This document shows positions 1 through 64,000 of a DNA stretch of 64,000 bases, piece after piece. Each line of letters opens with the position of its first letter. The first letter of the stretch is position 1. Location: contig PMNA01000016.1 in NCBI GenBank assembly GCA_003162055.1, forward strand, positions 1 through 64,000, read 5' to 3'. Both the position numbers and the translations under genes were made by a program. The notes beneath the pieces are model-generated. The model did not search any database and had not been told where the DNA came from. It saw only the letters and a program-made list of their open reading frames with translations. Source of the stretch: Actinomycetota bacterium. GTDB taxonomy: Bacteria; Actinomycetota; Thermoleophilia; Gaiellales; Gaiellaceae.

Positions 1-713
1 ATCTCGACGAAGTCGGAGCCGGAGATCGAGAAGAAGGGCACGCCGGCCTCACCGGCGACGGCGCGTGCCAGCAGCGTCTTACCGGTTCCAGGCGGTCCGT
101 AGAGCAGCACGCCCTTGGGGATGCGCGCGCCCAGCGCCTGGAACTTCTTCGGATTCTCGAGGAACTCCTTGATCTCTTGCAGCTCTTCGACCGCCTCATC
201 CACCCCGGCGACGTCGCGGAAGGTGATCTTGGGCGCGTCGGGCGTCATCCGCTTGGCCCGGCTCTTGCCGAAGCTCATCACCTTCGAGCCGCCGCCCTGC
301 ATCTGGTTCATCAGGAAGATCCAGATCGCGATGAAGAATGCGAAGGGAAGCAGGCTGACGAGAATCGAGACCCAGGGCGAGGAGCCAGTGCCCTTCGAGC
401 CGTAGAGCACGTGGTGGCGCTGGAGGATCTTCTCGAAGTTGGCCTCGGACTCGGCGCTCGGGTAGTTGACCTTGCCGCTTACGGGCTTGGCGGACGCTCC
501 GGCGGGGACTTTGAGCGTGTACTTAATCTGCTGTGAGTTGGGGCTGAAGCTGACCTCTTGCACCTTGTTCGCTTTGGTCTTAGCGATCAGCGTTGAGTAG
601 GTGAAAGGCTTCGTCTTCTTGCCGCTCGAGCTCGGCATAAATTGGGACAGGAGGAATACAGCCCCGACTATCAGGACCAAGGGAAAGAACGCGCTGCGAA
701 AGAACCGGCCCAT
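1..713 (-). CDS. ftsH: ATP-dependent zinc metalloprotease FtsH, N-terminal part (runs off the window)
   Basis: Membrane AAA+ protease that degrades misfolded membrane and regulatory proteins. The 237 codons visible encode a first membrane helix (about residues 8-25), an extracytoplasmic FtsH_ext-like segment, a second helix (about 113-135) and the start of the AAA domain with Walker A GPPGTGKT at 206-213. The Walker B, SRH and HEXXH protease site lie beyond base 1. It begins with ATG at 713 and follows tilS and hpt in the same direction, an order common in Gram-positive bacteria. The identification is secure; only the 3' end is missing. Confidence 0.96.
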
Positions 714-822
714 AGATAAACCTCTACCCGGAGCGTAGCAGTAGTCCTTCTCTTTCCCGCCTTTCCCGGGCGGTCACAAGGGCAGCGATTCGAGCTGGAA
801 AAGAAGCCCCGGGACGGATGCT

Positions 823-1383
823 CTACATTCCTTCGGGAAGCAGCGAATCGTCCAGCACCGCCACGTAGGGAAGGTTGCGAAAGCGCTCCGCGAAATCGAG
901 CCCGTAACCAATGACGAAGCGATCGGGGATCTCGAAGCCGACGTAGCGCACCGACTTGCGCACCTTCTGCGCCGACTCCTTCACGAGCAAGGCGCAGACC
1001 TCCAGCGAGGCCGGCGCACGCGAGCGGAAGTTTCTCATCAGGTAGGAGAGGGTGAGCCCGGAGTCGATGATGTCCTCGACGATCAGGACGTGGCGCTCCT
1101 CGATATTGATGTCCAGATCCTTGAGGATGCGCACCACGCCCGAGGAGTCGGTGGCCGAGCCGTAGCTGGAGATGGCCATGAAATCGACCTCGCAGGGAAG
1201 CGGCAACTCGCGCATCAGGTCGGCCATGAAGAAGACGGCGCCCTTGAGCACCCCGATCAGTAGGAGGTCGCGCCCCTCGTAGTCGGAAGCGATCTCGCGG
1301 CCCAACTCGACGACACGTTCGTGCAGCTTCTCCTCCGATACGAGAACTTCGCCCACGCCGGGGTCGAGTTGCGCATCGCTCAC
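823..1383 (-). CDS. hpt: Hypoxanthine phosphoribosyltransferase
   Basis: Purine salvage enzyme that makes IMP or GMP from hypoxanthine or guanine and PRPP in the cytoplasm. The 186-residue product has normal family length. The PRPP-binding loop VLIVEDIIDSGLT lies at about 99-111, and the loop with SSYG, typical of bacterial HPRTs, at about 72-75. The start is a GTG (codons MSDAQL). It sits 28 bp downstream of tilS and about 110 bp upstream of ftsH, so the three are probably co-transcribed. Confidence 0.95.
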   Translation of the reverse strand: MSDAQLDPGVGEVLVSEEKLHERVVELGREIASDYEGRDLLLIGVLKGAVFFMADLMRELPLPCEVDFMAISSYGSATDSSGVVRILKDLDINIEERHVLIVEDIIDSGLTLSYLMRNFRSRAPASLEVCALLVKESAQKVRKSVRYVGFEIPDRFVIGYGLDFAERFRNLPYVAVLDDSLLPEGM

Positions 1384-1411
1384 AGCCGTTCGTCTCCTTG
1401 CCCCAGCGGTC

Positions 1412-2425
1412 TCACTGGTCGTCTTCTCTTATCGCTCGCACCGCGTTCTCATAGCCCGGCGCCGCCACGATCCCGGGCACGGCGACGATCTCTTCTCCCT
1501 CGGCCACGAGTGGCCAGGAGCTCCTCTGCGAACGCGGAATCTTGGCGTCTACGAACACGTCCTGGATCTTCTTCTTGCGTCCGGCGAGCCGATCGCCGGA
1601 CTTGAAGCAGCGTACCTGTAATCCCTCCAGCTCGGATTCGAGAATCCAGGGGCCGAAGCGGACTCTGCCCTCGAGCGGCAAGGGCGTCTGCTCGATGAAG
1701 AGGCGGTCATATTCCCGCACCGCCTTGAGCGCCGGGCTCAGATCGACCGACTTGGAGCCTCGTTGCGAGCCGAGGAGCTCGAGTAGAGCGCCCTCGAGCC
1801 CGCGCGGCAGGCGCGGACGCTCACGCGCGAGAGCGAGAATGTTCTCCTCGGCGGACGGGTGGAGGCGGCGAAGCGCGGGCAAGATCTCGCCTCGAATCAC
1901 CCCCCTCACCGTATCTGGGTTACTCGAGTCCTCGCGATAGTCGAGGTGCTCGGCCAGACAGTAGGCTCGGGTCTCGTCTCGCCAGAGATCGAGCAGTGGG
2001 CGCACCACGCCATCCTCCCGCTTGATCTTGATTCCGCGCACGCTTCCGCTCGCGGCGATCCGGTAGAGGATCGTCTCGACCTGATCGGAGGCGGTGTGCC
2101 CGGTCGCGCGCAGGCTGCTCTGGGCGAACGAGTAGCGAAGGTCGCGCAATTCGGATTCGCTCATCCCAGGCTCGCCGGCCTCGACCACCTCGGCGCCCAA
2201 GACCACGCGGCAGAAGCGGGCGTCCTCCTCCGACTCCTCGCCGCGCTGGTGGTGGTTCACGTGCAGGGCGCTGACCCGGTAGCCGAGCGCCCCGAGCGCA
2301 TGCCAGAGACAGGTTGAGTCGGCGCCGCCCGAGACCAGGCAGAGAATCTCGCCGCCGGGCTCGATCAGGTTCTCGGCGCGGATCAGCTGCTCGATTCGCT
2401 CGCGGAGTTGTGCGCTCTTCTCCAT
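1412..2425 (-). CDS. tilS: tRNA(Ile)-lysidine synthase
   Basis: Modifies C34 of the CAU-anticodon tRNA-Ile to lysidine with ATP and lysine, so that it reads AUA. The 337-residue protein has the PP-loop SGGADS at about 32-37, followed by a HVNHHQR segment and an SDQVET element where the family usually has DDQxET. The C-terminal region is shorter than in E. coli TilS. The ATG at 2425 was chosen because the PP-loop then sits at the normal distance from the N-terminus; the frame is open upstream, but that part looks like non-coding shadow. Confidence 0.92.
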   Translation of the reverse strand: MEKSAQLRERIEQLIRAENLIEPGGEILCLVSGGADSTCLWHALGALGYRVSALHVNHHQRGEESEEDARFCRVVLGAEVVEAGEPGMSESELRDLRYSFAQSSLRATGHTASDQVETILYRIAASGSVRGIKIKREDGVVRPLLDLWRDETRAYCLAEHLDYREDSSNPDTVRGVIRGEILPALRRLHPSAEENILALARERPRLPRGLEGALLELLGSQRGSKSVDLSPALKAVREYDRLFIEQTPLPLEGRVRFGPWILESELEGLQVRCFKSGDRLAGRKKKIQDVFVDAKIPRSQRSSWPLVAEGEEIVAVPGIVAAPGYENAVRAIREDDQ

Positions 2426-2742
2426 GAGCCAATTGTCGCAGCCGGCGCGGTCTCGTGTTCGCCGCCAGCGGGCAAGGCGCTTGCGACGGGACAGATCGCA
2501 CTGTCCGACTACCGCTCGGGGTTGGGACGCCTTTGCCCACCCGCCACCCCCACCCACCCACGGTGGCGTAACACCATGGCGGAACGACCCGTACGGAAAC
2601 GCGCCGATTCGCTGCCTAGCCTCCAGCTTGCCGCTGGGCGCAGCCGGGCGGTAGCGCCGTTTTCGGCGAATCTGAGGTTCCCGGCGCTCGGGTGCGCAAT
2701 ACTTGCCTCGAGGGTTCAGTCCCGAACAGGAGGTAGCGAGGC
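2426..2742. other. Intergenic region between tilS and the 2743 gene
   Basis: About 317 bp separating divergent genes. I see no RNA gene or convincing protein here. It presumably holds the outward promoters. A Pro/His-like CCACCC-rich stretch near 2535-2565 is low complexity. A good ribosome-binding site (AGGAGGT) lies at its right end, just before 2743. Confidence 0.5.
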
Positions 2743-3156
2743 ATGGGTTTGTTGGATCGATTCGAGAAACGACGCGCGCAGAAGCACGAGGCCGGCGAGG
2801 ACGCAAAGCTCAAAGTCGCAAGAAACACACTCGCCAGAGCATTCGACGCAGAGGCTGAAAGACTCAACGGCGGCAAGCCGATCGAGTTCGGCTCTTCGAG
2901 AGCCGCAGTGAGCCCGGCCACCAAAGAAGCGAAGGATCTTGCCAGTTTTGTGCGCAGGCTCGAGCCGCGCGACCCCCGAATCGAGGACGCCATGCTGTTC
3001 GAAAAGGCGGGGCTGCTCGTGCCGCTCGCCGACCCAGTTCGCGAGGTGCTCAGCGAGCCGTGGCCGGGCGGTTTCGACGCCGACGCAAAGCTCGCTGCCG
3101 CTATCAAGGCGCTGCAGGAAAGCCAAGTGAGCGAAATAAGCGACCCGCCCCGCTAG
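2743..3156 (+). CDS. Hypothetical protein, 137 aa
   Basis: I do not recognise a family. The gene has a strong Shine-Dalgarno (AGGAGGT, 8-9 nt before the ATG), which makes it likely to be real. The product is soluble, rich in Lys, Glu and Ala at the N-terminus (about 1-60, probably helical), and has no signal peptide, membrane segment or cysteine pair. It stands alone between the divergent tilS operon and the convergent phosphatase gene. Confidence 0.7.
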   Translation: MGLLDRFEKRRAQKHEAGEDAKLKVARNTLARAFDAEAERLNGGKPIEFGSSRAAVSPATKEAKDLASFVRRLEPRDPRIEDAMLFEKAGLLVPLADPVREVLSEPWPGGFDADAKLAAAIKALQESQVSEISDPPR

Positions 3157-3240
3157 AGAAGCGCTTACCAGATGATGATCGAGGTGCGAAGGTCGGAAGC
3201 CCGCCTCGTAGGAAAGGCCTCACGGACGCCGGCCGAGCGC

Positions 3241-3846
3241 TCACTCGCTCCAGCGCGGGTCGCTCTCCCAGGCCTCGAGGCGATTGAGCGCCTGCGCCAG
3301 TTCCACGGCACTGAACTCGAAGGGGCGAGCGTAGGGAACCGGAACATGACGAGCGTGGAAGCCCTGGCCGGCGGCCGCCTCGCGTAGAAAACTGACGGCC
3401 AGCCCGTGCGTGACGACGAGGATGACGGGCTCCGTGCGAGCCAGCACGATCCGGAATCCGCGAGCGTAACGTACCGCCGCTTCGCGGCGACTCTCGCCTC
3501 CCCCCGCCGGGCTCTCGTCGGACTCGTGCGTGTGCGCCCAGGAAACGTAATTCTCAAGCGGGCCTTGCTCGAAGGCGCCGACGCGAATGTCGTTCAGTTC
3601 CGCCAGCTCGAGCCAGGGCGGCTCGGGCTCGTGCCCGGCCAGAGCGATCTCGGCCGTCCGCCGCGCGCGCGGAAACTCGCTGGTCACGTAGAGATCTATC
3701 CGGCGTCCGACCAACGAGCGCCCGAGCGCGCGGGCCTGCTCCTCCCCGCGCTCGGTCAGCGGGCAGCGGCTGTTCGGCTCGCCGTTGACGACGCCCCGGG
3801 CCGAGCACTCACTCTCGGCATGGCGGGTAACGAGGATCGTTTGCAT
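3241..3846 (-). CDS. Histidine phosphatase family protein (phosphoglycerate mutase-like)
   Basis: Cytoplasmic branch-1 histidine phosphatase; the substrate cannot be told from sequence. The phosphoacceptor motif RHAE is at about residues 8-11, the second arginine in SEFPRARRTAEIA, a catalytic glutamate near ELNDIRVG, and the second histidine in VVTHGLA. With ATG at 3846 the product is 201 aa; a GTG three codons upstream is an alternative. It starts about 10 bp after the M23 peptidase gene ends, so the two probably share a transcript. Confidence 0.85.
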   Translation of the reverse strand: MQTILVTRHAESECSARGVVNGEPNSRCPLTERGEEQARALGRSLVGRRIDLYVTSEFPRARRTAEIALAGHEPEPPWLELAELNDIRVGAFEQGPLENYVSWAHTHESDESPAGGGESRREAAVRYARGFRIVLARTEPVILVVTHGLAVSFLREAAAGQGFHARHVPVPYARPFEFSAVELAQALNRLEAWESDPRWSE

Positions 3847-3856
3847 TCTGGTCACG

Positions 3857-4717
3857 CTAGCGCAGCGCGGGAAGCGGGTCGACCGCGGCGCCCCTCAGGC
3901 GGAGCTCGAAGTGCAGATTCGGGCCGCTCGCCTCGCCGCTTTCCCCCGATAGCCCGATTTGAGCTCCGCGTGCCACGCTCTGGCCGCAGCGCACCTCGAC
4001 GCGCGAGAGATGAGCGTAGAAGCTACGCAACTCGCCGCTGTGAGCGATCACGACCAGCAGCCCGAAGTTCCCGCCCGGGTCGGCGAAGACCACTCTGCCG
4101 GCCGCTGCGGCTCGCACCGGGGTTCCGCTGGCGACGGCAAAGTCGATACCGGCATGAAAGCGGTCGAGACGGGGCCCGAAGGTGCTGGAGATCGGGCCTT
4201 GCAGCGGCCGGCTGAGCACACCGGCAGGCGCCTGCGGAGGAGGTTGTGCCAGGGCGGCGAGCGTGCTTCGACCGCTGCGCCCATCGACCTTCAGACCGGC
4301 GTAGAGCTGAAAGCGGCGCAAGGCGACAACCACGTGCTCGCCCATGACTCCGTCGAGCCGCGCCGAAGGGAACCCGTGCTCGGCGAGGAGGAACTGGAGC
4401 TCGACGACGTCGCCGCCCACGCGCCCGCGGCGCAGGATGCGGCTCCCGAGTGCCGGGGCGCCGAGCTTGCCCAGGAGAGGCCGCGTCTTGGGCCCGACGA
4501 CGCCGTCCGCGGCCAGCCCGGCCGAGCGCTGCAGGCGTTTCACCGCTCGTACGGTCGCCCGGTTCATGACCCCGCTCAGATCGCCGTGATAGAGCCCGCT
4601 CTGCCAGAGCGCGGCCTGAAGCGCCGCGATCTTCGGACTGCCCATCGCGAGAGCGGGATTCGGCGCCACGAGCACCGTCGCGGCTACGAGCAGGGTCAAC
4701 AGAACCAGTCGCCGCAT
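3857..4717 (-). CDS. Secreted M23 peptidase with two peptidoglycan-binding domains
   Basis: Predicted exported endopeptidase acting on peptidoglycan cross-links. A signal peptide (about 1-24, ending PALA) is followed by two PG_binding_1 modules (about 28-83 and 97-157) and a C-terminal LytM/M23 domain (about 170-286). Zinc ligands and catalytic residues are visible: H188 and D192 in HAGID, H236 in FYAHL, and H269 in NLHFE. The HxH motif reads NLH instead of the common HLH, so the first histidine of that pair is absent; some family members are non-catalytic, so activity should not be assumed. Confidence 0.92.
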   Translation of the reverse strand: MRRLVLLTLLVAATVLVAPNPALAMGSPKIAALQAALWQSGLYHGDLSGVMNRATVRAVKRLQRSAGLAADGVVGPKTRPLLGKLGAPALGSRILRRGRVGGDVVELQFLLAEHGFPSARLDGVMGEHVVVALRRFQLYAGLKVDGRSGRSTLAALAQPPPQAPAGVLSRPLQGPISSTFGPRLDRFHAGIDFAVASGTPVRAAAAGRVVFADPGGNFGLLVVIAHSGELRSFYAHLSRVEVRCGQSVARGAQIGLSGESGEASGPNLHFELRLRGAAVDPLPALR

Positions 4718-4822
4718 GGCGCGGAAGAGTTCGCAACCGCCGCGCTTCTTCCTCTATCGAGTCTCACCCGCCGGCTCGCCGCTCTCGACCGCCGGAGACT
4801 CGAGTCAACGGGTTTCCGTCCG

Positions 4823-5602
4823 TTATAGAACGATGCTGCGAAAGAGTCCGACCTGCTGCATCCCGATCGATTCGTAAAGCCCGATCGCCCGCTCGTTCTC
4901 GGCCCGTACGAAGAGGCAAACACAGGGCGTGCTTTCGAGCAGCAGGCGGCATAGATCACTGAGCGCCCGCCGCGCGTAACCGTTCCCGCGCAGCTCCGGA
5001 TCGGTCCAGACCTGCTGCAGCTGTATCGCCGAGGGCGTCCAGGCCGAAGCCTCGGCTTTAAAGAGGATGCGACCGTTTTCGCTCCAGAGCCACGATCGTC
5101 CGGAGACGATCTGGATCCGCGTGCGCTGGCGAAACCCAACCGGGTCGTGCTTGAGCGGGTTCACGCCCAACTCCTCTTCGTGTGCGGCCGCGCAGGGGGA
5201 AACGAGCAGATCGAGGTCGGAGACCGTTGCCGGGCGCAACCCGCTGTCCTTCGGCTCGGGGCGCTCGCGTAACTCGTAGACGGGCTCGCCCGGATTGTCC
5301 CGGCTCGGGGGCGGAAAACGCCTCGATATCTCGTCCCAAAGCTCGTTCACTGCGCTCTCGGCGCCGACGATCATGCGAGCGTTGCTCGTCAGTGCGCGCC
5401 GCGCGAAAACGCCGCAGCCGACGCCGGCCGGCCCGATGTTCATCCCGAAGTGACAGAGAGCTCCGAGCGAGCCGTTCTCCGAGACAGCCAGGAAGCGCCC
5501 GAGCCCACGACGGGCCAGATCCTCGAGGAAGACGCGCTCGACCGGATTCTTGGCGCAGAAGGCAAGAACCTGGTTCAGCGGCGGCGTACGAGGCTTCGCC
5601 AC
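4823..5602 (-). CDS. GNAT family N-acetyltransferase (DUF4081-like N-terminus)
   Basis: A 259-aa protein with a C-terminal acetyl-CoA-binding GNAT fold. The region from VWTDPELRGNGYARRAL through YESIGM matches motifs A and B. The N-terminal half resembles the DUF4081-type domain seen in some actinobacterial GNATs; that match is from memory. The GTG at 5602 (VAKPRTPP) was chosen because the family alignment begins near it; the open frame further upstream overlaps the divergent lipid kinase gene. The acceptor substrate is unknown. Confidence 0.82.
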   Translation of the reverse strand: MAKPRTPPLNQVLAFCAKNPVERVFLEDLARRGLGRFLAVSENGSLGALCHFGMNIGPAGVGCGVFARRALTSNARMIVGAESAVNELWDEISRRFPPPSRDNPGEPVYELRERPEPKDSGLRPATVSDLDLLVSPCAAAHEEELGVNPLKHDPVGFRQRTRIQIVSGRSWLWSENGRILFKAEASAWTPSAIQLQQVWTDPELRGNGYARRALSDLCRLLLESTPCVCLFVRAENERAIGLYESIGMQQVGLFRSIVL

Positions 5603-5648
5603 TCCCCTATCCTGCCAAAGCCGCCCGAGTATTACGCTAGGTAGCGCA

Positions 5649-6566
5649 ATGAGCGAGACCGTCTTCCTCGTCAACCCCGCCTCGGCCGGTGGCTCGACCG
5701 CCAAGCGCTGGCCCGAGATCGCCCACCGGGCCGCCGAAGCAGGGCTCGTCGGAGACGCGCTGATCTCCGAGGATCCCGGCCACCTGGGCGAGCTGGCCCG
5801 TGACGCCGTCCGCTCCGGCGCCCACAAGCTTGTGCTGGTGGGCGGAGACGGCTCGCTGAACGAGATCGTCAACGGCCTCGGTAAGCAGCTGAGCAAGGTC
5901 GAGCTGGCCCTGATCCCACAGGGCACGGGCTCGGACTTCGTACGCGAGCACGCCATTCCGCACGCGGTCGCGGAGGCGGCGCAGGTGGCGCTGGAAGGAG
6001 ACCTGCGCGCGCTGGACATCGGCAAGGCGACCTTCCACGCCTGGGACGGAAAGCGGACTGAGCAGTACTTCGCCAACGCTGCCGGCGTCGGCATCAGTGG
6101 CGCGATCGCCCGCCGCGTGGACGACGGGACGAAGGGCCTCGGTCCGCGCGGCAGCTACGCCCTGGCCGTAGTTTCGGTCTTCCCGCGCTGGCGTAACTGC
6201 GTCGTACGCCTGCGCGTCGATGACCAGGAGCGCGAGGGCAAGATGCACGAGGTGATCGCGGCGATCGGGCGCTACCAGGCCGGCGGTATGAAGCTCTGCC
6301 CCGACGCCATTCCTGACGACGGGCTGTTCGACGTGCTGATCCTCGGTGACCTGAGCAAGGCCGACCTCATCCGCAACCTGCACAAGACCTACCGCGGAAC
6401 CCATCTCTCGCATCCGAAGGTGGACGTTCTACGCGGCCGGCACGTCTCGATCGAGGCCGAAGAGCCGCTACCGATCCAGCTCGACGGCGAGCAGCCGGGA
6501 ACGACCCCGGTCGAGTTCGAGCTGATTCCGGGCGTACTGAACCTGCGCGTGCCGGCGCGCGACTGA
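5649..6566 (+). CDS. Diacylglycerol/lipid kinase family protein
   Basis: Phosphorylates a lipid alcohol with ATP (YegS/DagK-like). The 305-aa product begins with the family pattern FLVNPASAGG, carries the nucleotide motif GGDGSLNE at 65-72 and QGTGSDF at 91-97 (usually GTxNDF), and the C-terminal beta-sandwich ends with the LDGE element. It has no signal or membrane helix, as usual. The gene is divergent from the GNAT gene with a 46-bp gap. Confidence 0.93.
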   Translation: MSETVFLVNPASAGGSTAKRWPEIAHRAAEAGLVGDALISEDPGHLGELARDAVRSGAHKLVLVGGDGSLNEIVNGLGKQLSKVELALIPQGTGSDFVREHAIPHAVAEAAQVALEGDLRALDIGKATFHAWDGKRTEQYFANAAGVGISGAIARRVDDGTKGLGPRGSYALAVVSVFPRWRNCVVRLRVDDQEREGKMHEVIAAIGRYQAGGMKLCPDAIPDDGLFDVLILGDLSKADLIRNLHKTYRGTHLSHPKVDVLRGRHVSIEAEEPLPIQLDGEQPGTTPVEFELIPGVLNLRVPARD

Positions 6567-6607
6567 GCGCGTGCGCGACTGAGCGCCGCAGCTGCTCGAG
6601 CGTCCGA

Positions 6608-6889
6608 CTACTTCGCGGGCTTCTTCGCGGGAGCCTTACGCGCGGCCGGCTTCTTCGCGGCTGGCTCGTGCACCTTGGTGTGTGCCTTGACCTGCTTTTC
6701 GAGATCGGCGACGCGCTTCTCGAGATCCTCCACGCCGCTGACTCGCCTCTGCAACTCGTCGAGACGGTCTTTGAGATTGGTCAGAGCGTCGAGCAGCTTC
6801 TGGGCGGCCTGCGAGCCGGCGATCTTCTGCAACGCTTCCTCGCCCTTGTCGGCGAGCTTGGTGACGATATCCGGCGTGCTCTGAGGCAC
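6608..6889 (-). CDS. Small coiled-coil protein with an Ala/Lys/Pro-rich tail
   Basis: A 93-aa protein of unknown role. Residues about 8-65 form heptad-like helix (KDRLDELQRRV, LEKRVADLEKQV), and residues about 72-93 are a histone-H1-like tail of AAKKPA and APAKKP units. A GTG start at 6889 is supported by a GGAGGA ribosome-binding site about 8 nt upstream; the overlapping ATG at 6896 is in another frame. The architecture suggests oligomerisation plus binding to an acidic surface (DNA, RNA or polymer), similar to phasin-like or histone-like proteins. This is inference. Confidence 0.75.
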   Translation of the reverse strand: MPQSTPDIVTKLADKGEEALQKIAGSQAAQKLLDALTNLKDRLDELQRRVSGVEDLEKRVADLEKQVKAHTKVHEPAAKKPAARKAPAKKPAK

Positions 6890-6978
6890 TTGGCATCTCC
6901 TCCTAGATTCGATAATGCGCGCTGAACGCAGCCTAGCTAGCCGGCGAGGGTTGCGAAAGGGGGCCTAGCCACCGGCTC

Positions 6979-7791
6979 CTATTCGACGATCTCGACCGGG
7001 GTGCCGATCTGCACCCTTTTGAACAGCCTTTCCAGGTCGCGGGCGCCGAGGCGAACGCAGCCGTGCGACACGGCCTTGCCGATCGAGTCGGGATCGCTTG
7101 TGCCGTGGATGGCGATCGGCCCGCCCTGGGGCCAGTCGATCAACTTCTCGGAAAAGGCCGACAGCCCGATCGCGGCGGCCCCGAAGGCGCTGCTCGAATT
7201 GGTTATCCGGATGCGCTCGCGCACGACGAAGCGCCCGCGCGGAGTGGGAGTCGCAGGAGCGCCGACCGCTACCGAAGCTTCAAACAGGGGAGAGCCGTCC
7301 TCGTACAGCGTCAGGCGACGGCGGGAAAGGTCGACGACGACGCGCGTGTGCACCTCCGCCAGCGCAACGGAGTCTGCGGGAACGTAGCCCTCCGTGGCGC
7401 CCGAGACTCCCGGCTTGCCGGAGAGCCGGACGCGGTACCAGGACACTCCGCAATCGCTCGCTCTCACCTCGGCCAACGCAGCGACAACTGTGGGCACGCC
7501 GCGCCGACTCGTCGCGACGAAGCTCTTGCTCAATCGCGGGAGGGTGGCCAGCCGGGCGCCGTCCGGGCGCCGGTAGATCTCCGCGCGAGTGCGCAGGAAG
7601 GCTACAAAGGAGACTCTCCGCGAGCCGAGAGCGATCTCGGCCGCCCGGCAATGACGAGTCACGACCGGCGAGCGCTTCGCTCCCTCGCCCGCCGACCGAT
7701 CGGAGGCACCGTCGTTACGGACGAGCACGGCAACGCCGGTCGCCGTCGCGACGAGCGCGATTCCCAGACAGAGGAACAGCAGCCTGCGCAA
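6979..7791 (-). CDS. L,D-transpeptidase (YkuD) with N-terminal SH3-like region
   Basis: Makes 3-3 cross-links in peptidoglycan or attaches proteins to it, outside the membrane. A signal anchor covers about 5-25, an SH3b-like segment about 60-140, and the YkuD domain about 148-269. Catalytic residues are H229 (IAIHGT) and C245 in SHGCVRL. The 270-aa length is normal. It lies downstream of the GAF gene (27-bp gap) in the same direction. Confidence 0.93.
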   Translation of the reverse strand: MRRLLFLCLGIALVATATGVAVLVRNDGASDRSAGEGAKRSPVVTRHCRAAEIALGSRRVSFVAFLRTRAEIYRRPDGARLATLPRLSKSFVATSRRGVPTVVAALAEVRASDCGVSWYRVRLSGKPGVSGATEGYVPADSVALAEVHTRVVVDLSRRRLTLYEDGSPLFEASVAVGAPATPTPRGRFVVRERIRITNSSSAFGAAAIGLSAFSEKLIDWPQGGPIAIHGTSDPDSIGKAVSHGCVRLGARDLERLFKRVQIGTPVEIVE

Positions 7792-7818
7792 GACTGAGAT
7801 TCTAGGTACGAGGCGCTA

Positions 7819-8577
7819 CTAGGCGACGTGCCTGAGCGGGATTACGTTCGCCGCCGGCTCGGAGTCCTTGCGGGCGCTGCGATTGATCTCGGAGACGAGC
7901 GAGAAGTAGCGCCAGCGAAGCTGGCTGAATTCTATGAAGGCGCCGATGCGATCGCCGATCAAGCGGGCTGCCGACTCGATCACCTGATCGGGGGCGAGCG
8001 GCTCCCGCCTCTCCATCTCGATCACGCCGAGAGGTGCGCGCGGGCCCGCGACGAGAAAGGCGCAACCGGTGCGCAGCTCGTCGTCGGCAAGCAGCATGCC
8101 GATCTCTTTGTCCGAGGCCGACGGTGCATCGTCGCTCAAGAAGACTTTCCTCTCCACAAACACGCGACCTGCGATTCCCTCGTCCAGCGCCAGCTGAGTA
8201 GAGCGAATCCTCGCTTCCAAAAAGCGTGCCCTGCTGGTCGGGGACGCGCGATGGGCGACGGCGCAAAGCTTGCCGTCCTCGGGGTCGAGCAGCCAGAGAG
8301 TCGCCGTGTCGAACTCGAACGACTCGCAGAGGATGTCGAGCACGGAATCGGCGGCCTCGTCGATCTGCTCGGCCTCGGCGAGCGCACGCGCGACGCCGTC
8401 CTCGGCCGAGAAGGCCGCCCGCGCCCCTTCGAGCACACCGTAGAGCTGCGCCCGTACCTGCTCCAGCTCAGCCTTGGTAGCGGCGAGTTCGTCGCTCTCC
8501 GCGCGCGACGTTTCGAGCCGCTCCTGGTCCTCGATGAGAGCAGTTGAAAGTTTGGGGGATGTAACCGCAGTCTTCAT
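7819..8577 (-). CDS. GAF domain-containing protein
   Basis: A 252-aa soluble sensor-like protein. An N-terminal coiled coil (about 15-55) leads into one GAF domain (about 68-230) with typical patterns FDTATLWLLDPEDGKL, LDEGIAGRVFVERK and APLGVIEMERRE. No kinase, cyclase or DNA-binding domain follows, so it may act as a ligand-binding regulator in trans. The ligand is unknown. Confidence 0.85.
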   Translation of the reverse strand: MKTAVTSPKLSTALIEDQERLETSRAESDELAATKAELEQVRAQLYGVLEGARAAFSAEDGVARALAEAEQIDEAADSVLDILCESFEFDTATLWLLDPEDGKLCAVAHRASPTSRARFLEARIRSTQLALDEGIAGRVFVERKVFLSDDAPSASDKEIGMLLADDELRTGCAFLVAGPRAPLGVIEMERREPLAPDQVIESAARLIGDRIGAFIEFSQLRWRYFSLVSEINRSARKDSEPAANVIPLRHVA

Positions 8578-8734
8578 TTTGATCGCTACTCACATGATCG
8601 ATGGTCCAGCCGGTAATTCGATCCCCGTTTCGCAGTGCAAACCCTCACCACAGCGAACCGTCTAAAGGAGTGAGGATCGCAGGCTCAACTGCACAGCCTG
8701 TCCCGCCGATACCAAAAGTAATCTGGACCAAGTC

Positions 8735-8893
8735 ATGAAAGCTGTGGACGACAAAAAAGGGCACACTCACCAGCAGGTCACGGTTCGCGTTCTCGGCCAA
8801 CAGGGCGGAGTGCCCTACGAGGTCGAGCGCACGCTCTGCGGCGAATGCCAAGAGATCATCTCGGAGCGACCGCTCCGTCGTGCGGCTGCGTGA
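8735..8893 (+). CDS. Small CxxC protein, 52 aa
   Basis: A short open frame in a gap between divergent and convergent neighbours. The product is polar, has one CGEC knuckle near residue 36, and ends ERPLRRAAA. The amino-acid pattern looks like a genuine zinc-knuckle or redox miniprotein rather than random GC-rich translation. There is no strong ribosome-binding site, but a TAATCT box about 10 bp upstream of the ATG could be a -10 element. Function unknown. Confidence 0.5.
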   Translation: MKAVDDKKGHTHQQVTVRVLGQQGGVPYEVERTLCGECQEIISERPLRRAAA

Positions 8894-8903
8894 CGCACTC
8901 TCT

Positions 8904-10133
8904 CTAGGCCTTGCTGCGGAAGATGATCAAGCCTGCGGCCCCGAAGGCGATCGCAACGAGTGCGAGCGCCGCTTCGATCAGCCAGGGATAGCGATCGAGC
9001 AACGACTTCGCCGGCGCTGCAGGCCCTTGCAACGCTCGCTCGTTACTCAGATGACCCTGCACCGCCTGGTCGAGGCCCAGAGCCAAGCGAGGCATTCGGG
9101 CCAGGTCGTAGTCGGGCGCCGCGAGAGAGCGGGAGCGCGCTCCGTAGAGCATCCGGTAGGGGCCCGGCGCGCCGCCTTTCACGTACAGCGTCCGTGGATG
9201 ACCGAGTACGCGCGCGGTAACGGCTCCCAGTGGCTTGTCGTCGCCGTTCTCGATGCGAAGGCGCAGGAAGCGGACTTGGGCGTCGATCGCGATCGGACCC
9301 TGGGCGGAGCCTTCGAACCGGAACAGACGTCCTTCGGCAAGGGGAAGCCAGGAGGAGCCGTTGCTCGAGCCCAAGACCTCGAGCGGCCGCTCGTAAACCG
9401 ATGTCGCAGCCCGCACGTTCAGCAACGCCACAGGCAGGCGATAGCCGAGGTCGAGCGTCACGACGGTCGTCGCCTTGCGCTCCTTACGAGTTGTCGAGAT
9501 GGGCTTCCAGGCGCGGTACTGTCTTTTCACACCTTGCCTACTGACCGTCGCGGCGGTGAATCCGGGCAGCCCGCTCGCTCGCAACTCGAGATAGCGCAGA
9601 TCGCTTGACCGGAAGCTGATCGCGGTCGAGCGAGAGTGCGTCGCGCCCCTCACGTCGTAGACGAGCGTCTTACCCAGCGAGCGGAAGGTGACCCGGTCAT
9701 CGCTCCCTAGCACCTCCACCCTGCTGACAAAGTTCGAGCCCGGTATCTGCAAGTCGATTCGATTGACGATCCGGCGGCTCGTCCCAAGATCGAGCAGAGC
9801 GACCAGCACACCGCTCTCGCGCCCGACATCGATCAGCGGTATCGACAGCGGCCGAGGCGCGGCGACCTCGGGCACGGTGCGCCAGGGAACCTGAGCGCCC
9901 TTGGCGTCGAGAATGCGTATATCGCTCAGATCGGTTCGAGCGTGCCCCAGCAGGGGCTCGTCGAGATTTACCAGCAGCGGACGACCGGTAGCTCCCGTAA
10001 GGGTGCGCTCGTAGCGGAAGCGCTGCGGATCGATTGTCTGCGAAGCGCCGGCCGCCGTGGCCGCGACCAGAGCGACCAGAGCGACCAGAGCGACCAGGAC
10101 GAGTGACATCGCGGCTGCGATCGCGCTCTTCAT
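8904..10133 (-). CDS. DUF3999 family exported protein
   Basis: A 409-aa protein with an N-terminal signal or anchor built from repeated ALV triplets (about 8-28), a long beta-rich extracytoplasmic region and a C-terminal membrane helix (about 383-404) with a short basic tail. The layout matches DUF3999 proteins, usually encoded beside a DUF2339 gene as here; the ATG at 10133 overlaps that gene's stop by 4 bp. A role in the envelope is likely but not established. The signal region is encoded by a 9-bp tandem repeat. Confidence 0.85.
   Translation of the reverse strand: MKSAIAAAMSLVLVALVALVALVAATAAGASQTIDPQRFRYERTLTGATGRPLLVNLDEPLLGHARTDLSDIRILDAKGAQVPWRTVPEVAAPRPLSIPLIDVGRESGVLVALLDLGTSRRIVNRIDLQIPGSNFVSRVEVLGSDDRVTFRSLGKTLVYDVRGATHSRSTAISFRSSDLRYLELRASGLPGFTAATVSRQGVKRQYRAWKPISTTRKERKATTVVTLDLGYRLPVALLNVRAATSVYERPLEVLGSSNGSSWLPLAEGRLFRFEGSAQGPIAIDAQVRFLRLRIENGDDKPLGAVTARVLGHPRTLYVKGGAPGPYRMLYGARSRSLAAPDYDLARMPRLALGLDQAVQGHLSNERALQGPAAPAKSLLDRYPWLIEAALALVAIAFGAAGLIIFRSKA
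10063..10098. repeat. Tandem 9-bp repeat inside the DUF3999 signal sequence
   Basis: Four consecutive copies of the unit GCGACCAGA (last copy with one change) encode the ALV repeats of the hydrophobic core. Copy-number change would alter the length of the membrane segment without breaking the frame. Confidence 0.85.
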
Positions 10134-12316
10134 TTGCGCTCTTTTGCCTGCCTGTCGCCGCTGCCGGCCAGTCGCTGATAGAGGAAGGTCGCCGCCAGCA
10201 GCAAGAGACCCAGGCCGAGCAGCGAGAGGACGCGCGCCATCTGATCGAGCGAAGCGAGGTCGTAGAGAAAGACCTTCGCTGCGGCAAGCACGAGCAAGCA
10301 TAAACCGCCGGCGCGAGCCCAGCCGTTACGACGCAGGAGCCCGTACGCCAGCGCCCCGAACCCGCATAGTGCCCAGAAGATGCTCAGCAGCATCTGACCG
10401 ATCTGCGTCCCTCCTGTCTCGCCGGAGGGAGCGATCGTCACAATCAGCGCCGAGCCCAGATAGAGGGCGGCAATCGCCGCAGCAACGGTGACCTGGGCCC
10501 GAACAGCGTTCTCCTCCTTCTCATCGAGACCGGGAACACGCAGTGAGCGCGCGACCACGATCCAGCCCGCCACGACGAAGAGCAGGGCGACGAACTGAAG
10601 CCCGACGTGATCGAGCCCGCGATTGAGAGCGACTCGCGGCGGAACATCGAAGAAGAGGATATGGAGGCTCGCCGGGATGAGAAGAAGCGCTGACGCGGGC
10701 GAGTACGTCGGTGATTCGAGCTTCCTCGAGATCAGCGCGAGCGCAGATGCGAGCACGACCCAGGCGACCGGAAGTTTCCAGCCGCTGAATAACATGTCGA
10801 GCGCGACCGCGACGAAGGCGATAGCGGCGGCGTCGAGAATCGGGGTGGCGGCCTCTCGCAGCCGTTCGAGCGGAACGGAAGAGACGGCGTCGAAGCGCGA
10901 CAACGCAGCCTCGGACAATCGCCGAGGGAACAGTCGAGCCACGACTACGGCCGCGACGGCGACAACCAGGAGCGCAACGAGGGCCGTCGTGTCGACCTTC
11001 GTCCCGGTGACATGGTGATCGATCCGGATTCGCTCGTAATCGAGCGCGCGTACACCGGCAAGGACCAAGAAACCGATCGCCGCGGCGGCTGCTCGCGCGC
11101 TGCCGGTTCGCCTGGCCAGCCAGGCGAGCAGCGCAGCCTCGACAGCCCAGCAACTGACGAGCGCGGGCCCGTCGAGCGCGAGCGCCAGGCCGATGGCCGA
11201 AAGCCCGATCCCGATCGCCGCCGCCAGCAGCGCGATCTCTTTCGCCGATGATCTGCGCCAGGCGATGGCAAACCCGAGCACGACGTGCAATGCGGCCATT
11301 ACGAGCACCCAGGTCGTTGCGGCGTTGCCGGAGACTTGGGATTTGAGGATCCCGTAACCGACGCCGGAGGTCACTACGACGTTCGAGAAGGCGAGCATCG
11401 CACTCGGTACGCGCAGGCGCTCGCTGGCAACGCGCAGGTCGTAGCCGATCGCCGCCAGCATGTAGAGCAGCCAGAACCCGAGCAAGACGGCGAGGGTGCG
11501 ATGGAGGTGGTGGTCGTAGCTGTCGTGGACCCAGAGCAGAAGCTGCGGAAGGCTGACGAAATAGACGAGCGTCGCGAGCCAAGGCCAACGCTCCCAGATC
11601 ACGACCGCGATCGCGCTCATCAGCGCCAACGCCATGAACACGAGCGCCGCGATCGACGTGCCAGCATCGACCAGAACTGGTGCCAAGAGCGCGCCCACAA
11701 TGCCGATTCCGGCGATCTGAACTGACTTCCAGTGAACCGCTATCGCGCTCGCCACGGCCCCGACGAGGCCGGCGATGAGAAAGCCTTCGACCGGCGTCAC
11801 GAGATCGTAGAGCGCCGTCGCCGCAGTCAGGCTCGCGTAGAGGGCGGCAATAGCAGCCGCGACCATGATCTTCGCGGTCTGCGTTCGCCCCTGTCGCTCG
11901 TGCAGCCAGACGCCGGCACCCAGCAAAGCCGTCGAACAGAGGAAGGCGAGCAGAACGCGCATTCCCTCGCCGATCCAACCGCGGTGGATTGCCATCGTCA
12001 CGAAGAAGACCGCTCCGAGCACAATCGCAACGCCTCCGGCCCAGGCAAGGAGCCTGCCACCGAGAAGTTGCTCGAGATCGAGCTCGTACGTTCGCGGAGG
12101 CGCAGGTGCGATCGGCTCGGCAGGCTCGACCGTGATCGGGGGCGTCGGCTCCGGCTCGAGAGGCCCGGGCGGCGAGACAGGCTCGGCGCTCGGCACGGGC
12201 TTCGGCTCCGGCAGCGCCTCCTCTTTCTCGAGCCTGTTGACGCGACGCTCTAGCGTTCTGAGGGAGCGCTCGAGAGCTTCGATCTGCTTCTCGAGGCCGG
12301 ATTCGTCCGTTCCCAT
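10130..12316 (-). CDS. DUF2339 polytopic membrane protein
   Basis: A 728-aa membrane protein. It opens with a coiled coil (about 5-34, EKQIEALERSLRTLE), then a Pro/Glu-rich linker (about 35-75), then a motif typical of DUF2339 (LLGGRLLAWAGGVAIVLGAV) and about twenty predicted helices to the C-terminus. It is translationally coupled to the DUF3999 gene. The family has no agreed biochemical role; an envelope or transport function is inferred from topology. Confidence 0.88.
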   Translation of the reverse strand: MGTDESGLEKQIEALERSLRTLERRVNRLEKEEALPEPKPVPSAEPVSPPGPLEPEPTPPITVEPAEPIAPAPPRTYELDLEQLLGGRLLAWAGGVAIVLGAVFFVTMAIHRGWIGEGMRVLLAFLCSTALLGAGVWLHERQGRTQTAKIMVAAAIAALYASLTAATALYDLVTPVEGFLIAGLVGAVASAIAVHWKSVQIAGIGIVGALLAPVLVDAGTSIAALVFMALALMSAIAVVIWERWPWLATLVYFVSLPQLLLWVHDSYDHHLHRTLAVLLGFWLLYMLAAIGYDLRVASERLRVPSAMLAFSNVVVTSGVGYGILKSQVSGNAATTWVLVMAALHVVLGFAIAWRRSSAKEIALLAAAIGIGLSAIGLALALDGPALVSCWAVEAALLAWLARRTGSARAAAAAIGFLVLAGVRALDYERIRIDHHVTGTKVDTTALVALLVVAVAAVVVARLFPRRLSEAALSRFDAVSSVPLERLREAATPILDAAAIAFVAVALDMLFSGWKLPVAWVVLASALALISRKLESPTYSPASALLLIPASLHILFFDVPPRVALNRGLDHVGLQFVALLFVVAGWIVVARSLRVPGLDEKEENAVRAQVTVAAAIAALYLGSALIVTIAPSGETGGTQIGQMLLSIFWALCGFGALAYGLLRRNGWARAGGLCLLVLAAAKVFLYDLASLDQMARVLSLLGLGLLLLAATFLYQRLAGSGDRQAKERK

Positions 12317-12455
12317 ATCCGCTATATAGCAAGTTTGAGATCAGCGGTCAAGCCGGGCCTGCTCCGGATCGATGCCTCGCGACTCGCGCAGCTCTCACCA
12401 CTCGACCCCTTCGATCGAGCATCGTTAACGGGCTAGGCCTTAGAGTTCCTGGGTC

Positions 12456-12914
12456 TTGCCCTTCCATTTCTCCACCGAGGTGATCGTCCGCTTCGCTGAG
12501 ACCGACGCGGCGGGTATTGCCCATCACTCCGCCTACCTCGTCTGGTTTGAGGCCGCCCGCGTCGCCTATCTCGCGGAGCATGCCGGCGGCTACCAGGCGC
12601 TACGCGATCAGGGAATCGAGTCGCCGGTGGTGGAGATCAACGTTCGCTACTTCTCCCCGGCTCGATTCGACGACAAGCTGCGTGTCTACGCTCGCATTTT
12701 CGATATTCGAGGCGCCCGCTTCCGCTGCCAGTACCTCGTCGAGCGGGACGGCGAGCGACTGGCCGAGGGCTCGAGCCTGCACGCACTCGTCGATTCGAGC
12801 ACCTTCCGGCCGACGCGCATGCCGACCTGGCTGAGAGAGGCGATCAGAAAGGCCGAGTCGAACCACTCCCCGAGTGAGGGAGCCCTGCCGAACCAGAAAG
12901 GACTGAAACGATGA
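12456..12914 (+). CDS. Acyl-CoA thioesterase (4-hydroxybenzoyl-CoA thioesterase/YbgC-like hotdog)
   Basis: A 152-aa single hotdog domain expected to hydrolyse acyl-CoA thioesters. The catalytic segment ETDAAGIAHHSAYLVWFE (residues 15-32) carries the conserved aspartate D17. The start is a TTG; the earlier sequence lacks a ribosome-binding site, and a TAGAGT box lies 9 bp upstream. Its TGA overlaps the ATG of the zinc-finger gene. Confidence 0.88.
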   Translation: MPFHFSTEVIVRFAETDAAGIAHHSAYLVWFEAARVAYLAEHAGGYQALRDQGIESPVVEINVRYFSPARFDDKLRVYARIFDIRGARFRCQYLVERDGERLAEGSSLHALVDSSTFRPTRMPTWLREAIRKAESNHSPSEGALPNQKGLKR

Positions 12915-13441
12915 ACTGTCCCGCTTGCGGTCGTGAGCTGACGACGATGACGGCCGGCCCGATCACGGTCGATGCCTGCGCCGGAGGCTGCGCCGGAATC
13001 TGGTTCGACCACTTCGAGCTCGCCAAGGTGGACGAGCAGAGTGAGTCGGCCGGCGCAGCCCTGCTCGAGATACCCAGCGATCCGACGCTCTCGGTCGATC
13101 TCAGTCGGCGACGGACCTGTCCCAAATGCGGGCCCGAGATCGAGATGCTGCGTCACTTCGAGAGTGTCGCCCGCAAGATCGCCCTCGACGAGTGCCCGGA
13201 ATGTGGCGGTATCTGGTTGGACACGGGCGAGCTGAACGTGATCCGAAGCGAATACCCAAATGCGGAGGCGCGCCACGAGGCAGCCCGCCAGGCCTTCTCG
13301 GAGATGTTCGACAAGCAACTCGCCGCAGAGCATGCCGCGAGCGAGGCCGAGCTCGAGCGAGCACAAAAGTTTGCGCACGCCCTGCGCTTCATCTGCCCCT
13401 CGACGTACCTGCCCGGCAAGCAGGCCGGAGGCGCCTTCTAG
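12911..13441 (+). CDS. Zinc-finger protein with two zf-TFIIB-like knuckles
   Basis: A 176-aa protein with two copies of the zf-TFIIB (PF13453-like) pattern. The first starts MNCPACG and ends CAGIWFD; the second runs from CPKCG to CPECGGIWLD. A helical C-terminal region (about 115-160) follows. Bacterial members often handle metal or nucleic acid but are uncharacterised. It is translationally coupled to the thioesterase by an ATGA overlap. Confidence 0.85.
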   Translation: MNCPACGRELTTMTAGPITVDACAGGCAGIWFDHFELAKVDEQSESAGAALLEIPSDPTLSVDLSRRRTCPKCGPEIEMLRHFESVARKIALDECPECGGIWLDTGELNVIRSEYPNAEARHEAARQAFSEMFDKQLAAEHAASEAELERAQKFAHALRFICPSTYLPGKQAGGAF

Positions 13442-13460
13442 CCCTCGCGAGGTCGCCTTG

Positions 13461-15392
13461 CTAGTTGTTACCGGTCGTGGTCGTGCCGGTCGTGGTGGTG
13501 TTGGTCGTGGTCGTGTTGGTCTTTGTCGTGTTGGTCTTTGTCGTTCCGGTCTTTGTCGTTCCGGTCTTTGTCGTTCCGGTCTTTGTCGTTCCGGTCGTGC
13601 CTGTCCCCGTGTTCTTCTTGGGGGACTTGGTCCCGACGCGCACAACCTTCGGCGAGGACCGGTAGGTGGAGTACCAGGTGTTGTCGTGTAACAGCTTGCC
13701 GTCGGCGCTGTAGACGCGCCTACGTACGTGAGTCGAGAAGGAAGACTCCCCCGCGTCGTCCACTACCGTCGTGCCGACGGCCAGGGTCGGATCGAGAATC
13801 TTCTTCACCGGCGGCGGCCCGGTGGTACGCAGCGGCGCCGCCTCGGACACGACCTTTCGATGCTGAGGCGTTCCGTAGATGGCGACGAGGAGCGTGCTGT
13901 AGCTCGAGAAGGTGCGAATCAGGAGCCAGTGATCGGTGTCGTTCTGGAACTTCATATCGGGGCTGGGCCAGTTCACTGTGGCGTCTCGCCCGAGCGGGTA
14001 GTGGCTGATGTAGAGAGCGTGATTCGTTCTCTCCGTTATGTTTAGGCCCGCTTCGTAGGCGGCGTTGAAAACGGTCGTCGAGACCTGACAAATCCCCCCG
14101 CCCAGCGCATCGACCAGTTGGCCGTTGACGATCTGCGGCGCGGTCAAGAAGCCCTTTGCCGCGCTGCGCTGGCCGGTGGTCTTGTTGAACGAGAAGATCG
14201 CGCCCGGAGCGATGAACTTGTTGTCGATCAGCTTGGCCACGAGCTGGACGTTGTGAATACGGTTCGCCGTTCCGCTGAAAGATGTCTCGTAGGAACCGAC
14301 GAGCCCGGTGATACCCAACGCCTTGGCCTGCTCAGTCGTCCGACTGGGCTGAGCGGTCTTCAACACCAGCGTGGCGACCCGATTGGTGCTTTGGAGCGCG
14401 GCATCCATGATCGCGGCTGCCGTCCGCTTACGATCGAGCACGCGGCCGACGCGCGCCGGGACGACGTGGATGCTTCGCCCGGAGATCGCGAAGGTTGCAT
14501 TCTTGGCTGGACTGTCGAGTTGCTTGGCGAGGGTGCCGAGAAACGCGTCGGTCGCACTTCCGCCGATGCTCAGATTCCGCTCGCCATCGTGCGGGAACAC
14601 GAGCATCTTCTGTATCTGCGCCGGAAGGATTCTCCAGTGCACGCCTCTCAGGGTGAGCTGCACGGGCGCCGAGGCCACAGTGCGAACCTCGCCGGCGACG
14701 CGCACGAGATCGCTGCGGCGAACGCTCGGGGCGACAACGTGCACAGGCAAGACGACCGTGGCACGAGAGAACGACCCGAGCGCCCTGATGACGATCTCGG
14801 CCGCCGTCTTCTTGTCCAGCGCCCTGCCCTTACGCCCGGGGACGACCTTCGGACGGGAGCCGTCGAGAACTAGTGCCGGCTCGAGCGCGGGCTTGTCCAC
14901 GCTCTTGGCGATGGTCGAGAGAAGCATCTTCAAGGCCCGCGAAGAGAGCTTGGCGGTCGGCTTGATCTGACTGCCGACGAGACGCATCTCGAGGCGCTTG
15001 AAACCGCGCAGCGGCCCGACCCCATCGCCGTCGCGACGCGCTCGGGCGATGGCCGCGTTCCAGTCGATGGTGATTCCAAGCTGGGCCGGCGCAACCTCGA
15101 AGTGCTTGCCCTTGGCAATGAGCTCGACCGGTACCCAAGCAAGCTTGCTCGAAGCCTTCTCCAGCTTCTGTTGCGCCTCGGTCGCCGTCAAGCCGCCCAC
15201 GTCCACACCAGCAATCTCGACGCCGGTCGCGATGCGATTGGACGATCCGGCGAAGGCGTAGCCGACGACAACGAGCACCGAGAGCGCGACGATCGCAGGT
15301 GCGATAAACAACAACGGGCGCCGCGACTTGCGTTTACGGTGCCGGCTGCGCGGATGGCTGGTGGGCCGGGATATGTGCTTCGAGGGACTCAT
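13461..15392 (-). CDS. VanW family protein with peptidoglycan-binding-like domains and a Thr-rich tail
   Basis: A 643-aa exported or membrane-anchored wall protein. A basic N-terminus and one membrane helix (about 27-48) are followed by repeated PG_binding_4-like domains (about 55-345) and a VanW domain (about 370-500) with the signature LGGGICQVSTTVFNAA. A G5-like region (about 530-590) precedes a 50-residue tail of GTTKT, TNTTKT and TTTTG units. The tail looks like a wall-spanning or glycosylated stalk. VanW function is unknown; resistance to vancomycin should not be inferred. Confidence 0.9.
   Translation of the reverse strand: MSPSKHISRPTSHPRSRHRKRKSRRPLLFIAPAIVALSVLVVVGYAFAGSSNRIATGVEIAGVDVGGLTATEAQQKLEKASSKLAWVPVELIAKGKHFEVAPAQLGITIDWNAAIARARRDGDGVGPLRGFKRLEMRLVGSQIKPTAKLSSRALKMLLSTIAKSVDKPALEPALVLDGSRPKVVPGRKGRALDKKTAAEIVIRALGSFSRATVVLPVHVVAPSVRRSDLVRVAGEVRTVASAPVQLTLRGVHWRILPAQIQKMLVFPHDGERNLSIGGSATDAFLGTLAKQLDSPAKNATFAISGRSIHVVPARVGRVLDRKRTAAAIMDAALQSTNRVATLVLKTAQPSRTTEQAKALGITGLVGSYETSFSGTANRIHNVQLVAKLIDNKFIAPGAIFSFNKTTGQRSAAKGFLTAPQIVNGQLVDALGGGICQVSTTVFNAAYEAGLNITERTNHALYISHYPLGRDATVNWPSPDMKFQNDTDHWLLIRTFSSYSTLLVAIYGTPQHRKVVSEAAPLRTTGPPPVKKILDPTLAVGTTVVDDAGESSFSTHVRRRVYSADGKLLHDNTWYSTYRSSPKVVRVGTKSPKKNTGTGTTGTTKTGTTKTGTTKTGTTKTNTTKTNTTTTNTTTTGTTTTGNN
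13541..13605. repeat. 15-bp tandem repeat encoding the GTTKT tail of the VanW protein
   Basis: About four near-perfect copies of a 15-bp unit (GTTCCGGTCTTTGTC on this strand), flanked by diverged copies from about 13465 to 13610. The unit is five codons, so copy change keeps the frame. Confidence 0.85.
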
Positions 15393-15534
15393 TTTCGAAA
15401 GGCGAGACGGCGTTTATTAAGAGCACGCAAGTGTATCTGCGCAGTGGCCGCTGACTGTCCGTTGCGGTTCGAGCCGTAGCGCGCTTGACAACGGTGCATC
15501 GATTTCTGCAAACCGCTGAGATAAGCTCGGAGTT

Positions 15535-18330
15535 ATGGAGACGGCGGAGCTGCTCGGCCGGGATCACGAGCAAGCAGTACTTCGGCGTTTACTGGACCGT
15601 GCGGAAAGCGGTATGGCCGGTCTTATCCTGGACGGCGAGGCCGGCATCGGCAAGACGATGCTATGGCGCGAGGGAATCGCCCTGGCGGGTGAGCGCGGCT
15701 TCCGCGTGCTGGCCTGCGAGGCGGCGCCGACCGAGACTCCGCTTGCCTTCACCGCCCTGGGAGACCTGCTCGACGAGGTACCCCTCTCGAGTCACAAGCG
15801 CCTTCCGCCGCCGCAACGCAGGGCGCTCGAGACCAGCCTGTTGCTGATCGAGCCCGGCGACGGGAATGCCGACCAGCGAGCCGTCTCGGTCGCCGTGCTG
15901 ACTCTCATCCGCTCGCTCGCGGCGAAAAAGCCGATTCTGATTGCCATCGACGACGTGCAATGGCTCGACAGCTCGTCGGCGCGCGTGCTGGCCTTCGTGC
16001 TGCGACGCCTGCACGAAGGGCCGATCGGACTTCTCATGACGTGCCGGAGCGGCGAGGAGAGCGGCGCGAAACTGCCGCTGGAGCTCGACAGCAGCAACGG
16101 GCTGGGAGCAGCGACCGAGCGAATCACACTCGGCCCGCTGAGCCTCGGCGCGATTCGGCGCCTGCTGACGCAACGAACGGGGCATCGCGTCCCGCGCGCC
16201 GTCCTGAATCAGCTCTACCGCGGAACGGGCGGCAATCCCCTCTATACGCTGGAACTTGCCCGCGTCGGGCTGGAGGATTCGCCGGCGGCGCCGGTTCAGC
16301 CGATTCCCGTACCGGAGCCCTTGCGCGCACTCGTCACGGAGCGCCTGGTCGCGTTGCCCAGGGCGACTCAGGAGACCCTCCTGATCGCAGCGGCGTTCGC
16401 CGAGCCGACCGTCGAACTGGTGCGGGCAGCCGGCGGTGGGAGCCTGAGAGAGGCGATCTCCAGCGGCGCCGTCGAGCTCGAGGGGGAGCGCATCCGCTTC
16501 ACCAATTCACTGCTCGCCTCGGTCATCTACGCCGAAGCGCCGCCAGGGCGCCGGCGCGATCTCCACAAACGTCTGGCCACCATCGCCCTGGGCGTTGAGG
16601 AACGCGCCTGGCACCTGGCACTCGGAAACGACGTGCCCGATGCGAAGGTCGCCGCGGATCTCGACGCGGCAGCTGCGGACGCGGCCTCGCGCGGGGCTCC
16701 CGAAGCCGCCGCCGAGCTATACGAGCACGCCGCTCGCCTGACACCGCCCGAGCAGCTGGACGAGATCTACCGGCGCCGCCACGAGGCCGCTTCTCACCAC
16801 TTCGCCGCGGGCGACATCGAGCGCGCTCGGACGATTGCAGAGGAGATGCTGAGCGGGCTCGATCGCGGGCTCTGGCGAACCGACATGCTCGTACTGCTCG
16901 CGGAGATCGTCGAGGATCAGCAGGAGGCGACCGATCTCTGCCGAGAGGCGGTTGAGGAGGCAGGCAAAGACAAGGAGCGCCTGGCGATGGCCTATCTGGC
17001 TCTCGCCAGAGCCTGCTCGATCCTCGGTGACTTCTCCGGCCAGGTAGAGGCGCAGCGCAACGCGCTCACTCACGCCAAGCGCGGCAGCAACAAGCGACTA
17101 CTCGTCGAGGCGCTGCAAGGCGTCGGGAATATGACCGTCCTGAGTGGCGGCGCGATCGACGAGAAGATCATGCAGCGGGCAATCACGATCGACCGCGAAG
17201 AGCTGACTCTGCCCGCCTACCACGGCCCTGCGTTCTGGCACGGGATGCAGCTCTACTGGTTGGACGAGCTCGAGCGCGCCCGCCCGATCCTCAGCGCCGA
17301 GCTCGAGCGATCTCGACAGGAAGGCGAGCTGATCGACAATCTTCAGATCCTTGCTCCGCTGATCGAGCTCGAGGTACGAAGCGGCAATTGGGATATCGCC
17401 GGGCGAATGGCAGCCGAAGGGCTGGAGCAGGCGCTCGATATTGGCTTCGAGTACACGATCCGCTTACTCGGCTTCCAGAAAGTTCAGCTCGCGGTGTTGC
17501 GCGGGGAGGTTGAAGAGTCGAGGCTGTGGCTGACGGGACAACTCGCCGAGGCCGAGCGCGCCAAGGCTCACTGGCGGGTGCTCGCTCTCACATCGCTCGC
17601 CGGCTTCTTCGAGCTCTCGCTCGGCGACGCGCAGGAAGCCTGGCGCTGGCTGGAACCTGCGCTCGACCTGCAGGACAAGCTCGGCCGCGACATCTCGATC
17701 CCTATGCCCCTCTATACGATCCGCCCGAACGCGATCGAAGTGCTGCTCGCTCTCGATGAGCCCGACCGAGCCGAGCACCTGCTCGAGAGCTTCGAGCAGC
17801 ACGTGGCTGCGACAAAGCGCCCGAACGGAATCGTCAGCTCGGCTCGTTGCCGAGCGCTCGTGGATGCCAGCCGCGGCAATCTCGACAGCGCGGCAGGGGC
17901 GATCGAGCGAGCTATCGCCGGGCACGAAGTGCTGCCCGATCCCTTCGAGCGCGGTCGCACGATGCTCGTCGCGGGAACGATCGCGCAGCGGGCGAAGCAG
18001 AAACGAAAGGCACGCGAAGCGCTCGAGCAGGCGGCCGAGATCTTCGATCGCTTGGGTGCGCGCCTGTGGTCAGAGAAAGCACATACGGCGCTCGAGCGCA
18101 CGGGCGGGCAGCGGAGCGGCGAGCTCGGCCTGACGCCGACCGAGCAGCGGGTCGCCGAGCTGGTGGCCAAGGGCCGTTCGAACAAGGAGGTCGCAGGCGC
18201 GCTATTCGTGAGCGTGCGCACGGTCGAGGCGACTCTCTCCAAGATCTACCGAAAGCTGGAGATCGAGTCGCGGGCCGAGCTGACCGCACGGCTTCACAGC
18301 GATCGGCCAGAATCCTCCGAGAGTACCTAA
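15535..18330 (+). CDS. Large ATP-binding LuxR-family (LAL-type) transcriptional regulator
   Basis: A 931-aa STAND-like regulator. An N-terminal AAA_16 ATPase has Walker A GEAGIGKT at 34-41 and a Walker B ending DDVQWLD at about 139-145. A long TPR-like helical region (about 350-850) follows, then a LuxR helix-turn-helix (about 862-922, LTPTEQRVAELVAKGRSNKE). Such proteins bind an inducer through the helical part and activate local genes. No ribosome-binding site precedes the ATG, but TAAGCT lies 7 bp upstream, so the mRNA may be leaderless. Its target is unknown; the DUF4242 and kinase-like genes follow on the same strand. Confidence 0.92.
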   Translation: METAELLGRDHEQAVLRRLLDRAESGMAGLILDGEAGIGKTMLWREGIALAGERGFRVLACEAAPTETPLAFTALGDLLDEVPLSSHKRLPPPQRRALETSLLLIEPGDGNADQRAVSVAVLTLIRSLAAKKPILIAIDDVQWLDSSSARVLAFVLRRLHEGPIGLLMTCRSGEESGAKLPLELDSSNGLGAATERITLGPLSLGAIRRLLTQRTGHRVPRAVLNQLYRGTGGNPLYTLELARVGLEDSPAAPVQPIPVPEPLRALVTERLVALPRATQETLLIAAAFAEPTVELVRAAGGGSLREAISSGAVELEGERIRFTNSLLASVIYAEAPPGRRRDLHKRLATIALGVEERAWHLALGNDVPDAKVAADLDAAAADAASRGAPEAAAELYEHAARLTPPEQLDEIYRRRHEAASHHFAAGDIERARTIAEEMLSGLDRGLWRTDMLVLLAEIVEDQQEATDLCREAVEEAGKDKERLAMAYLALARACSILGDFSGQVEAQRNALTHAKRGSNKRLLVEALQGVGNMTVLSGGAIDEKIMQRAITIDREELTLPAYHGPAFWHGMQLYWLDELERARPILSAELERSRQEGELIDNLQILAPLIELEVRSGNWDIAGRMAAEGLEQALDIGFEYTIRLLGFQKVQLAVLRGEVEESRLWLTGQLAEAERAKAHWRVLALTSLAGFFELSLGDAQEAWRWLEPALDLQDKLGRDISIPMPLYTIRPNAIEVLLALDEPDRAEHLLESFEQHVAATKRPNGIVSSARCRALVDASRGNLDSAAGAIERAIAGHEVLPDPFERGRTMLVAGTIAQRAKQKRKAREALEQAAEIFDRLGARLWSEKAHTALERTGGQRSGELGLTPTEQRVAELVAKGRSNKEVAGALFVSVRTVEATLSKIYRKLEIESRAELTARLHSDRPESSEST

Positions 18331-18502
18331 AGACACCAGAAATCGGCTGGTAACGTTTCCGCAATCGTTTTCCACGGTTTCCTAGCGGCCCTACCACGTA
18401 TTCGCGCGGGGGGAAGTCTGCGGTAATCGCTTATTTCAGTTTTGTGGGCGATTTTTTATGGTGTCAGTGTTGGATATTTCCCCTGCGTGCCGACACCACC
18501 TC
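18331..18502. other. AT-richer gap before the DUF4242 gene
   Basis: The base composition is visibly more AT-rich than its surroundings, with T-runs near 18430-18460, so it probably holds a promoter. I cannot assign -35 and -10 boxes with confidence. An upstream in-frame ATG at 18458 would add 15 residues to the DUF4242 protein, but family members normally begin near MPxYVVER. Confidence 0.4.
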
Positions 18503-18769
18503 ATGCCTACCTACGTCGTTGAAAGATACGTCTCCCGATCGACCGCCAGCGAGTTGCGCTCGGAGGGCGAGAAGGTCACGCAGGCGGGGCAGGAGCTGAA
18601 GGGTGACGAGAAGGACGCGATCGCCTATTTGAGCTCCATCTATATGCCGGACGACGAAGTCAGCTTGTGCCTCTTCAGTGGTGATTCGGCCGACTCGATC
18701 GCGGCCTGCTTCGAGCGGGCGCAAATCGCCTTCGACCGCATCCTCGAGGCGGAGGTCATGGAGCCGTGA
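18503..18769 (+). CDS. DUF4242 (SCO4226-like nickel-binding fold) protein
   Basis: An 88-aa ferredoxin-like small protein. MPTYVVERYV at the start and a C-terminal FERAQIAFDRILE helix fit the DUF4242 family, one member of which (SCO4226) binds nickel. The histidine ligands usual in that family are not obvious here. It overlaps the next gene as GTGA, so the two are probably translated together. Confidence 0.78.
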   Translation: MPTYVVERYVSRSTASELRSEGEKVTQAGQELKGDEKDAIAYLSSIYMPDDEVSLCLFSGDSADSIAACFERAQIAFDRILEAEVMEP

Positions 18770-19344
18770 GCGTCCTCTTACGCGACGACCTCGAGCAGCG
18801 CGAGCTGACGGTAGAGGTTCCGCTCGAGCGAGTGGGCCCGCCGGTGCCGGTCAACGAGCTCGTGGAGCACCTCGTCGACGCGCTCGGCTTCCTCGACGAG
18901 AACGGCGTCGCCGTTCGCCTCTGCCTGGTTTGCGACCGCTGGACAAGCGTAAGCGCTGACCGCGCCCTGATCGAGGGCTTGCTCCTCGGCCTCAGCCTCA
19001 GGGCCTGCGACCACATGCACCAGGGCGGATTGCTCTCGCTCGAGACCGCGTTAATCAAGTTCGACGAGAACGGCTCTGAAGTAACCGGTTTACCTACGGG
19101 TGAGTATGTCCGCGTCAGCGTCTCCGACACAGGGGGCTGGTCGGAGGACGCAGGAAACGCGTGGACCACCCGGATGGGGTCGCCGCAAGGACTCGAGCGA
19201 CCGAGTCTCGCGGCGCTCCGCCACGCGGCGGAGATAGTGGGAGGCGCGCTCGTTTGCGCTCGACACGCAAGTTGTGGCGAGCGCGCCAACCTCTACCTAC
19301 CGGCCACGCGCCGGCATGTTCGACCGGTACTCACCTCCAACTGA
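18766..19344 (+). CDS. Degenerate histidine-kinase ATPase (HATPase_c-like) protein
   Basis: A 192-aa protein without a dimerisation/phosphoacceptor domain. Residues about 28-180 align by eye with the catalytic ATPase half of hybrid histidine kinases: the DRALIEGLLLGLSLRACD segment sits where DPTQLEQVLLNLAVNARD-type N-boxes occur, followed by HMHQGGLLSLETA, then VRVSVSDTGGW for the G1 box, then a GGALVCAR / ANLYLPA ending. Both N-box asparagines are replaced (Gly and Arg) and the DTGxG motif is altered. It is probably a pseudo-kinase or ligand sensor. The call rests on pattern similarity only. Confidence 0.6.
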   Translation: MSVLLRDDLEQRELTVEVPLERVGPPVPVNELVEHLVDALGFLDENGVAVRLCLVCDRWTSVSADRALIEGLLLGLSLRACDHMHQGGLLSLETALIKFDENGSEVTGLPTGEYVRVSVSDTGGWSEDAGNAWTTRMGSPQGLERPSLAALRHAAEIVGGALVCARHASCGERANLYLPATRRHVRPVLTSN

Positions 19345-19363
19345 GACCAAGTTCCAGCGACAG

Positions 19364-19391
19364 GCGCCCGTGCTCCCCGGAGTGCGGGCGT
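19364..19391. terminator. Bidirectional hairpin between convergent genes
   Basis: A GC-rich stem (GCGCCCG with CGGGCGT, plus an inner CTCC/GGAG stem) lies between the convergent kinase-like and HAD genes. There is no clear T-tract, but position and stability suit a shared terminator. Confidence 0.5.
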
Positions 19392-19410
19392 CAATCCCAC
19401 TACGCAACGT

Positions 19411-20088
19411 TCAGCGCAGGCCGAGCGCTTCGGGCAACTCGTCGAGCCCGTTCAATCTTCCTGGCGAATCAGGGTGGTCGCCGCCTCGATCGAGCAGGTA
19501 GGCGCGCAGGCCGAGAGAGCGCGCCCCGGCGATGTCGTCCTCGGGCGAGTCGCCGACCATCACCGCCTGCGCCGGCTCCACCGCAAGAGTCGCCAGCGCC
19601 GCCGCGAAGATCGAGGGATCGGGCTTCGTCTTACCGTGCTCGCGGGAGTCGATTGCCACGTCAACGTCGAGCCGGTGGTGGACGACGAAGGCAGGCAGAT
19701 CACGGGCGGTGTTTGAGACCAGCCCCAGCTTGAGACCATGTCGCCGCAGCTCGGCGAAGACCGGAAGCACGTCGTCGTAGAGCTCGAAATGCTCGGCCCG
19801 CTCCCAGGCCAGCACCATCGCCTCGGCCAGCGCGCGGACGCCCTCTCCCTCGCCGCCCATGCGGCGGATGATCTCCTCGCTGAAGGAGATCCACAGCTCG
19901 TCCTCGTGCTCGAGCTCCGGATGACGCTGCAGCTCGGCCAGCGCCGCACGCCTGCTCGGCTCGAACAGATCCGGGTCGAGCCGCAGAGCGAAGGCGCGGC
20001 CGCGCTCGGCATAGGCCTCCGGCCGCAACTCCGGCCCCGGCCGGCAGATCGTGAAGTCGACGTCGAAGAGAACGGCGCGAACGGTCAC
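19411..20088 (-). CDS. HAD superfamily hydrolase
   Basis: A 225-aa HAD phosphatase of unknown substrate. The nucleophile motif DVDFT (D9, D11) starts near the N-terminus, motif II is LVSNT, the motif III lysine lies in KTKPDPSIF and motif IV is MVGDSPEDD. The helical cap lies between motifs I and II. A GTG start overlaps the stop of the upstream nitrilase-family gene (GTGA), so the two were built as one operon. Confidence 0.9.
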   Translation of the reverse strand: MTVRAVLFDVDFTICRPGPELRPEAYAERGRAFALRLDPDLFEPSRRAALAELQRHPELEHEDELWISFSEEIIRRMGGEGEGVRALAEAMVLAWERAEHFELYDDVLPVFAELRRHGLKLGLVSNTARDLPAFVVHHRLDVDVAIDSREHGKTKPDPSIFAAALATLAVEPAQAVMVGDSPEDDIAGARSLGLRAYLLDRGGDHPDSPGRLNGLDELPEALGLR

Positions 20089-20953
20089 GCGGGCTCGAAA
20101 CGACGGTAGACGTCAGGGCGCCGCTGAGCGAGCACCGGCAGGGATGAGCGAATCTCGCCCACGCGCCGGCGCTCGATCTCGGCCACGATCACGGTCTCGC
20201 CGTCCGGCGCCTCGGCGAGCACTGTTCCCCAGGGGTCGACGACGAGCGAGTGTCCGTAGCTTGGGTGGCCCGATAACGGCTCGCCCAGCTGCCCAGGCGC
20301 GCGACGTAGAGCGCGTTCTCGATCGCGCGGGCGCGCAAAAGCGCGTGCCAGTGAGCCATTCCCGTGCGCAGAGTGAAGTTGGCCGGCACCGTGACCAGCT
20401 CCACGCCGGCCAGCGCGAGCAGGCGATAGAGCTCGGGGAAGCGCAGGTCGTAACAGATCGTCAGACCAATCTTCCAGCCGCCGGCCTCGGTCAGCACCAC
20501 TTCGTCGCCGGGCTCCTCCGACTCCGACTCGCGGTAGGCCAGGCCGGCCAGCTCAACGTCGAACAGATGCAGCTTGCGGTAGCGCGCGATCAGATCGCCC
20601 TGGGCGTCGAAGACGAGACTGGTGTTGGAGAGCTTCTCGCGCCCCTCGCGCCGCTCCGCGATCGAGCCACCGACGAGCACCACGCCGTGACGCTTGGCCC
20701 AGGCCGACATCGCCTGCACCGATTCGCCCTGCTCGAGCGTCTCGGCGCCAGCGACGAGATTCCACTTCTCCGGCAGCACGACCAGCCCGGCGCCGAGCGA
20801 GACTGCCCGCGCTACGAGTCTTTCGGCCTTCTCCAGATTGGCCGCCTTGTCGGAGCCGGCCGTGAGCTGAACGCAAGCGACACGTAAGGAATCGGGCACT
20901 TCCGCAGGATAGTCCCGCGGAGGCTCGACACTCACCCCGGTTCGTTCCGACAT
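20085..20953 (-). pseudogene. Nitrilase/carbon-nitrogen hydrolase family gene with a -1 frameshift
   Basis: Amidase fold with a complete triad: E62 in VLPEKW, K127 in YRKLHLFD and C167 in TICYDLRFPE. The frame is normal through ENALYVA (about residue 218), then jumps. The following frame gives APGQLGEPLSGHPSYGHS and on to VYRRFEPA, the expected C-terminus, ending in a TGA that overlaps the HAD start. The break lies in the GCGCGC run near 20296-20303, as if one G were missing. It could be a real mutation or a sequencing error; the neighbouring coupling suggests the intact gene was functional. ATG 20953 is uncertain; GTG 20899 is the alternative. Confidence 0.8.
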
Positions 20954-21109
20954 TCGTGTAATCACTGCGTGGGGATCGAGCGCAGAGCGCGTAGATGCCC
21001 GCGCTGCCGCCGCGACCCACCCAGCGGGCGCGGCTCAGCGCACGCCCGTCCCCAACACACCACGAACCCCGCAAGACACCGGCGGTCAGCCCGCCCCGCC
21101 TGTAGGAGT

Positions 21110-21147
21110 AGGAGTTGAGCAAGCGCCGCCAGGCGCGCTCAACTCCT
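21110..21147. terminator. Strong hairpin downstream of tRNA-Pro (distal)
   Basis: An 11-bp perfect stem (AGGAGTTGAGC with GCTCAACTCCT) is extended by an inner GCGCC/GGCGC stem with a two-base bulge. On the minus strand it lies after the tRNA and before the nitrilase-family gene. No T-tract. Confidence 0.5.
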
Positions 21148-21156
21148 CGAAACTCT

Positions 21157-21187
21157 CGCGGCCGGAAATCACAGATTTCCGGCCGCG
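21157..21187. terminator. Strong hairpin just downstream of tRNA-Pro
   Basis: A 13-bp perfect inverted repeat (CGCGGCCGGAAAT and its complement) around a 5-nt loop, beginning 5 bp after the tRNA 3' end on the minus strand. It is a likely transcription terminator or processing signal. No U-run follows. Confidence 0.6.
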
Positions 21188-21192
21188 ATAAA

Positions 21193-21266
21193 TCGGGGTG
21201 CCCAGATTTGAACTGGGGACCTCTCCGACCCGAACGGAGCGCGCTACCAGGCTGCGCCACACCCCG
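21193..21266 (-). tRNA. tRNA-Pro (anticodon CGG)
   Basis: A 74-nt cloverleaf on the minus strand. The acceptor stem is CGGGGTG with CACCCCG and discriminator A. The D-arm contains GGCGCAGCCTGGTAGCGC, the anticodon stem CTCCG/CGGAG encloses loop TTCGGGT (anticodon CGG, reading CCG codons), and the T-arm is CCCAG/CTGGG with loop TTCAAAT. The CCA end is not encoded. Confidence 0.95.
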
Positions 21267-21383
21267 AGCGCCCCATACGTTAGCTACTCCGTCACGGATT
21301 CGACACGAAGCGCGGCCGAAGCGTGCGTCTCTCGTATGAATTTGCCCGCTACGTTGCCTGTGTTGCCAACGAGAGGAGGAGAA

Positions 21384-21743
21384 GTGAACTGCGTGACCCT
21401 GGTAGGAAACCTGGCAAGCGACGTGGAGCTGAAGGAGCTGGCGGAGGAGCGTAAGCTGGCCAGCTTCCTGCTCGCGGTCGATCGCGAGAGCGCGGACGGA
21501 GGCGCCGACTTCGTTCGTGTCACCTGCTGGAACCGGCAGGCCGAGATCTGCGCCGAGTATCTGGCCCGCGGCGACCAGGTGGCGATCGACGGACGCCTGC
21601 GTAGCCGCTCCTGGCAAGACCCGGACGGCAAGCGCCGCAGCGCAATCGAGGTAAATGCCAGTCGTGTTCAGTTCTTGTCCAAGCCGCGCCACAAGGAGGC
21701 GGGCGCCGCGAAGGCAAAGGAGAAGGAGGCGGTTCCGGCCTAG
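21384..21743 (+). CDS. ssb: Single-stranded DNA-binding protein, short form
   Basis: A single OB-fold that coats single-stranded DNA. The 119-aa product has VTLVGNLASD at the start, the VTCWNRQAE core and a Lys/Ala/Glu-rich short tail ending EAVPA. It lacks the acidic C-terminal tip (DDDxPF type) by which main SSBs recruit partners, so it resembles a paralogous SsbB rather than the replicative SSB. A GTG start at 21384 is chosen because AGGAGGA lies 5-6 nt before it. Confidence 0.9.
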   Translation: MNCVTLVGNLASDVELKELAEERKLASFLLAVDRESADGGADFVRVTCWNRQAEICAEYLARGDQVAIDGRLRSRSWQDPDGKRRSAIEVNASRVQFLSKPRHKEAGAAKAKEKEAVPA

Positions 21744-21758
21744 TTCTATGATTGGCGT

Positions 21759-22502
21759 GTGGCCAAGCGTGACGAGATAGTCGCCTTTGCGAGCGAGCTG
21801 CTCCAGGTAGACCGCTTTCACGACTACGGGCCGGTAGGACTACAAGTCGAAGGAGCGAGCGAGGTCGAGAAGATCGTCTGTGCTGTCTCGGCCTCGCGCG
21901 AGCTGTTCGAGGCCGCGAGCGAGCGCGGCGCCCAGATGGTGCTCGTGCACCACGGTCTTTTCTGGACGAGCGAGGAGCTCGTGATCGACCGGCGCCAGAA
22001 GGGCCGGCTGAAGGCGCTTTTCGACGCCGATCTCTCGCTTGCCGCCTTTCACCTGGCCCTCGACGCCCATCCCGAGATCGGAAACTCGGTGTTGCTGGCG
22101 CGTGAGCTCGGCATCGAGCCCGAGCGCACCTTCGAGGAGGTCGGCACGGGCGGGCGCCTGACAGAGCCGGTCTCGGGCGAGGAGTTCGCCGCGCGCGTCG
22201 AGCAGAAGCTGGGGCGCAAGCCTCTAGCCTTCCTGTACGGGCCCGAGCCCGTGCGCACGGCGGCGATAGTCACCGGCGGCGGCGGCTCGAGCTTGCCGGC
22301 CGCGGCGCGGGAAGGCTACGACCTCTTTCTCACCGGCGAGCCCAAGGAGCCGAGCCTGCACGCCGCCCGAGAGCTCGGCATCCATTTCCTGGCAGCTGGC
22401 CATTACGCCACCGAGAGGCTCGGCATCCAGGCGCTGGCGGCCAAGATAGGCGAGCGCTTCGGCGTCGATTGGGAGTTCGTCGAGCTTCCGAATCCCGTCT
22501 AG
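21759..22502 (+). CDS. Nif3-like dinuclear metal-centre protein
   Basis: A 247-aa member of the Nif3/YbgI/DUF34 family, which forms a hexameric ring with a two-metal site per subunit. Ligand positions are visible: VHHGLFW (H64, H65), DAHPE and GHYATERLG near the C-terminus. The biochemical role is unsettled. It follows ssb by 15 bp; a TATGAT box 6 bp before the GTG could also allow separate leaderless transcription. Confidence 0.92.
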   Translation: MAKRDEIVAFASELLQVDRFHDYGPVGLQVEGASEVEKIVCAVSASRELFEAASERGAQMVLVHHGLFWTSEELVIDRRQKGRLKALFDADLSLAAFHLALDAHPEIGNSVLLARELGIEPERTFEEVGTGGRLTEPVSGEEFAARVEQKLGRKPLAFLYGPEPVRTAAIVTGGGGSSLPAAAREGYDLFLTGEPKEPSLHAARELGIHFLAAGHYATERLGIQALAAKIGERFGVDWEFVELPNPV

Positions 22503-22526
22503 GGCTTCCGAAAAACCGGAGCGCCC
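22502..22526 (+). terminator. Hairpin after the Nif3-like gene
   Basis: A GGGC..CCG / CGG..GCCC hairpin around an A-rich loop immediately follows the stop codon. It is a moderate candidate terminator. A separate 12-bp perfect palindrome, CCCCTTAAGGGG, lies at 22542-22553. Confidence 0.4.
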
Positions 22527-22568
22527 CGACCGGCTCTTCACCCCCTTAAGGGGTTCTCGAATAACCCG

Positions 22569-22597
22569 TTGCCTCCGTCGCCTCGACGCTCTATGCT
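22569..22597 (+). promoter_or_regulatory. Sigma-70-type promoter for the 22723 leader and gene
   Basis: TTGCCT (22569-22574) and TATGCT (22592-22597) are separated by exactly 17 bp. Transcription would start near 22604, giving a leader of about 119 nt before the ATG at 22723. Confidence 0.6.
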
Positions 22598-22603
22598 GCA
22601 GAT

Positions 22604-22722
22604 GAAATGAATGTCTTGGCTCGGCGGTCCGCCTGATGGCCGCCACACATAATTTGCGGAGGAACGGATAGACCCGCTATGTGCGCTTGCACGAGCGGGT
22701 TTTCTTTTTCGAAAGGAGCGAG
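22604..22722 (+). promoter_or_regulatory. Attenuator-like leader RNA (candidate cis-regulatory element)
   Basis: The leader contains a GGCGG/CCGCC hairpin (about 22622-22644), a GCGGAGGAACGGATAGAC segment, and then an intrinsic terminator before the ribosome-binding site AAGGAG. GCGG near 22656 can pair with the CCGC that forms the left terminator arm, giving a possible antiterminator. It does not match any riboswitch consensus I can recall (fluoride, cobalamin, ydaO, TPP and preQ1 were considered). It could also be a short stable sRNA of about 100 nt. Confidence 0.5.
22672..22706 (+). terminator. Intrinsic terminator inside the leader of the 22723 gene
   Basis: Stem ACCCGCT (22672-22678) with AGCGGGT (22694-22700), an inner GTGC-GCTT-GCAC hairpin and an immediate T-rich run (TTTTCTTTTT). 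It is the best-formed Rho-independent terminator in the window, and it sits 16 bp before a start codon on the same strand. Confidence 0.75.
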
Positions 22723-22893
22723 ATGGCCAACCACCTGACGCCCGAGGAGATCGCCAAGGAAATGGGGATCGACCGTGACGAAGTGATCCGCGTCTGCATG
22801 AAGGAGGGCGTGCCGATTTATCAAGGCAAGATCGACAAGTACCTGTTCCAGGCGCAACTCACGGCACTGGGCGTAGCGGCACCCCGTAGGTAA
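22723..22893 (+). CDS. Small excisionase/MerR-like HTH protein, 56 aa
   Basis: A 56-aa protein starting MANHLTPEEIAKEMG, a helix-turn-helix pattern followed by EGVPIYQGKIDKYLFQAQL. That layout resembles the DNA-binding half of excisionase or MerR-type small proteins. The ATG is supported by AAGGAG 6-7 nt upstream; an earlier in-frame start would lie within the terminator and is rejected. It is preceded by an attenuator-like leader. No phage genes are nearby, so a local regulator is more likely than an excisionase. Confidence 0.75.
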   Translation: MANHLTPEEIAKEMGIDRDEVIRVCMKEGVPIYQGKIDKYLFQAQLTALGVAAPRR

Positions 22894-22908
22894 CAGCCAG
22901 ATCGCCTC

Positions 22909-22938
22909 ACGACCGGGCGAACAGCCCTGCTCGGTCGT
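22909..22938. terminator. Hairpin between the convergent HTH and NlpC/P60 genes
   Basis: ACGACCG (22909-22915) pairs with CGGTCGT (22932-22938). The position between convergent genes suits a terminator; there is no T-tract. Confidence 0.45.
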
Positions 22939-23021
22939 GTCCAAACCTAGACAGAATCAAGAATCAGGACGCCGGCGAGTATCTGCCTGCGCGTGCTCTA
23001 GCCACGCCGTCGAAGCGGCGG

Positions 23022-24113
23022 CTATCCGATGCGGCGGGCGGCGGTAAGGCTGTACGAGCTCAGGCTCGTGACCTGGACGACGGTACCGGTGTGCGGCGCG
23101 TGGATGAACTGCCCGCCGCCGATGTAGATGCCGACGTGGCTGCCGCCGTAGAAGAAGACGAGATCGCCCGGCTGAAGATCGCTGTACGAGACGGGAGATC
23201 CCATGGCCATCTGGCTGTAGCTGTAGTGAGGAAGGCTGATGCCGACCTGGGCGAACGACCAGACCACGAGGCCGGAGCAGTCGAATGTGGTTGGGCCCGC
23301 GGCGCCCCAGACGTACGGAGCGCCCAGCCTCGACATGGCTGCGCTTACGACGCCTGCCCCGACCGACGACGCAGCTGGGGCGGTGTAGTTGGGCGATACG
23401 TTGGACGAAGGGGTAGTAGGCGCAGAGTTGTAGCTGGCGACTGTTTGGCGGGCCCGCGCGGCCGCTGCTGCTGCCTGGCGCTTCTGCTCGGCCATCAGCG
23501 AGGCGATCTCCTTCTTCACGCTCGCGACGTAGGCCTTGCGCTCGCTCAGCTTTCGCTGCAAATCGCTGCGCTGCGCCGTGACCTGGCTCAAGTACGCCTG
23601 CTGCTTCGACTGCAGCGTCTGGAGCGACGCTGCCTCGGAGGCGGTCTTGTCGCGCAGCGTCTTGACCTGCTTCACGACTCGCGCATCGTGATCGGAAATG
23701 CGTTGCCTCGCGTCGACCCGGTCGATCATGTCCTGCACGCTCGTCGCCTGGAAGAGAATGGCGACCGTCGAGTTGCTCGTATCGCCCTGCTCCATGTAGA
23801 CGGCGATGACGCGTTGGGCAAGGGCGTGGCGCGAGGCGGCGAAGCTCCTACGCGCGATGCCGAGCGAGATTTTAGTGGCCTTCAGCTTGGTGCTCGTCTG
23901 GCTCAGGTGGTACTTGGCGCCCTCCCACGCCGTTCCGACTTTCTCCAGTTGCTGGTCCATCTGATTGATCTGCTCCACCGCCTGCGCGGCAGCGGCGCGC
24001 TTGGAGCTGACCGTCGGTGTGGCCCCGGCGCTTCCGGCCAGCACGAAGATGCCGACCAGTGCCGGTACGGCAAAGAGGAACGTGGCGAGCTGTCTTTTAG
24101 AAAAGCCGTTCAC
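23022..24113 (-). CDS. NlpC/P60 peptidoglycan hydrolase with N-terminal coiled coil
   Basis: A 363-aa secreted endopeptidase. A signal peptide (about 1-31) is followed by a long coiled coil (about 35-215) that includes the pattern AVYMEQGDTSNSTVAILFQA, a Ser/Thr/Pro linker, and an NlpC/P60 domain (about 250-363). The catalytic Cys is in FDCSGLVV and the His in GSHVGIYIG, with a third polar residue in FIHAPH. The coiled coil resembles RipA/PcsB-type regulators of cell-separation hydrolases. The start is GTG; its promoter and a leader hairpin are described separately. Confidence 0.93.
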   Translation of the reverse strand: MNGFSKRQLATFLFAVPALVGIFVLAGSAGATPTVSSKRAAAAQAVEQINQMDQQLEKVGTAWEGAKYHLSQTSTKLKATKISLGIARRSFAASRHALAQRVIAVYMEQGDTSNSTVAILFQATSVQDMIDRVDARQRISDHDARVVKQVKTLRDKTASEAASLQTLQSKQQAYLSQVTAQRSDLQRKLSERKAYVASVKKEIASLMAEQKRQAAAAAARARQTVASYNSAPTTPSSNVSPNYTAPAASSVGAGVVSAAMSRLGAPYVWGAAGPTTFDCSGLVVWSFAQVGISLPHYSYSQMAMGSPVSYSDLQPGDLVFFYGGSHVGIYIGGGQFIHAPHTGTVVQVTSLSSYSLTAARRIG

Positions 24114-24133
24114 GGGCTGCTTATGGGACAGCG

Positions 24134-24151
24134 GGGCCGGAATTTCGGCCC
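24134..24151 (-). promoter_or_regulatory. Hairpin in the 5' leader of the NlpC/P60 gene
   Basis: GGGCCG and CGGCCC pair around a GAATTT loop in the roughly 45-nt leader between the promoter and the GTG. It could affect translation or mRNA stability. It does not look like a c-di-AMP (ydaO) riboswitch, which often precedes such genes in actinobacteria. Confidence 0.4.
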
Positions 24152-24164
24152 GATCAACTTGAGC

Positions 24165-24193
24165 ACCCTAGCAAGCGGTCCGGATGCCTGCAA
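24165..24193 (-). promoter_or_regulatory. Promoter of the NlpC/P60 gene
   Basis: Read on the minus strand, TTGCAG (24193-24188) and TAGGGT (24170-24165) are spaced by 17 bp. The expected start near 24158 gives a leader of about 45 nt. Confidence 0.5.
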
Positions 24194-24276
24194 CCGACAA
24201 GGGTGACCCAGGAAGCCTACCTGTAGTGCCGAAAACCCGGTCGCAGTAAGGGCGGCTGTGCTACGGTCAGCGCCTC

Positions 24277-25320
24277 GTGCGAGCACGCAGACAGACGCTG
24301 CGATTAGTAGCGCTCGCCTCCTGTGCGGCGGTATTGATCGCTATTGAGCTACCGGCGGCCGTGAGCGGGGCGGCCGGTGGACGCCGCGCCTCGCTGAGCG
24401 CGCAGCGCACTCAGCTCGATCGCCGCTCTCATAACGCGTTGCTCGAGCTCTACTCGATCGAGACTCGACTCGAGCGAGCGAAGGCGCGAGCTGCAGCTCT
24501 GGATGCGCAGAAAGCCCAGCTCGAGCGCGAGAGCGCTTCCACGCGCGTGAGCCTGCGCCTGGCACGGCACTCGATCGCCGCGACAAGACGAGTCCTCGGC
24601 GCGCGAGCGAGGGCACTCTACGAGTCGGGAGACATTAACGACCCGGTCGCAATCATGCTCGGTGCTCAGTCGATCGACGACGCCGTTTCCCGACTCGAGA
24701 CGATCCGACAGATCGCCAACCAGCAGAATCTGATTCTGCGCCGAGCGCAGCAAACACAGGCCAAGCTTTCGCGCCTGAAGGCCGATCTCGCACGACGAGA
24801 GGGAGAGCTGGGTCGCCTACGCGGCGCGGCGCAAGTAAGCGTCCAGAGCTTGGAGGGTGCCCGCGCGGCTCGCAGCGACACCATCCACAGGCTCTCTAGC
24901 CAGCGGGCGCTGACCAACCATCAGCTGGCGAATCTCTCCACGCAGGCGACCCATGCGGCGACGAAATCGCTCCAGACGGAGAGCCAATCGACCGCGACGA
25001 GCACGACTAGCACCAGGTCCGGCGGCGCTTCCACCTCTACGGGCGGCTCGGTCACGAAGGGACAGCATCTGACCGTGTCGGCTACCTGTTACTGCCTGAC
25101 GGGATCGACAGCCAGCGGCCTACCGGTCGGGCCCGGGATCATGGCCACCGACCCGTCGGTGATACCACTCGGTACGCGAGCCTACGTTCCCGGCTACGGC
25201 AACGCCGTCGCGGCCGACACCGGCTCTGCCGTCACCGGGCTGAGCATCGATCTCTGGGTTGCGAGCTGCAAGAAAGCCGCCGCCTACGGACGCCAGACGC
25301 TGACCATCACGATCCAGTAG
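24277..25320 (+). CDS. Secreted coiled-coil protein with a C-terminal 3D (MltA/RlpA-like) domain
   Basis: A 347-aa protein with a signal peptide (about 1-31), a long coiled coil (about 36-235), a Ser/Thr/Gly linker and a 3D domain (about 262-347). The 3D aspartates are seen in MATDPSVIPLGT, VAADTGSAV and LSIDLWVAS. 3D domains form double-psi barrels in lytic transglycosylases and Rpf/YocH-like wall enzymes. Its coiled coil contains ALYESGDINDPVAIMLGAQ, like that of the divergent NlpC/P60 protein. A GTG start without a ribosome-binding site, 9 bp after TACGGT, suggests leaderless mRNA. Confidence 0.88.
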   Translation: MRARRQTLRLVALASCAAVLIAIELPAAVSGAAGGRRASLSAQRTQLDRRSHNALLELYSIETRLERAKARAAALDAQKAQLERESASTRVSLRLARHSIAATRRVLGARARALYESGDINDPVAIMLGAQSIDDAVSRLETIRQIANQQNLILRRAQQTQAKLSRLKADLARREGELGRLRGAAQVSVQSLEGARAARSDTIHRLSSQRALTNHQLANLSTQATHAATKSLQTESQSTATSTTSTRSGGASTSTGGSVTKGQHLTVSATCYCLTGSTASGLPVGPGIMATDPSVIPLGTRAYVPGYGNAVAADTGSAVTGLSIDLWVASCKKAAAYGRQTLTITIQ

Positions 25321-25361
25321 CGGAGAGTAGCGCCGCAGGCTCGCGTATCCTTCGTCGGCGA

Positions 25362-28631
<3,270 letters not shown>

Positions 28632-28642
28632 CTAGCCGCGGG

Positions 28643-29296
28643 CTAGGCCGGAGAAACCTCCAGCGCAGTTTTCAACGCTGTTGTGGTCGAAACGAGCGCG
28701 TCGGGACCCATGGCGAGTAGGCGCTCTTCACCGTGAATTCCGCCCCAGGTAACGGCAATCGCGCGTAGGCCGGCCGCCTTCGCCGCCTCGACGTCGAAGG
28801 GCGAGTCGCCGACGTAAGCCGCCTTGCCCAGCTCGCCTCCGAGCCTGCGCAAGGCGAGGAACAGCGGCTCGGGGTCGGGCTTGTGGCGCTCGGTGTCCTC
28901 GGCGCAGACGATCGCGTCGAAGAGACCCTCGAGCTGCGGTAGATAGCGGAAGGCGATCTCCACGGTCGAGCGGCGTTTCGCAGTAACCAGACCAAGCCGC
29001 ACGCCTTCCGCGCGAAGTTCAACCAGCAGCTCACACATTCCCGAGCAGAACTCGATATCGGCGTGCCGAGGCTCGTTGTAGGCGCGATAGGCCTCGACCA
29101 ACTCTTGCGCGCGATCGGGCGCGAGCCTGACCATCTGCTCGCGCAAGCTCCAACCCCCGACGTAGGCGAGCATCTCCTCGTCGTCGATCGTCTTGCCCAG
29201 AACTGTGCGAATCGCATGGCGGAAAGACTCCGCGATCAGCGGCCCCGTATCGATGACGGTGCCGTCGAGATCGAAGAGGGCCGTTCCGAGGAGCAT
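28643..29296 (-). CDS. HAD family phosphatase (phosphoglycolate phosphatase-like)
   Basis: A 217-aa HAD hydrolase. DLDGT lies at about 9-13, motif II is LVTAK, the motif III lysine is in HKPDPEPL and motif IV is YVGDSPFD. The cap resembles Gph/PpaX enzymes, which dephosphorylate 2-phosphoglycolate or pyrophosphate-type substrates; the substrate here is not certain. ATG 29296 begins 34 bp after the truA stop. Upstream in-frame codons overlap truA and are unlikely. Confidence 0.87.
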   Translation of the reverse strand: MLLGTALFDLDGTVIDTGPLIAESFRHAIRTVLGKTIDDEEMLAYVGGWSLREQMVRLAPDRAQELVEAYRAYNEPRHADIEFCSGMCELLVELRAEGVRLGLVTAKRRSTVEIAFRYLPQLEGLFDAIVCAEDTERHKPDPEPLFLALRRLGGELGKAAYVGDSPFDVEAAKAAGLRAIAVTWGGIHGEERLLAMGPDALVSTTTALKTALEVSPA

Positions 29297-29330
29297 CGTC
29301 GGCCATCGTAGCCGCAGAGCCCGGGGTGGC

Positions 29331-30047
29331 TCAGTACTCGACCCGCTCCAGATAAAGGCCCCAGGGCGGCGCAGTATTACCCGCTTCGCTGCGCGGGCGG
29401 CCGTCGAGCAGGGCCGCAATCTCGTCGGGCTCCTGCTCGATCATCGTGCCCACGAGCGAGCGCACCATGTGCCTGAGAAAGCTGTCGGCGGTGATCTCCA
29501 GCTCGAGCGCGTCGTCGCGGCGGAACCAGGTGGCGCGCATTACATTGCGCAGGAAGACCTTGTGCAGGGTCTCGGTAGGAGTGAAGGCGCGGAAGTTGTG
29601 CTCGCCGAGCAGTAGCTCGGCCGAGTGGGCAAGCCGCTCCTCGTCGAGAGGGCGAGGGAACCACCAGCTGCGCCCGCTCTCGAAGGGCGAGGGCAGGCGG
29701 CGACGGTAGATGCGATAGCGGTAGCTGCGCGAGCGGGCCGAATGACGGGCATGGAAGTCGGCCGGCGCCTCCTCGGCGCAGATCACCGCCACCTCGTGCG
29801 GCAGCTCCGCATTGAGCGCGGCGGCGGCGCGCTCCGGCGGCGGCCCGGTCTTGACCTCGACGCTTGCCACCTGACCGAGCGCGTGCACGCCGGCGTCGGT
29901 CCTACCGGCGACAGCCAGACTTTCGTAGCCCGGAAAGACGCGTTCCAGCGCCTTGCGCATCTCGCTCTCCACGGTCTCCAGCCCGGGCTGCGCGGCCCAG
30001 CCGTGAAAGGCGGTGCCGACGTACTCGATCGTCAACTTCAGGCGCAC
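29331..30047 (-). CDS. truA: tRNA pseudouridine(38-40) synthase TruA
   Basis: Isomerises U38-U40 in tRNA anticodon stems. The 238-aa product has the catalytic aspartate in GRTDAGVHA (D51), and C-terminal [13 protein letters not shown] elements of the family. In many actinobacteria truA follows rplQ; here it is about 15 kb away from it. Confidence 0.96.
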
Positions 30048-30090
30048 GGGCGGAGACTAACGCGAATGCGTGCGACCAGTTCGCCTCGCG

Positions 30091-30480
30091 CTAGATGTCG
30101 CCCGCTGGAAAACCCAACCATTCCAGGGCTTTTTTTCTGTCACGAAATGTCCTATCGGCAATTCGGTCGTCGGAGTCGTCTGTCGAAAGCTCGAACATTC
30201 GACTCAAGCCGTAGGCGACCGTCGTTGAGACGACCCGCGCGGTCTTCCCACCGGCTCGCGCCGCGCTGAGGGAATTCGTCAGGTCGGCGAAACCCCGCAC
30301 ATCCGATGCGGTAACGCTCCTGAGATCAGCGCCGCTGAAATCCCACAGGAGCAGTCGCGTGACTTCGCCTTCGTAATACGAGCGAATCTTGCGCAGAATG
30401 TCGTCGGTGGAGATTTCACCGCTGACGGTATGGATCGTGAGATCCTTCTCCAGGTCGATATGCGTCTCGATCGTTCCCAC
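30091..30480 (-). CDS. SpoIIAA-like (STAS/SEC14-type) protein
   Basis: A 129-aa soluble protein with an alternating strand-helix pattern (TRLLLWDFSGADL in the middle, KKALEWLGF at the end) typical of SpoIIAA-like proteins. Those share the STAS fold but usually lack the anti-sigma-antagonist phosphorylated serine context. A GTG start is used. Partner and function are unknown. Confidence 0.6.
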   Translation of the reverse strand: MGTIETHIDLEKDLTIHTVSGEISTDDILRKIRSYYEGEVTRLLLWDFSGADLRSVTASDVRGFADLTNSLSAARAGGKTARVVSTTVAYGLSRMFELSTDDSDDRIADRTFRDRKKALEWLGFPAGDI

Positions 30481-30627
30481 TCAAGTCACTACTTTCGGGC
30501 TCGGCAAGAGATATCCGCCCAGCGCCGGCGTCCCATTTAAGCCCAACCATCAGATTTCGCAAGGCGCGCGGCGCAGGCTCGTGGCGTTTCGCGTGCTGCC
30601 TCCGTCCTCGATGCCCGTGTCTCGAGG
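30481..30627. other. Gap between the SpoIIAA-like and isochorismatase genes
   Basis: About 147 bp. I see no gene. It should contain the promoter of the SpoIIAA-like gene and the end of the isochorismatase transcript; no clear terminator hairpin was found. Confidence 0.35.
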
Positions 30628-31272
30628 CTACTGCGACAGAGCTTCCAGTATCCGCTGCGACTCCACCGTCGCCCCGTACATCAAAGGCCATGTTCTCCGC
30701 TTCAGATACCGCTGTAGAGCCTGGCGATCCTCGTCATCCGTCGTCTCGATCAGATCTTCCGCGATCACGAGCCGGTACCCCTTGGAGAACCCACCGCAGA
30801 TGCTGGCCATCACACAGCCGTCGCCGAACACTCCCGCCACGATGACGTAGCGAGCGTTCATTCGTTCAAGCGTCGCGACGAGCTCTTCGTTCGTGAAGGC
30901 GTCGTAGCTGTTCTTCGCGAAGACAGTCGCGGCGTCGGTCGGTATCTCGTAGAAGAGTTCGGCGCGCCCACTCTCGTCGGTCGACCAGTAGCGCGCGTCT
31001 TCGCTCTCCTTGTAGAGATCGTTGATGTTCTCAGCAAGAAAGGGCTCGCGCCAGGGTACGGTCGTGGTCAGGATGACCCGTCCGCCGAGGCGCCGGTAGG
31101 AGGCGACGAACGCCGAGAGGGCGGGAACCATCTGCCGGATCTTGCGAAAATGAATGCCCCGCTCCGCGTCTTCGTAATCGGGATGCGCGCAGGAGTTGAT
31201 GACATCGATCACCAGGAGGACGCTGTTTTCCGGCCTGAGGTTCGGGAAACGAGGTTCGCCCACGATACTCAC
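30628..31272 (-). CDS. Isochorismatase-family cysteine hydrolase
   Basis: A 214-aa hydrolase with the full triad: D23 (LLVIDVINS), K120 (FAKNSYDAF) and C153 (GVFGDGCV). The subfamily includes nicotinamidases and various amidases; metal ligands of nicotinamidase are not evident, so a different amide or ester is likely. The GTG start overlaps the VOC gene stop by 4 bp (GTGA), so the pair is probably one operon. Confidence 0.87.
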   Translation of the reverse strand: MSIVGEPRFPNLRPENSVLLVIDVINSCAHPDYEDAERGIHFRKIRQMVPALSAFVASYRRLGGRVILTTTVPWREPFLAENINDLYKESEDARYWSTDESGRAELFYEIPTDAATVFAKNSYDAFTNEELVATLERMNARYVIVAGVFGDGCVMASICGGFSKGYRLVIAEDLIETTDDEDRQALQRYLKRRTWPLMYGATVESQRILEALSQ

Positions 31273-31655
31273 GCTGCGGTGCCGTGATACACGGCCTCGA
31301 TGTTGTGGCCATCGGGGTCGAGCACAAAGGCGGCGTAGTAGCCGGGGTGGTAGTGCGGGCGCTCGCCCGGCGCTCCGTTGTCCTTCCCACCGGCTTCGAT
31401 CGCAGCGCGGTAGAACTCGTTCACCTCTTCCTCGTTCGCAGCGTGAAAAGCTACGTGCATGCGCGGAGCTTGCGGCTCGCCGGCGCCGATCCAGAAGTCG
31501 CCGCCGAGGTCGTCGCTCCCTCCCCGCTGCGCGCCGAAGCCGGCGCTGCTTTCCAGCTCGAGGCAGATGCGATAGCCGAGCGGCGCGAGCGCCTTCTGAT
31601 AAAAAGCCCTGCTAAGAGCGTAATCGGAGACGTTGAAACCCGTGTGATCGATCAT
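31269..31655 (-). CDS. VOC family (glyoxalase-like) protein
   Basis: A 128-aa single VOC unit. The first metal-ligand position is H4 in MIDHTG, the second histidine is in RMHVAFHA, and a Glu ligand is in GHNIEAVYHG. ATG 31655 follows GGAGAG by about 6 nt. Such proteins are often annotated as glyoxalase or bleomycin resistance; the substrate here is unknown. It is coupled to the downstream isochorismatase-like hydrolase. Confidence 0.85.
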   Translation of the reverse strand: MIDHTGFNVSDYALSRAFYQKALAPLGYRICLELESSAGFGAQRGGSDDLGGDFWIGAGEPQAPRMHVAFHAANEEEVNEFYRAAIEAGGKDNGAPGERPHYHPGYYAAFVLDPDGHNIEAVYHGTAA

Positions 31656-31696
31656 CGTGCGCTCTCCTTCGCTCGAACGCCATGCTTTCATTTTCG

Positions 31697-31906
31697 TTAC
31701 TTCGGCAGGAACCAGTGGATGTAGCCGCAACCGTCGCAGACGCAACAGACAGCCGAGGCATTCGCCCAATCAAGACCCAGGAAAGTCAATCCGGCGGTGT
31801 TCAGCTGCGCATCTCGCTGCCAGAAGTGATCGTTCCCGCACACCAGACACTGCATCGGCTCACCGCCGAGGTCGATGGTCTTACTTTTTTCGGAGAACAG
31901 ACCCAC
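31697..31906 (-). CDS. Small zinc-ribbon protein, 69 aa
   Basis: Two cysteine pairs (CLVCG near residue 20 and CCVCDGCGYIHW near the C-terminus) make a probable zinc ribbon. The N-terminus is short and basic. It looks like the zinc-ribbon nucleic-acid-binding miniproteins found in many bacteria. The start is GTG. Neighbours give no clear function. Confidence 0.65.
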   Translation of the reverse strand: MGLFSEKSKTIDLGGEPMQCLVCGNDHFWQRDAQLNTAGLTFLGLDWANASAVCCVCDGCGYIHWFLPK

Positions 31907-31923
31907 TCACTACCCGCTCTTTC

Positions 31924-32280
31924 TCACTGCAGCTTGAGCCGGTAGTTGAGCAGCGTCTGAACGTCGTCGACGAGCACAACTCGCTCCCTGTCGTCCGGGT
32001 CGAAACGGACGTTCACTTTCATCCCCGGTTCCATCCTCCCGGCGAGAGCCTGCGAAAGACGGCATTTCGTCGTCGCCGCGAACCGCTCTCCAACTTCGGT
32101 TTGCACGTCGGCCTCGAAGTCAGTCCAGCCGTTCTTGGCGCGATAGCCGGCAACGCCCTCGATGATTTCCTTGGGGTCTGACAGAACAGTCGCCAAGGCC
32201 GGTTGGCCGTTCTGTTCCACGCCCTTGATCCACCTGGGCGTTGGCGAGAGGGCCATCTTCAGCATCGATCCGATACCCAT
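31924..32280 (-). CDS. Hypothetical protein, 118 aa
   Basis: I do not recognise the family with certainty. The central and C-terminal part (KVNVRFDPDDRERVVLVDD) resembles the beta-rich domain that occurs beside SHOCT motifs in actinobacterial proteins, but no SHOCT motif is present. It starts MGIGSMLKMAL, has no signal peptide, and lies next to the zinc-ribbon gene in the same direction. Confidence 0.6.
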   Translation of the reverse strand: MGIGSMLKMALSPTPRWIKGVEQNGQPALATVLSDPKEIIEGVAGYRAKNGWTDFEADVQTEVGERFAATTKCRLSQALAGRMEPGMKVNVRFDPDDRERVVLVDDVQTLLNYRLKLQ

Positions 32281-32383
32281 GAGCGCCTCTTTTCTTACGC
32301 CGATCTACATCGGTATATCAGCGAACGCGCCGCGCCTCTACCTGGATTGTCACGACCCTCCTCGGACGCTCTTGGCGACTGGT

Positions 32384-32809
32384 CTACTTACCTAGCGCCT
32401 GCTCGAGATCCATCGCGTGCTCCTGCTCGGTCGCGAGGATGCCCCGTACCTGCTGCGCGAGGTGATACAGGTCGAGCGCCTCCGCCTGTTTGACACGCGC
32501 GATGTAGCGCGCGATCGCGTCGTTCTCGCCTTCGAGGTCCTGCTCGAGCATCGTCACGTTGTCGGGCGATGCCTTCGGAAGCGGCATCTCCACCGTCGGG
32601 ACCCCGCCCAGGTAATCGATCTGGTCGGCCAGAATCGTCGCGTGGGCCAGTTCCTCCTGGGCGTGAATGATCAGCTCCTTCTGCATCGACTGGTACATCG
32701 CGCTCTTCAGCACCGCCTGATGCTGCGTGTATTGCACGCAGGCCGTGTACTCCAGCCCGAGGTCCTTGTTGAGTAACTCGACCAGCTGTTCCTTCGTGAT
32801 CTCTGCCAT
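32384..32809 (-). CDS. Ferritin-like (bacterioferritin-type) protein
   Basis: A 141-aa four-helix-bundle protein with diiron ligands in place: E20 (LGLEYTACVQY), E53 and H56 (QEELAH), and later ENDAIARYI and TEQEHAMDLE. It may store iron or act as a Dps/bacterioferritin-like oxidase. ATG 32809 follows AGGAGAAGAGG. Neighbours include a nitroreductase, fitting a redox or iron-stress theme. Confidence 0.85.
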   Translation of the reverse strand: MAEITKEQLVELLNKDLGLEYTACVQYTQHQAVLKSAMYQSMQKELIIHAQEELAHATILADQIDYLGGVPTVEMPLPKASPDNVTMLEQDLEGENDAIARYIARVKQAEALDLYHLAQQVRGILATEQEHAMDLEQALGK

Positions 32810-32888
32810 CTCTGCCTCTTCTCCTGTTATTTCGCTCGAACGCAACTCAGCTTGGTCTGCCCTTCGCCAGCGCAACCCAATCCGCCCC

Positions 32889-33437
32889 TCACGATCCCCA
32901 TTTCCCGTAGTGGATGATCTCGGCCAGATCCTTCCTCGTGCGCTCGCCCAGCTTGTCTACCGCCGCCTCGTCGTAGCTCGCCTCGGCCGGATACGCCAGC
33001 GGCGTGGCCAGAACTACGCGGTACTCCTCCGGAATCTCGAGGATGCGCCTCGCCTCGTCCTCGTCGAAGCTCAGTATCGGGTGGGTACAGAGACCGAGGT
33101 CGGTTGCGGCGAGAAACAGGTTCTCGACAGCCAGGCCGAGATCGAAGAGGTAGTAGGGCCTGCCGCCGGGGGACACGTCGTCTTCCTCACGCGCGCAGAC
33201 CATGATCAGCGTCGATCCCTCCCGCACCACCTGGTTCGACTCGGAAAAGGCCAGCGCCAGCTCCTCGATCGCCTCGTCGCCCTGCACGACGACGAAGTGC
33301 CAGGGCTGCAGGTTGCGCGCCGAGGGCGCGAGCCGCGCGGCCTCGAGCACCTGCTCGAGCTTCTCCGGCTCAACGGGTTTCTTTGACAGGTGCAGCTTGA
33401 GGCTGCAGCGCTTGTGGATCGCTTCCAGTGTTTGCAT
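32889..33437 (-). CDS. Nitroreductase family protein
   Basis: A 182-aa FMN enzyme of the nitroreductase fold. IHKRCSLKLHL near the start takes the place of the usual RRSxR FMN-phosphate motif; APSARNLQPWHFVVV and the LGLCTHPILSF segment are typical. It probably reduces nitro compounds or quinones with NAD(P)H. ATG 33437 was chosen because the domain starts there; upstream frame is open but unlike protein. Confidence 0.9.
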   Translation of the reverse strand: MQTLEAIHKRCSLKLHLSKKPVEPEKLEQVLEAARLAPSARNLQPWHFVVVQGDEAIEELALAFSESNQVVREGSTLIMVCAREEDDVSPGGRPYYLFDLGLAVENLFLAATDLGLCTHPILSFDEDEARRILEIPEEYRVVLATPLAYPAEASYDEAAVDKLGERTRKDLAEIIHYGKWGS

Positions 33438-33564
33438 CTTTCCGACGCCTCCATTTCGTCTTGCCGTCCGACTGGGAGGCCGCCACGCCTCCCTCCACGC
33501 TGTCGATCCTAATCGGGAAATGCGCGAGTGCGAAAGGGACCGTGCCAGGGGACAGAGGCGGGCG

Positions 33565-36500
33565 CTACCCTGGCCGGCTCCGCCCGCGCTCGCCGTCGAG
33601 CGCATAGAAGACATCGAGGCGGGCCACTTCCCGGGTGCGCTCGAAGATCGCCGTGCTCGTCTCCGGGTCGAGGTCGAGGCCCTGGAGAGTTTCGCTGCTG
33701 CCGTCGGCGCTCGTCAACTCGATCCGCTGCGGTCCTTCGCCGTGGACTACTACCGGCAGCTGGCAAATCGTGAAGGCCAGCGTGCCCGGCACGAGCTCGA
33801 GGCTGCGCGCCTCTCCCTCGCTGTCGTAACAGGTGAAGTTGCGAGCCTGCGACAGGAGCTCGCTCCTTTGTAGGAGGTCGGGACGGAACCCGAGTCGACC
33901 CTCCTGCACGCGCACGCCAAGCTCGCCGAAGCGCGCGATCAGATCTTCCTTCACCTGTCCCGTCATTCCCGGCTGCTGCGCCCCGATGAAGCTCGGCGTA
34001 TGTGAATAGGGATCAGTTGGGATCGCACCGTACAGGGCAGGTGACTTATGGACGCCGATCCCCTCTCGGATCTCCTCGTAGTGTTTCCTCAAGCTGTCGA
34101 TCAGCGACCTTTCTTCGCCTCCTTCCGCGGCCTTCTCGAGCACCTCCTCGACCGCGAGAAGGAGCTTCGAGACCATATGCCAGTAGACGCACCCGAGCCC
34201 TTCGTACTTGAAGAAGCTGCCGGAGCGGCCCGTGAACGAGCGCTGATTGAAGAGCTGCTCATAGATCTCGAGCAGTAGCGGGATCTCCTCCTGGGCCAGC
34301 GCCTCGAATTCGCCCGTGAGCGCCCTGAGCGCCTCCTCCAGCAAGCGCGCATTGCGAAAGGCGGCATTGAAGTGGACGGCGCCGGCCCGGTCGCGAACGA
34401 CGATGCGCCTATCGCTGTGCTCGACCAGCGAGGTCAGTAGCCGCGAGCGCTCGATGCTCTCCTGAGGGATCGTGTTCCGCTCAAGAAAGCTCTGGCTCGG
34501 TCGGTCGGGATAGAGAAGATAGCTCGCCTGATCCTCTCGGTACAAACGGCTCTGCCTGAGGGCGTCGAGGACTTCCAGCGACTCCCGCGCCGAGAGCGCC
34601 CCGGAGGCAAGCACCGCCACCTGGCCCTCGAGCATCTCGGGAAGACGCTGGATCTCGATGCTTTCGTCGGAGATCTTGATCAGGTTGTAGGCGTGATAGA
34701 GGCCGTCGTCGCGCCGGTTGGCGCGAATCGAGTGGTCGATGTGTCGCAGCGCAAGGTCGAAGAACCGCACGAGCTGGTCTCCATCAGCGCTGGCCTGACC
34801 CGCCGAGAGCCCGCCGTCGTAGATCCGTGAGCGGTAGGTGGAGCCGGCTCGCCCCAGCGCGTCCAGTGCAGACATGCGCTCCCGATCGGAGACCGCGCCC
34901 GCGGGATGCTCGCCATGCTCTTCGAGCGCTCTCGTAACCGCCTCCAGCAACTCCATCAGCTCAGCCGAGAGCTCCACAGGCTTTCCGTCCAGCGAAGCGA
35001 ACAGGTCGCGCTCGAAGGCGAGAAAGCGCCGGAGCTGGTAGAGCGTGACCATCGAGACGCCATGGCCGACGAGGGCGTTATTGGCGTCATTCCACTCGGG
35101 CCGCTGGGTATTCATCCAGATCCCGGCCTCGGGAACGAAGCTGGTCAGCTTGGCCAGCGTCGGGATCAGAAGCTTCTCGGCAAGGTTCGCGTGCTGTATG
35201 CCACCCCTCCCGTCGGGCAGCGCTCTCGCATCGTGACCAAGCTTTCGCACACGGGACGTGATCTCCAGATCGAGCGCAGCATCGAAGTCGACCGTGTGCT
35301 GCGGGTCGGCAAGCATGGCCTCGTAGTCGCGGATCCGGTAGGGAACGTCGGCAAAGCTGAACACCTTCCTCGTCAGCAGTCCTTCGAGCAGTCCCGGGTG
35401 ATAGCGAGCCGACAGCTCGAGCAAACGGAGTAGGTAGATGATCTGGTGATCGCCCCAGTAACCGATGATCGACGACCATTCACCCGTGAGATCGGGCCGC
35501 TCCCAATCGAAGCCGTCGCGGCTGATCCAGTACGGGTTATGGCCGTCGGCGGTCGATGCGTCGAGGAATTTGAAGATCATGCTCTCGGCGTAACCCGGGA
35601 AGGAGAGCGCCAACGCTTCCCAGTTCTGGAAGATGTCGCGCCAGTTCCCCTCGTAACTCAGTGCCTTCTCGCCGTACTCATCCTTGATCTCGATCGAGAA
35701 GAAGTTCCAGGGGCGGCTCGGGTCGCCGTGGCGGCGACTGAAGGTCAGCGGCAGGTACTCGCTGACGATTCGGACGAGATCGGCGTCGTCGCACTTGCTG
35801 ACGCGCGCGATCAGCTCGCGATGCGTAAGCAAGTCGGGAAGAGAGTGCGCGAACGCATCCTGCCGTCGCGCGACCTCGCGGTTTGCCGTGACGATGCTCG
35901 AGCTGAGATCAGCGCGCGAGATCCAGTATCCGCGATCCGGCACGCCGCCCCGCATGACGTTGAAGAGAGCGTTCGAGAAATGCCGCCACTGGCTGAGCTC
36001 GTCCTCGCTCGCCTGCAGACCGTCGGCGCTCGCGACCACTTTGACCAGCTCGCGCGTACCGCGCTCCACATCCTGCTCGATATCCCGCCCGAGGTCGCCG
36101 CCCGCCCGCAGCAGCGTGAGCAGGTCGGAGGTATCGGCGGCGTCCTGGTCAACGTCGGCCACGAGGTACCAAGTCCTGCGCTCGTTCCTCGCGAGATCGA
36201 GGCGGGCCGAGAGGAAGTAGGCACCGCGTCGTCCCCTCACCTCGCCTTCTTGCTCCACCTCACCGAGGCGGCGGAACCGATCGAGCTGCACCGTCGAGAG
36301 CAGGCGCGCGGTCGGCTCGAGCCCGTATGACCAAACTGTGGTTGCACGGAGCGCCTCGCTCGGCTCGGCACGATCGACGGGGATGGCGTTGAGCCGAATC
36401 AGGCCGAGGCCTGTCTCCGGCTCGAGCTCGGCCAGCTTGTAGGCGTCCCCGAGCGTGCTGAACTCCATCTGGAAGCGCTGGACGATCCCGTGCGGCATCA

Positions 36501-37086
36501 GGTTCTGGAGCCCGTCCAGGATTTCGATCGAGAGAGGCTCTTCGCTCAGCGAGGCGAGCGTGGCCCTGCGAACGAAACCGAACCTGTCGCTCAACAGCCA
36601 GGCGTAGGAGAACGAAAGAGCGAGGTCCTGATTGATTTCCTCGAAGAGGATCTTGTTGCCGAAGACGCTTTTGTGGAGGTTTCGCGAGATCCTGTAGAGG
36701 CCCTCGTAGCGCTGAGAGAAAGGCTCCCACAAGCACACCGTGTCGCCCCGGAGGACGCGCAGCACGGTCTTCGGCCCGGTTATCTCGGAGCTGTCGTAGA
36801 GGCGGTCGTCGGTCGTATAGGGGAAGAGCGCGTGGTCGGGACTGCGGCGTCCGGCACTGAGGGCTCCGTTCGAGGCGATAAACAGCCAGAGGTCAGAGTC
36901 ACTGACGAGGCTGACGAGAAACGGAGGCATCGCATCGCAGTTCGAGACGCGGTAGAAACGCTCACCGTCCAGATCGACGAGCCCGCCGCCGACTGCCTTC
37001 GCGTCCAGCCTCAGCGGCGTCGCGCCGACGGCGAGCCGTTCCGCGGCGGTCTCACCTGCCGATCGACTCAACCGTCTGGACGTCAC
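33565..37086 (-). CDS. Very large GH94-like (six-hairpin glycosidase superfamily) protein
   Basis: A 1173-aa soluble protein. Its middle part resembles the (alpha/alpha)6 barrel of cellobiose phosphorylase-like GH94 enzymes: near residue 664 it has PEWNDANNALVG where GH94 has DWNDGMNRVG, the second Asp being catalytic. The N-terminal 300 residues (NLMPHGIVQRFQM, SYGLEP) look like the beta-sandwich that precedes the barrel. There is no signal peptide. It stands alone with no carbohydrate transporters nearby. The exact reaction is unknown; the altered motif makes phosphorylase activity uncertain. Confidence 0.6.
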   Translation of the reverse strand: MTSRRLSRSAGETAAERLAVGATPLRLDAKAVGGGLVDLDGERFYRVSNCDAMPPFLVSLVSDSDLWLFIASNGALSAGRRSPDHALFPYTTDDRLYDSSEITGPKTVLRVLRGDTVCLWEPFSQRYEGLYRISRNLHKSVFGNKILFEEINQDLALSFSYAWLLSDRFGFVRRATLASLSEEPLSIEILDGLQNLMPHGIVQRFQMEFSTLGDAYKLAELEPETGLGLIRLNAIPVDRAEPSEALRATTVWSYGLEPTARLLSTVQLDRFRRLGEVEQEGEVRGRRGAYFLSARLDLARNERRTWYLVADVDQDAADTSDLLTLLRAGGDLGRDIEQDVERGTRELVKVVASADGLQASEDELSQWRHFSNALFNVMRGGVPDRGYWISRADLSSSIVTANREVARRQDAFAHSLPDLLTHRELIARVSKCDDADLVRIVSEYLPLTFSRRHGDPSRPWNFFSIEIKDEYGEKALSYEGNWRDIFQNWEALALSFPGYAESMIFKFLDASTADGHNPYWISRDGFDWERPDLTGEWSSIIGYWGDHQIIYLLRLLELSARYHPGLLEGLLTRKVFSFADVPYRIRDYEAMLADPQHTVDFDAALDLEITSRVRKLGHDARALPDGRGGIQHANLAEKLLIPTLAKLTSFVPEAGIWMNTQRPEWNDANNALVGHGVSMVTLYQLRRFLAFERDLFASLDGKPVELSAELMELLEAVTRALEEHGEHPAGAVSDRERMSALDALGRAGSTYRSRIYDGGLSAGQASADGDQLVRFFDLALRHIDHSIRANRRDDGLYHAYNLIKISDESIEIQRLPEMLEGQVAVLASGALSARESLEVLDALRQSRLYREDQASYLLYPDRPSQSFLERNTIPQESIERSRLLTSLVEHSDRRIVVRDRAGAVHFNAAFRNARLLEEALRALTGEFEALAQEEIPLLLEIYEQLFNQRSFTGRSGSFFKYEGLGCVYWHMVSKLLLAVEEVLEKAAEGGEERSLIDSLRKHYEEIREGIGVHKSPALYGAIPTDPYSHTPSFIGAQQPGMTGQVKEDLIARFGELGVRVQEGRLGFRPDLLQRSELLSQARNFTCYDSEGEARSLELVPGTLAFTICQLPVVVHGEGPQRIELTSADGSSETLQGLDLDPETSTAIFERTREVARLDVFYALDGERGRSRPG

Positions 37087-37263
37087 TTGATCTCACCTCG
37101 CACAAGAGCCGTATCTCCCTGGAACGACGCTGGATTCTAGCCTGGCCGTAACGCCTCCCAATGAAGCCGCCGTACCCGTAACCACTCTGCGCGGAAGAAT
37201 CGCGGGCGGCCTTCGTCGGATTCGCGCCAAATCGTGGCCCGACTTCGTCCCGCGATCGGCGTA

Positions 37264-37288
37264 GCCGCTACTGCGACTGCCTGATTAG
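37264..37288. repeat. Direct repeat copy A: fragment of the folE 3' end
   Basis: 22 bp identical, 24 of 25 overall, to 37945-37969. The sequence reproduces the last seven codons and stop of folE, but sits about 680 bp downstream of the real one. It could be an attachment-site remnant. Confidence 0.85.
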
Positions 37289-37944
37289 TTGCAGCGGTCT
37301 GAACCATCAGCAGCGCAGTTCTTCGATCTCGCCATTCCGGAGTCGGTAGATTCGATCGTGAGAATGACACCGACTCAGAGTCTCAGACGGTGGCAGATGT
37401 GCGTAATCGCCCTGGATGGTTCTACTCAGCATCTCGTGCGTGACCGCAATCCTTACTGAGGTATCGCGTCGAATCTCAAGCCATTTCTTTGCTCTGACGG
37501 CGATCTGCGCGTAACTCTCTCCGTTTGGAATCGTGTAGTTCCACTTGTCGCGGCTCCGTTCTGCCTGAGCGCCTGGAAACCGCTCCTCGATCTCGGCATG
37601 CGTAAGCCCTTGCCACGATCCCAGATCGTGCTCGATCAACAGGGGCTCAACAACGAGGGCCCGCGTGTCGACGGCAATCTCGGAACAAATGATTGACGCA
37701 GTCTGACGCGCCCTGCCGAGTGGACTCGTCTCGATAGACAGGGCCTGCCCTTCCGGGAGTAGATCCCTCAAGAGACGCCCGACAGCGAGTGCTTGCGAGA
37801 TCCCGCGAACAGTGAGAGGCGAATCGAGGTGCCCTTGCTGCCGACCATTCTCGTTCCAGATCGTTTCGCCGTGGCGTATGAGGAAAATCATCCGAGTGTT
37901 ATTCCGCTTCCCAACAAGTCCGCAAAGAATGACGGAATGTGTGC
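37289..37944. mobile_element. Probable inserted cassette between folE 3'-end repeats
   Basis: The segment between the two folE-end repeats carries just the histidine phosphatase gene and is visibly richer in A and T than its surroundings. No integrase or transposase is present. It may be a small mobilised element or the remnant of a larger one. Confidence 0.5.
37307..37891 (-). CDS. Histidine phosphatase family protein
   Basis: A 194-aa branch-1 histidine phosphatase. RHGET lies at residues 6-10, TSPLGRARQTA has the second arginine, EHDLGSWQG the acid/base glutamate, and VTHEMLSRTI the second histidine. Codon use looks less GC-rich than the neighbours. The gene lies wholly between two copies of the folE 3' end, which suggests acquisition by transfer. 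The substrate is unknown. Confidence 0.88.
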   Translation of the reverse strand: MIFLIRHGETIWNENGRQQGHLDSPLTVRGISQALAVGRLLRDLLPEGQALSIETSPLGRARQTASIICSEIAVDTRALVVEPLLIEHDLGSWQGLTHAEIEERFPGAQAERSRDKWNYTIPNGESYAQIAVRAKKWLEIRRDTSVRIAVTHEMLSRTIQGDYAHLPPSETLSRCHSHDRIYRLRNGEIEELRC

Positions 37945-37969
37945 GCCGCTACTGCGACTGCCTGATCAG
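37945..37969. repeat. Direct repeat copy B at the folE 3' end
   Basis: This copy includes the functional end of folE (codons for LIRQSQ and the TAG stop). It matches 37264-37288 with one mismatch. The arrangement mimics elements that integrate at the 3' end of a gene and restore it. Confidence 0.85.
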
Positions 37970-38512
37970 CGCCATGAACTCCGCCCGCGTTACCTCGGAC
38001 GAGCGGAAGGTGCCGAGCACCGAGGAGGTGACCATCAGCGAGTTGGTCTGCTCGACGCCGCGCATGGTCATGCAGAGATGGCGGGCCTCGATCATCACGC
38101 CGACGCCGCGCGGCTCGACGGCGTCCTCGATAGCGTGCGCGATCTGCTCGGTCATACGCTCCTGGATCTGCAGGCGGCGGGCGTACATGTCCACCAGGCG
38201 GGCGATCTTGGAGACGCCGAGCACCTTGCCGCTGGGGATGTAGCCCACGTGGCAGCGACCGAAGAAGGGCAGCATGTGGTGCTCGCAGAGGCTGAACACA
38301 CCTATATCGCGGGCGATGATCATCTGGTCGGCGTCGTGGGCGAAGACGGCCTCGTTAATCAGCAACTTCGGATCGGCCTGATAGCCGGAGGTCAGGAACT
38401 CGTACGACTCGGCGACCCGTAGCGGCGTTCGCAACAGGCCCTCGCGCTCGGGATCTTCGCCGAGCTCGAGCAGGAGCTCGCGGATCAGCTCTTGCACTCT
38501 TTTCTTGTTCAC
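37949..38512 (-). CDS. folE: GTP cyclohydrolase I FolE
   Basis: Converts GTP to 7,8-dihydroneopterin triphosphate, the first step of folate and pterin synthesis. The 187-aa protein has the zinc ligands C76 and H79 in SLCEHHMLP and C148 in HLCMTMRG, and the substrate loop near GTFRSSE. GTG 38512 overlaps the folK stop by 4 bp. The last gene of the folate run, its 3' end is duplicated downstream (see repeats). Confidence 0.97.
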
Positions 38513-39045
38513 GCGCTCTCCTTCCCAGATCGATCTACCCGGCGCAGGCGAGCGTTGAACAACTCCGCCGGCGCCATCTCGCTGGACGATAGCCCGCGGG
38601 CGAGCTCGCTGAGCGGACGATCTGCTCCCGGCAGCACGAGCTTCGGCTCGAGCTCGAGCAGGGGCAGGGCGACGAAAGGGCGCTCGAGGATCTCGGGGGC
38701 GGGCAGAACCAACCCCGCCTCCTTGCAGACGACCTCGCCGTGGAGAACCAGATCGAGGTCGATCGTGCGCGGAGCGTACTTCTCGATGTCGTGCTCGCGG
38801 CCGAGCTCGGCTTCCACCTCGAGCAAAACGCTCCGCTTCAGCTCGCGCGGCTCGAGCTCGGTCTCGATCTCGACGACACCGTTCAGGAAATCCGGACTAC
38901 TGCCCGGCGCTCCCAGCGCGGGCGTCCAGTAGAAACGAGACACGGCGACGACTTGCGCGCGCTGGCCGAGCAGCTCGAGCGCGTCGCCGACGTTGCGCTC
39001 GGCCTCGATGTTGGAGCCGACGGCGATGAAGGCGCGAACGCTCAC
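38509..39045 (-). CDS. folK: 6-hydroxymethyl-dihydropterin pyrophosphokinase FolK
   Basis: Transfers pyrophosphate from ATP to 6-hydroxymethyl-7,8-dihydropterin. The 178-aa product begins [13 protein letters not shown] (family start AYxALGSN), and has [10 protein letters not shown] and the [10 protein letters not shown] motif. A GTG at 39045 overlaps the folB stop (GTGA) and is preferred over the longer frame upstream. Confidence 0.95.
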
Positions 39046-39392
39046 CGGCGCCGGCTGATCTCGACCGCGACCGTGCGAGCGAAGCGGAGCGCGCCCGGCT
39101 TTTCGACCCGCACCTTCACCTCTTCCACGCGAACGTCCTCGAGACAGATCTCGGCCACGCGCCCAGCCAGCGCCTCGATCAGGTGAAAGTGCGAAGCCTC
39201 CGCCTCGATCAGCACTGTCTTCTTGAGCGCGCGGTAGTCGAGCGCGTCCTCGATCTGGTCGCTCTTGCCGGCCGGCGACAGATCGACCTCCAGCTCTAGC
39301 GAGACGAGCACATCCTGGGGCTCGCGCCGCTCCCATTCCTCGACACCAATCACGCAGCGGCAGGTGAGATCACTTATTACGATCCGGTCCAT
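39042..39392 (-). CDS. folB: Dihydroneopterin aldolase FolB
   Basis: Cleaves 7,8-dihydroneopterin to 6-hydroxymethyl-dihydropterin and glycolaldehyde. The 116-aa tunnel-fold protein has IGVEEWERREPQ, the DYRAL and HLIEALAGRVAE segments with the conserved Glu, and ends VEKPGALRFARTV. ATG 39392 is chosen because AAGGAG lies 10 nt before it; the ATG three codons earlier is only 1-2 nt from that site. It overlaps the upstream SDR gene slightly. Confidence 0.94.
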   Translation of the reverse strand: MDRIVISDLTCRCVIGVEEWERREPQDVLVSLELEVDLSPAGKSDQIEDALDYRALKKTVLIEAEASHFHLIEALAGRVAEICLEDVRVEEVKVRVEKPGALRFARTVAVEISRRR

Positions 39393-40140
39393 CCGGAGCA
39401 TTCTCCTTGAGATGGCGTCCGCCGTCTACGTAGATCGTCTCGCCGCTGACGAACGCGCTGGTGACGAGGAATACGACGGCGGCGGCGACGTCCTCGGGGG
39501 CGCCGCGGCGCTTGAGCGGGATGGTCTGCGCCAGGCGATCGACGTATTCCTCGTCCTTCCCGGCCGGCGGCAGGATCAGTCCGGGCGCAACGGCGTTGAC
39601 GGCGATCCCGGGCGCCAGCTCGAGCGCGCTCATCCGCGTCAACGCGGCCAGGACGTGCTTGCTCAGGATGTAGGAGACGTGGCCGCTGTCGAAGCCCGAG
39701 ACGCGCGAGTCGAGCAGATTGACGACATGGCCGCGCTCCGTCTGGGCGGCGAACGAGCGGGTGAGCACCAGCGGCGCCCAGGCATTGATCTCGAGATTCC
39801 GCTCCAGCCCTTCGATCTCGATCGTCTCGAGCGTGTCGGACGGGAAGATGGAGGCGTTGTTGACGAGAATCTCGATCTTCCCGAGCGCGTCGCGGGCGCG
39901 TTCAACCAGGCCTACCAGCTCAGCGGGATCGGAGAGATCGGCGCGGAGCGTAACCGCCTGTAGGCCAAGACCCTCGATCTCGGCCGCCAGCTCGGCGATC
40001 TCCCGTTCCGAGCTCGAGTAGTGGAGGGCGACGTTGGCGCCCTCCCGCGCCAGCGCCAGCGAGATCGCGCGACCGATGCGCCTGGCCGCACCCGTGACGA
40101 GCGCGTTCTTACCCGTAAGTCTCCGAGCAACTGCTTCCAT
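39370..40140 (-). CDS. SDR-family pteridine reductase-like protein (FolM-like)
   Basis: A 256-aa short-chain dehydrogenase. The cofactor motif TGAARRIG (about 16-23) is the variant of pteridine reductase/FolM, and the catalytic Tyr157 and Lys161 are in SYILSKH. Its place in a folate operon suggests NADPH-dependent reduction of dihydrofolate or dihydromonapterin. No folA was seen here. The function is inferred; ordinary SDR activity cannot be excluded. Confidence 0.85.
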   Translation of the reverse strand: MEAVARRLTGKNALVTGAARRIGRAISLALAREGANVALHYSSSEREIAELAAEIEGLGLQAVTLRADLSDPAELVGLVERARDALGKIEILVNNASIFPSDTLETIEIEGLERNLEINAWAPLVLTRSFAAQTERGHVVNLLDSRVSGFDSGHVSYILSKHVLAALTRMSALELAPGIAVNAVAPGLILPPAGKDEEYVDRLAQTIPLKRRGAPEDVAAAVVFLVTSAFVSGETIYVDGGRHLKENAPDGPDRNK

Positions 40141-40150
40141 GCTGTAGAGA

Positions 40151-40441
40151 TCAGAGCAGACGGTCGATGGCTGCCGCAAGTGTGAAATCGCTTTGCGTCA
40201 ATCCTCCGACCTTGTGTGTGGAGAGAACCAGGGTCAGATAGTTGATGGAAATGTAGATATCGGGATGGTGATCTTGCTCCTCGGCGAGGTCGACAACCCG
40301 CTCCGCGAACGCCATCGCCTCGCGGATGTTTTCGAACCTGAGCTCACGCGAGATGACGTCTTCGCCGAGCGTCCAATCAGGAACCGAGGCCATCAGCTCG
40401 GCTGCCTTTTGCTGCGAGAGCAACTCTCCGTGTTCTGTCAT
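40151..40441 (-). CDS. Pterin-4a-carbinolamine dehydratase
   Basis: A 96-aa dehydratase that regenerates or dehydrates pterin 4a-carbinolamine. The active-site histidines H58, H59 and H76 are present in DHHPDI and STHKVGG, and the C-terminal GGLTQSDFTLA is typical. Its stop is 10 bp from the SDR start, in the same direction, consistent with a pterin or folate operon. Confidence 0.92.
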   Translation of the reverse strand: MTEHGELLSQQKAAELMASVPDWTLGEDVISRELRFENIREAMAFAERVVDLAEEQDHHPDIYISINYLTLVLSTHKVGGLTQSDFTLAAAIDRLL

Positions 40442-40461
40442 CTTTCTCCCTCCGTTTCGAT

Positions 40462-41655
40462 CTAGGCGTGGACGGCACCGTGCAGATCGCGCTCGCTCAC
40501 ATGCGCACCGGTAAGGATCAGTGCTCGCGCCTCGTCCAGCTTCCCCCAGACGTTGCAGAGCATCACGCCCCGCACCCTTCCGTCCTCGAGGTAGTAGATG
40601 ACACCGGTCTCGTTCTCGTCCTGCCAGTCGGCGTAGGTCTCGAGCGACGAGGAGACGTCACCGACCGCTTCGTAGCCGAAATCGAACAGGTCGGAGAAGA
40701 AGTAAGGCATGTATTCGTACGGCTCTCCGGCGCCGGCCATGTTGCGCCCGGCCGCCTTCCCCTGCGCGATCGCGTTGTCCCAGTGCTCGACGCGCATCCG
40801 CTTGCCCAGCGCCAGATAGGGGAAGTTGGCGTTGTCGCCGGCGGCGAAGATGTCGGGGTCGGAGCTCTGGAGCAGCTCGTTCAGCTTGATACCGTTCTCG
40901 ATCGCCAACCCGGCCGAGCGGGCTAGCTCGATCTCCGGCTCGATGCCGGCTCCGACCACGATCGAGTCGCAGGCCAGATGCACGCCTCGTCGCGTCTCGA
41001 CGGCCAGCCAGCCACCTCTGGACGCGAATGAGACCGGCGCGTCTTCGCTCAGGATACGAATCCCGCGCTGCTCGTACTGCTCCTGGATCGAGCGGGCGAG
41101 CGCTTCGGGGAAGACGCGCTCCAGCATCAACCGGCCGGGAAACAACATCGTCAGATGCGCGCCGTGCATGCTCAGCGCCGCCGCGATCTCGGCGCCGATA
41201 AAACCTCCGCCTACGACGAGAATCGACTGCCCTTCGGGATCGCGACTCAATTCGAGGTAGTCGTCGAGCGTGCGGAAGTAGTAGACGCCTTCGGCCTCGG
41301 CGCCCGGAATCTGCAGCCGGCGCGGTGTTCCGCCGGTGGCGAGAAGCAGCTTCCCGTAGCGTTCGCTCCGCTCTCGGTCGGTGAGGATCGTCTTCTCGCC
41401 GGGTTGGATCTCGGTTACCCGTTCGCCGCTCGCCAGCTCGACGCTCGCGCGCTCGAAGTAGGCGCGATCGTGGACGAAGAGGTCGGAGACCTCGTTCTTG
41501 CCCGTCCAGAGTTGCTTGCTCAGCGGCGGACGATCATAGGGAAGGTGAGACTCGGCGCCGACGAGCAGGATCGAGCAGGAGCTGTCGAGCTCGCGGATCC
41601 CCTCAACTGCTGAGATACCCGCGCGTCCTCCCCCGACGACCACGTAGTCGAACAC
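40462..41655 (-). CDS. NAD(P)/FAD-dependent oxidoreductase (ferredoxin reductase/AIF-like)
   Basis: A 397-aa two-dinucleotide-domain flavoprotein. The FAD site is VVVGGGRAGIS at the N-terminus, the NAD(P) site VVGGGFIGAEIAA near residue 145-157, and DIFAAGDNANFPY binds the flavin near 275. It resembles ferredoxin-NAD(P) reductases of oxygenase systems and AIF-like proteins; no ferredoxin gene is adjacent. The start is GTG. It lies 20 bp upstream of the dehydratase and may share its transcript. Confidence 0.9.
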   Translation of the reverse strand: MFDYVVVGGGRAGISAVEGIRELDSSCSILLVGAESHLPYDRPPLSKQLWTGKNEVSDLFVHDRAYFERASVELASGERVTEIQPGEKTILTDRERSERYGKLLLATGGTPRRLQIPGAEAEGVYYFRTLDDYLELSRDPEGQSILVVGGGFIGAEIAAALSMHGAHLTMLFPGRLMLERVFPEALARSIQEQYEQRGIRILSEDAPVSFASRGGWLAVETRRGVHLACDSIVVGAGIEPEIELARSAGLAIENGIKLNELLQSSDPDIFAAGDNANFPYLALGKRMRVEHWDNAIAQGKAAGRNMAGAGEPYEYMPYFFSDLFDFGYEAVGDVSSSLETYADWQDENETGVIYYLEDGRVRGVMLCNVWGKLDEARALILTGAHVSERDLHGAVHA

Positions 41656-41938
41656 GGTTGCCGTTCTTCCCGTCTGGGGCGGCGGCTACACACGATCTTT
41701 AGTCGCCACGCCGAGAGGCGGCCATTCCTCGCTCCCCGTTATCGAGATCCTCAGGCGGAATGAAGACCCGTCGACTGGGCGCGATCGGTGAGTGCGAGGC
41801 TAGGACGCAGTGTTGCGTTCGTAGCCGGCGACTACGGGCGCGACCGAGACAGGCGCGCTCGCGTCGTCGAGTGCGGCCCGGCAGTGGCGCGCGTTTCCCA
41901 AACGGAGTCGTAGGCGAGTCGGAAACGGACGCGGCGCC
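41656..41938. other. Gap upstream of the FAD oxidoreductase
   Basis: About 283 bp. I see no gene or RNA. A TAAAGAT sequence about 45 bp before the oxidoreductase start (minus strand) could be part of a promoter, with no good -35 partner. Confidence 0.35.
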
Positions 41939-43123
41939 TCACGGGACCACCCAAGTATTGATATCGGGCGATCTGCTGGCGGAGTTCCCGTCCATGAGCA
42001 ACCACATCAGGTCGCTTTCGCCAAGCTGCTGGTTCTTCGGAACGTGCAGTTCCATCGCGAAGTAGGCTTGTCCGTCTGGCTTGATCATCCCGACGGGAGA
42101 GCAGTTGAGCACGAGTGCCTCGGAGTGGTACGCGTTGCTCGAGTTGTTATGGCCCGTGAGCATCTCTCTATAGAGCGGGCACTTGGTGAAGTGGAACGGG
42201 CGCCGGCTCGTGCTCCGGAGCGCGATTCGATAGTGGAAGACCGAGCCGCGTTGCAGGCGGAAAAACGTCCCCGCTGGCATACCGGGTGCCACCCGCTCGC
42301 GAATCGTCTCTAGTCCCTTCGTGATGAACTTGGCGCGCAGCGGCAGCACCGAGTTGAGCCGATAGGTCGAGAGGATCTTGTCCGGCGTCCAGGCGGGAAA
42401 GAAATCGGAGTACTCGAATGACGTCCGCCCGCGCGGTCGATTGCAGCGGGGCGCCACTTTGCTGAGCCCGGGTTGGATCGGGGTCTCTTGGTGCGACGAG
42501 GCGAAAGAGCGGACGATCCTCTCGCCGTCCTGAAGTCGGAGCTCGACCGCTTTGGGCACCGCTCTAGGACCGCACCAGTTGCGCCAGGTGAAGCTGGCGA
42601 CGACGGCCTTCCCGGGTGGGACAGCCCGCAACAAGCTCGGAGGCCAAAAATCCAAGGCGCCTGGTTGCGGTTTCGGCTGCGGTTTGTAGATGACGTTTAG
42701 GCGCGGTCCGCTCACCCGGGGGTCGATCAACGCCACTCGTGCACGACCGGCGAGCGAGCAGGCGCCACGACTCACGTTCTCGAGCGTGAATTGACCATCG
42801 GTTTCTTGCGGATTGACGGTGTAGTCGAGATGCACGCGGAGGCCGCTCGCGTGACAGGGAGCCGCTCGCGTGGGAGCCTCGACCTTCAACGGATGGTGAT
42901 TGAGCCAGGGAATGACGCCCGTGCTCCCGGCACAGGCAGCAGCGGCCAGTACGACGGTGACGGACACGAGAAGCACGCGGCGCTGCGACCAGTGCCGCAG
43001 TGTCCGGCTCATTTCGGCGCGTTCGAGCACGTCGAGCCAGTCCGCTCGCCTCTCCTCGCCAACGGCCTTCGCCAGGCGTTCGGAAAGCATCCGGTCCAGG
43101 TTGTCTGCATTTTTCCTCTTCAT
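41939..43123 (-). CDS. Membrane protein linked to an ECF sigma factor (putative anti-sigma factor)
   Basis: A 394-aa single-pass protein. A short cytoplasmic N-terminus (about 1-48, helical), a membrane helix (about 49-66), then about 325 extracytoplasmic residues with several cysteines. The HxxxCxxC zinc motif of ZAS anti-sigma factors is absent. It is translationally coupled to the sigma gene (ATGA overlap), so an anti-sigma or signal-sensing role is inferred. The outer region resembles DUF4232-like beta domains only loosely. Confidence 0.65.
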   Translation of the reverse strand: MKRKNADNLDRMLSERLAKAVGEERRADWLDVLERAEMSRTLRHWSQRRVLLVSVTVVLAAAACAGSTGVIPWLNHHPLKVEAPTRAAPCHASGLRVHLDYTVNPQETDGQFTLENVSRGACSLAGRARVALIDPRVSGPRLNVIYKPQPKPQPGALDFWPPSLLRAVPPGKAVVASFTWRNWCGPRAVPKAVELRLQDGERIVRSFASSHQETPIQPGLSKVAPRCNRPRGRTSFEYSDFFPAWTPDKILSTYRLNSVLPLRAKFITKGLETIRERVAPGMPAGTFFRLQRGSVFHYRIALRSTSRRPFHFTKCPLYREMLTGHNNSSNAYHSEALVLNCSPVGMIKPDGQAYFAMELHVPKNQQLGESDLMWLLMDGNSASRSPDINTWVVP

Positions 43124-43626
43124 CGTTCCGCCGCCTCTCGCAACTCTCGCGGTCCTGGATTCGAGTCATCCAGCGACGCGGCCAACGCGGTCTTGGCCTG
43201 CGCCAGTGTCGCTGCCACCGTCCCCTCGCTTATCTCGCAGACACGGGCAATCTCGCGGTAATCGAGATCGGCGACGTAGCGGAGAAAGATCACCAGCCGT
43301 CGGCGCGGAGACAACTCCTTGAGCGCGGCCGCCAGCCTCTCATCGAGGTCGGGCTGCGGGAGCTCGGGCTCAAACGCGTCTGCAAGCTGCACCTCATTCG
43401 CCTGGTCGCGCATCTCGTACGCGACCCGCAAGGCGATCTTCCAGATCCAGGCCTCGATCGGCCCGTCTCCCCGGAAATCGTCCCGGCTTTTAAGAGCCCG
43501 GGCAAAGCTCTCCTGCACCACATCGTGAGCGAGTTCGTAGCTGCCCACGATGCCTGCCAGAGCGCCGCGGAAACTCTGGTAGCGGCGACCGTAGACATCC
43601 TCGATTGTCCGCGTTTGCCTGTCCAT
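43120..43626 (-). CDS. ECF-type RNA polymerase sigma factor
   Basis: A 168-aa sigma factor with only regions 2 and 4. Region 2 covers about 10-70 (AHDVVQESFARAL, IEAWIWKIALRVA), region 4 about 100-155 (RRRLVIFLRYVADLDYREIARV, EGTVAATLAQAK). ATG 43626 is preferred to a TTG six codons upstream. The partner gene follows with a 4-bp overlap. No autoregulated promoter could be defined. Confidence 0.9.
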   Translation of the reverse strand: MDRQTRTIEDVYGRRYQSFRGALAGIVGSYELAHDVVQESFARALKSRDDFRGDGPIEAWIWKIALRVAYEMRDQANEVQLADAFEPELPQPDLDERLAAALKELSPRRRLVIFLRYVADLDYREIARVCEISEGTVAATLAQAKTALAASLDDSNPGPRELREAAER

Positions 43627-43659
43627 ATGCCTGAGGGATGGCAAACGCGGTCTGTTTCT

Positions 43660-44145
43660 TTAGCGGCGAAGCTCTTTTGCCATCTCGTAGTACTCGAGAT
43701 GCTGGCCAGGAGCGACCTCGTAATCCTCCTCGGAGACAACCTCATAGCCGAGGCGTAGATAGAAATCCTTCGCCGGGAGCGAGGCGCTCAGACCGAGCCG
43801 ATCGATATTCGCCTTGAGCGCGGCGGATTCCAGCTCGGCCATGATCAACCGGCCGATGCCTTGGCCCTGACGATCGGGTCGTACGAACACGCGGCGAACG
43901 TCCGTTTCGACCCGGGTGCCTGTACCAACGAAAGCGCCATTTGAATTCACTACGACGGTGTGCCCGCCCTCGGCATCCGAGACGATGTTCTCGCGCTGAT
44001 GATAATCGTGGAAAAAAGCGATGATGGCGGGCTGATAGACGCCGGCGTAACTTGTCTCTATCGTTTCGCGCACCAGCTCGAAGACCTGATCGAGGTCGCG
44101 CTCACAGAAGCGCCTGATCGTCAGTTCGTCGGCCGGCGCCTTCAC
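43660..44145 (-). CDS. GNAT family N-acetyltransferase
   Basis: A 161-aa GNAT with the acetyl-CoA motif VRPDRQGQGIGRLIM (about 88-102) and FYLRLGYEVVSEEDYEV in motif B. It resembles the YafP/ElaA-type small acetyltransferases; the substrate is unknown. The GTG start overlaps the NfeD-like gene stop by 4 bp. Confidence 0.9.
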   Translation of the reverse strand: MKAPADELTIRRFCERDLDQVFELVRETIETSYAGVYQPAIIAFFHDYHQRENIVSDAEGGHTVVVNSNGAFVGTGTRVETDVRRVFVRPDRQGQGIGRLIMAELESAALKANIDRLGLSASLPAKDFYLRLGYEVVSEEDYEVAPGQHLEYYEMAKELRR

Positions 44146-44471
44146 GAGGCCCCGATTCGCTCTACTAACAACGTCGACCTGTCCATGCCGGCTATCCGCA
44201 CGCGCTCGCCTGTATCCGCGCCCTCGGTGCAGACGGCATCCCAGAGCTCACCCTTGAAGCTGAGGCGGCCGCGCGGACGGCAGGGCTCGACCACCTTCGC
44301 CGTGACGCCGATCATCCTCTCGGCGTCGGCCGTGGTGCGGCGCCGGCGCGAATACCAGATTCCGAAGACCACCTCGCCCGTCTCGCCGAGGAGCCCGCAA
44401 ACCAGCACGAGCCCGTTCCAGGGCGCCGATAGAACGAATACTGCAAGCAGGATCGCGGCCAGCAGGAGCAC
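44142..44471 (-). CDS. NfeD-like membrane protein
   Basis: A 109-aa protein with one or two N-terminal membrane helices (about 1-40) and a C-terminal OB-like domain (about 52-109; IGVTAKVVEP, GELWDAVCTEG) of the NfeD type. Usual stomatin or ClpP-like partners are absent here. The GTG start is followed by a hydrophobic stretch MLLLAAILLAVFVLSA. Confidence 0.78.
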   Translation of the reverse strand: MLLLAAILLAVFVLSAPWNGLVLVCGLLGETGEVVFGIWYSRRRRTTADAERMIGVTAKVVEPCRPRGRLSFKGELWDAVCTEGADTGERVRIAGMDRSTLLVERIGAS

Positions 44472-44615
44472 GTGAACAGCCTAAGGTAAAGGACGCCGCA
44501 CATCGTCGAGACGTCCTCGCCTGCGTTTCTTAGCACTTCTCTTTTCGCCCGCCACCAAGCCACCCGCCCGCGGGGTCATTCCAAAATACCGTCCCTCGGC
44601 GGCCGAAATCGCGCC
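44472..44615. other. Gap between NfeD-like gene and the rplQ terminator
   Basis: This holds the promoter side of the NfeD-GNAT operon. I see no gene. A weak GGACG/CGTCC inverted repeat lies near 44488-44513, and a 12-bp palindrome CAGGCCGGCCTG lies at 44652-44663, closer to rplQ. Confidence 0.4.
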
Positions 44616-44638
44616 TCGGCGCACTAATAGTGCGCCGA
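44616..44638 (-). terminator. Terminator hairpin after rplQ
   Basis: A perfect 10-bp stem, TCGGCGCACT with AGTGCGCCGA, around a 3-nt loop, lies 45 bp after the last gene of the ribosomal block. No U-tract follows, but its strength and place fit an operon end. Confidence 0.6.
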
Positions 44639-44682
44639 TTGACGAACTGGCCAGGCCGGCCTGTCCTCTCGGTTAGCGCAGC

Positions 44683-45057
44683 TCAGTCGTTCATCCCGGG
44701 CACGTAATCGACGAGCTCGAGATAGACCATGTCGGCGGCGTCGCCCTGCCTGGGCCCGATCTTGACGATGCGCGAGTAGCCACCGGGGCGATCGGTGAAG
44801 CGCGGCGCGACCTCGCTGAAGAGGATGTGCACGGCGTTGACCGAGCGCAGCTTGGAGATCGCCAGCCGGCGAGCGGCCAGGTCGCCCCGCCGGGCGAGCG
44901 TGATCATCTGCTCAGCCAGCGGTTTGACGGCCTTGGCCTTGGTCTCGGTCGTCTTGATGCGCCCGTGCTCGATCAGCGAGCAGGCCAGGTTGGCGTACAT
45001 CGCCCGCCTGTGCGCAGAGTCGCGCCCGAGCTTCTTGCCTTTGTGCTGGTGCCGCAT
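44683..45057 (-). CDS. rplQ: 50S ribosomal protein L17
   Basis: A 124-aa large-subunit protein. The N-terminal MRHQHKGKKLGRDSAHRRAM and the EQMITLARRGDLAARR region are typical. It closes the alpha operon, 9 bp after rpoA. Length and pattern are normal. Confidence 0.97.
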   Translation of the reverse strand: MRHQHKGKKLGRDSAHRRAMYANLACSLIEHGRIKTTETKAKAVKPLAEQMITLARRGDLAARRLAISKLRSVNAVHILFSEVAPRFTDRPGGYSRIVKIGPRQGDAADMVYLELVDYVPGMND

Positions 45058-45066
45058 GGTTCTCGA

Positions 45067-46035
45067 TCAGTCCTCGCCGCGCAGGTTCAGGCCGTGAGCT
45101 GCGAGCGTCTCCTTGACCTCTTCGATCGACTTCTTGCCGAAGTTCGGGATCGCGCCCAGTTCGGCCTCGGTCTTGGAGACGAGATCGCCGATTGTCTCGA
45201 TGCCGACGCGCTTGAGGCAGTTGTAGGAGCGAACGCCCAGCTCGAGCTCTTCAATCGGGAAGTTCTCCATGCCGTGCGCGACCGTCGCCTCGGGCGCGGC
45301 CTCGGCGGCGGCGACCTGCGTCAGTCCCTCGATCTTCTCCACATCGGTGAAGATGGCGAGCTGCCGGATGAGAATCTCGGCCGCCTGCGCCACCGCTTCG
45401 CGCGGATCGATCGAACCGTCGGTGGTGATGTCGAGGCGAAGCTTGTCGTAGTCGGTGCGCTGACCGACGCGGGCGGCTTCGACGTCATAGGCGACGCGAC
45501 GAACCGGCGAGAAGATCGAATCGACCGGGATGACCCCGATCGTATGCTCGGGCCCACGGTTGAGCTCGGCCGGAACGTAGCCGCGGCCACGCCCGATTGT
45601 CAGCGTTAGCTCGAGCTTGCCGCGCTCGGACAGGTGGGCGATCTCCAGCTCGGAGTTCAGTAGCTCGAGATCGGCGGGCGCCTCGAGATCGCCGGCCGTG
45701 ACGGGGCCCGGTCCCTTCTTCGAGAGCCGTACCTCGATCTCTGGCGAGTCGCCGTAGAGGCGACAGATCAGGTTCTTCAGGTTGAGGACGATGTCGGTCA
45801 CGTCCTCGCGTACACCTGGGATGGTCGTGAATTCGTGTGCGACTCCCTCGATCTTCACCGAGGTGACGGCGGCGCCCTCTAGCGAGGAAAGCAGCACGCG
45901 CCGAAGTGAGTTCCCGAATGTGTAGCCGAAGCCGCGATCGAGTGGATCGATCACGAAGATGCCGCGGCGCTCGTCCACTTCCTCGTGGACGATCTTGGGA
46001 ACCTGGAATTCCATGAGGCTCGTGCGAGTAGCCAA
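45067..46035 (-). CDS. rpoA: DNA-directed RNA polymerase subunit alpha
   Basis: A 322-aa alpha subunit. The N-terminal dimerisation domain (about 1-230) contains GFGYTFGNSLRRVLLSS, and the C-terminal DNA-binding domain (about 255-318) contains LELGVRSYNCLKRVGI and GKKSIEEVKE. It lies between rpsD and rplQ, the usual order. Confidence 0.98.
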   Translation of the reverse strand: MATRTSLMEFQVPKIVHEEVDERRGIFVIDPLDRGFGYTFGNSLRRVLLSSLEGAAVTSVKIEGVAHEFTTIPGVREDVTDIVLNLKNLICRLYGDSPEIEVRLSKKGPGPVTAGDLEAPADLELLNSELEIAHLSERGKLELTLTIGRGRGYVPAELNRGPEHTIGVIPVDSIFSPVRRVAYDVEAARVGQRTDYDKLRLDITTDGSIDPREAVAQAAEILIRQLAIFTDVEKIEGLTQVAAAEAAPEATVAHGMENFPIEELELGVRSYNCLKRVGIETIGDLVSKTEAELGAIPNFGKKSIEEVKETLAAHGLNLRGED

Positions 46036-46077
46036 GTTGCCGTTCCTTTCCCTCTCCCTAAAACGTGTACCGGTCGG

Positions 46078-46698
46078 TTACTTCGAATAGAGCTCGACGA
46101 TTAGTGACTCCTGCACCTGTGTGTCGATCTCCTCGCGCTCAGGCAAGCGCAAAATCGTTCCTGTGAGGCCTTCGTGATCGGCCTGCATCCAGCCCGGTAC
46201 CGAGGCGGTGAGATCGGTGGCGTCCCGGATCAACGACTCGGCGTCGGAGCCGGGCTTGACCATGATCACGTCCTCGGGCTTGAGCTGATAGCTGGGGATG
46301 TTGACGCGGCGCCCGTTCACCTGGAAATGCCCGTGGCGAACGAGCTGGCGGGCCTGCGAGCGCGACGAGGCGAAACCAAGGCGGGTGACCACGTTGTCGA
46401 GCCTGGTCTCGAGCAGGCGCAGCAGGGTCTCGCCGGTGATGCCCGAACCGCGCGCCGCCTTCTTGTAGTAGCCGCGGAATTGCTTCTCGAGCAGGCCGTA
46501 GTAGCGGCGTGCCTTCTGCTTCTCGCGCAGCTGCAGTAGGTATTCACTCTGCTTGATGCGACCGCGACCGTGCTCGCCCGGCGGATAGCTGCGTCGCTCG
46601 ACGGCGCACTTCTCGGTCAGGCAGCGCTCGCCCTTGAGGAACAGCTTGAGGCCCTCGCGCCGACACTGCTTGCATTTTGGTCCTAGATTCCGTGCCAT
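46078..46698 (-). CDS. rpsD: 30S ribosomal protein S4
   Basis: A 206-aa primary 16S-binding protein. It has a zinc-type N-terminus (CKQCRREG and CLTEKCA, four Cys) and the S4 RNA-binding domain ([21 protein letters not shown]). The zinc form suits an actinobacterium. It may regulate the alpha operon as in other bacteria, but that is not visible here. Confidence 0.98.
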
Positions 46699-46703
46699 TA
46701 CCG

Positions 46704-47105
46704 TTACACCCTGCGCCGTTTCTTCTGCCTGACGCCGTTGTGAGCCTGCGGCGTCACGTCTTTCACGGAGAGAATCTCCAGCCCGGCGGCCTGAAGCGAG
46801 CGAATGGCCGTCTCACGACCCGATCCCGGGCCCTTGACGAAGACTTCGACCTTCTGCAATCCGTGCTCCATGCCCTTGCGCGCGGCGGAGTCCGCCGTCA
46901 CCTGCGCCGCGAACGGCGTCGATTTACGCGACCCCTTGAAGCCCGCGGAGCCGGCCGATTCCCAGACGATAACGGCGCCCTCGCGATCGGTCAGCGCGAC
47001 GATCGTGTTGTTGAACGACGTCTTGATGTGCGCCTGGCCGATGGCGATGTTCTTCTTGACGCGGCGACGGGTACGACCGCGAGTCGGTTTTCTCGGAGGT
47101 GCCAA
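46704..47105 (-). CDS. rpsK: 30S ribosomal protein S11
   Basis: A 133-aa platform protein with a basic N-terminus and the signature around [19 protein letters not shown], ending [11 protein letters not shown]. It abuts rpsM with no gap. Confidence 0.97.
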
Positions 47106-47480
47106 CTATCTCCCCTTCTTGCCTTTGCCGATCAGCTTCTTCGGGCCTTTGCGAGTGCGTGCGTTCGTTTTCGTCCTCTGACCGTTCACCGGCAGGCCGC
47201 GGCGATGGCGGATCCCGCGATAGCAGGCGATCTCGATCAAACGCTTGATTGCCTGCTGTCGCTCGCGCCGCAAATCGCCCTCGACCTCGAGATTCTGATC
47301 GATGTAGTTGCGGAGCTTTGTGACTTCCTCGTCGGTGAGATCACGCACCTTGGTGTCGGGCGACAGCCCCAAGTCAGTGCAGATCTTGAGCGATGTCGAG
47401 CGCCCTACTCCGTAGATGTAGGTCAGCCCGACTTCAAGTCGTTTCTGATTCGGCAGGTTGACGCCAGCAATACGAGCCAT
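47106..47480 (-). CDS. rpsM: 30S ribosomal protein S13
   Basis: A 124-aa head protein. [22 protein letters not shown] starts it, [21 protein letters not shown] is the conserved basic motif, and a Lys/Gly tail follows. Normal length. Confidence 0.97.
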
Positions 47481-47492
47481 CGACTAGTCCTC

Positions 47493-47606
47493 TTACCCTT
47501 GCCGCTGCTTGTGGCGTGGGTTGGAGCAGATCACCCTTACGACACCGTGACGCTTGACGACGCGGCAACGCTCACAAATCGGTTTTACGGAGGGACGAAC
47601 TTTCAT
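47493..47606 (-). CDS. rpmJ: 50S ribosomal protein L36
   Basis: A 37-aa zinc-binding large-subunit protein, [20 protein letters not shown] at the start and [11 protein letters not shown] at the end, with the C-x2-C, C and H zinc ligands of the C+ form. It lies between infA and rpsM, 12 bp before the latter. Confidence 0.96.
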
Positions 47607-47610
47607 TTTT

Positions 47611-47832
47611 TTACCTGTGTCTGTAGGTGATCCGGCCGCGTGTCAGGTCGTAAGGTGAGAGTTCGACCTTCACTTTGTCGCCGGGGAGGATTCGAATGTA
47701 GTGCTTGCGCATCTTCCCCGAGATGGTCGCAAGCACGCTGTGTCCGCCATCTATTTGCACCCGAAACATCGTGCTCGGGAGCGCTTCGACGACCTCGCCT
47801 TCGACCTCGATTTTCTCTTCGCTCTTCGCCAT
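47611..47832 (-). CDS. infA: Translation initiation factor IF-1
   Basis: A 73-aa single OB-fold that occupies the A site during initiation. [31 protein letters not shown] and LTRGRITYR are the classic elements. ATG 47832 is the standard start; the longer open frame upstream runs through a hairpin region and is not supported. Confidence 0.97.
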
Positions 47833-47845
47833 CCTTCTCACGGAA

Positions 47846-47867
47846 ACCGCGCTCAACTGAGCGCGGT
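47846..47867 (-). promoter_or_regulatory. infA: Hairpin in the infA leader
   Basis: A 10-bp perfect stem, ACCGCGCTCA with TGAGCGCGGT, and a 2-nt gap ends 14 bp before the infA start. The 128-bp map-infA gap is the longest in this part of the operon, so this may be an internal attenuator or mRNA-processing site. A TACGAT box at 47918-47923 (minus strand) is a possible -10 of an internal promoter, without a good -35. Confidence 0.45.
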
Positions 47868-47960
47868 AATGCCTGCGGTACGCGCGCGCACTCGGACGCG
47901 CTGCGCCGCGGCTGGGAATCGTAGCAGCTACAGCCGTATTCTCGCACTCTTCGACCGTCG

Positions 47961-48749
47961 TCAACTCACCGAAAGCCCAGCTATTGCGGCTAAATCTACG
48001 TTCGGCGCGGCGGTGAGGATTCGCGGCCCGTTTTCGCTGACTGCAATCGAATGCTCAAAGTGCGCCGCCAACGAGCCGTCGACGGTCGAGATCGACCATT
48101 CATCCTCGTGCACGAAGACGTCCGGCGAACCGGCCGTGATCATCGGTTCGATCGCCAGCGTCATCCCCACTCTCAGCTCCGGCCCGCGCCCGGGCTCACC
48201 GTAGTTGGGGATTTGCGGATCCTCATGCATGACCCGGCCAACACCATGGCCGACGAGAGTGCGCACAACCGAAAAGCCCGCGCTCTCGGTCGTCGCCTGT
48301 ACGGCGTGCGAGATATCGCTGAGCTTGTTGCCGACCCTGGCCTGCTTGACTCCAGCCGCGAGCGCTGCGCTGCAGGTCTCGAGCAGCCTGCGTGCCGCCG
48401 GATCGATCTCTCCCACCGGGAAGGTGAAGGCGCCGTCGCCTACGAAGCCGTTCAGTGTCACACCGACGTCGACCGACAGAACGTCTCCTTCCGCGAGCGT
48501 ATAGCGGCCCGGAATGCCGTGTACGACCATCTCGTTCGGCGAGGCGCAGATCGAGGCCGGGTAACCGTGGTAGCCCATGAAGGTCGGCTCGGCGCCGTGC
48601 GAGCGAATGAACTCCTCGGCCAGAGCGTCGAGCTCGGCGGTAGTGACGCCCGGCGCGATCGCGGCGCCCAGCAAGGCCAACGTACGCGCTACGAGCTCGC
48701 CTGGCTTCGCCATCCGCTCGATCTCGGACGCCGACTTGCGAATAATCAT
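47961..48749 (-). CDS. map: Type I methionine aminopeptidase
   Basis: Removes the initiator Met co-translationally; two-metal enzyme. The 262-aa product has the ligands in [18 protein letters not shown] (two Asp), [11 protein letters not shown] (His) and IEPMIT (Glu), and the catalytic His in MVVHGIPG. There is no N-terminal zinc finger extension. ATG 48749 overlaps the adk stop by 4 bp. Confidence 0.97.
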
Positions 48750-49324
48750 TTGACGCCGTCGAGCACACGCTCGATCTCGGCAAACACCTCGTCCATACCG
48801 GGCGAGGAATCGACGGCGACGAGGATCCCCGTGTTGCGGTAGTAGTTGGAGAGCGGCTCGGTCTCGCGGCGATAAACAGCGAACCGATTCTTGATCACTT
48901 CGGGAGTGTCGTCGGCTCGGCCCTCATCGAGCGCGCGCCCGAGCATGCGCTTAACGGCCGTCTCCTCAGCGAGCTCTAGCTCGAGCACGATCTGGAGCGG
49001 GCGCTCGAGCTCGGCCAGGAGCGCGTCCAGCGCCTCGGCCTGAACGATCGTGCGCGGAAAGCCGTCGAGGACGAAACCGTTCTGGGCATCAGGCTGAGAC
49101 AGCCGCTCGCGGATGACCTCCACGATCAGCTCGTCGGAAACGAGCGCGCCGCTCTCGACTATCCCCTTCACCTTCTGACCCAGCTCCGAGCCTGCCGCGA
49201 TCGCCGCGCGCAGCATCTCGCCGGTCGAGATGTGCGGAATTCCGTGCGTCTCGGCGATGCGTACCGCCTGGGTGCCCTTGCCGGCGCCCGGGGCGCCCAG
49301 CATCACGATGCTCAGTTCACTCAT
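48746..49324 (-). CDS. adk: Adenylate kinase (short form)
   Basis: Interconverts ADP with ATP and AMP. The P-loop GAPGAGKGTQ lies at about 11-20. At 192 aa it has a short LID (RADDTPEVIKNRF) without the zinc-binding insert of long Gram-positive enzymes. It is coupled to secY upstream and map downstream by ATGA-type overlaps, as in many bacteria. Confidence 0.97.
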   Translation of the reverse strand: MSELSIVMLGAPGAGKGTQAVRIAETHGIPHISTGEMLRAAIAAGSELGQKVKGIVESGALVSDELIVEVIRERLSQPDAQNGFVLDGFPRTIVQAEALDALLAELERPLQIVLELELAEETAVKRMLGRALDEGRADDTPEVIKNRFAVYRRETEPLSNYYRNTGILVAVDSSPGMDEVFAEIERVLDGVK

Positions 49325-50574
49325 TTCAAGAACCCTTCATAGGAGCGCGCCATCATCTGCGATTCCATCTGGCGCATGGTGTCCAAGGCAACGCCGACGA
49401 CGATCAGGATCGAGGTTCCACCGAGAGCTCGTCGGCTGGACTGCGAGAAGCCGAAATACTTGATCACGAGCACCGGGAACACCGCGACCAGGGCGAGGAA
49501 GAGCGAGCCTGGGAAAGTAAGGCGCGTCATCACGCGATCGAAGTACTGCGCTGTCGGCGGGCCGGGCCGGATACCTGGCACGTAGCCGCCGTTCTTGCGT
49601 AGGTTGTCGGCCTGGTCGACCGGGTTGAACTGCACGGCCGTATAGAAAAAGGTGAAGCCGATGATCAGCAGCGCCTCGAGGCTGAGATAGAGGTCGCTCG
49701 TAGCCTGGAAGTGCGTATTTATAAAGTGCGATGTGTTCGGGAAGAAGAGTGCGATTGTGGGCGGGAAGGACATGATCGCCGCAGCGAAGATGACCGGGAT
49801 CACGCCGGCCATGTTCACGCGCAGCGGCATGTAGGTCGCGCCGCCAGAGGTCATACGACGGCCGACTACACGCTTCGCGTACTGGATCGGGATCTTGCGC
49901 TGTCCCTCCTGCACGTAGACGACAGCCACGATCACACCGAGCACCAGCAGCGGGAAGAAGAGCCGCTCGCTGGAGGTGCCGTTGAGCCAGACCTGAAGTC
50001 CTCCGTACAGGCCGTCGATGATCGAGGCGAACACGAGCAGCGAGATGCCGTTGCCAACGCCTCGCTTGGTGATCAGCTCGCCGAGCCACATCAGCAGCAT
50101 GGAGCCCGACGTGAGCGTGAGGATGATCAGCAGGTAGCGGCCCATGTTCCCGGGCAGGTCGCCTTGGCGATGGAAGAGATACGTCCAGCCTATTGCCTGA
50201 ATCAGCGAAAGAGCGACGGTGAAATAGCGCGTGTACTGGGTGATCTTCGCCTGCCCGGACTCACCCTCTTTCTGGATCCGCTCCAGCTGGGGTACGGCCG
50301 CAGTCATCAGCTGCAGGATGATCGAGGCCGTGATGTAGGGCATGATCCCGAGCGCGAAGAGCGAGAACTTCGAGAGCGCCCCGCCCGAGAACATGTTGAT
50401 CAGGCTGATTACGGTGCCACCCTGGTTCTGGAAGGCGTCCTTGATCTTGCTGGAGTCGACGCCGGGGGCCGGCATCCAGCAGCCAAGCCGGTAAAGCGCA
50501 AGGATCAGCGCCGTGAAGAGAACGCGCTTACGAAGCTCACGAACCTTCCAGGCATTGGTGAGCCAGGAGAGCAT
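49321..50574 (-). CDS. secY: Preprotein translocase subunit SecY
   Basis: The ten-helix channel of the Sec system. The 417-aa protein shows the plug/first helix region, GIMPYITASIILQL, the TSGSMLLMWLGELIT segment, and the C-terminal GTSILIVVGVALDTMRQMESQ. It lies at the end of the spc operon, before adk. Confidence 0.98.
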   Translation of the reverse strand: MLSWLTNAWKVRELRKRVLFTALILALYRLGCWMPAPGVDSSKIKDAFQNQGGTVISLINMFSGGALSKFSLFALGIMPYITASIILQLMTAAVPQLERIQKEGESGQAKITQYTRYFTVALSLIQAIGWTYLFHRQGDLPGNMGRYLLIILTLTSGSMLLMWLGELITKRGVGNGISLLVFASIIDGLYGGLQVWLNGTSSERLFFPLLVLGVIVAVVYVQEGQRKIPIQYAKRVVGRRMTSGGATYMPLRVNMAGVIPVIFAAAIMSFPPTIALFFPNTSHFINTHFQATSDLYLSLEALLIIGFTFFYTAVQFNPVDQADNLRKNGGYVPGIRPGPPTAQYFDRVMTRLTFPGSLFLALVAVFPVLVIKYFGFSQSSRRALGGTSILIVVGVALDTMRQMESQMMARSYEGFLK

Positions 50575-50583
50575 GGGTCCTCG

Positions 50584-51165
50584 CTACTCCTCCGGCTCGT
50601 CGGCCGGAGCCTCGGCCGGAGCTTTCTCTTCACTCGGCGCGGGCTTCGCCTTGGCGCGCTTCTTGTGCGAGGTCTTGACAACCGACTCGCGCAGGCACAC
50701 GACCTTGCCACCCGCCTTCTCGATCTTCTCCTTCGCGCCGGCCGAGAAACGGTGCGCCGTGACGGTCAGCTTCTTCGTCAGCTCACCGTCGCCCAGCACC
50801 TTGATGTCGACGCGGTTGTTCGAGACGAGCCCCTCTGCGAGCATCAGCTCGGGGGTCACATCGCTTCCGGCGTCAAAACGCTCGAGATCGCGAACGTTGA
50901 CCGGCTGAGTCTCGGTGCGGAAGGGACCAACGGGCATGGCGTCCTTCGACGTCGAGCCGCGCAGCTTGGGCAGGCGCATCGCCAGCGGCATCTGCCCGCC
51001 CTCGAAGCCCGCGCGCATCTTGTGCGAGCCGGCGCGGGACTTCTGCCCCTTGAGTCCGCGGCCTGAGTAGCGCCCCTTTCCGGAGCCTTGGCCGCGCCCG
51101 ACTCGCTTGCGCGACTTGCGCGACTGGGCCGGAGAAAGATTCGAGAGGTTCAGCTCGGCTGTCAT
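50584..51165 (-). CDS. rplO: 50S ribosomal protein L15 with an acidic tail
   Basis: A 193-aa protein. The normal L15 part (about 1-150; KRVGRGQGSGKGRYSGRGLKG) is followed by about 40 residues beginning HKKRAKAKPAPSEE and ending in an Ala/Pro/Glu-rich run. ATG 51165 overlaps the rpmD stop by 4 bp and is preferred to the long upstream frame. Confidence 0.95.
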   Translation of the reverse strand: MTAELNLSNLSPAQSRKSRKRVGRGQGSGKGRYSGRGLKGQKSRAGSHKMRAGFEGGQMPLAMRLPKLRGSTSKDAMPVGPFRTETQPVNVRDLERFDAGSDVTPELMLAEGLVSNNRVDIKVLGDGELTKKLTVTAHRFSAGAKEKIEKAGGKVVCLRESVVKTSHKKRAKAKPAPSEEKAPAEAPADEPEE

Positions 51166-51344
51166 CGCGCTTTCTCGACTTTCACGAGGTGGCTGACCTT
51201 TTGGAGCATGCCTGTCAGCACCGGGCTCTCCTCGTGCTCGACCGAGCGGCCGATGCGTGTGAGTCCGAGCGCGCGCATCGTCCCGCGGTGCCGGGGGCTC
51301 TGAGTGATGACGCTTCCAGTCTGGGTGATGCGCAGACGAGCCAT
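51162..51344 (-). CDS. rpmD: 50S ribosomal protein L30
   Basis: A 60-aa protein, [11 protein letters not shown] at the start and ALGLTRIGRSVEHEE in the middle, typical of L30. It starts one base into the rpsE stop and is coupled to rplO. Confidence 0.96.
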   Translation of the reverse strand: MARLRITQTGSVITQSPRHRGTMRALGLTRIGRSVEHEESPVLTGMLQKVSHLVKVEKAR

Positions 51345-51883
51345 CAGACAGATGCCTCCGTCGTCTTGGCGGGCTTTCGCAGTGGCAGCACGTCGGCGAT
51401 GGACTTGCCGCGAATGCGCGCCACGTCTTCCGGGCGACGCAGGCTCTTGAGAGCATTGACCGTCGCCTTGGCCATGTTGATCGGATTGGTCGTGCCTAGG
51501 CTCTTGGCGAGGATGTCGTGAATTCCGGCCAGCTCGAGCACCGCTCGCACGCCACCACCGGCGATGACGCCGGTACCTTCGCTGGCGGGCCTGAGCATCA
51601 CGCGCGCCGCATCGAACCTTCCGATCGTCCCGTGCGTGATCGTGGTGTTGTGCTTGGGCACGGTGAAGATGTTCTTCTTGGCGTCCTCGACCGCCTTGGT
51701 GATCGCCAGCGGAACCTCGCGCGCCTTCCCGTACCCGACGCCAACTCGGTCGATTTCGTCGCCGATTGCCACCAGTGCGGTGAAGGAGAAACGCCGGCCG
51801 CCCTTCACGACCTTGGCGACACGGTTGATCTCGATCACGCGCTCTTTCAGCTCACGCGGCTCGGATGTCTCTACGTTTCTCAA
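51344..51883 (-). CDS. rpsE: 30S ribosomal protein S5 (TTG start)
   Basis: A 179-aa decoding-fidelity protein. [20 protein letters not shown] and [19 protein letters not shown] are its signature segments. The frame is open upstream through rplR, but the SD GGAGG 9-10 nt before TTG 51883 and the TTGA overlap with the rplR stop fix the start. Confidence 0.95.
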
Positions 51884-52236
51884 AACTTGAGTCCTCCTTC
51901 GCGCGCCGCTTCCGCGAGCGCCTTGACACGACCGTGGTAGAGGTAACCGGCGCGATCGAAGACGCAGGTCGCGACCCCGGCCTTGCTCGCGCTCGCCGCC
52001 AGGCGCTTGCCAACCTCGGACGCCTGAGCGGTCTTGTTGCCCTTGAAACTCTTCGGCAGGCTCTTCCAGGTCGCCGAGGCGAGCGTACGACCGCTCTCGT
52101 CGTCCACGAGCTGGGCGGAGATGCCCCGATTGGAACGGAAGACGGCCAGGCGCGGCCGCTCGGCCGTTCCGGCGACTTTGCTGCGCACGCGCCGATGGCG
52201 GCGAATGCGGGCTTCGCGTGGAGTGAGAGTGCTCAT
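51880..52236 (-). CDS. rplR: 50S ribosomal protein L18
   Basis: A 118-aa 5S rRNA-binding protein with [20 protein letters not shown] and [21 protein letters not shown]. It overlaps rpsE by 4 bp and rplF by 4 bp. Confidence 0.97.
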
Positions 52237-52766
52237 GCCCTCTTGCCAACCTTCCGGCGCACGTACTCGCCGCTATAGCGAATGCCCTTGCCCTTGTAGG
52301 GCTCGGGCGGGCGCACGGCGCGAATCTCGGCCGCGGTCTGCCCCACCATCTGCTTGTCGGTGCCCTTGACGATGATCTGCGTCGGGACGGGGATTTCGAA
52401 GTCGATTCCGTCGCGCGGCTTGATCAAGACAGGGTGCGAGAAACCGACGGCGAGCTCGAGGTCTTTCCCCTTGAGCGTCGCGCGGTAGCCGACGCCCTGA
52501 ATCTCGAGCTGCTTGGAAAAGCCCTTTTCGACTCCCTCGACCATGTTCGCGACGAGCGTCCGGGTGAGGCCGTGCAGGGCTCGATCGTCACCGCGGTCGG
52601 TCGGCCTGGTCACGATGACCTGGCCTTCCTCCTGCTCGATCTTCATCCGCTGCGGTACGACCTGCGAGAGGGTGCCCAGCGGACCCTTCACCTCAACGCG
52701 CCCAGGCGCGATCGTGACGGTCACTCCGCTCGGCACTTCAATCGGTTTTCTGCCAATACGACTCAC
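52233..52766 (-). CDS. rplF: 50S ribosomal protein L6
   Basis: A 177-aa two-domain protein. [17 protein letters not shown] begins it, and [19 protein letters not shown] is the conserved end signature. Normal length. Confidence 0.98.
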
Positions 52767-52819
52767 GTCAGTAAACGTCCTTCATTCGCCGGCGATAAGC
52801 GCCGGACTCTCGTCGGTTC

Positions 52820-53215
52820 TCACCAAACAAAACAGATGACCTCGCCTCCGATGCCTTCCTCTTGAGCGCGTCGGCTCGTGATGAGGCCCTTGGAGGTGGA
52901 AAGAATAGCGGTGCCCATGCCGCCAAGCACGCGTGGCAGTCGATCGCCCTTGGCATATATACGGCGCCCGGGACGCGAGACACGGCGCAGGCCGCTGATG
53001 ACCCGTTCGCGGTTGCTCCCGAACTTGAGCTGGATGACCAGCGAGTCGAAGCTTTCGCCCTTCTCGATATGAAGGTCGCGAACGTAACCCTCTTCGACGA
53101 GGATGCGCGCAATCGACTCCTTGATGCGCGAGGTCGGCATGCGTACCTCTTCCTGCAGCGCCTTGTTGGCGTTGCGGATACGGGTGAGCATGTCGGCTAT
53201 TGGATCGGTCTGCAC
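52820..53215 (-). CDS. rpsH: 30S ribosomal protein S8
   Basis: A 131-aa central-domain 16S-binding protein. [19 protein letters not shown] begins it, and [20 protein letters not shown] is the C-terminal motif. In other bacteria S8 autoregulates the spc operon; no leader target was identified. Confidence 0.97.
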
Positions 53216-53227
53216 GGTCGCACCCTC

Positions 53228-53413
53228 CTACCAGGAGCTCTTGGTCATCCCAGGAATGACACCCTCGTGAGCAAGCTCGCGCAAACAGATGCGGCAGAGC
53301 TTGAATTTCCGGAAAACCGCGCGCGGTCGGCCGCAGCGCTGGCAGCGCGAGTACCTACGCGTGCTGAAGCGGTGTGACCTGGCTTGCTTGACTACTAGTG
53401 ACTTCTTAGCCAC
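53228..53413 (-). CDS. rpsZ: 30S ribosomal protein S14, zinc type
   Basis: A 61-aa C+ S14, with zinc ligands CQRCG and CRICL, starting [13 protein letters not shown] 53413 lies just inside the rplE 3' end (8-bp overlap). The short zinc form is typical of actinobacteria and other Gram-positives. Confidence 0.95.
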
Positions 53414-53990
53414 GTTCCCTTCTTTCTGTGGCGAATGGCAGGCCGAGCCCCCGCAGGAGCGCCAGCGACGTTTCGTCGCTTTCGGCCGTGGTCGTAATCG
53501 TGACGTCGAGCCCCCGGACCTGAGTGACGTCGTCGTAGTTGATCTCGGGGAAAATGATTTGCTCGCGGACGCCGAGCGAGTAGTTACCGCGACCGTCGAA
53601 CGAACCCGGGTCAAGCCCGCGGAAATCGCGAATACGCGGCAGCGCCACCGAGACGAGTCGGTCGAGGAACTCGTACATGCGTGCTCCGCGCAGCGTCACC
53701 CTGGCGCCGACGGGCATGCCCTCGCGCAGCTTGAAGGCTGCGATCGACTTGCGCGCGCGCCGCATCTGAGGATGCTGACCGGCGATGATGGTCAGCTCTT
53801 CGATCGCCGAGTCGAGCACCTTCATGTCGGTCTTGGCTTCGCCAACACCCATGTTGAGCGTGATCTTCGTCAGCCGGGGCACCTGCATGATCGAGCTCAA
53901 GCCCAGCTCGTCTTTGAGCCGCGGGCGAAGCTCGCTCTCGTAGCGCTCCTTGAGCCGGGGCCTCGGGATGTCGGTCTTCTTCGGGCTCAC
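53406..53990 (-). CDS. rplE: 50S ribosomal protein L5
   Basis: A 194-aa 5S rRNA-binding protein, with [18 protein letters not shown] and the [21 protein letters not shown] segment. GTG 53990 (VSPKKTD) overlaps the rplX stop and is chosen over the longer frame. Confidence 0.96.
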
Positions 53991-54358
53991 TTGTCCAGCT
54001 CCTGACCGCATTCTTCGCGCCGACATACGCGCACCTTGCGCACCTCGCCATGGCGCTCTACGACCTTCACGCCGACCCGGGTCGTCTGGTTGCAGACGGG
54101 GCAGACGAGCATCACGTTCGACACGTCGAGTGGAGCCGGTTTCTCGATGATCCCGCCGGGCACGACTTGTGGGCTGCCCATGCGGCTGGCGTTCTTCATC
54201 GCCCGTGGCCGGGTGTGGCGCTTGATCTGATTCAGGTTCTCGACGACGACGCGGTGCTCACGCGGGCGCGCTTCGATCACGCGTCCCTGCTTGCCCTTGT
54301 CCTTACCACTCAGGATCTCGACCAGGTCGCCCTTCTTGATTTTTAGCTTGACGGTCAT
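53987..54358 (-). CDS. rplX: 50S ribosomal protein L24 with a cysteine-rich end
   Basis: A 123-aa KOW-domain protein. [20 protein letters not shown] is the KOW region, and the C-terminus adds CPVCNQ and CRREECG, a likely zinc site. ATG 54358 overlaps the rplN stop by one base; a GTG one codon earlier is possible. Confidence 0.96.
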
Positions 54359-54726
54359 CACAACACCTCTGGTGCCAGGGAGACGATCTTCATGAAGTTC
54401 CTCTCGCGCAGCTCGCGGGCGACGGGGCCGAAGATGCGAGTTCCGCGCGGGTTGCGCTGGTTGTCGATGATCACGGCCGCGTTCTCGTCGAAAGCGATCT
54501 GGGTGCCGTCTTCGCGGGCGTAGGCCTTCTTGGTGCGCACGACGACGGCCCGGACGACATCACCTTTCTTGACCTGACCCTGCGGCGTTGCCGACTTGAC
54601 GGTAGCGACGATGATATCGCCCACGCGGGCGTAGCGACGGTGCGAGCCGCCCATGACGCGAATGCAGAGAAGCTCGCGCGCACCGGAGTTATCGGCCACG
54701 CGAAGACGCGACTCCTGCTGAATCAT
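54358..54726 (-). CDS. rplN: 50S ribosomal protein L14
   Basis: A 122-aa protein, starting [19 protein letters not shown] and carrying [13 protein letters not shown]. Family length is exactly normal. The longer open frame upstream is shadow. Confidence 0.98.
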
Positions 54727-54742
54727 CTGGTCGCCTCCGTTC

Positions 54743-55567
54743 TCACTTTGCGACCTCCACGATCTCCACGACACGCCAGAACTTGGTGGCCGAAAGAGGG
54801 CGCGTCCCGACGATGCGAACGATGTCGCCGACCTTGGCCGCGTTCTCCTCATCGTGAGCGTGATACTTCTTCGAGCGGCGCACTACCTTGCGATATTTAG
54901 TGTGCGCCTTGAGCGTATCGACCTTGACGACGACCGTCTTGTCCATCGCCGCAGAGACGACCACGCCTCGGCGTTCCTGGCGACTTCCGCGCTCTGTCTC
55001 CGGCTTGGGTAGTCGAACGAGCGGCTTGCGAACGCCTTTCTTGGCCGTTTTCGCGGCTCGTACCTTCGCCGGACGTTGACGGCGCTCGCTGCGAGGAATA
55101 TGACGGCGAGGGCGAGGGCGCTTGGCCGGCTGCTCGGGTGCAACCTCTGGTTCGGGCGCAGCCTCGGCTTTTGGCGCGTCCGGCGCAGCCTCGGCTGCCG
55201 GTGCTTCCGGTGCTGCTTCGGCCTCGGGCGTTACTTCGGCTTCGGCCTCGGGCGTCGCTTCGGCCTCCGGTGTTTGCGGCTCGGCCTCAGGCGTTACTTC
55301 GGCGTCAGCTTCCGGTGCCGCTTCGGCCTCGGGCGTCGCTTCGGCTTCGGCCTCGGGCGTTACTTCGGCCTCAGGCGTTACTTCGGCGTCAGCTTCCGGT
55401 GCCGCTTCGGCCTCGGGCGTTACTTCGGCTTCGGCCTCCGGCGTCGCTTCGGCCTCCGGTGTTTCCGGCTCGGCCTCAGGCGTAACCTCCGCAGCCTGCT
55501 CGTTCACCTCGGCTGCGGCCTCGGCCTCGACCTTGTCTTCACTCGAATTGCTCTTGTTCTCTGCCAT
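54743..55567 (-). CDS. rpsQ: 30S ribosomal protein S17 with a 195-residue N-terminal extension
   Basis: S17 is normally about 80-90 aa; this one is 274. The last 79 residues are a standard S17 OB fold ([35 protein letters not shown]). Before it lie an acidic Glu/Ala/Pro/Thr-rich repeat (about 25-147, units such as TPEAEAEV and APEADAEV) and then a basic linker (about 149-188). One 63-residue block is duplicated. The frame has no break and begins with a good ATG after rpmC, so the extension is probably translated. Its role is unknown. Confidence 0.93.
55124..55500. repeat. Imperfect tandem repeats encoding the acidic S17 extension
   Basis: GCTTCGG/GCCTCGG-type repeats, plus a 189-bp (63-codon) near-identical duplication: the stretch starting near 55262 matches the one starting near 55451. 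Unit lengths are multiples of three, so the frame is kept. Confidence 0.85.
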
Positions 55568-55571
55568 CTAC

Positions 55572-55775
55572 TTACTGCCTCTCCGGCGCCGCCTGGCGCT
55601 CAGCGCGAATCGTGATGATGCGCGCGATATCACGCTTCGCGAGCGTAATCCGAGCCGGGTTCTCCAGCGCACCCGTCACGGACTGGAAGCGGAGATTGAA
55701 GAGCTCCTGGCGCGTGTCGATCAACTTCTGCTCCAGCTCCGCGTCGCTCAGCTCGCGTATTTCCTTAGCTTTCAT
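55572..55775 (-). CDS. rpmC: 50S ribosomal protein L29
   Basis: A 67-aa helical protein near the exit tunnel. [18 protein letters not shown] and [16 protein letters not shown] are typical. It overlaps the rplP end by 11 bp. Confidence 0.97.
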
Positions 55776-56190
55776 ACGGACCACTCTCCCGCGCGACGAT
55801 CTTCGTCTTGACGGAAAGCTTCTGGCCCGCCAGACGCAGCGCATCTTTCGCAAGCGGCTCGTCAACTCCAGCCAGCTCGAACATGACCCGCCCGGGCTTG
55901 ATCACGGCGACCCATCCCTCAGGCGACCCTTTGCCCTTGCCCATGCGCGTCTCGGCCGGCTTCTTGGTGTAGGTCTTGTCTGGGAAGACGTTGATCCAGA
56001 CCTTGCCGCCGCGCTTGATCTTACGTGTCATAGCGATACGGGCAGCTTCGATCTGCCGGTTGGTGATCCAGCCGGCGTCGAGCGCCTTGAGCCCGAAGTC
56101 GCCGAACTGCACGGTCGTCTGGCCTTTGGAATAGCCACGACGCCGCCCACGGTGCATCTTGCGAAACTTGGTTTTGCGCGGAAGCAGCAT
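55765..56190 (-). CDS. rplP: 50S ribosomal protein L16
   Basis: A 141-aa protein, [19 protein letters not shown] at the start and [19 protein letters not shown] in the middle. Its ATG shares one base with the rpsC stop (TAATG). Confidence 0.98.
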
Positions 56191-57515
56191 TAGCTACCTG
56201 CCTCGGTCTCGGACTTCTTGCGCGCCGTCTTCTTGGCGGCCGGCTTAGTAGCAGTCTTGGTCTCGGCGGCCTTCGCCTTGCTCTTCGCGGGAGCCTTCTT
56301 CGCGGCTGGCTTTACCTTGGCCACAGGCTTGGCCTTGGCAGCTGTCGCCTTTGTCTCCTTGACAGCCGGCTTGGCTTTGGCGGTCGCAGCCTTCGGAGCA
56401 GCACTGGCCTTTTCGGCCGCGGGCTTGGCCTTGGCGGCCGTCGCCTTTGTCTCCTCAACGGCTGGCGTTACTTTCTTCGCCGCGGGCTTCGGCTTCTCGG
56501 CTACGGCCTTCGGCTTCTCCGCCTTGACCTCGGGCTTCTCGACCTTGGTCGCGGGCTTCTCCGTCTTGACCTCGGGCTTTGCGGCTACGACTTCCGCCTT
56601 CTCGAACGGAGTCACGGGCTCGTCAGTAGCTGCTGCAGCCTGCGGTGCTGCCTCGGCCGGCTTGGTCGAAGCGTCGGGACGCGGCCTGCCGCTTGGACCC
56701 CCTTGTCCGCGAGAGCCGGAGCGACGGCGCTTGCGCACGGGCCCGAGCCCTTCTCGATCGACACTGCGTCCGCGACCACTCTCGCGACCGCCGGCGAGCC
56801 CTTCGCCGCCGCCGGAACCCCGGCGTCGGGCCTGATCCTGCTCGCCCAGGCGCGACTCACGGCCGCCCTGGAGTCCTTCATAGCCCTCGGGCATGATCTC
56901 GCCCTTGTTGATCCAAACCTTGACGCCGATCCGACCGAAGGTCGTGCGGGCCTCGGTGAAGCCGTAGTCGATATCGGCGCGGATCGTGTGCAGCGGTACG
57001 CGGCCCTCGGAGTAACTCTCCGACCGGCTCATCTCGGTGCCGCCGAGCCGCCCGGAGCAGGCGATCTTGATTCCCTGCGCCCCCGAGCGAATACCCGAGG
57101 CCAGCGCGCGCTTCATCGCGCGGCGGAAGCTGACTCGGTTTTGCAGCTGCTCCGCGACCGACTGGGCAACCAGCTTCGCGTCGAGCTCGGGACGCTTGAT
57201 CTCGTTGATGTTGATGTGGACGTTCTTGTGCGTGATGGCGTGCAGCTCGCGGCGCAAGGCGTCCACTTCGACGCCCGACTTGCCGATCACGATGCCCGGG
57301 CGCGCCGTGTAGATGTCCACAGTCACGCGCTGCTTGTCCTTGCGGATGAGGATGTCCGAAAGCCCAGCGTGGGCGAGCTTGCCGTAGATGTGGTCACGAA
57401 TCTGCACGTCCTCGATCAGCCAGCTCGCGAACTCCTTCGGACCGGCGAACCAGTTCGACTTCCAGTTCTGGATGACGCCGACGCGCAAACCGCCCGGGTG
57501 AATCTTCTGACCCAT
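56190..57515 (-). CDS. rpsC: 30S ribosomal protein S3 with a 230-residue C-terminal extension
   Basis: At 441 aa it is about twice the usual 210-270. Residues 1-210 are the normal KH and C-terminal S3 domains ([48 protein letters not shown]). Residues about 211-290 are rich in Arg, Gly and Ser, and about 291-441 are Lys/Ala/Pro/Glu repeats ([31 protein letters not shown]), histone-H1-like. The frame is uninterrupted to the stop that overlaps rplP. Confidence 0.95.
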
Positions 57516-57517
57516 CC

Positions 57518-58120
57518 CTACTCCTCTGCTTTCTTGCTCGCGGGCTTACGCTCGGTCGCCGCTTTCGGCTTGGCCTCGCCCTTGTCAGTTTTCTTGTCGC
57601 GCGGCTTGGCGGCTGCCTTGCGCGGTGCCTTCGGCTTTGCCTCGACTGCGGCGGCCTCGGTCGCCGCGGGAGCTTGCGCAACGGTCGCCTCGGGCGCCTT
57701 GCTCGTCTCATCCGCGCTCGGCGCGGCAGGCTTCGCCGGCTTGGCGAGCTCGCGCGGCGGCGTCAGCGACGTCAGCCTGATCGTGATATGGCAGGTTCCC
57801 TTGATCATGTGGTCGGCGCGGCCACGAGCACGCGGCTTCCAGCGCTTCAGCACCGGGCCCTCGTCCGCGTAACAGGCCGAGATGACCATCTCGTCGCCGA
57901 GGTAGCCGTGGTTGGCCTCGGCGTTGGCGACGGCCGAGCGCAATACCTTGTTGATGTCGCGCGCGGCGTCGCGGGTCGAGAAAGCGAGAACTGTTCGCGC
58001 CTCGGGCACGCTGCGGCCGCGGATCGTGTCCAGCACGAGCCGCGCCTTGCGCGCCGAGCAGTGAACCCACTTCGCCTGGGCCCGCACTTCGGAGACTGTT
58101 GGTGTCTGCGTCTTTGCCAT
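57518..58120 (-). CDS. rplV: 50S ribosomal protein L22 with an 80-residue C-terminal extension
   Basis: At 200 aa it is longer than the usual 110-120. Residues about 12-118 are L22 ([37 protein letters not shown]), and about 121-200 are Ala/Lys/Pro-rich ([20 protein letters not shown]). It precedes rpsC by 2 bp. Confidence 0.95.
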
Positions 58121-58130
58121 CTTGCTTGCC

Positions 58131-58415
58131 TTAGGCCCTCTTGACCCTCGCCTGCCTGTCGCCGGCGTGACCGCGGAAGGTGCGCGTGAGGGCGAACTCT
58201 CCCAGCTTGTGTCCGACCATGGCCTCGTCGATGAACACGGGCACGTGCTTGCGCCCGTCGTAGACCGCGATCGTGTGTCCGACCATCTCCGGGAAGATGG
58301 TCGAGGCGCGCGACCAGGTCTTGACGACCTGCTTGCTGCCGGAGTCGTTCATGCTCTTGATCCGCGCCAGTAAGCGCTCTTCAACGAACGGCCCTTTTTT
58401 CGACGATCTACTCAC
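58131..58415 (-). CDS. rpsS: 30S ribosomal protein S19
   Basis: A 94-aa head protein. [18 protein letters not shown] and [23 protein letters not shown] are conserved. A GTG start is used. Confidence 0.97.
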
Positions 58416-58465
58416 GCTTCAGTTCCCTCTCTGTGTCGGTCTCGACTGCACGCATGCCCGGCGGG

Positions 58466-59311
58466 CTAGCGGCTTCTTTCCTTGCCGCGCCTGCGCGGAC
58501 GGACGATCAACTTGTTCGATGCCTTGTGCTTGCTGCGGGTGCGCTTACCGAGCGTGGGCACGCCCCACGGGGTCACCGGATGGCGCCCACCCTTCGACTT
58601 GCCCTCGCCGCCGCCGTGCGGATGGTCAACCGGGTTCATGGCCGATCCACGCACGGTGGGGCGCTTACCGAGCCAGCGGTTGCGTCCTGCCTTGCCAATG
58701 GTGATGTTCGAGTGGTCGACGTTTCCGACCTGACCGATCGTCGCCCGGCAGGTAAGCGGTATGCGGCGCATCTCGCCCGAGGGGAGACGCAGCACGCCGT
58801 AAGGATCGTCCTTGGCGACCAGCTGGACGCTCGCGCCGGCGCTGCGTGCGATCTGGCCGCCCTTGCCCGGCTTCAGCTCGACGTTGTGCAGCATCGTGCC
58901 GGTGGGGATGTTGGCGATCGGCAGCGCATTCCCGGGCTTGATGTCGGCGCTCGGGCCCGACTCGACGGTTGCGCCCACGATCAGGCCCGCCGGAGCCAGG
59001 ATGTAGGCCTTGGCGCCGTCGACGTAATGAAGGAGAGCTATCCGGGCCGAGCGATTGGGGTCGTACTCGATCGCGGCCACCTTGGCCGGAATGCCGTCCT
59101 TGAGCCGCTTGAAATCGATCAGGCGGTAGCGGCGCTTGTGGCCGCCGCCCTGATGGCGGGTCGTGATACGACCGTAGACGTTGCGGCCGCCTTGTTTCTT
59201 AATCGGCTCGAGCAAGCTCTTCTCGGGCGTCGTCTTGGTGACCTCGTCGAAGGTCGCAACCGACATAAAGCGGCGTCCCGGGGTGGTTGGCTTGTATCTG
59301 CGTACTGCCAT
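58466..59311 (-). CDS. rplB: 50S ribosomal protein L2
   Basis: A 281-aa protein near the peptidyl transferase centre. [19 protein letters not shown] and [19 protein letters not shown] are its signatures. Confidence 0.98.
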
Positions 59312-59329
59312 CTCGCTCGATCCTCTCTG

Positions 59330-59626
59330 CTAGACCTGGGCGCCCTGGAAGATTTCGATCGAATGGCCCTCGCGCAGCTTCACGATGGCCTTCTTCCAAC
59401 CGGGCCGGCGGCCGCGACTCGCGCCGCGCCGCTTCGGCTTGGACGGTACCGAGACGATGTTGACCGACTCGACCTCGACGCCGAACTGCTTTTCCACTGC
59501 CTGGCGCACCTGCAACTTGTGGGCGTCCTGATGCACGCGGAAGCAGTACTGGCGCGCGCTGATCATGTGGTAGCTCTTCTCCGAGACCACGGGCGCGATC
59601 AAGATTTGGGTCGGATCCAGCTTCAC
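59330..59626 (-). CDS. rplW: 50S ribosomal protein L23
   Basis: A 98-aa exit-tunnel protein. DPTQILIAPVVSEKSYHMI and the C-terminal KKAIVKLREGHSIEIF are typical. GTGA-type overlap with rplD. Confidence 0.96.
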   Translation of the reverse strand: MKLDPTQILIAPVVSEKSYHMISARQYCFRVHQDAHKLQVRQAVEKQFGVEVESVNIVSVPSKPKRRGASRGRRPGWKKAIVKLREGHSIEIFQGAQV

Positions 59627-60285
59627 TTCGACTCTCCCTCGGACGGAGCTGCTTCGGCCTTGGTCTGAACCAGCGGTAGCGCGGCTTCGCTGACCAGCAG
59701 CGAGCGCGCCCAGATCAGCGCGACGACTTCGAGCTTGCTGGCCGGAACCACCAAAGTGCGGGGAAGGTTGCGGAAACTCTTGACGAGCGTCTCTTCGTCG
59801 GGCTGAACGACGATCAGGAGCGGTAGCTCGTGCTGCCAGCCGGCGAGTAACTCGAGCGCCTTCTTCGTCGAAGGCTCGCTCAACGCGGCGCCGTCGATGA
59901 CGGCGATCGAGCCGTTACGAGCGTGCTCCGAGAGCGCTCCTGCGAACGCCGCCCGGCGTTCCTTGCGATTGACCTTGAAGCCAAAGTCACGGGCGGTGGG
60001 TGGGAAGGCGACGCCGCCGCCCGTCCAGTGAGGCGCTCGCGTGGTTCCCGCGCGCGCCCGGCCGGTGCCCTTCTGGCGCCAGGGCTTGGAACGACCGCCG
60101 GCGACCAGGCCACGGCTTTTAGCGCCGCGCGTGCCCTGGCGTGCCGCCGCCAGCTCGGCTCGCACCGCCTGATGAAGCAGATGCGGCTTGGCTTCCGCGG
60201 CGAACACGGCCTGACTCAACGAAACCTCGCCCGAGGCTTTGCCGAGTTTGAGGAACGGAGCCTTGATCTCTGACTCGGGGCTCAT
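59623..60285 (-). CDS. rplD: 50S ribosomal protein L4
   Basis: A 220-aa protein. RQGTRGAKSRGLVAGGRSKP and KGTGRARAGTTRAPHWTGGG form the extended loop. The C-terminus has a short Ala/Glu-rich tail. L4 autoregulates the S10 operon in E. coli; a leader hairpin before rpsJ is described separately. Confidence 0.97.
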   Translation of the reverse strand: MSPESEIKAPFLKLGKASGEVSLSQAVFAAEAKPHLLHQAVRAELAAARQGTRGAKSRGLVAGGRSKPWRQKGTGRARAGTTRAPHWTGGGVAFPPTARDFGFKVNRKERRAAFAGALSEHARNGSIAVIDGAALSEPSTKKALELLAGWQHELPLLIVVQPDEETLVKSFRNLPRTLVVPASKLEVVALIWARSLLVSEAALPLVQTKAEAAPSEGESK

Positions 60286-60902
60286 CTCGCCTCCTCGCGG
60301 ACCTCGACGATGCCGTTCTTCGGGCCGGGTACCGAGCCCTTGACCATGATCACGTTTCGCTCGACATCGATTTCGTGCACCGTCAAGCCCACCTGCGTGG
60401 CCCGCTTGCCGCCCATGCGTCCAGGCCCGCGGATGCCTTTCATGACGCGCGCGGGCCAGGCCGAGGCGCCGATCGAGCCCGGCTTACGAATGTTGTGCGA
60501 GCCGTGCGACTTGGGGCCGCTGGCGAAGTTGTGGCGCTTGATCGTGCCCTGGAAGCCCTTGCCGATCCCGATTCCCGCGATCTTGACCTTGTCGCCGGGC
60601 TGGAAGATCTCCACGGTGACCGTGTCGCCGCTATTCAGATCGCTCGGGCCGCGGAACTCGACCAGGTGCCGATGCGCGCCGGCGCCGGTCTTGCGCAGGT
60701 GACCGAGCTCGCCTTTCGAGATCTTGCGCTCGGCAACCGGCTCGAAAGCGAGTTGAACCGCCTCGTAGCCGTCCGTCTCGGGCTTGCGGACCTGCACGAC
60801 CGGACAGGGACCGGCCTCGATCACGGTCACGGACGTGACGACTCCGCTCTCCGGATCGAAGAGCTGGGTCATTCCGAGCTTTCTGCCGACTATCCCTTTC
60901 AC
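60282..60902 (-). CDS. rplC: 50S ribosomal protein L3
   Basis: A 206-aa protein. VKGIVGRKLGMTQLFDPESG is the start, and FASGPKSHGSHNIRKPGSIG the central loop. GTG 60902 is preceded by a GGAAGAG Shine-Dalgarno; the longer open frame upstream overlaps rpsJ and is not used. Confidence 0.96.
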   Translation of the reverse strand: MKGIVGRKLGMTQLFDPESGVVTSVTVIEAGPCPVVQVRKPETDGYEAVQLAFEPVAERKISKGELGHLRKTGAGAHRHLVEFRGPSDLNSGDTVTVEIFQPGDKVKIAGIGIGKGFQGTIKRHNFASGPKSHGSHNIRKPGSIGASAWPARVMKGIRGPGRMGGKRATQVGLTVHEIDVERNVIMVKGSVPGPKNGIVEVREEAR

Positions 60903-60919
60903 TTTCTCTTCCAATCCAC

Positions 60920-61228
60920 CTAGAGCTTGATCTCGATGTCGACGCCCGCCGGCAAGTCGAGCCGCATCAGCGAATCGACCGTCTTCGGGGTTGGTGAATG
61001 AATATCGATCAAGCGCTTGTGCGTTCGCACCTCGAAATGCTCGCGCGAATCCTTGTCCTTGAACGGACTGCGAATCACGCAATAGACGTTGCGCTCGGTG
61101 GGCAGGGGAACAGGCCCGGTGATTGTCGCGCCGGTGCGCTGAGCCGTCTCGACGATCTGCGAGGCAGATTTGTCGAGCTGCTGGTAGTCGTAGCCCTTGA
61201 GGCGAATTCGGATTTTGTGTTGTGGCAA
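60920..61228 (-). CDS. rpsJ: 30S ribosomal protein S10 (TTG start)
   Basis: A 102-aa protein. [20 protein letters not shown] and [20 protein letters not shown] are typical. The start is TTG with AGGAG about 8 nt upstream. It begins the S10 operon proper, after tuf. Confidence 0.96.
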
Positions 61229-61248
61229 GCCTACGGCTCCTGGTTAGT

Positions 61249-61291
61249 GGGAGAGATCTCCGAGCACCGAGGTGTCGTTTCGATCTCTCCC
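61249..61291 (-). promoter_or_regulatory. Hairpin in the tuf-rpsJ gap
   Basis: A 10-bp perfect stem, GGGAGAGATC with GATCTCTCCC, encloses a 23-nt region with an inner CACC/GGTG hairpin. It fills much of the 86-bp gap. It could terminate the str operon or act as a regulatory leader for the S10 operon (L4 or S10 control). No U-tract. Confidence 0.5.
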
Positions 61292-61314
61292 TAGTCCAAC
61301 GCTTCCTGTTACTC

Positions 61315-62505
<1,191 letters not shown>

Positions 62506-62551
62506 GTTTTTTCCTCCGGAAAAACGTTCTTGTCTGACTGGTGGAGAATCC

Positions 62552-64000
62552 TTAGCTGGTCTGGTCTCGCAACATACTATGCAGAAGGTCGCTGGGCACT
62601 TCCGCGTAGTGATCGAACTGCATGGTAAAATTCGCCCGACCCTGTGTCATCGAGCGAAGATCGGTAGCGTAGCCGAACATCTCACCCAGAGGCACACTGG
62701 CCTTCACCAACTGGGCGGTTTTTGTCGGCTGGAGTTCCTCGACGCGACCGCGACGCGCATTGAGATTGCCCATCACGTCGCCGAGGTAATCCTCCGGGGT
62801 CTCGACCTCGACGGCCATCGTCGGCTCGAGCAGCTTCGGATTGGCGCGCTTCATCGCCTCTTTGAAACCGATCGAGCCCGCGATCTTGAAAGCGCGCTCG
62901 CTCGAATCGACTTCGTGGTAGGAACCGTCGACGAGCTCGACCTTGACATCCACGACCGGGAAGCCCGCCAGCACGCCCGCCGCCATCGCTTCCTGTATCC
63001 CGGCGTTGACCGATGAGATGTACTCCTTGGGAATCTTCCCGCCGACGATCTTGTCGGTGAACGAGTAACCCTCGCCCGGGGCAGCCGGCTCCAGGTTGAT
63101 GACGACGTCACCGTACTGGCCCGAGCCGCCGGTCTGGCGAACGAACTTGCCACGAATCTTTTCGACTCGCTTCGAGACCGTCTCGCGATAGGCGACCTGC
63201 GGTCGGCCGATGTTGGCCTCGACGTTGAACTCCCGCATCAGCCGATCGACGATGATCTCGAGGTGCAGCTCGCCCATGCCGGCGATGATCGTCTGGCCCG
63301 TTTCTTCGTCCTGGCGAACGCGGAAAGTCGGGTCCTCTTCAGCTAGGCGCGCGAGGGCGTTGGTGAGCTTGTCCTGATCGGCCTTGGTCTTGGGCTCGAT
63401 GGCGATGAAGATGACCGGATCGGGGAAGGTCATCGTCTCGAGCAGCATCGGCGCCTTCTCGCCCGTGAGCGTGTCGCCGGTGGTCGTGAACTTGAGCCCC
63501 ACCGCGGCCGCGATCTCGCCGGGGCCGATCTCGGCCCGCTCCTCGCGGTGGTTGGCGTGCATCTGGAGGATGCGGCCGAGGCGCTCGGTCTTGCCATTCG
63601 AGGCGTTGAGCACGCGCTGGCCGGTTATCGCCTTGCCGGCGTAGACGCGAAAGTAGGTGAGCTTGCCGACGAAAGGATCGGACATGACCTTGAAGGCGAG
63701 CGCCGTAAAGGGCTCGTCCTCCGAAGCTGACCGCTCCATCTCCTCGCCGCTCTTGGGGTCGATACCACTTACCGGCGGAACGTCAAGGGGGCTCGGCAGG
63801 AAATCGATGACCGCGTCGAGGAGCGGCTGCACGCCCTTGTTCTTGAAGGCGGAGCCGAGCAGAACGGGCGTGATGGCATTTGCCAAGGTGCCACGCCTGA
63901 GTGCACGACGAATCATCTCCGGGGTCACCGAGTCCTCGTCTTCGACGAAGGCCTCCATCAACTCGTCGTCGAACTCGGCCACCTTGTCGATCAGCAGGTG
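62552..64000 (-). CDS. fusA: Elongation factor G, C-terminal part (runs off the window)
   Basis: The visible 482 codons cover the end of the G domain through domains II-V. GTGCPLL-like linker elements, [21 protein letters not shown] (domain III), and [12 protein letters not shown] with the RGRV-rich domain V are typical. The frame is open to the window edge; the GTG at 63982 is not its start. Confidence 0.97.

Follow-up and report, generated by a model that had tools for sequence, protein, structure and literature searches.

In S. meliloti, trpL is a leaderless leader ORF associated with transcription attenuation (PMC7298713), and in mycobacteria leaderless regulatory short ORFs with poly-cysteine runs have been described (Canestrari et al. 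2020, as cited in PMC9031893 and PMC13236596). Most in vitro studies covered by a review (PMC9031893) show stimulation of leaderless translation by IF1 and IF2, and its inhibition by IF3. The leader described here lies on the plus strand of a 64,000-nucleotide stretch of contig PMNA01000016.1, from a Gaiellaceae bacterium of the class Thermoleophilia (hereafter, the window), upstream of a gene for a 56-aa helix-turn-helix (HTH) protein. It shares with S. meliloti trpLE(G) and other trp-type leaders a predicted start at the leader ATG, a short ORF, a hairpin at the end of the ORF and a terminator; unlike these, it has neither a run of regulatory codons nor a conserved peptide, a search for a 2:3 antiterminator gave none, and the regulated gene codes for a small HTH protein. 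It also resembles the mycobacterial polycysteine ORFs, as these are presented in the papers citing them, in being an actinobacterial, putatively leaderless and regulatory short ORF upstream of a gene; however, it contains no cluster of Cys codons, and it includes an intrinsic terminator and a hairpin spanning the stop codon. As outlined in the accounts of vmlR and topAI-yjhQ, these antibiotic-responsive attenuators likewise use an upstream ORF (uORF) ahead of the regulated gene to sense translation, whereas here neither a conserved arrest peptide nor a resistance gene is present. No earlier description of such a device was found in the open-licence literature.

Known attenuators that sense amino acids or drugs need particular codons or an arrest peptide. 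This leader keeps the start of its ORF, the frame, the length and the stop (UGA), but not the peptide, and a sensor of initiation or termination can thus be tested directly. If this reading is true, it would offer a first way into the regulation of a small HTH protein that occurs only in Thermoleophilia and is widespread among them, and short leaderless ORFs, which are ignored by gene callers, would be recognisable in uncultured bacteria from comparison alone.

Promoter and short reading frame

Direct reading of the sequence gives the hexamers TTGCCT (22569-22574) and TATGCT (22592-22597), separated by a 17-bp spacer, exactly the promoter that a sequence-only reading of the window had proposed. 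It is absent from the list produced by a generic sigma-70 scan because its hexamers score below the 9/12 threshold; most homologous leaders of family f1 carry a -10 hexamer of the form TATNCT and a TTG in the -35 region. Nine bases past the -10 hexamer opens a nine-codon reading frame, ATGAATGTCTTGGCTCGGCGGTCCGCCTGA (22607-22636), which codes for MNVLARRSA and ends with UGA (22634-22636). The layout of promoter, hairpin and terminator given by the sequence-only reading stands, but this putatively leaderless uORF, which is the central part of the leader, was missing from it.

In 80 homologous leaders an ATG or GTG is found 6-10 nt past the -10 hexamer, followed by 8, 9 or 10 codons, so that the aligned uORFs always measure 24, 27 or 30 nt plus the stop. 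From this distance the transcription start is predicted at 22604-22607, that is at the uORF ATG or at most 3 nt from it, and the distance fits a leaderless mRNA, in which transcription begins no more than about 5 nt from the start codon, suggesting a leaderless transcript. The 80 leaders are upstream regions from other Thermoleophilia genomes and were chosen for the presence of an ORF of 7-12 codons; the start was therefore tested independently, by calling promoters without any reference to ORFs. With these blind calls, 75 ATGs were found at offsets 6-10 in 80 loci of families f1-f3, against 0.84 per offset further downstream, and 16 ATGs at the same offsets in 17 loci of family f7.

The stop codon is nearly invariant: the uORF ends with UGA in 79 of the 80 leaders and with UAG in the remaining one, whereas the 80 accompanying HTH genes end with UAG (50), UAA (15) or UGA (15). 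The difference in UGA usage (79/80 versus 15/80) gives a Fisher p of 1e-28, which is uncorrected for relatedness, and the counts overstate independence since the 80 loci are kin. Because most of these HTH genes end otherwise, the UGA of the uORF is not a general habit of these genomes. Of the three f1 loci outside the selected set, L022 has an in-frame insertion of 60 nt, L106 has a GTG-led frame of 15 codons with a UGA stop, and L083 has neither ATG nor GTG and shows a CTG-led frame that also ends with UGA.

Codons 2-9 of the uORF vary freely. Indeed, close pairs show 92 non-synonymous versus 20 synonymous differences. Changes are not in excess at third codon positions, and the peptides have no enriched or shared amino acid beyond the Arg-Ala imposed by the pairing of the first hairpin, P1 (see below). 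Given this divergence, a function of the peptide itself was discarded: a trp-type amino-acid sensor was rejected, as there is no cluster of regulatory codons and the peptide diverges between leaders, and an arrest peptide is unlikely. Instead of the peptide, evolution has kept the predicted start at the end of the transcript, the reading frame, the ORF length and the UGA; as far as the alignments indicate, the conserved properties of the uORF are those that matter to a ribosome, not to a product. Readthrough of the UGA was also considered and set aside: past the UGA, 55 of 71 leaders have an open frame up to and across the terminator, but in the next frame this holds for nearly as many (47). 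Readthrough is possible as a part of the mechanism, the frame behind the UGA not being clearly kept open.

A covariance model of the leader, built from 51 sequences, recovers the leader of the window with an E-value of 2.5e-14, its own sequence being among the 51 used for training, and detects a single copy in each of 32 of 61 Gaiellales genomes, located at the HTH gene. A second match in the window (3346-3431, E 0.059) has no U-tract and was taken as chance. The succession of a promoter, an ATG or GTG 6-10 nt later, a short ORF and a terminator is present a single time in the window, at this site, and in none of 20 simulated windows. The attenuator-like layout seen in the sequence-only reading is thus found again upstream of the homologous genes, where the leader is conserved, so that it passes the refutation test set with that reading; by these comparisons it is kept across at least three families of Gaiellales, in uncultured soil actinobacteria.

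Family f7 retains the predicted leaderless start as well as the terminator, while its ORF varies in length and often extends through the terminator; in L104, L110, L112, L116, L124, L232 and L235, a putatively leaderless ORF of at least about 38 codons crosses it. In this family, translation could directly disrupt the terminator. Most leaders of family f5 contain a putatively leaderless ORF of 10-12 codons, and several of them have a hairpin that lacks a U-tract. In L133, L240, L241 and L243, of the same family, putatively leaderless ORFs of 10 codons are followed by a long hairpin of the GACCCGTCCC/GGGACGGGTC type, which has no U-tract and adjoins the Shine-Dalgarno sequence. By this comparison of families, the start looks older than the fixed stop; moreover, since f7 keeps the start but not the stop, it is doubtful that one mechanism serves all of the class. 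The f8, f10 and f11 loci that were inspected have no such device, showing a short leader only. In a related genome (G120, locus L051, at about 1589), the HTH gene is seemingly missing only because the leader enters a stretch of N.

Hairpins of the leader

P1 spans 22623-22644, with arms at 22623-22629 and 22638-22644, and it was identified by covariation and by RNAalifold. Its folding energy (-13.2 kcal/mol) is, alone, not beyond that of shuffled sequences (z -1.2); the alignment of 51 leaders, however, shows that five of six pairs have changed on both sides, and that pair 23-38 is formed in 51/51 leaders, as GC, CG or AU depending on the lineage. The loop of P1 holds the UGA of the uORF, so that P1 corresponds to the 1:2-type hairpin that lies over the end of the leader ORF in ribosome-mediated attenuators. 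Over P1 and the terminator together, 92% of the cells of the alignment are paired, a share that falls to 32-51% if the partner is shifted by 1-3 columns. Double changes occur in 43 cells against 10.7 in shuffles; RNAalifold returned the same two hairpins from a separate alignment of 54 leaders. The first hairpin noticed in the sequence-only reading is therefore present, as P1, and it is kept in the homologs with compensatory changes.

P1 is followed by a linker (22645-22670) that is purine-rich (ACAnnnGAGG-like) and loosely conserved, as seen from its low information content; a co-evolving partner of the linker was sought in the aligned leaders and none was found. Its resemblance to a Shine-Dalgarno sequence suggested a ribosome landing site, a candidate that was discarded after inspection by eye, no start codon being present at a fitting distance.

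The intrinsic terminator (22671-22709) consists of a stem at 22671-22701 and of a U-tract reaching 22709. Its folding energy of -20.1 kcal/mol (z -5.3) was equalled in 0 of 200 shuffles, and compensatory changes are found in the stem, which is kept in the homologs, in agreement with the strong terminator initially proposed; only its distance from the HTH gene has to be corrected, as the U-tract ends 13 bp, and not 16 bp, before the ATG. The z-score for the folding of the whole leader is -2.2. In genus g5 the stem has changed to AGCTCG/CGAGCT with retention of the pairing. At the g5 loci L076, L080 and L085, tandem hairpins with U-tracts are located between the uORF and the HTH gene, the first of them showing a compensatory stem change.

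An antiterminator formed by GCGG and CCGC, as suggested by the sequence-only reading, can be drawn, but co-evolution offers no comparative support for it. In a comparison of duplex energies between true and swapped partners, no co-evolving pairing was found besides P1 and the terminator, which alone showed a clear gain from the true partner (z -7.6 and z -10.4, respectively). The pairing of segment U1 with the 5′ arm of the terminator is strong (-10.9 kcal/mol), yet foreign partners do as well, and it was rejected.

Proposed attenuation by a ribosome and other readings

The comparison of homologous leaders establishes the promoter, the frame of the uORF with its UGA, P1, the terminator and the linkage to the HTH gene; from these, we infer that the uORF is translated and that the level of readthrough is set by P1 together with the ribosome. 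The leader is, in our judgement, probably a ribosome-dependent (translation-responsive) transcription attenuator, in which the leaderless ORF counts by its start, its length and its UGA, and not by its peptide. It has the promoter, the leader with an intrinsic terminator before the gene and the short leader ORF that are typical of ribosome-mediated attenuators, and it may well work like one, although it lacks two textbook features, the regulatory codons and the antiterminator.

According to this proposal, RNA polymerase would start at the A of the uORF ATG or next to it, yielding a leaderless transcript, on which a 70S ribosome can therefore load once the AUG emerges. The ribosome would read 8-10 codons, the identity of which is irrelevant, and would terminate at the UGA in the P1 loop; when it stands on the last codons or on the stop, P1 would be open, and when the uORF is unoccupied P1 would form. 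In the trp and his leaders the 1:2 hairpin is the pause hairpin, and P1 may be likened to it. Termination would be the default, releasing an RNA of about 100 nt, and the HTH gene would be transcribed only via readthrough. In the homologous loci the median distance from the U-tract to the ATG of the HTH gene is 24 nt, and no promoter is visible behind the terminator and before the gene; such a distance is too short to accommodate a separate promoter, and expression of the HTH gene must therefore pass the terminator.

As to the direction of the response, we lean only slightly towards occupancy of the uORF raising readthrough. The signal sensed would most likely be how fast ribosomes initiate on the leaderless AUG or terminate, with RF2, at the UGA, and not an amino acid. 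No co-evolving antiterminator was found, and the proposal therefore lacks a physical connection from the ribosome to the terminator; moreover, a ribosome parked at the UGA falls short of the terminator, which is about 35 nt downstream. The classical candidate for this link would be a pause stabilised by the P1 hairpin and released by the ribosome.

Termination might instead be set by the HTH protein, or by another RNA-binding protein, bound to P1 or to the linker, with the uORF only tuning the stability of the RNA. Such autoregulation, for which ribosomal-protein leaders provide a precedent, would suit a protein that has an IF2_N-like HTH and no control other than this leader, as well as the conservation of P1 as a structure; however, the sequence of the P1 arms is free between lineages, as exemplified by pair 23-38, the linker shows little conservation, and neither the exact frame nor the UGA would be explained, so that we regard it as unlikely. 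The terminator could also be constitutive and partial, a fixed brake holding the HTH protein at a low level, the leaderless micro-ORF serving only to stabilise the short RNA. The empty search for an antiterminator, and the families in which the device is absent and the gene is driven directly, agree with this possibility; nevertheless, we consider it improbable, since it accounts neither for the near-invariant UGA in the P1 loop nor for the compensatory changes of P1.

A promoter and a terminator that delimit a short RNA would also be expected of an independent sRNA of about 100 nt, similar to rnTrpL, with its own leaderless ORF and acting in trans, the readthrough being incidental; indeed, attenuated leaders can act in trans (PMC7298713). 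An unpaired conserved seed was nevertheless not found, and the same gene is always linked to the leader while the other neighbours change, which leaves this explanation with a low probability. The short sRNA suggested as an alternative in the sequence-only reading may thus arise as a by-product, but an independent sRNA gene would not account for a unit that keeps its place, at a median of 24 nt, before the same HTH gene in changing surroundings. Finally, a metabolite riboswitch of an unknown class, which the arrangement of leader and terminator had made conceivable, can hardly be entertained, as the leader contains just two simple hairpins, with hardly any conserved unpaired nucleotides besides the AUG and the UGA, and little conserved sequence in the linker and loops apart from the UGA. 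The covariance search against Rfam, proposed as a check in the sequence-only reading, was run and gave no family above the gathering threshold; at gathering and relaxed thresholds the only match was a chance one (sar RNA, E 5.8), and there is no tRNA at the leader locus. Both trp-type attenuation and a riboswitch are therefore unlikely, since the peptide is unconserved, no amino acid is enriched, and neither an aptamer-like core nor an Rfam match is present.

The HTH protein and its surroundings

The HTH gene (22723-22893) is preceded by the Shine-Dalgarno sequence AAAGGAG (22712-22718), as read directly, and a GGAG-type sequence is found also in the homologs. Its product belongs to a class-specific family, as defined from homologs, AlphaFold (AF2) and Pfam, with the consensus MANHLTPEELxxExGxxRxEVIxxCxEEGVPIYxGKIDKxLF. 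The family is present in 224 of 299 Thermoleophilia genomes, and no convincing member was found outside the class in 296 sampled genomes of the phylum. Phage records gave no match, and a phage origin of the gene was therefore discarded.

The AF2 model (pLDDT 86) consists of a strand, two helices, a wing and a further helix. The best Foldseek matches were RacA and BldC (E 0.07-0.4, TM-score about 0.5-0.6), with IF2 ranking lower, which makes the protein a candidate, short of significance, for a BldC/MerR-type DNA-binding protein, while a sequence search of solved structures gave no significant match. The Pfam domain IF2_N (PF04760) scores 22.6 bits, below its cut-off of 25.3, and 12 of 39 family members match it with E up to 0.01; hhalign against the IF2_N domains taken from the IF2 proteins of Gaiellales aligned only the HTH core. 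The protein appears to have the HTH core and the predicted fold in common with the IF2_N and BldC/RacA/Xis-type domains, but it differs from them in that the Pfam score stays below the cut-off, the Foldseek E-value is 0.07 at best, and it has invariant residues of its own (H4, T6, P7, E9, C25, P31, G35, D38 and L41). From sequence and model, it appears to resemble the IF2_N/BldC-like HTH domains, and a role in translation is no more than a lead. Among the invariant residues, His4 and Cys25 make a metal or redox role conceivable.

The resemblance allows the attenuator to be extended into a loop, which we regard as possible but doubtful: by the position of the ribosome, and by no codon or peptide, the leader might measure translation itself, either as 70S loading on the leaderless AUG or as RF2-dependent release at the UGA, and control a class-specific factor similar to the IF2 N-domain, possibly feeding back on translation. 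The idea of such a feedback is appealing because of the stimulation of leaderless translation by IF1 and IF2 (PMC9031893).

The neighbours of the HTH gene vary between genomes and include Nif3, Ku, an alpha/beta hydrolase, MoeA and an exonuclease, all named from their translations without a family search, with the exception of Nif3; they gave no hint of function. Upstream in the window, a tRNA-Pro (CGG) on the minus strand (21192-21267) overlaps the 5′ end of the longest version of a plus-strand SSB-like ORF, the true start of which is probably located further downstream.
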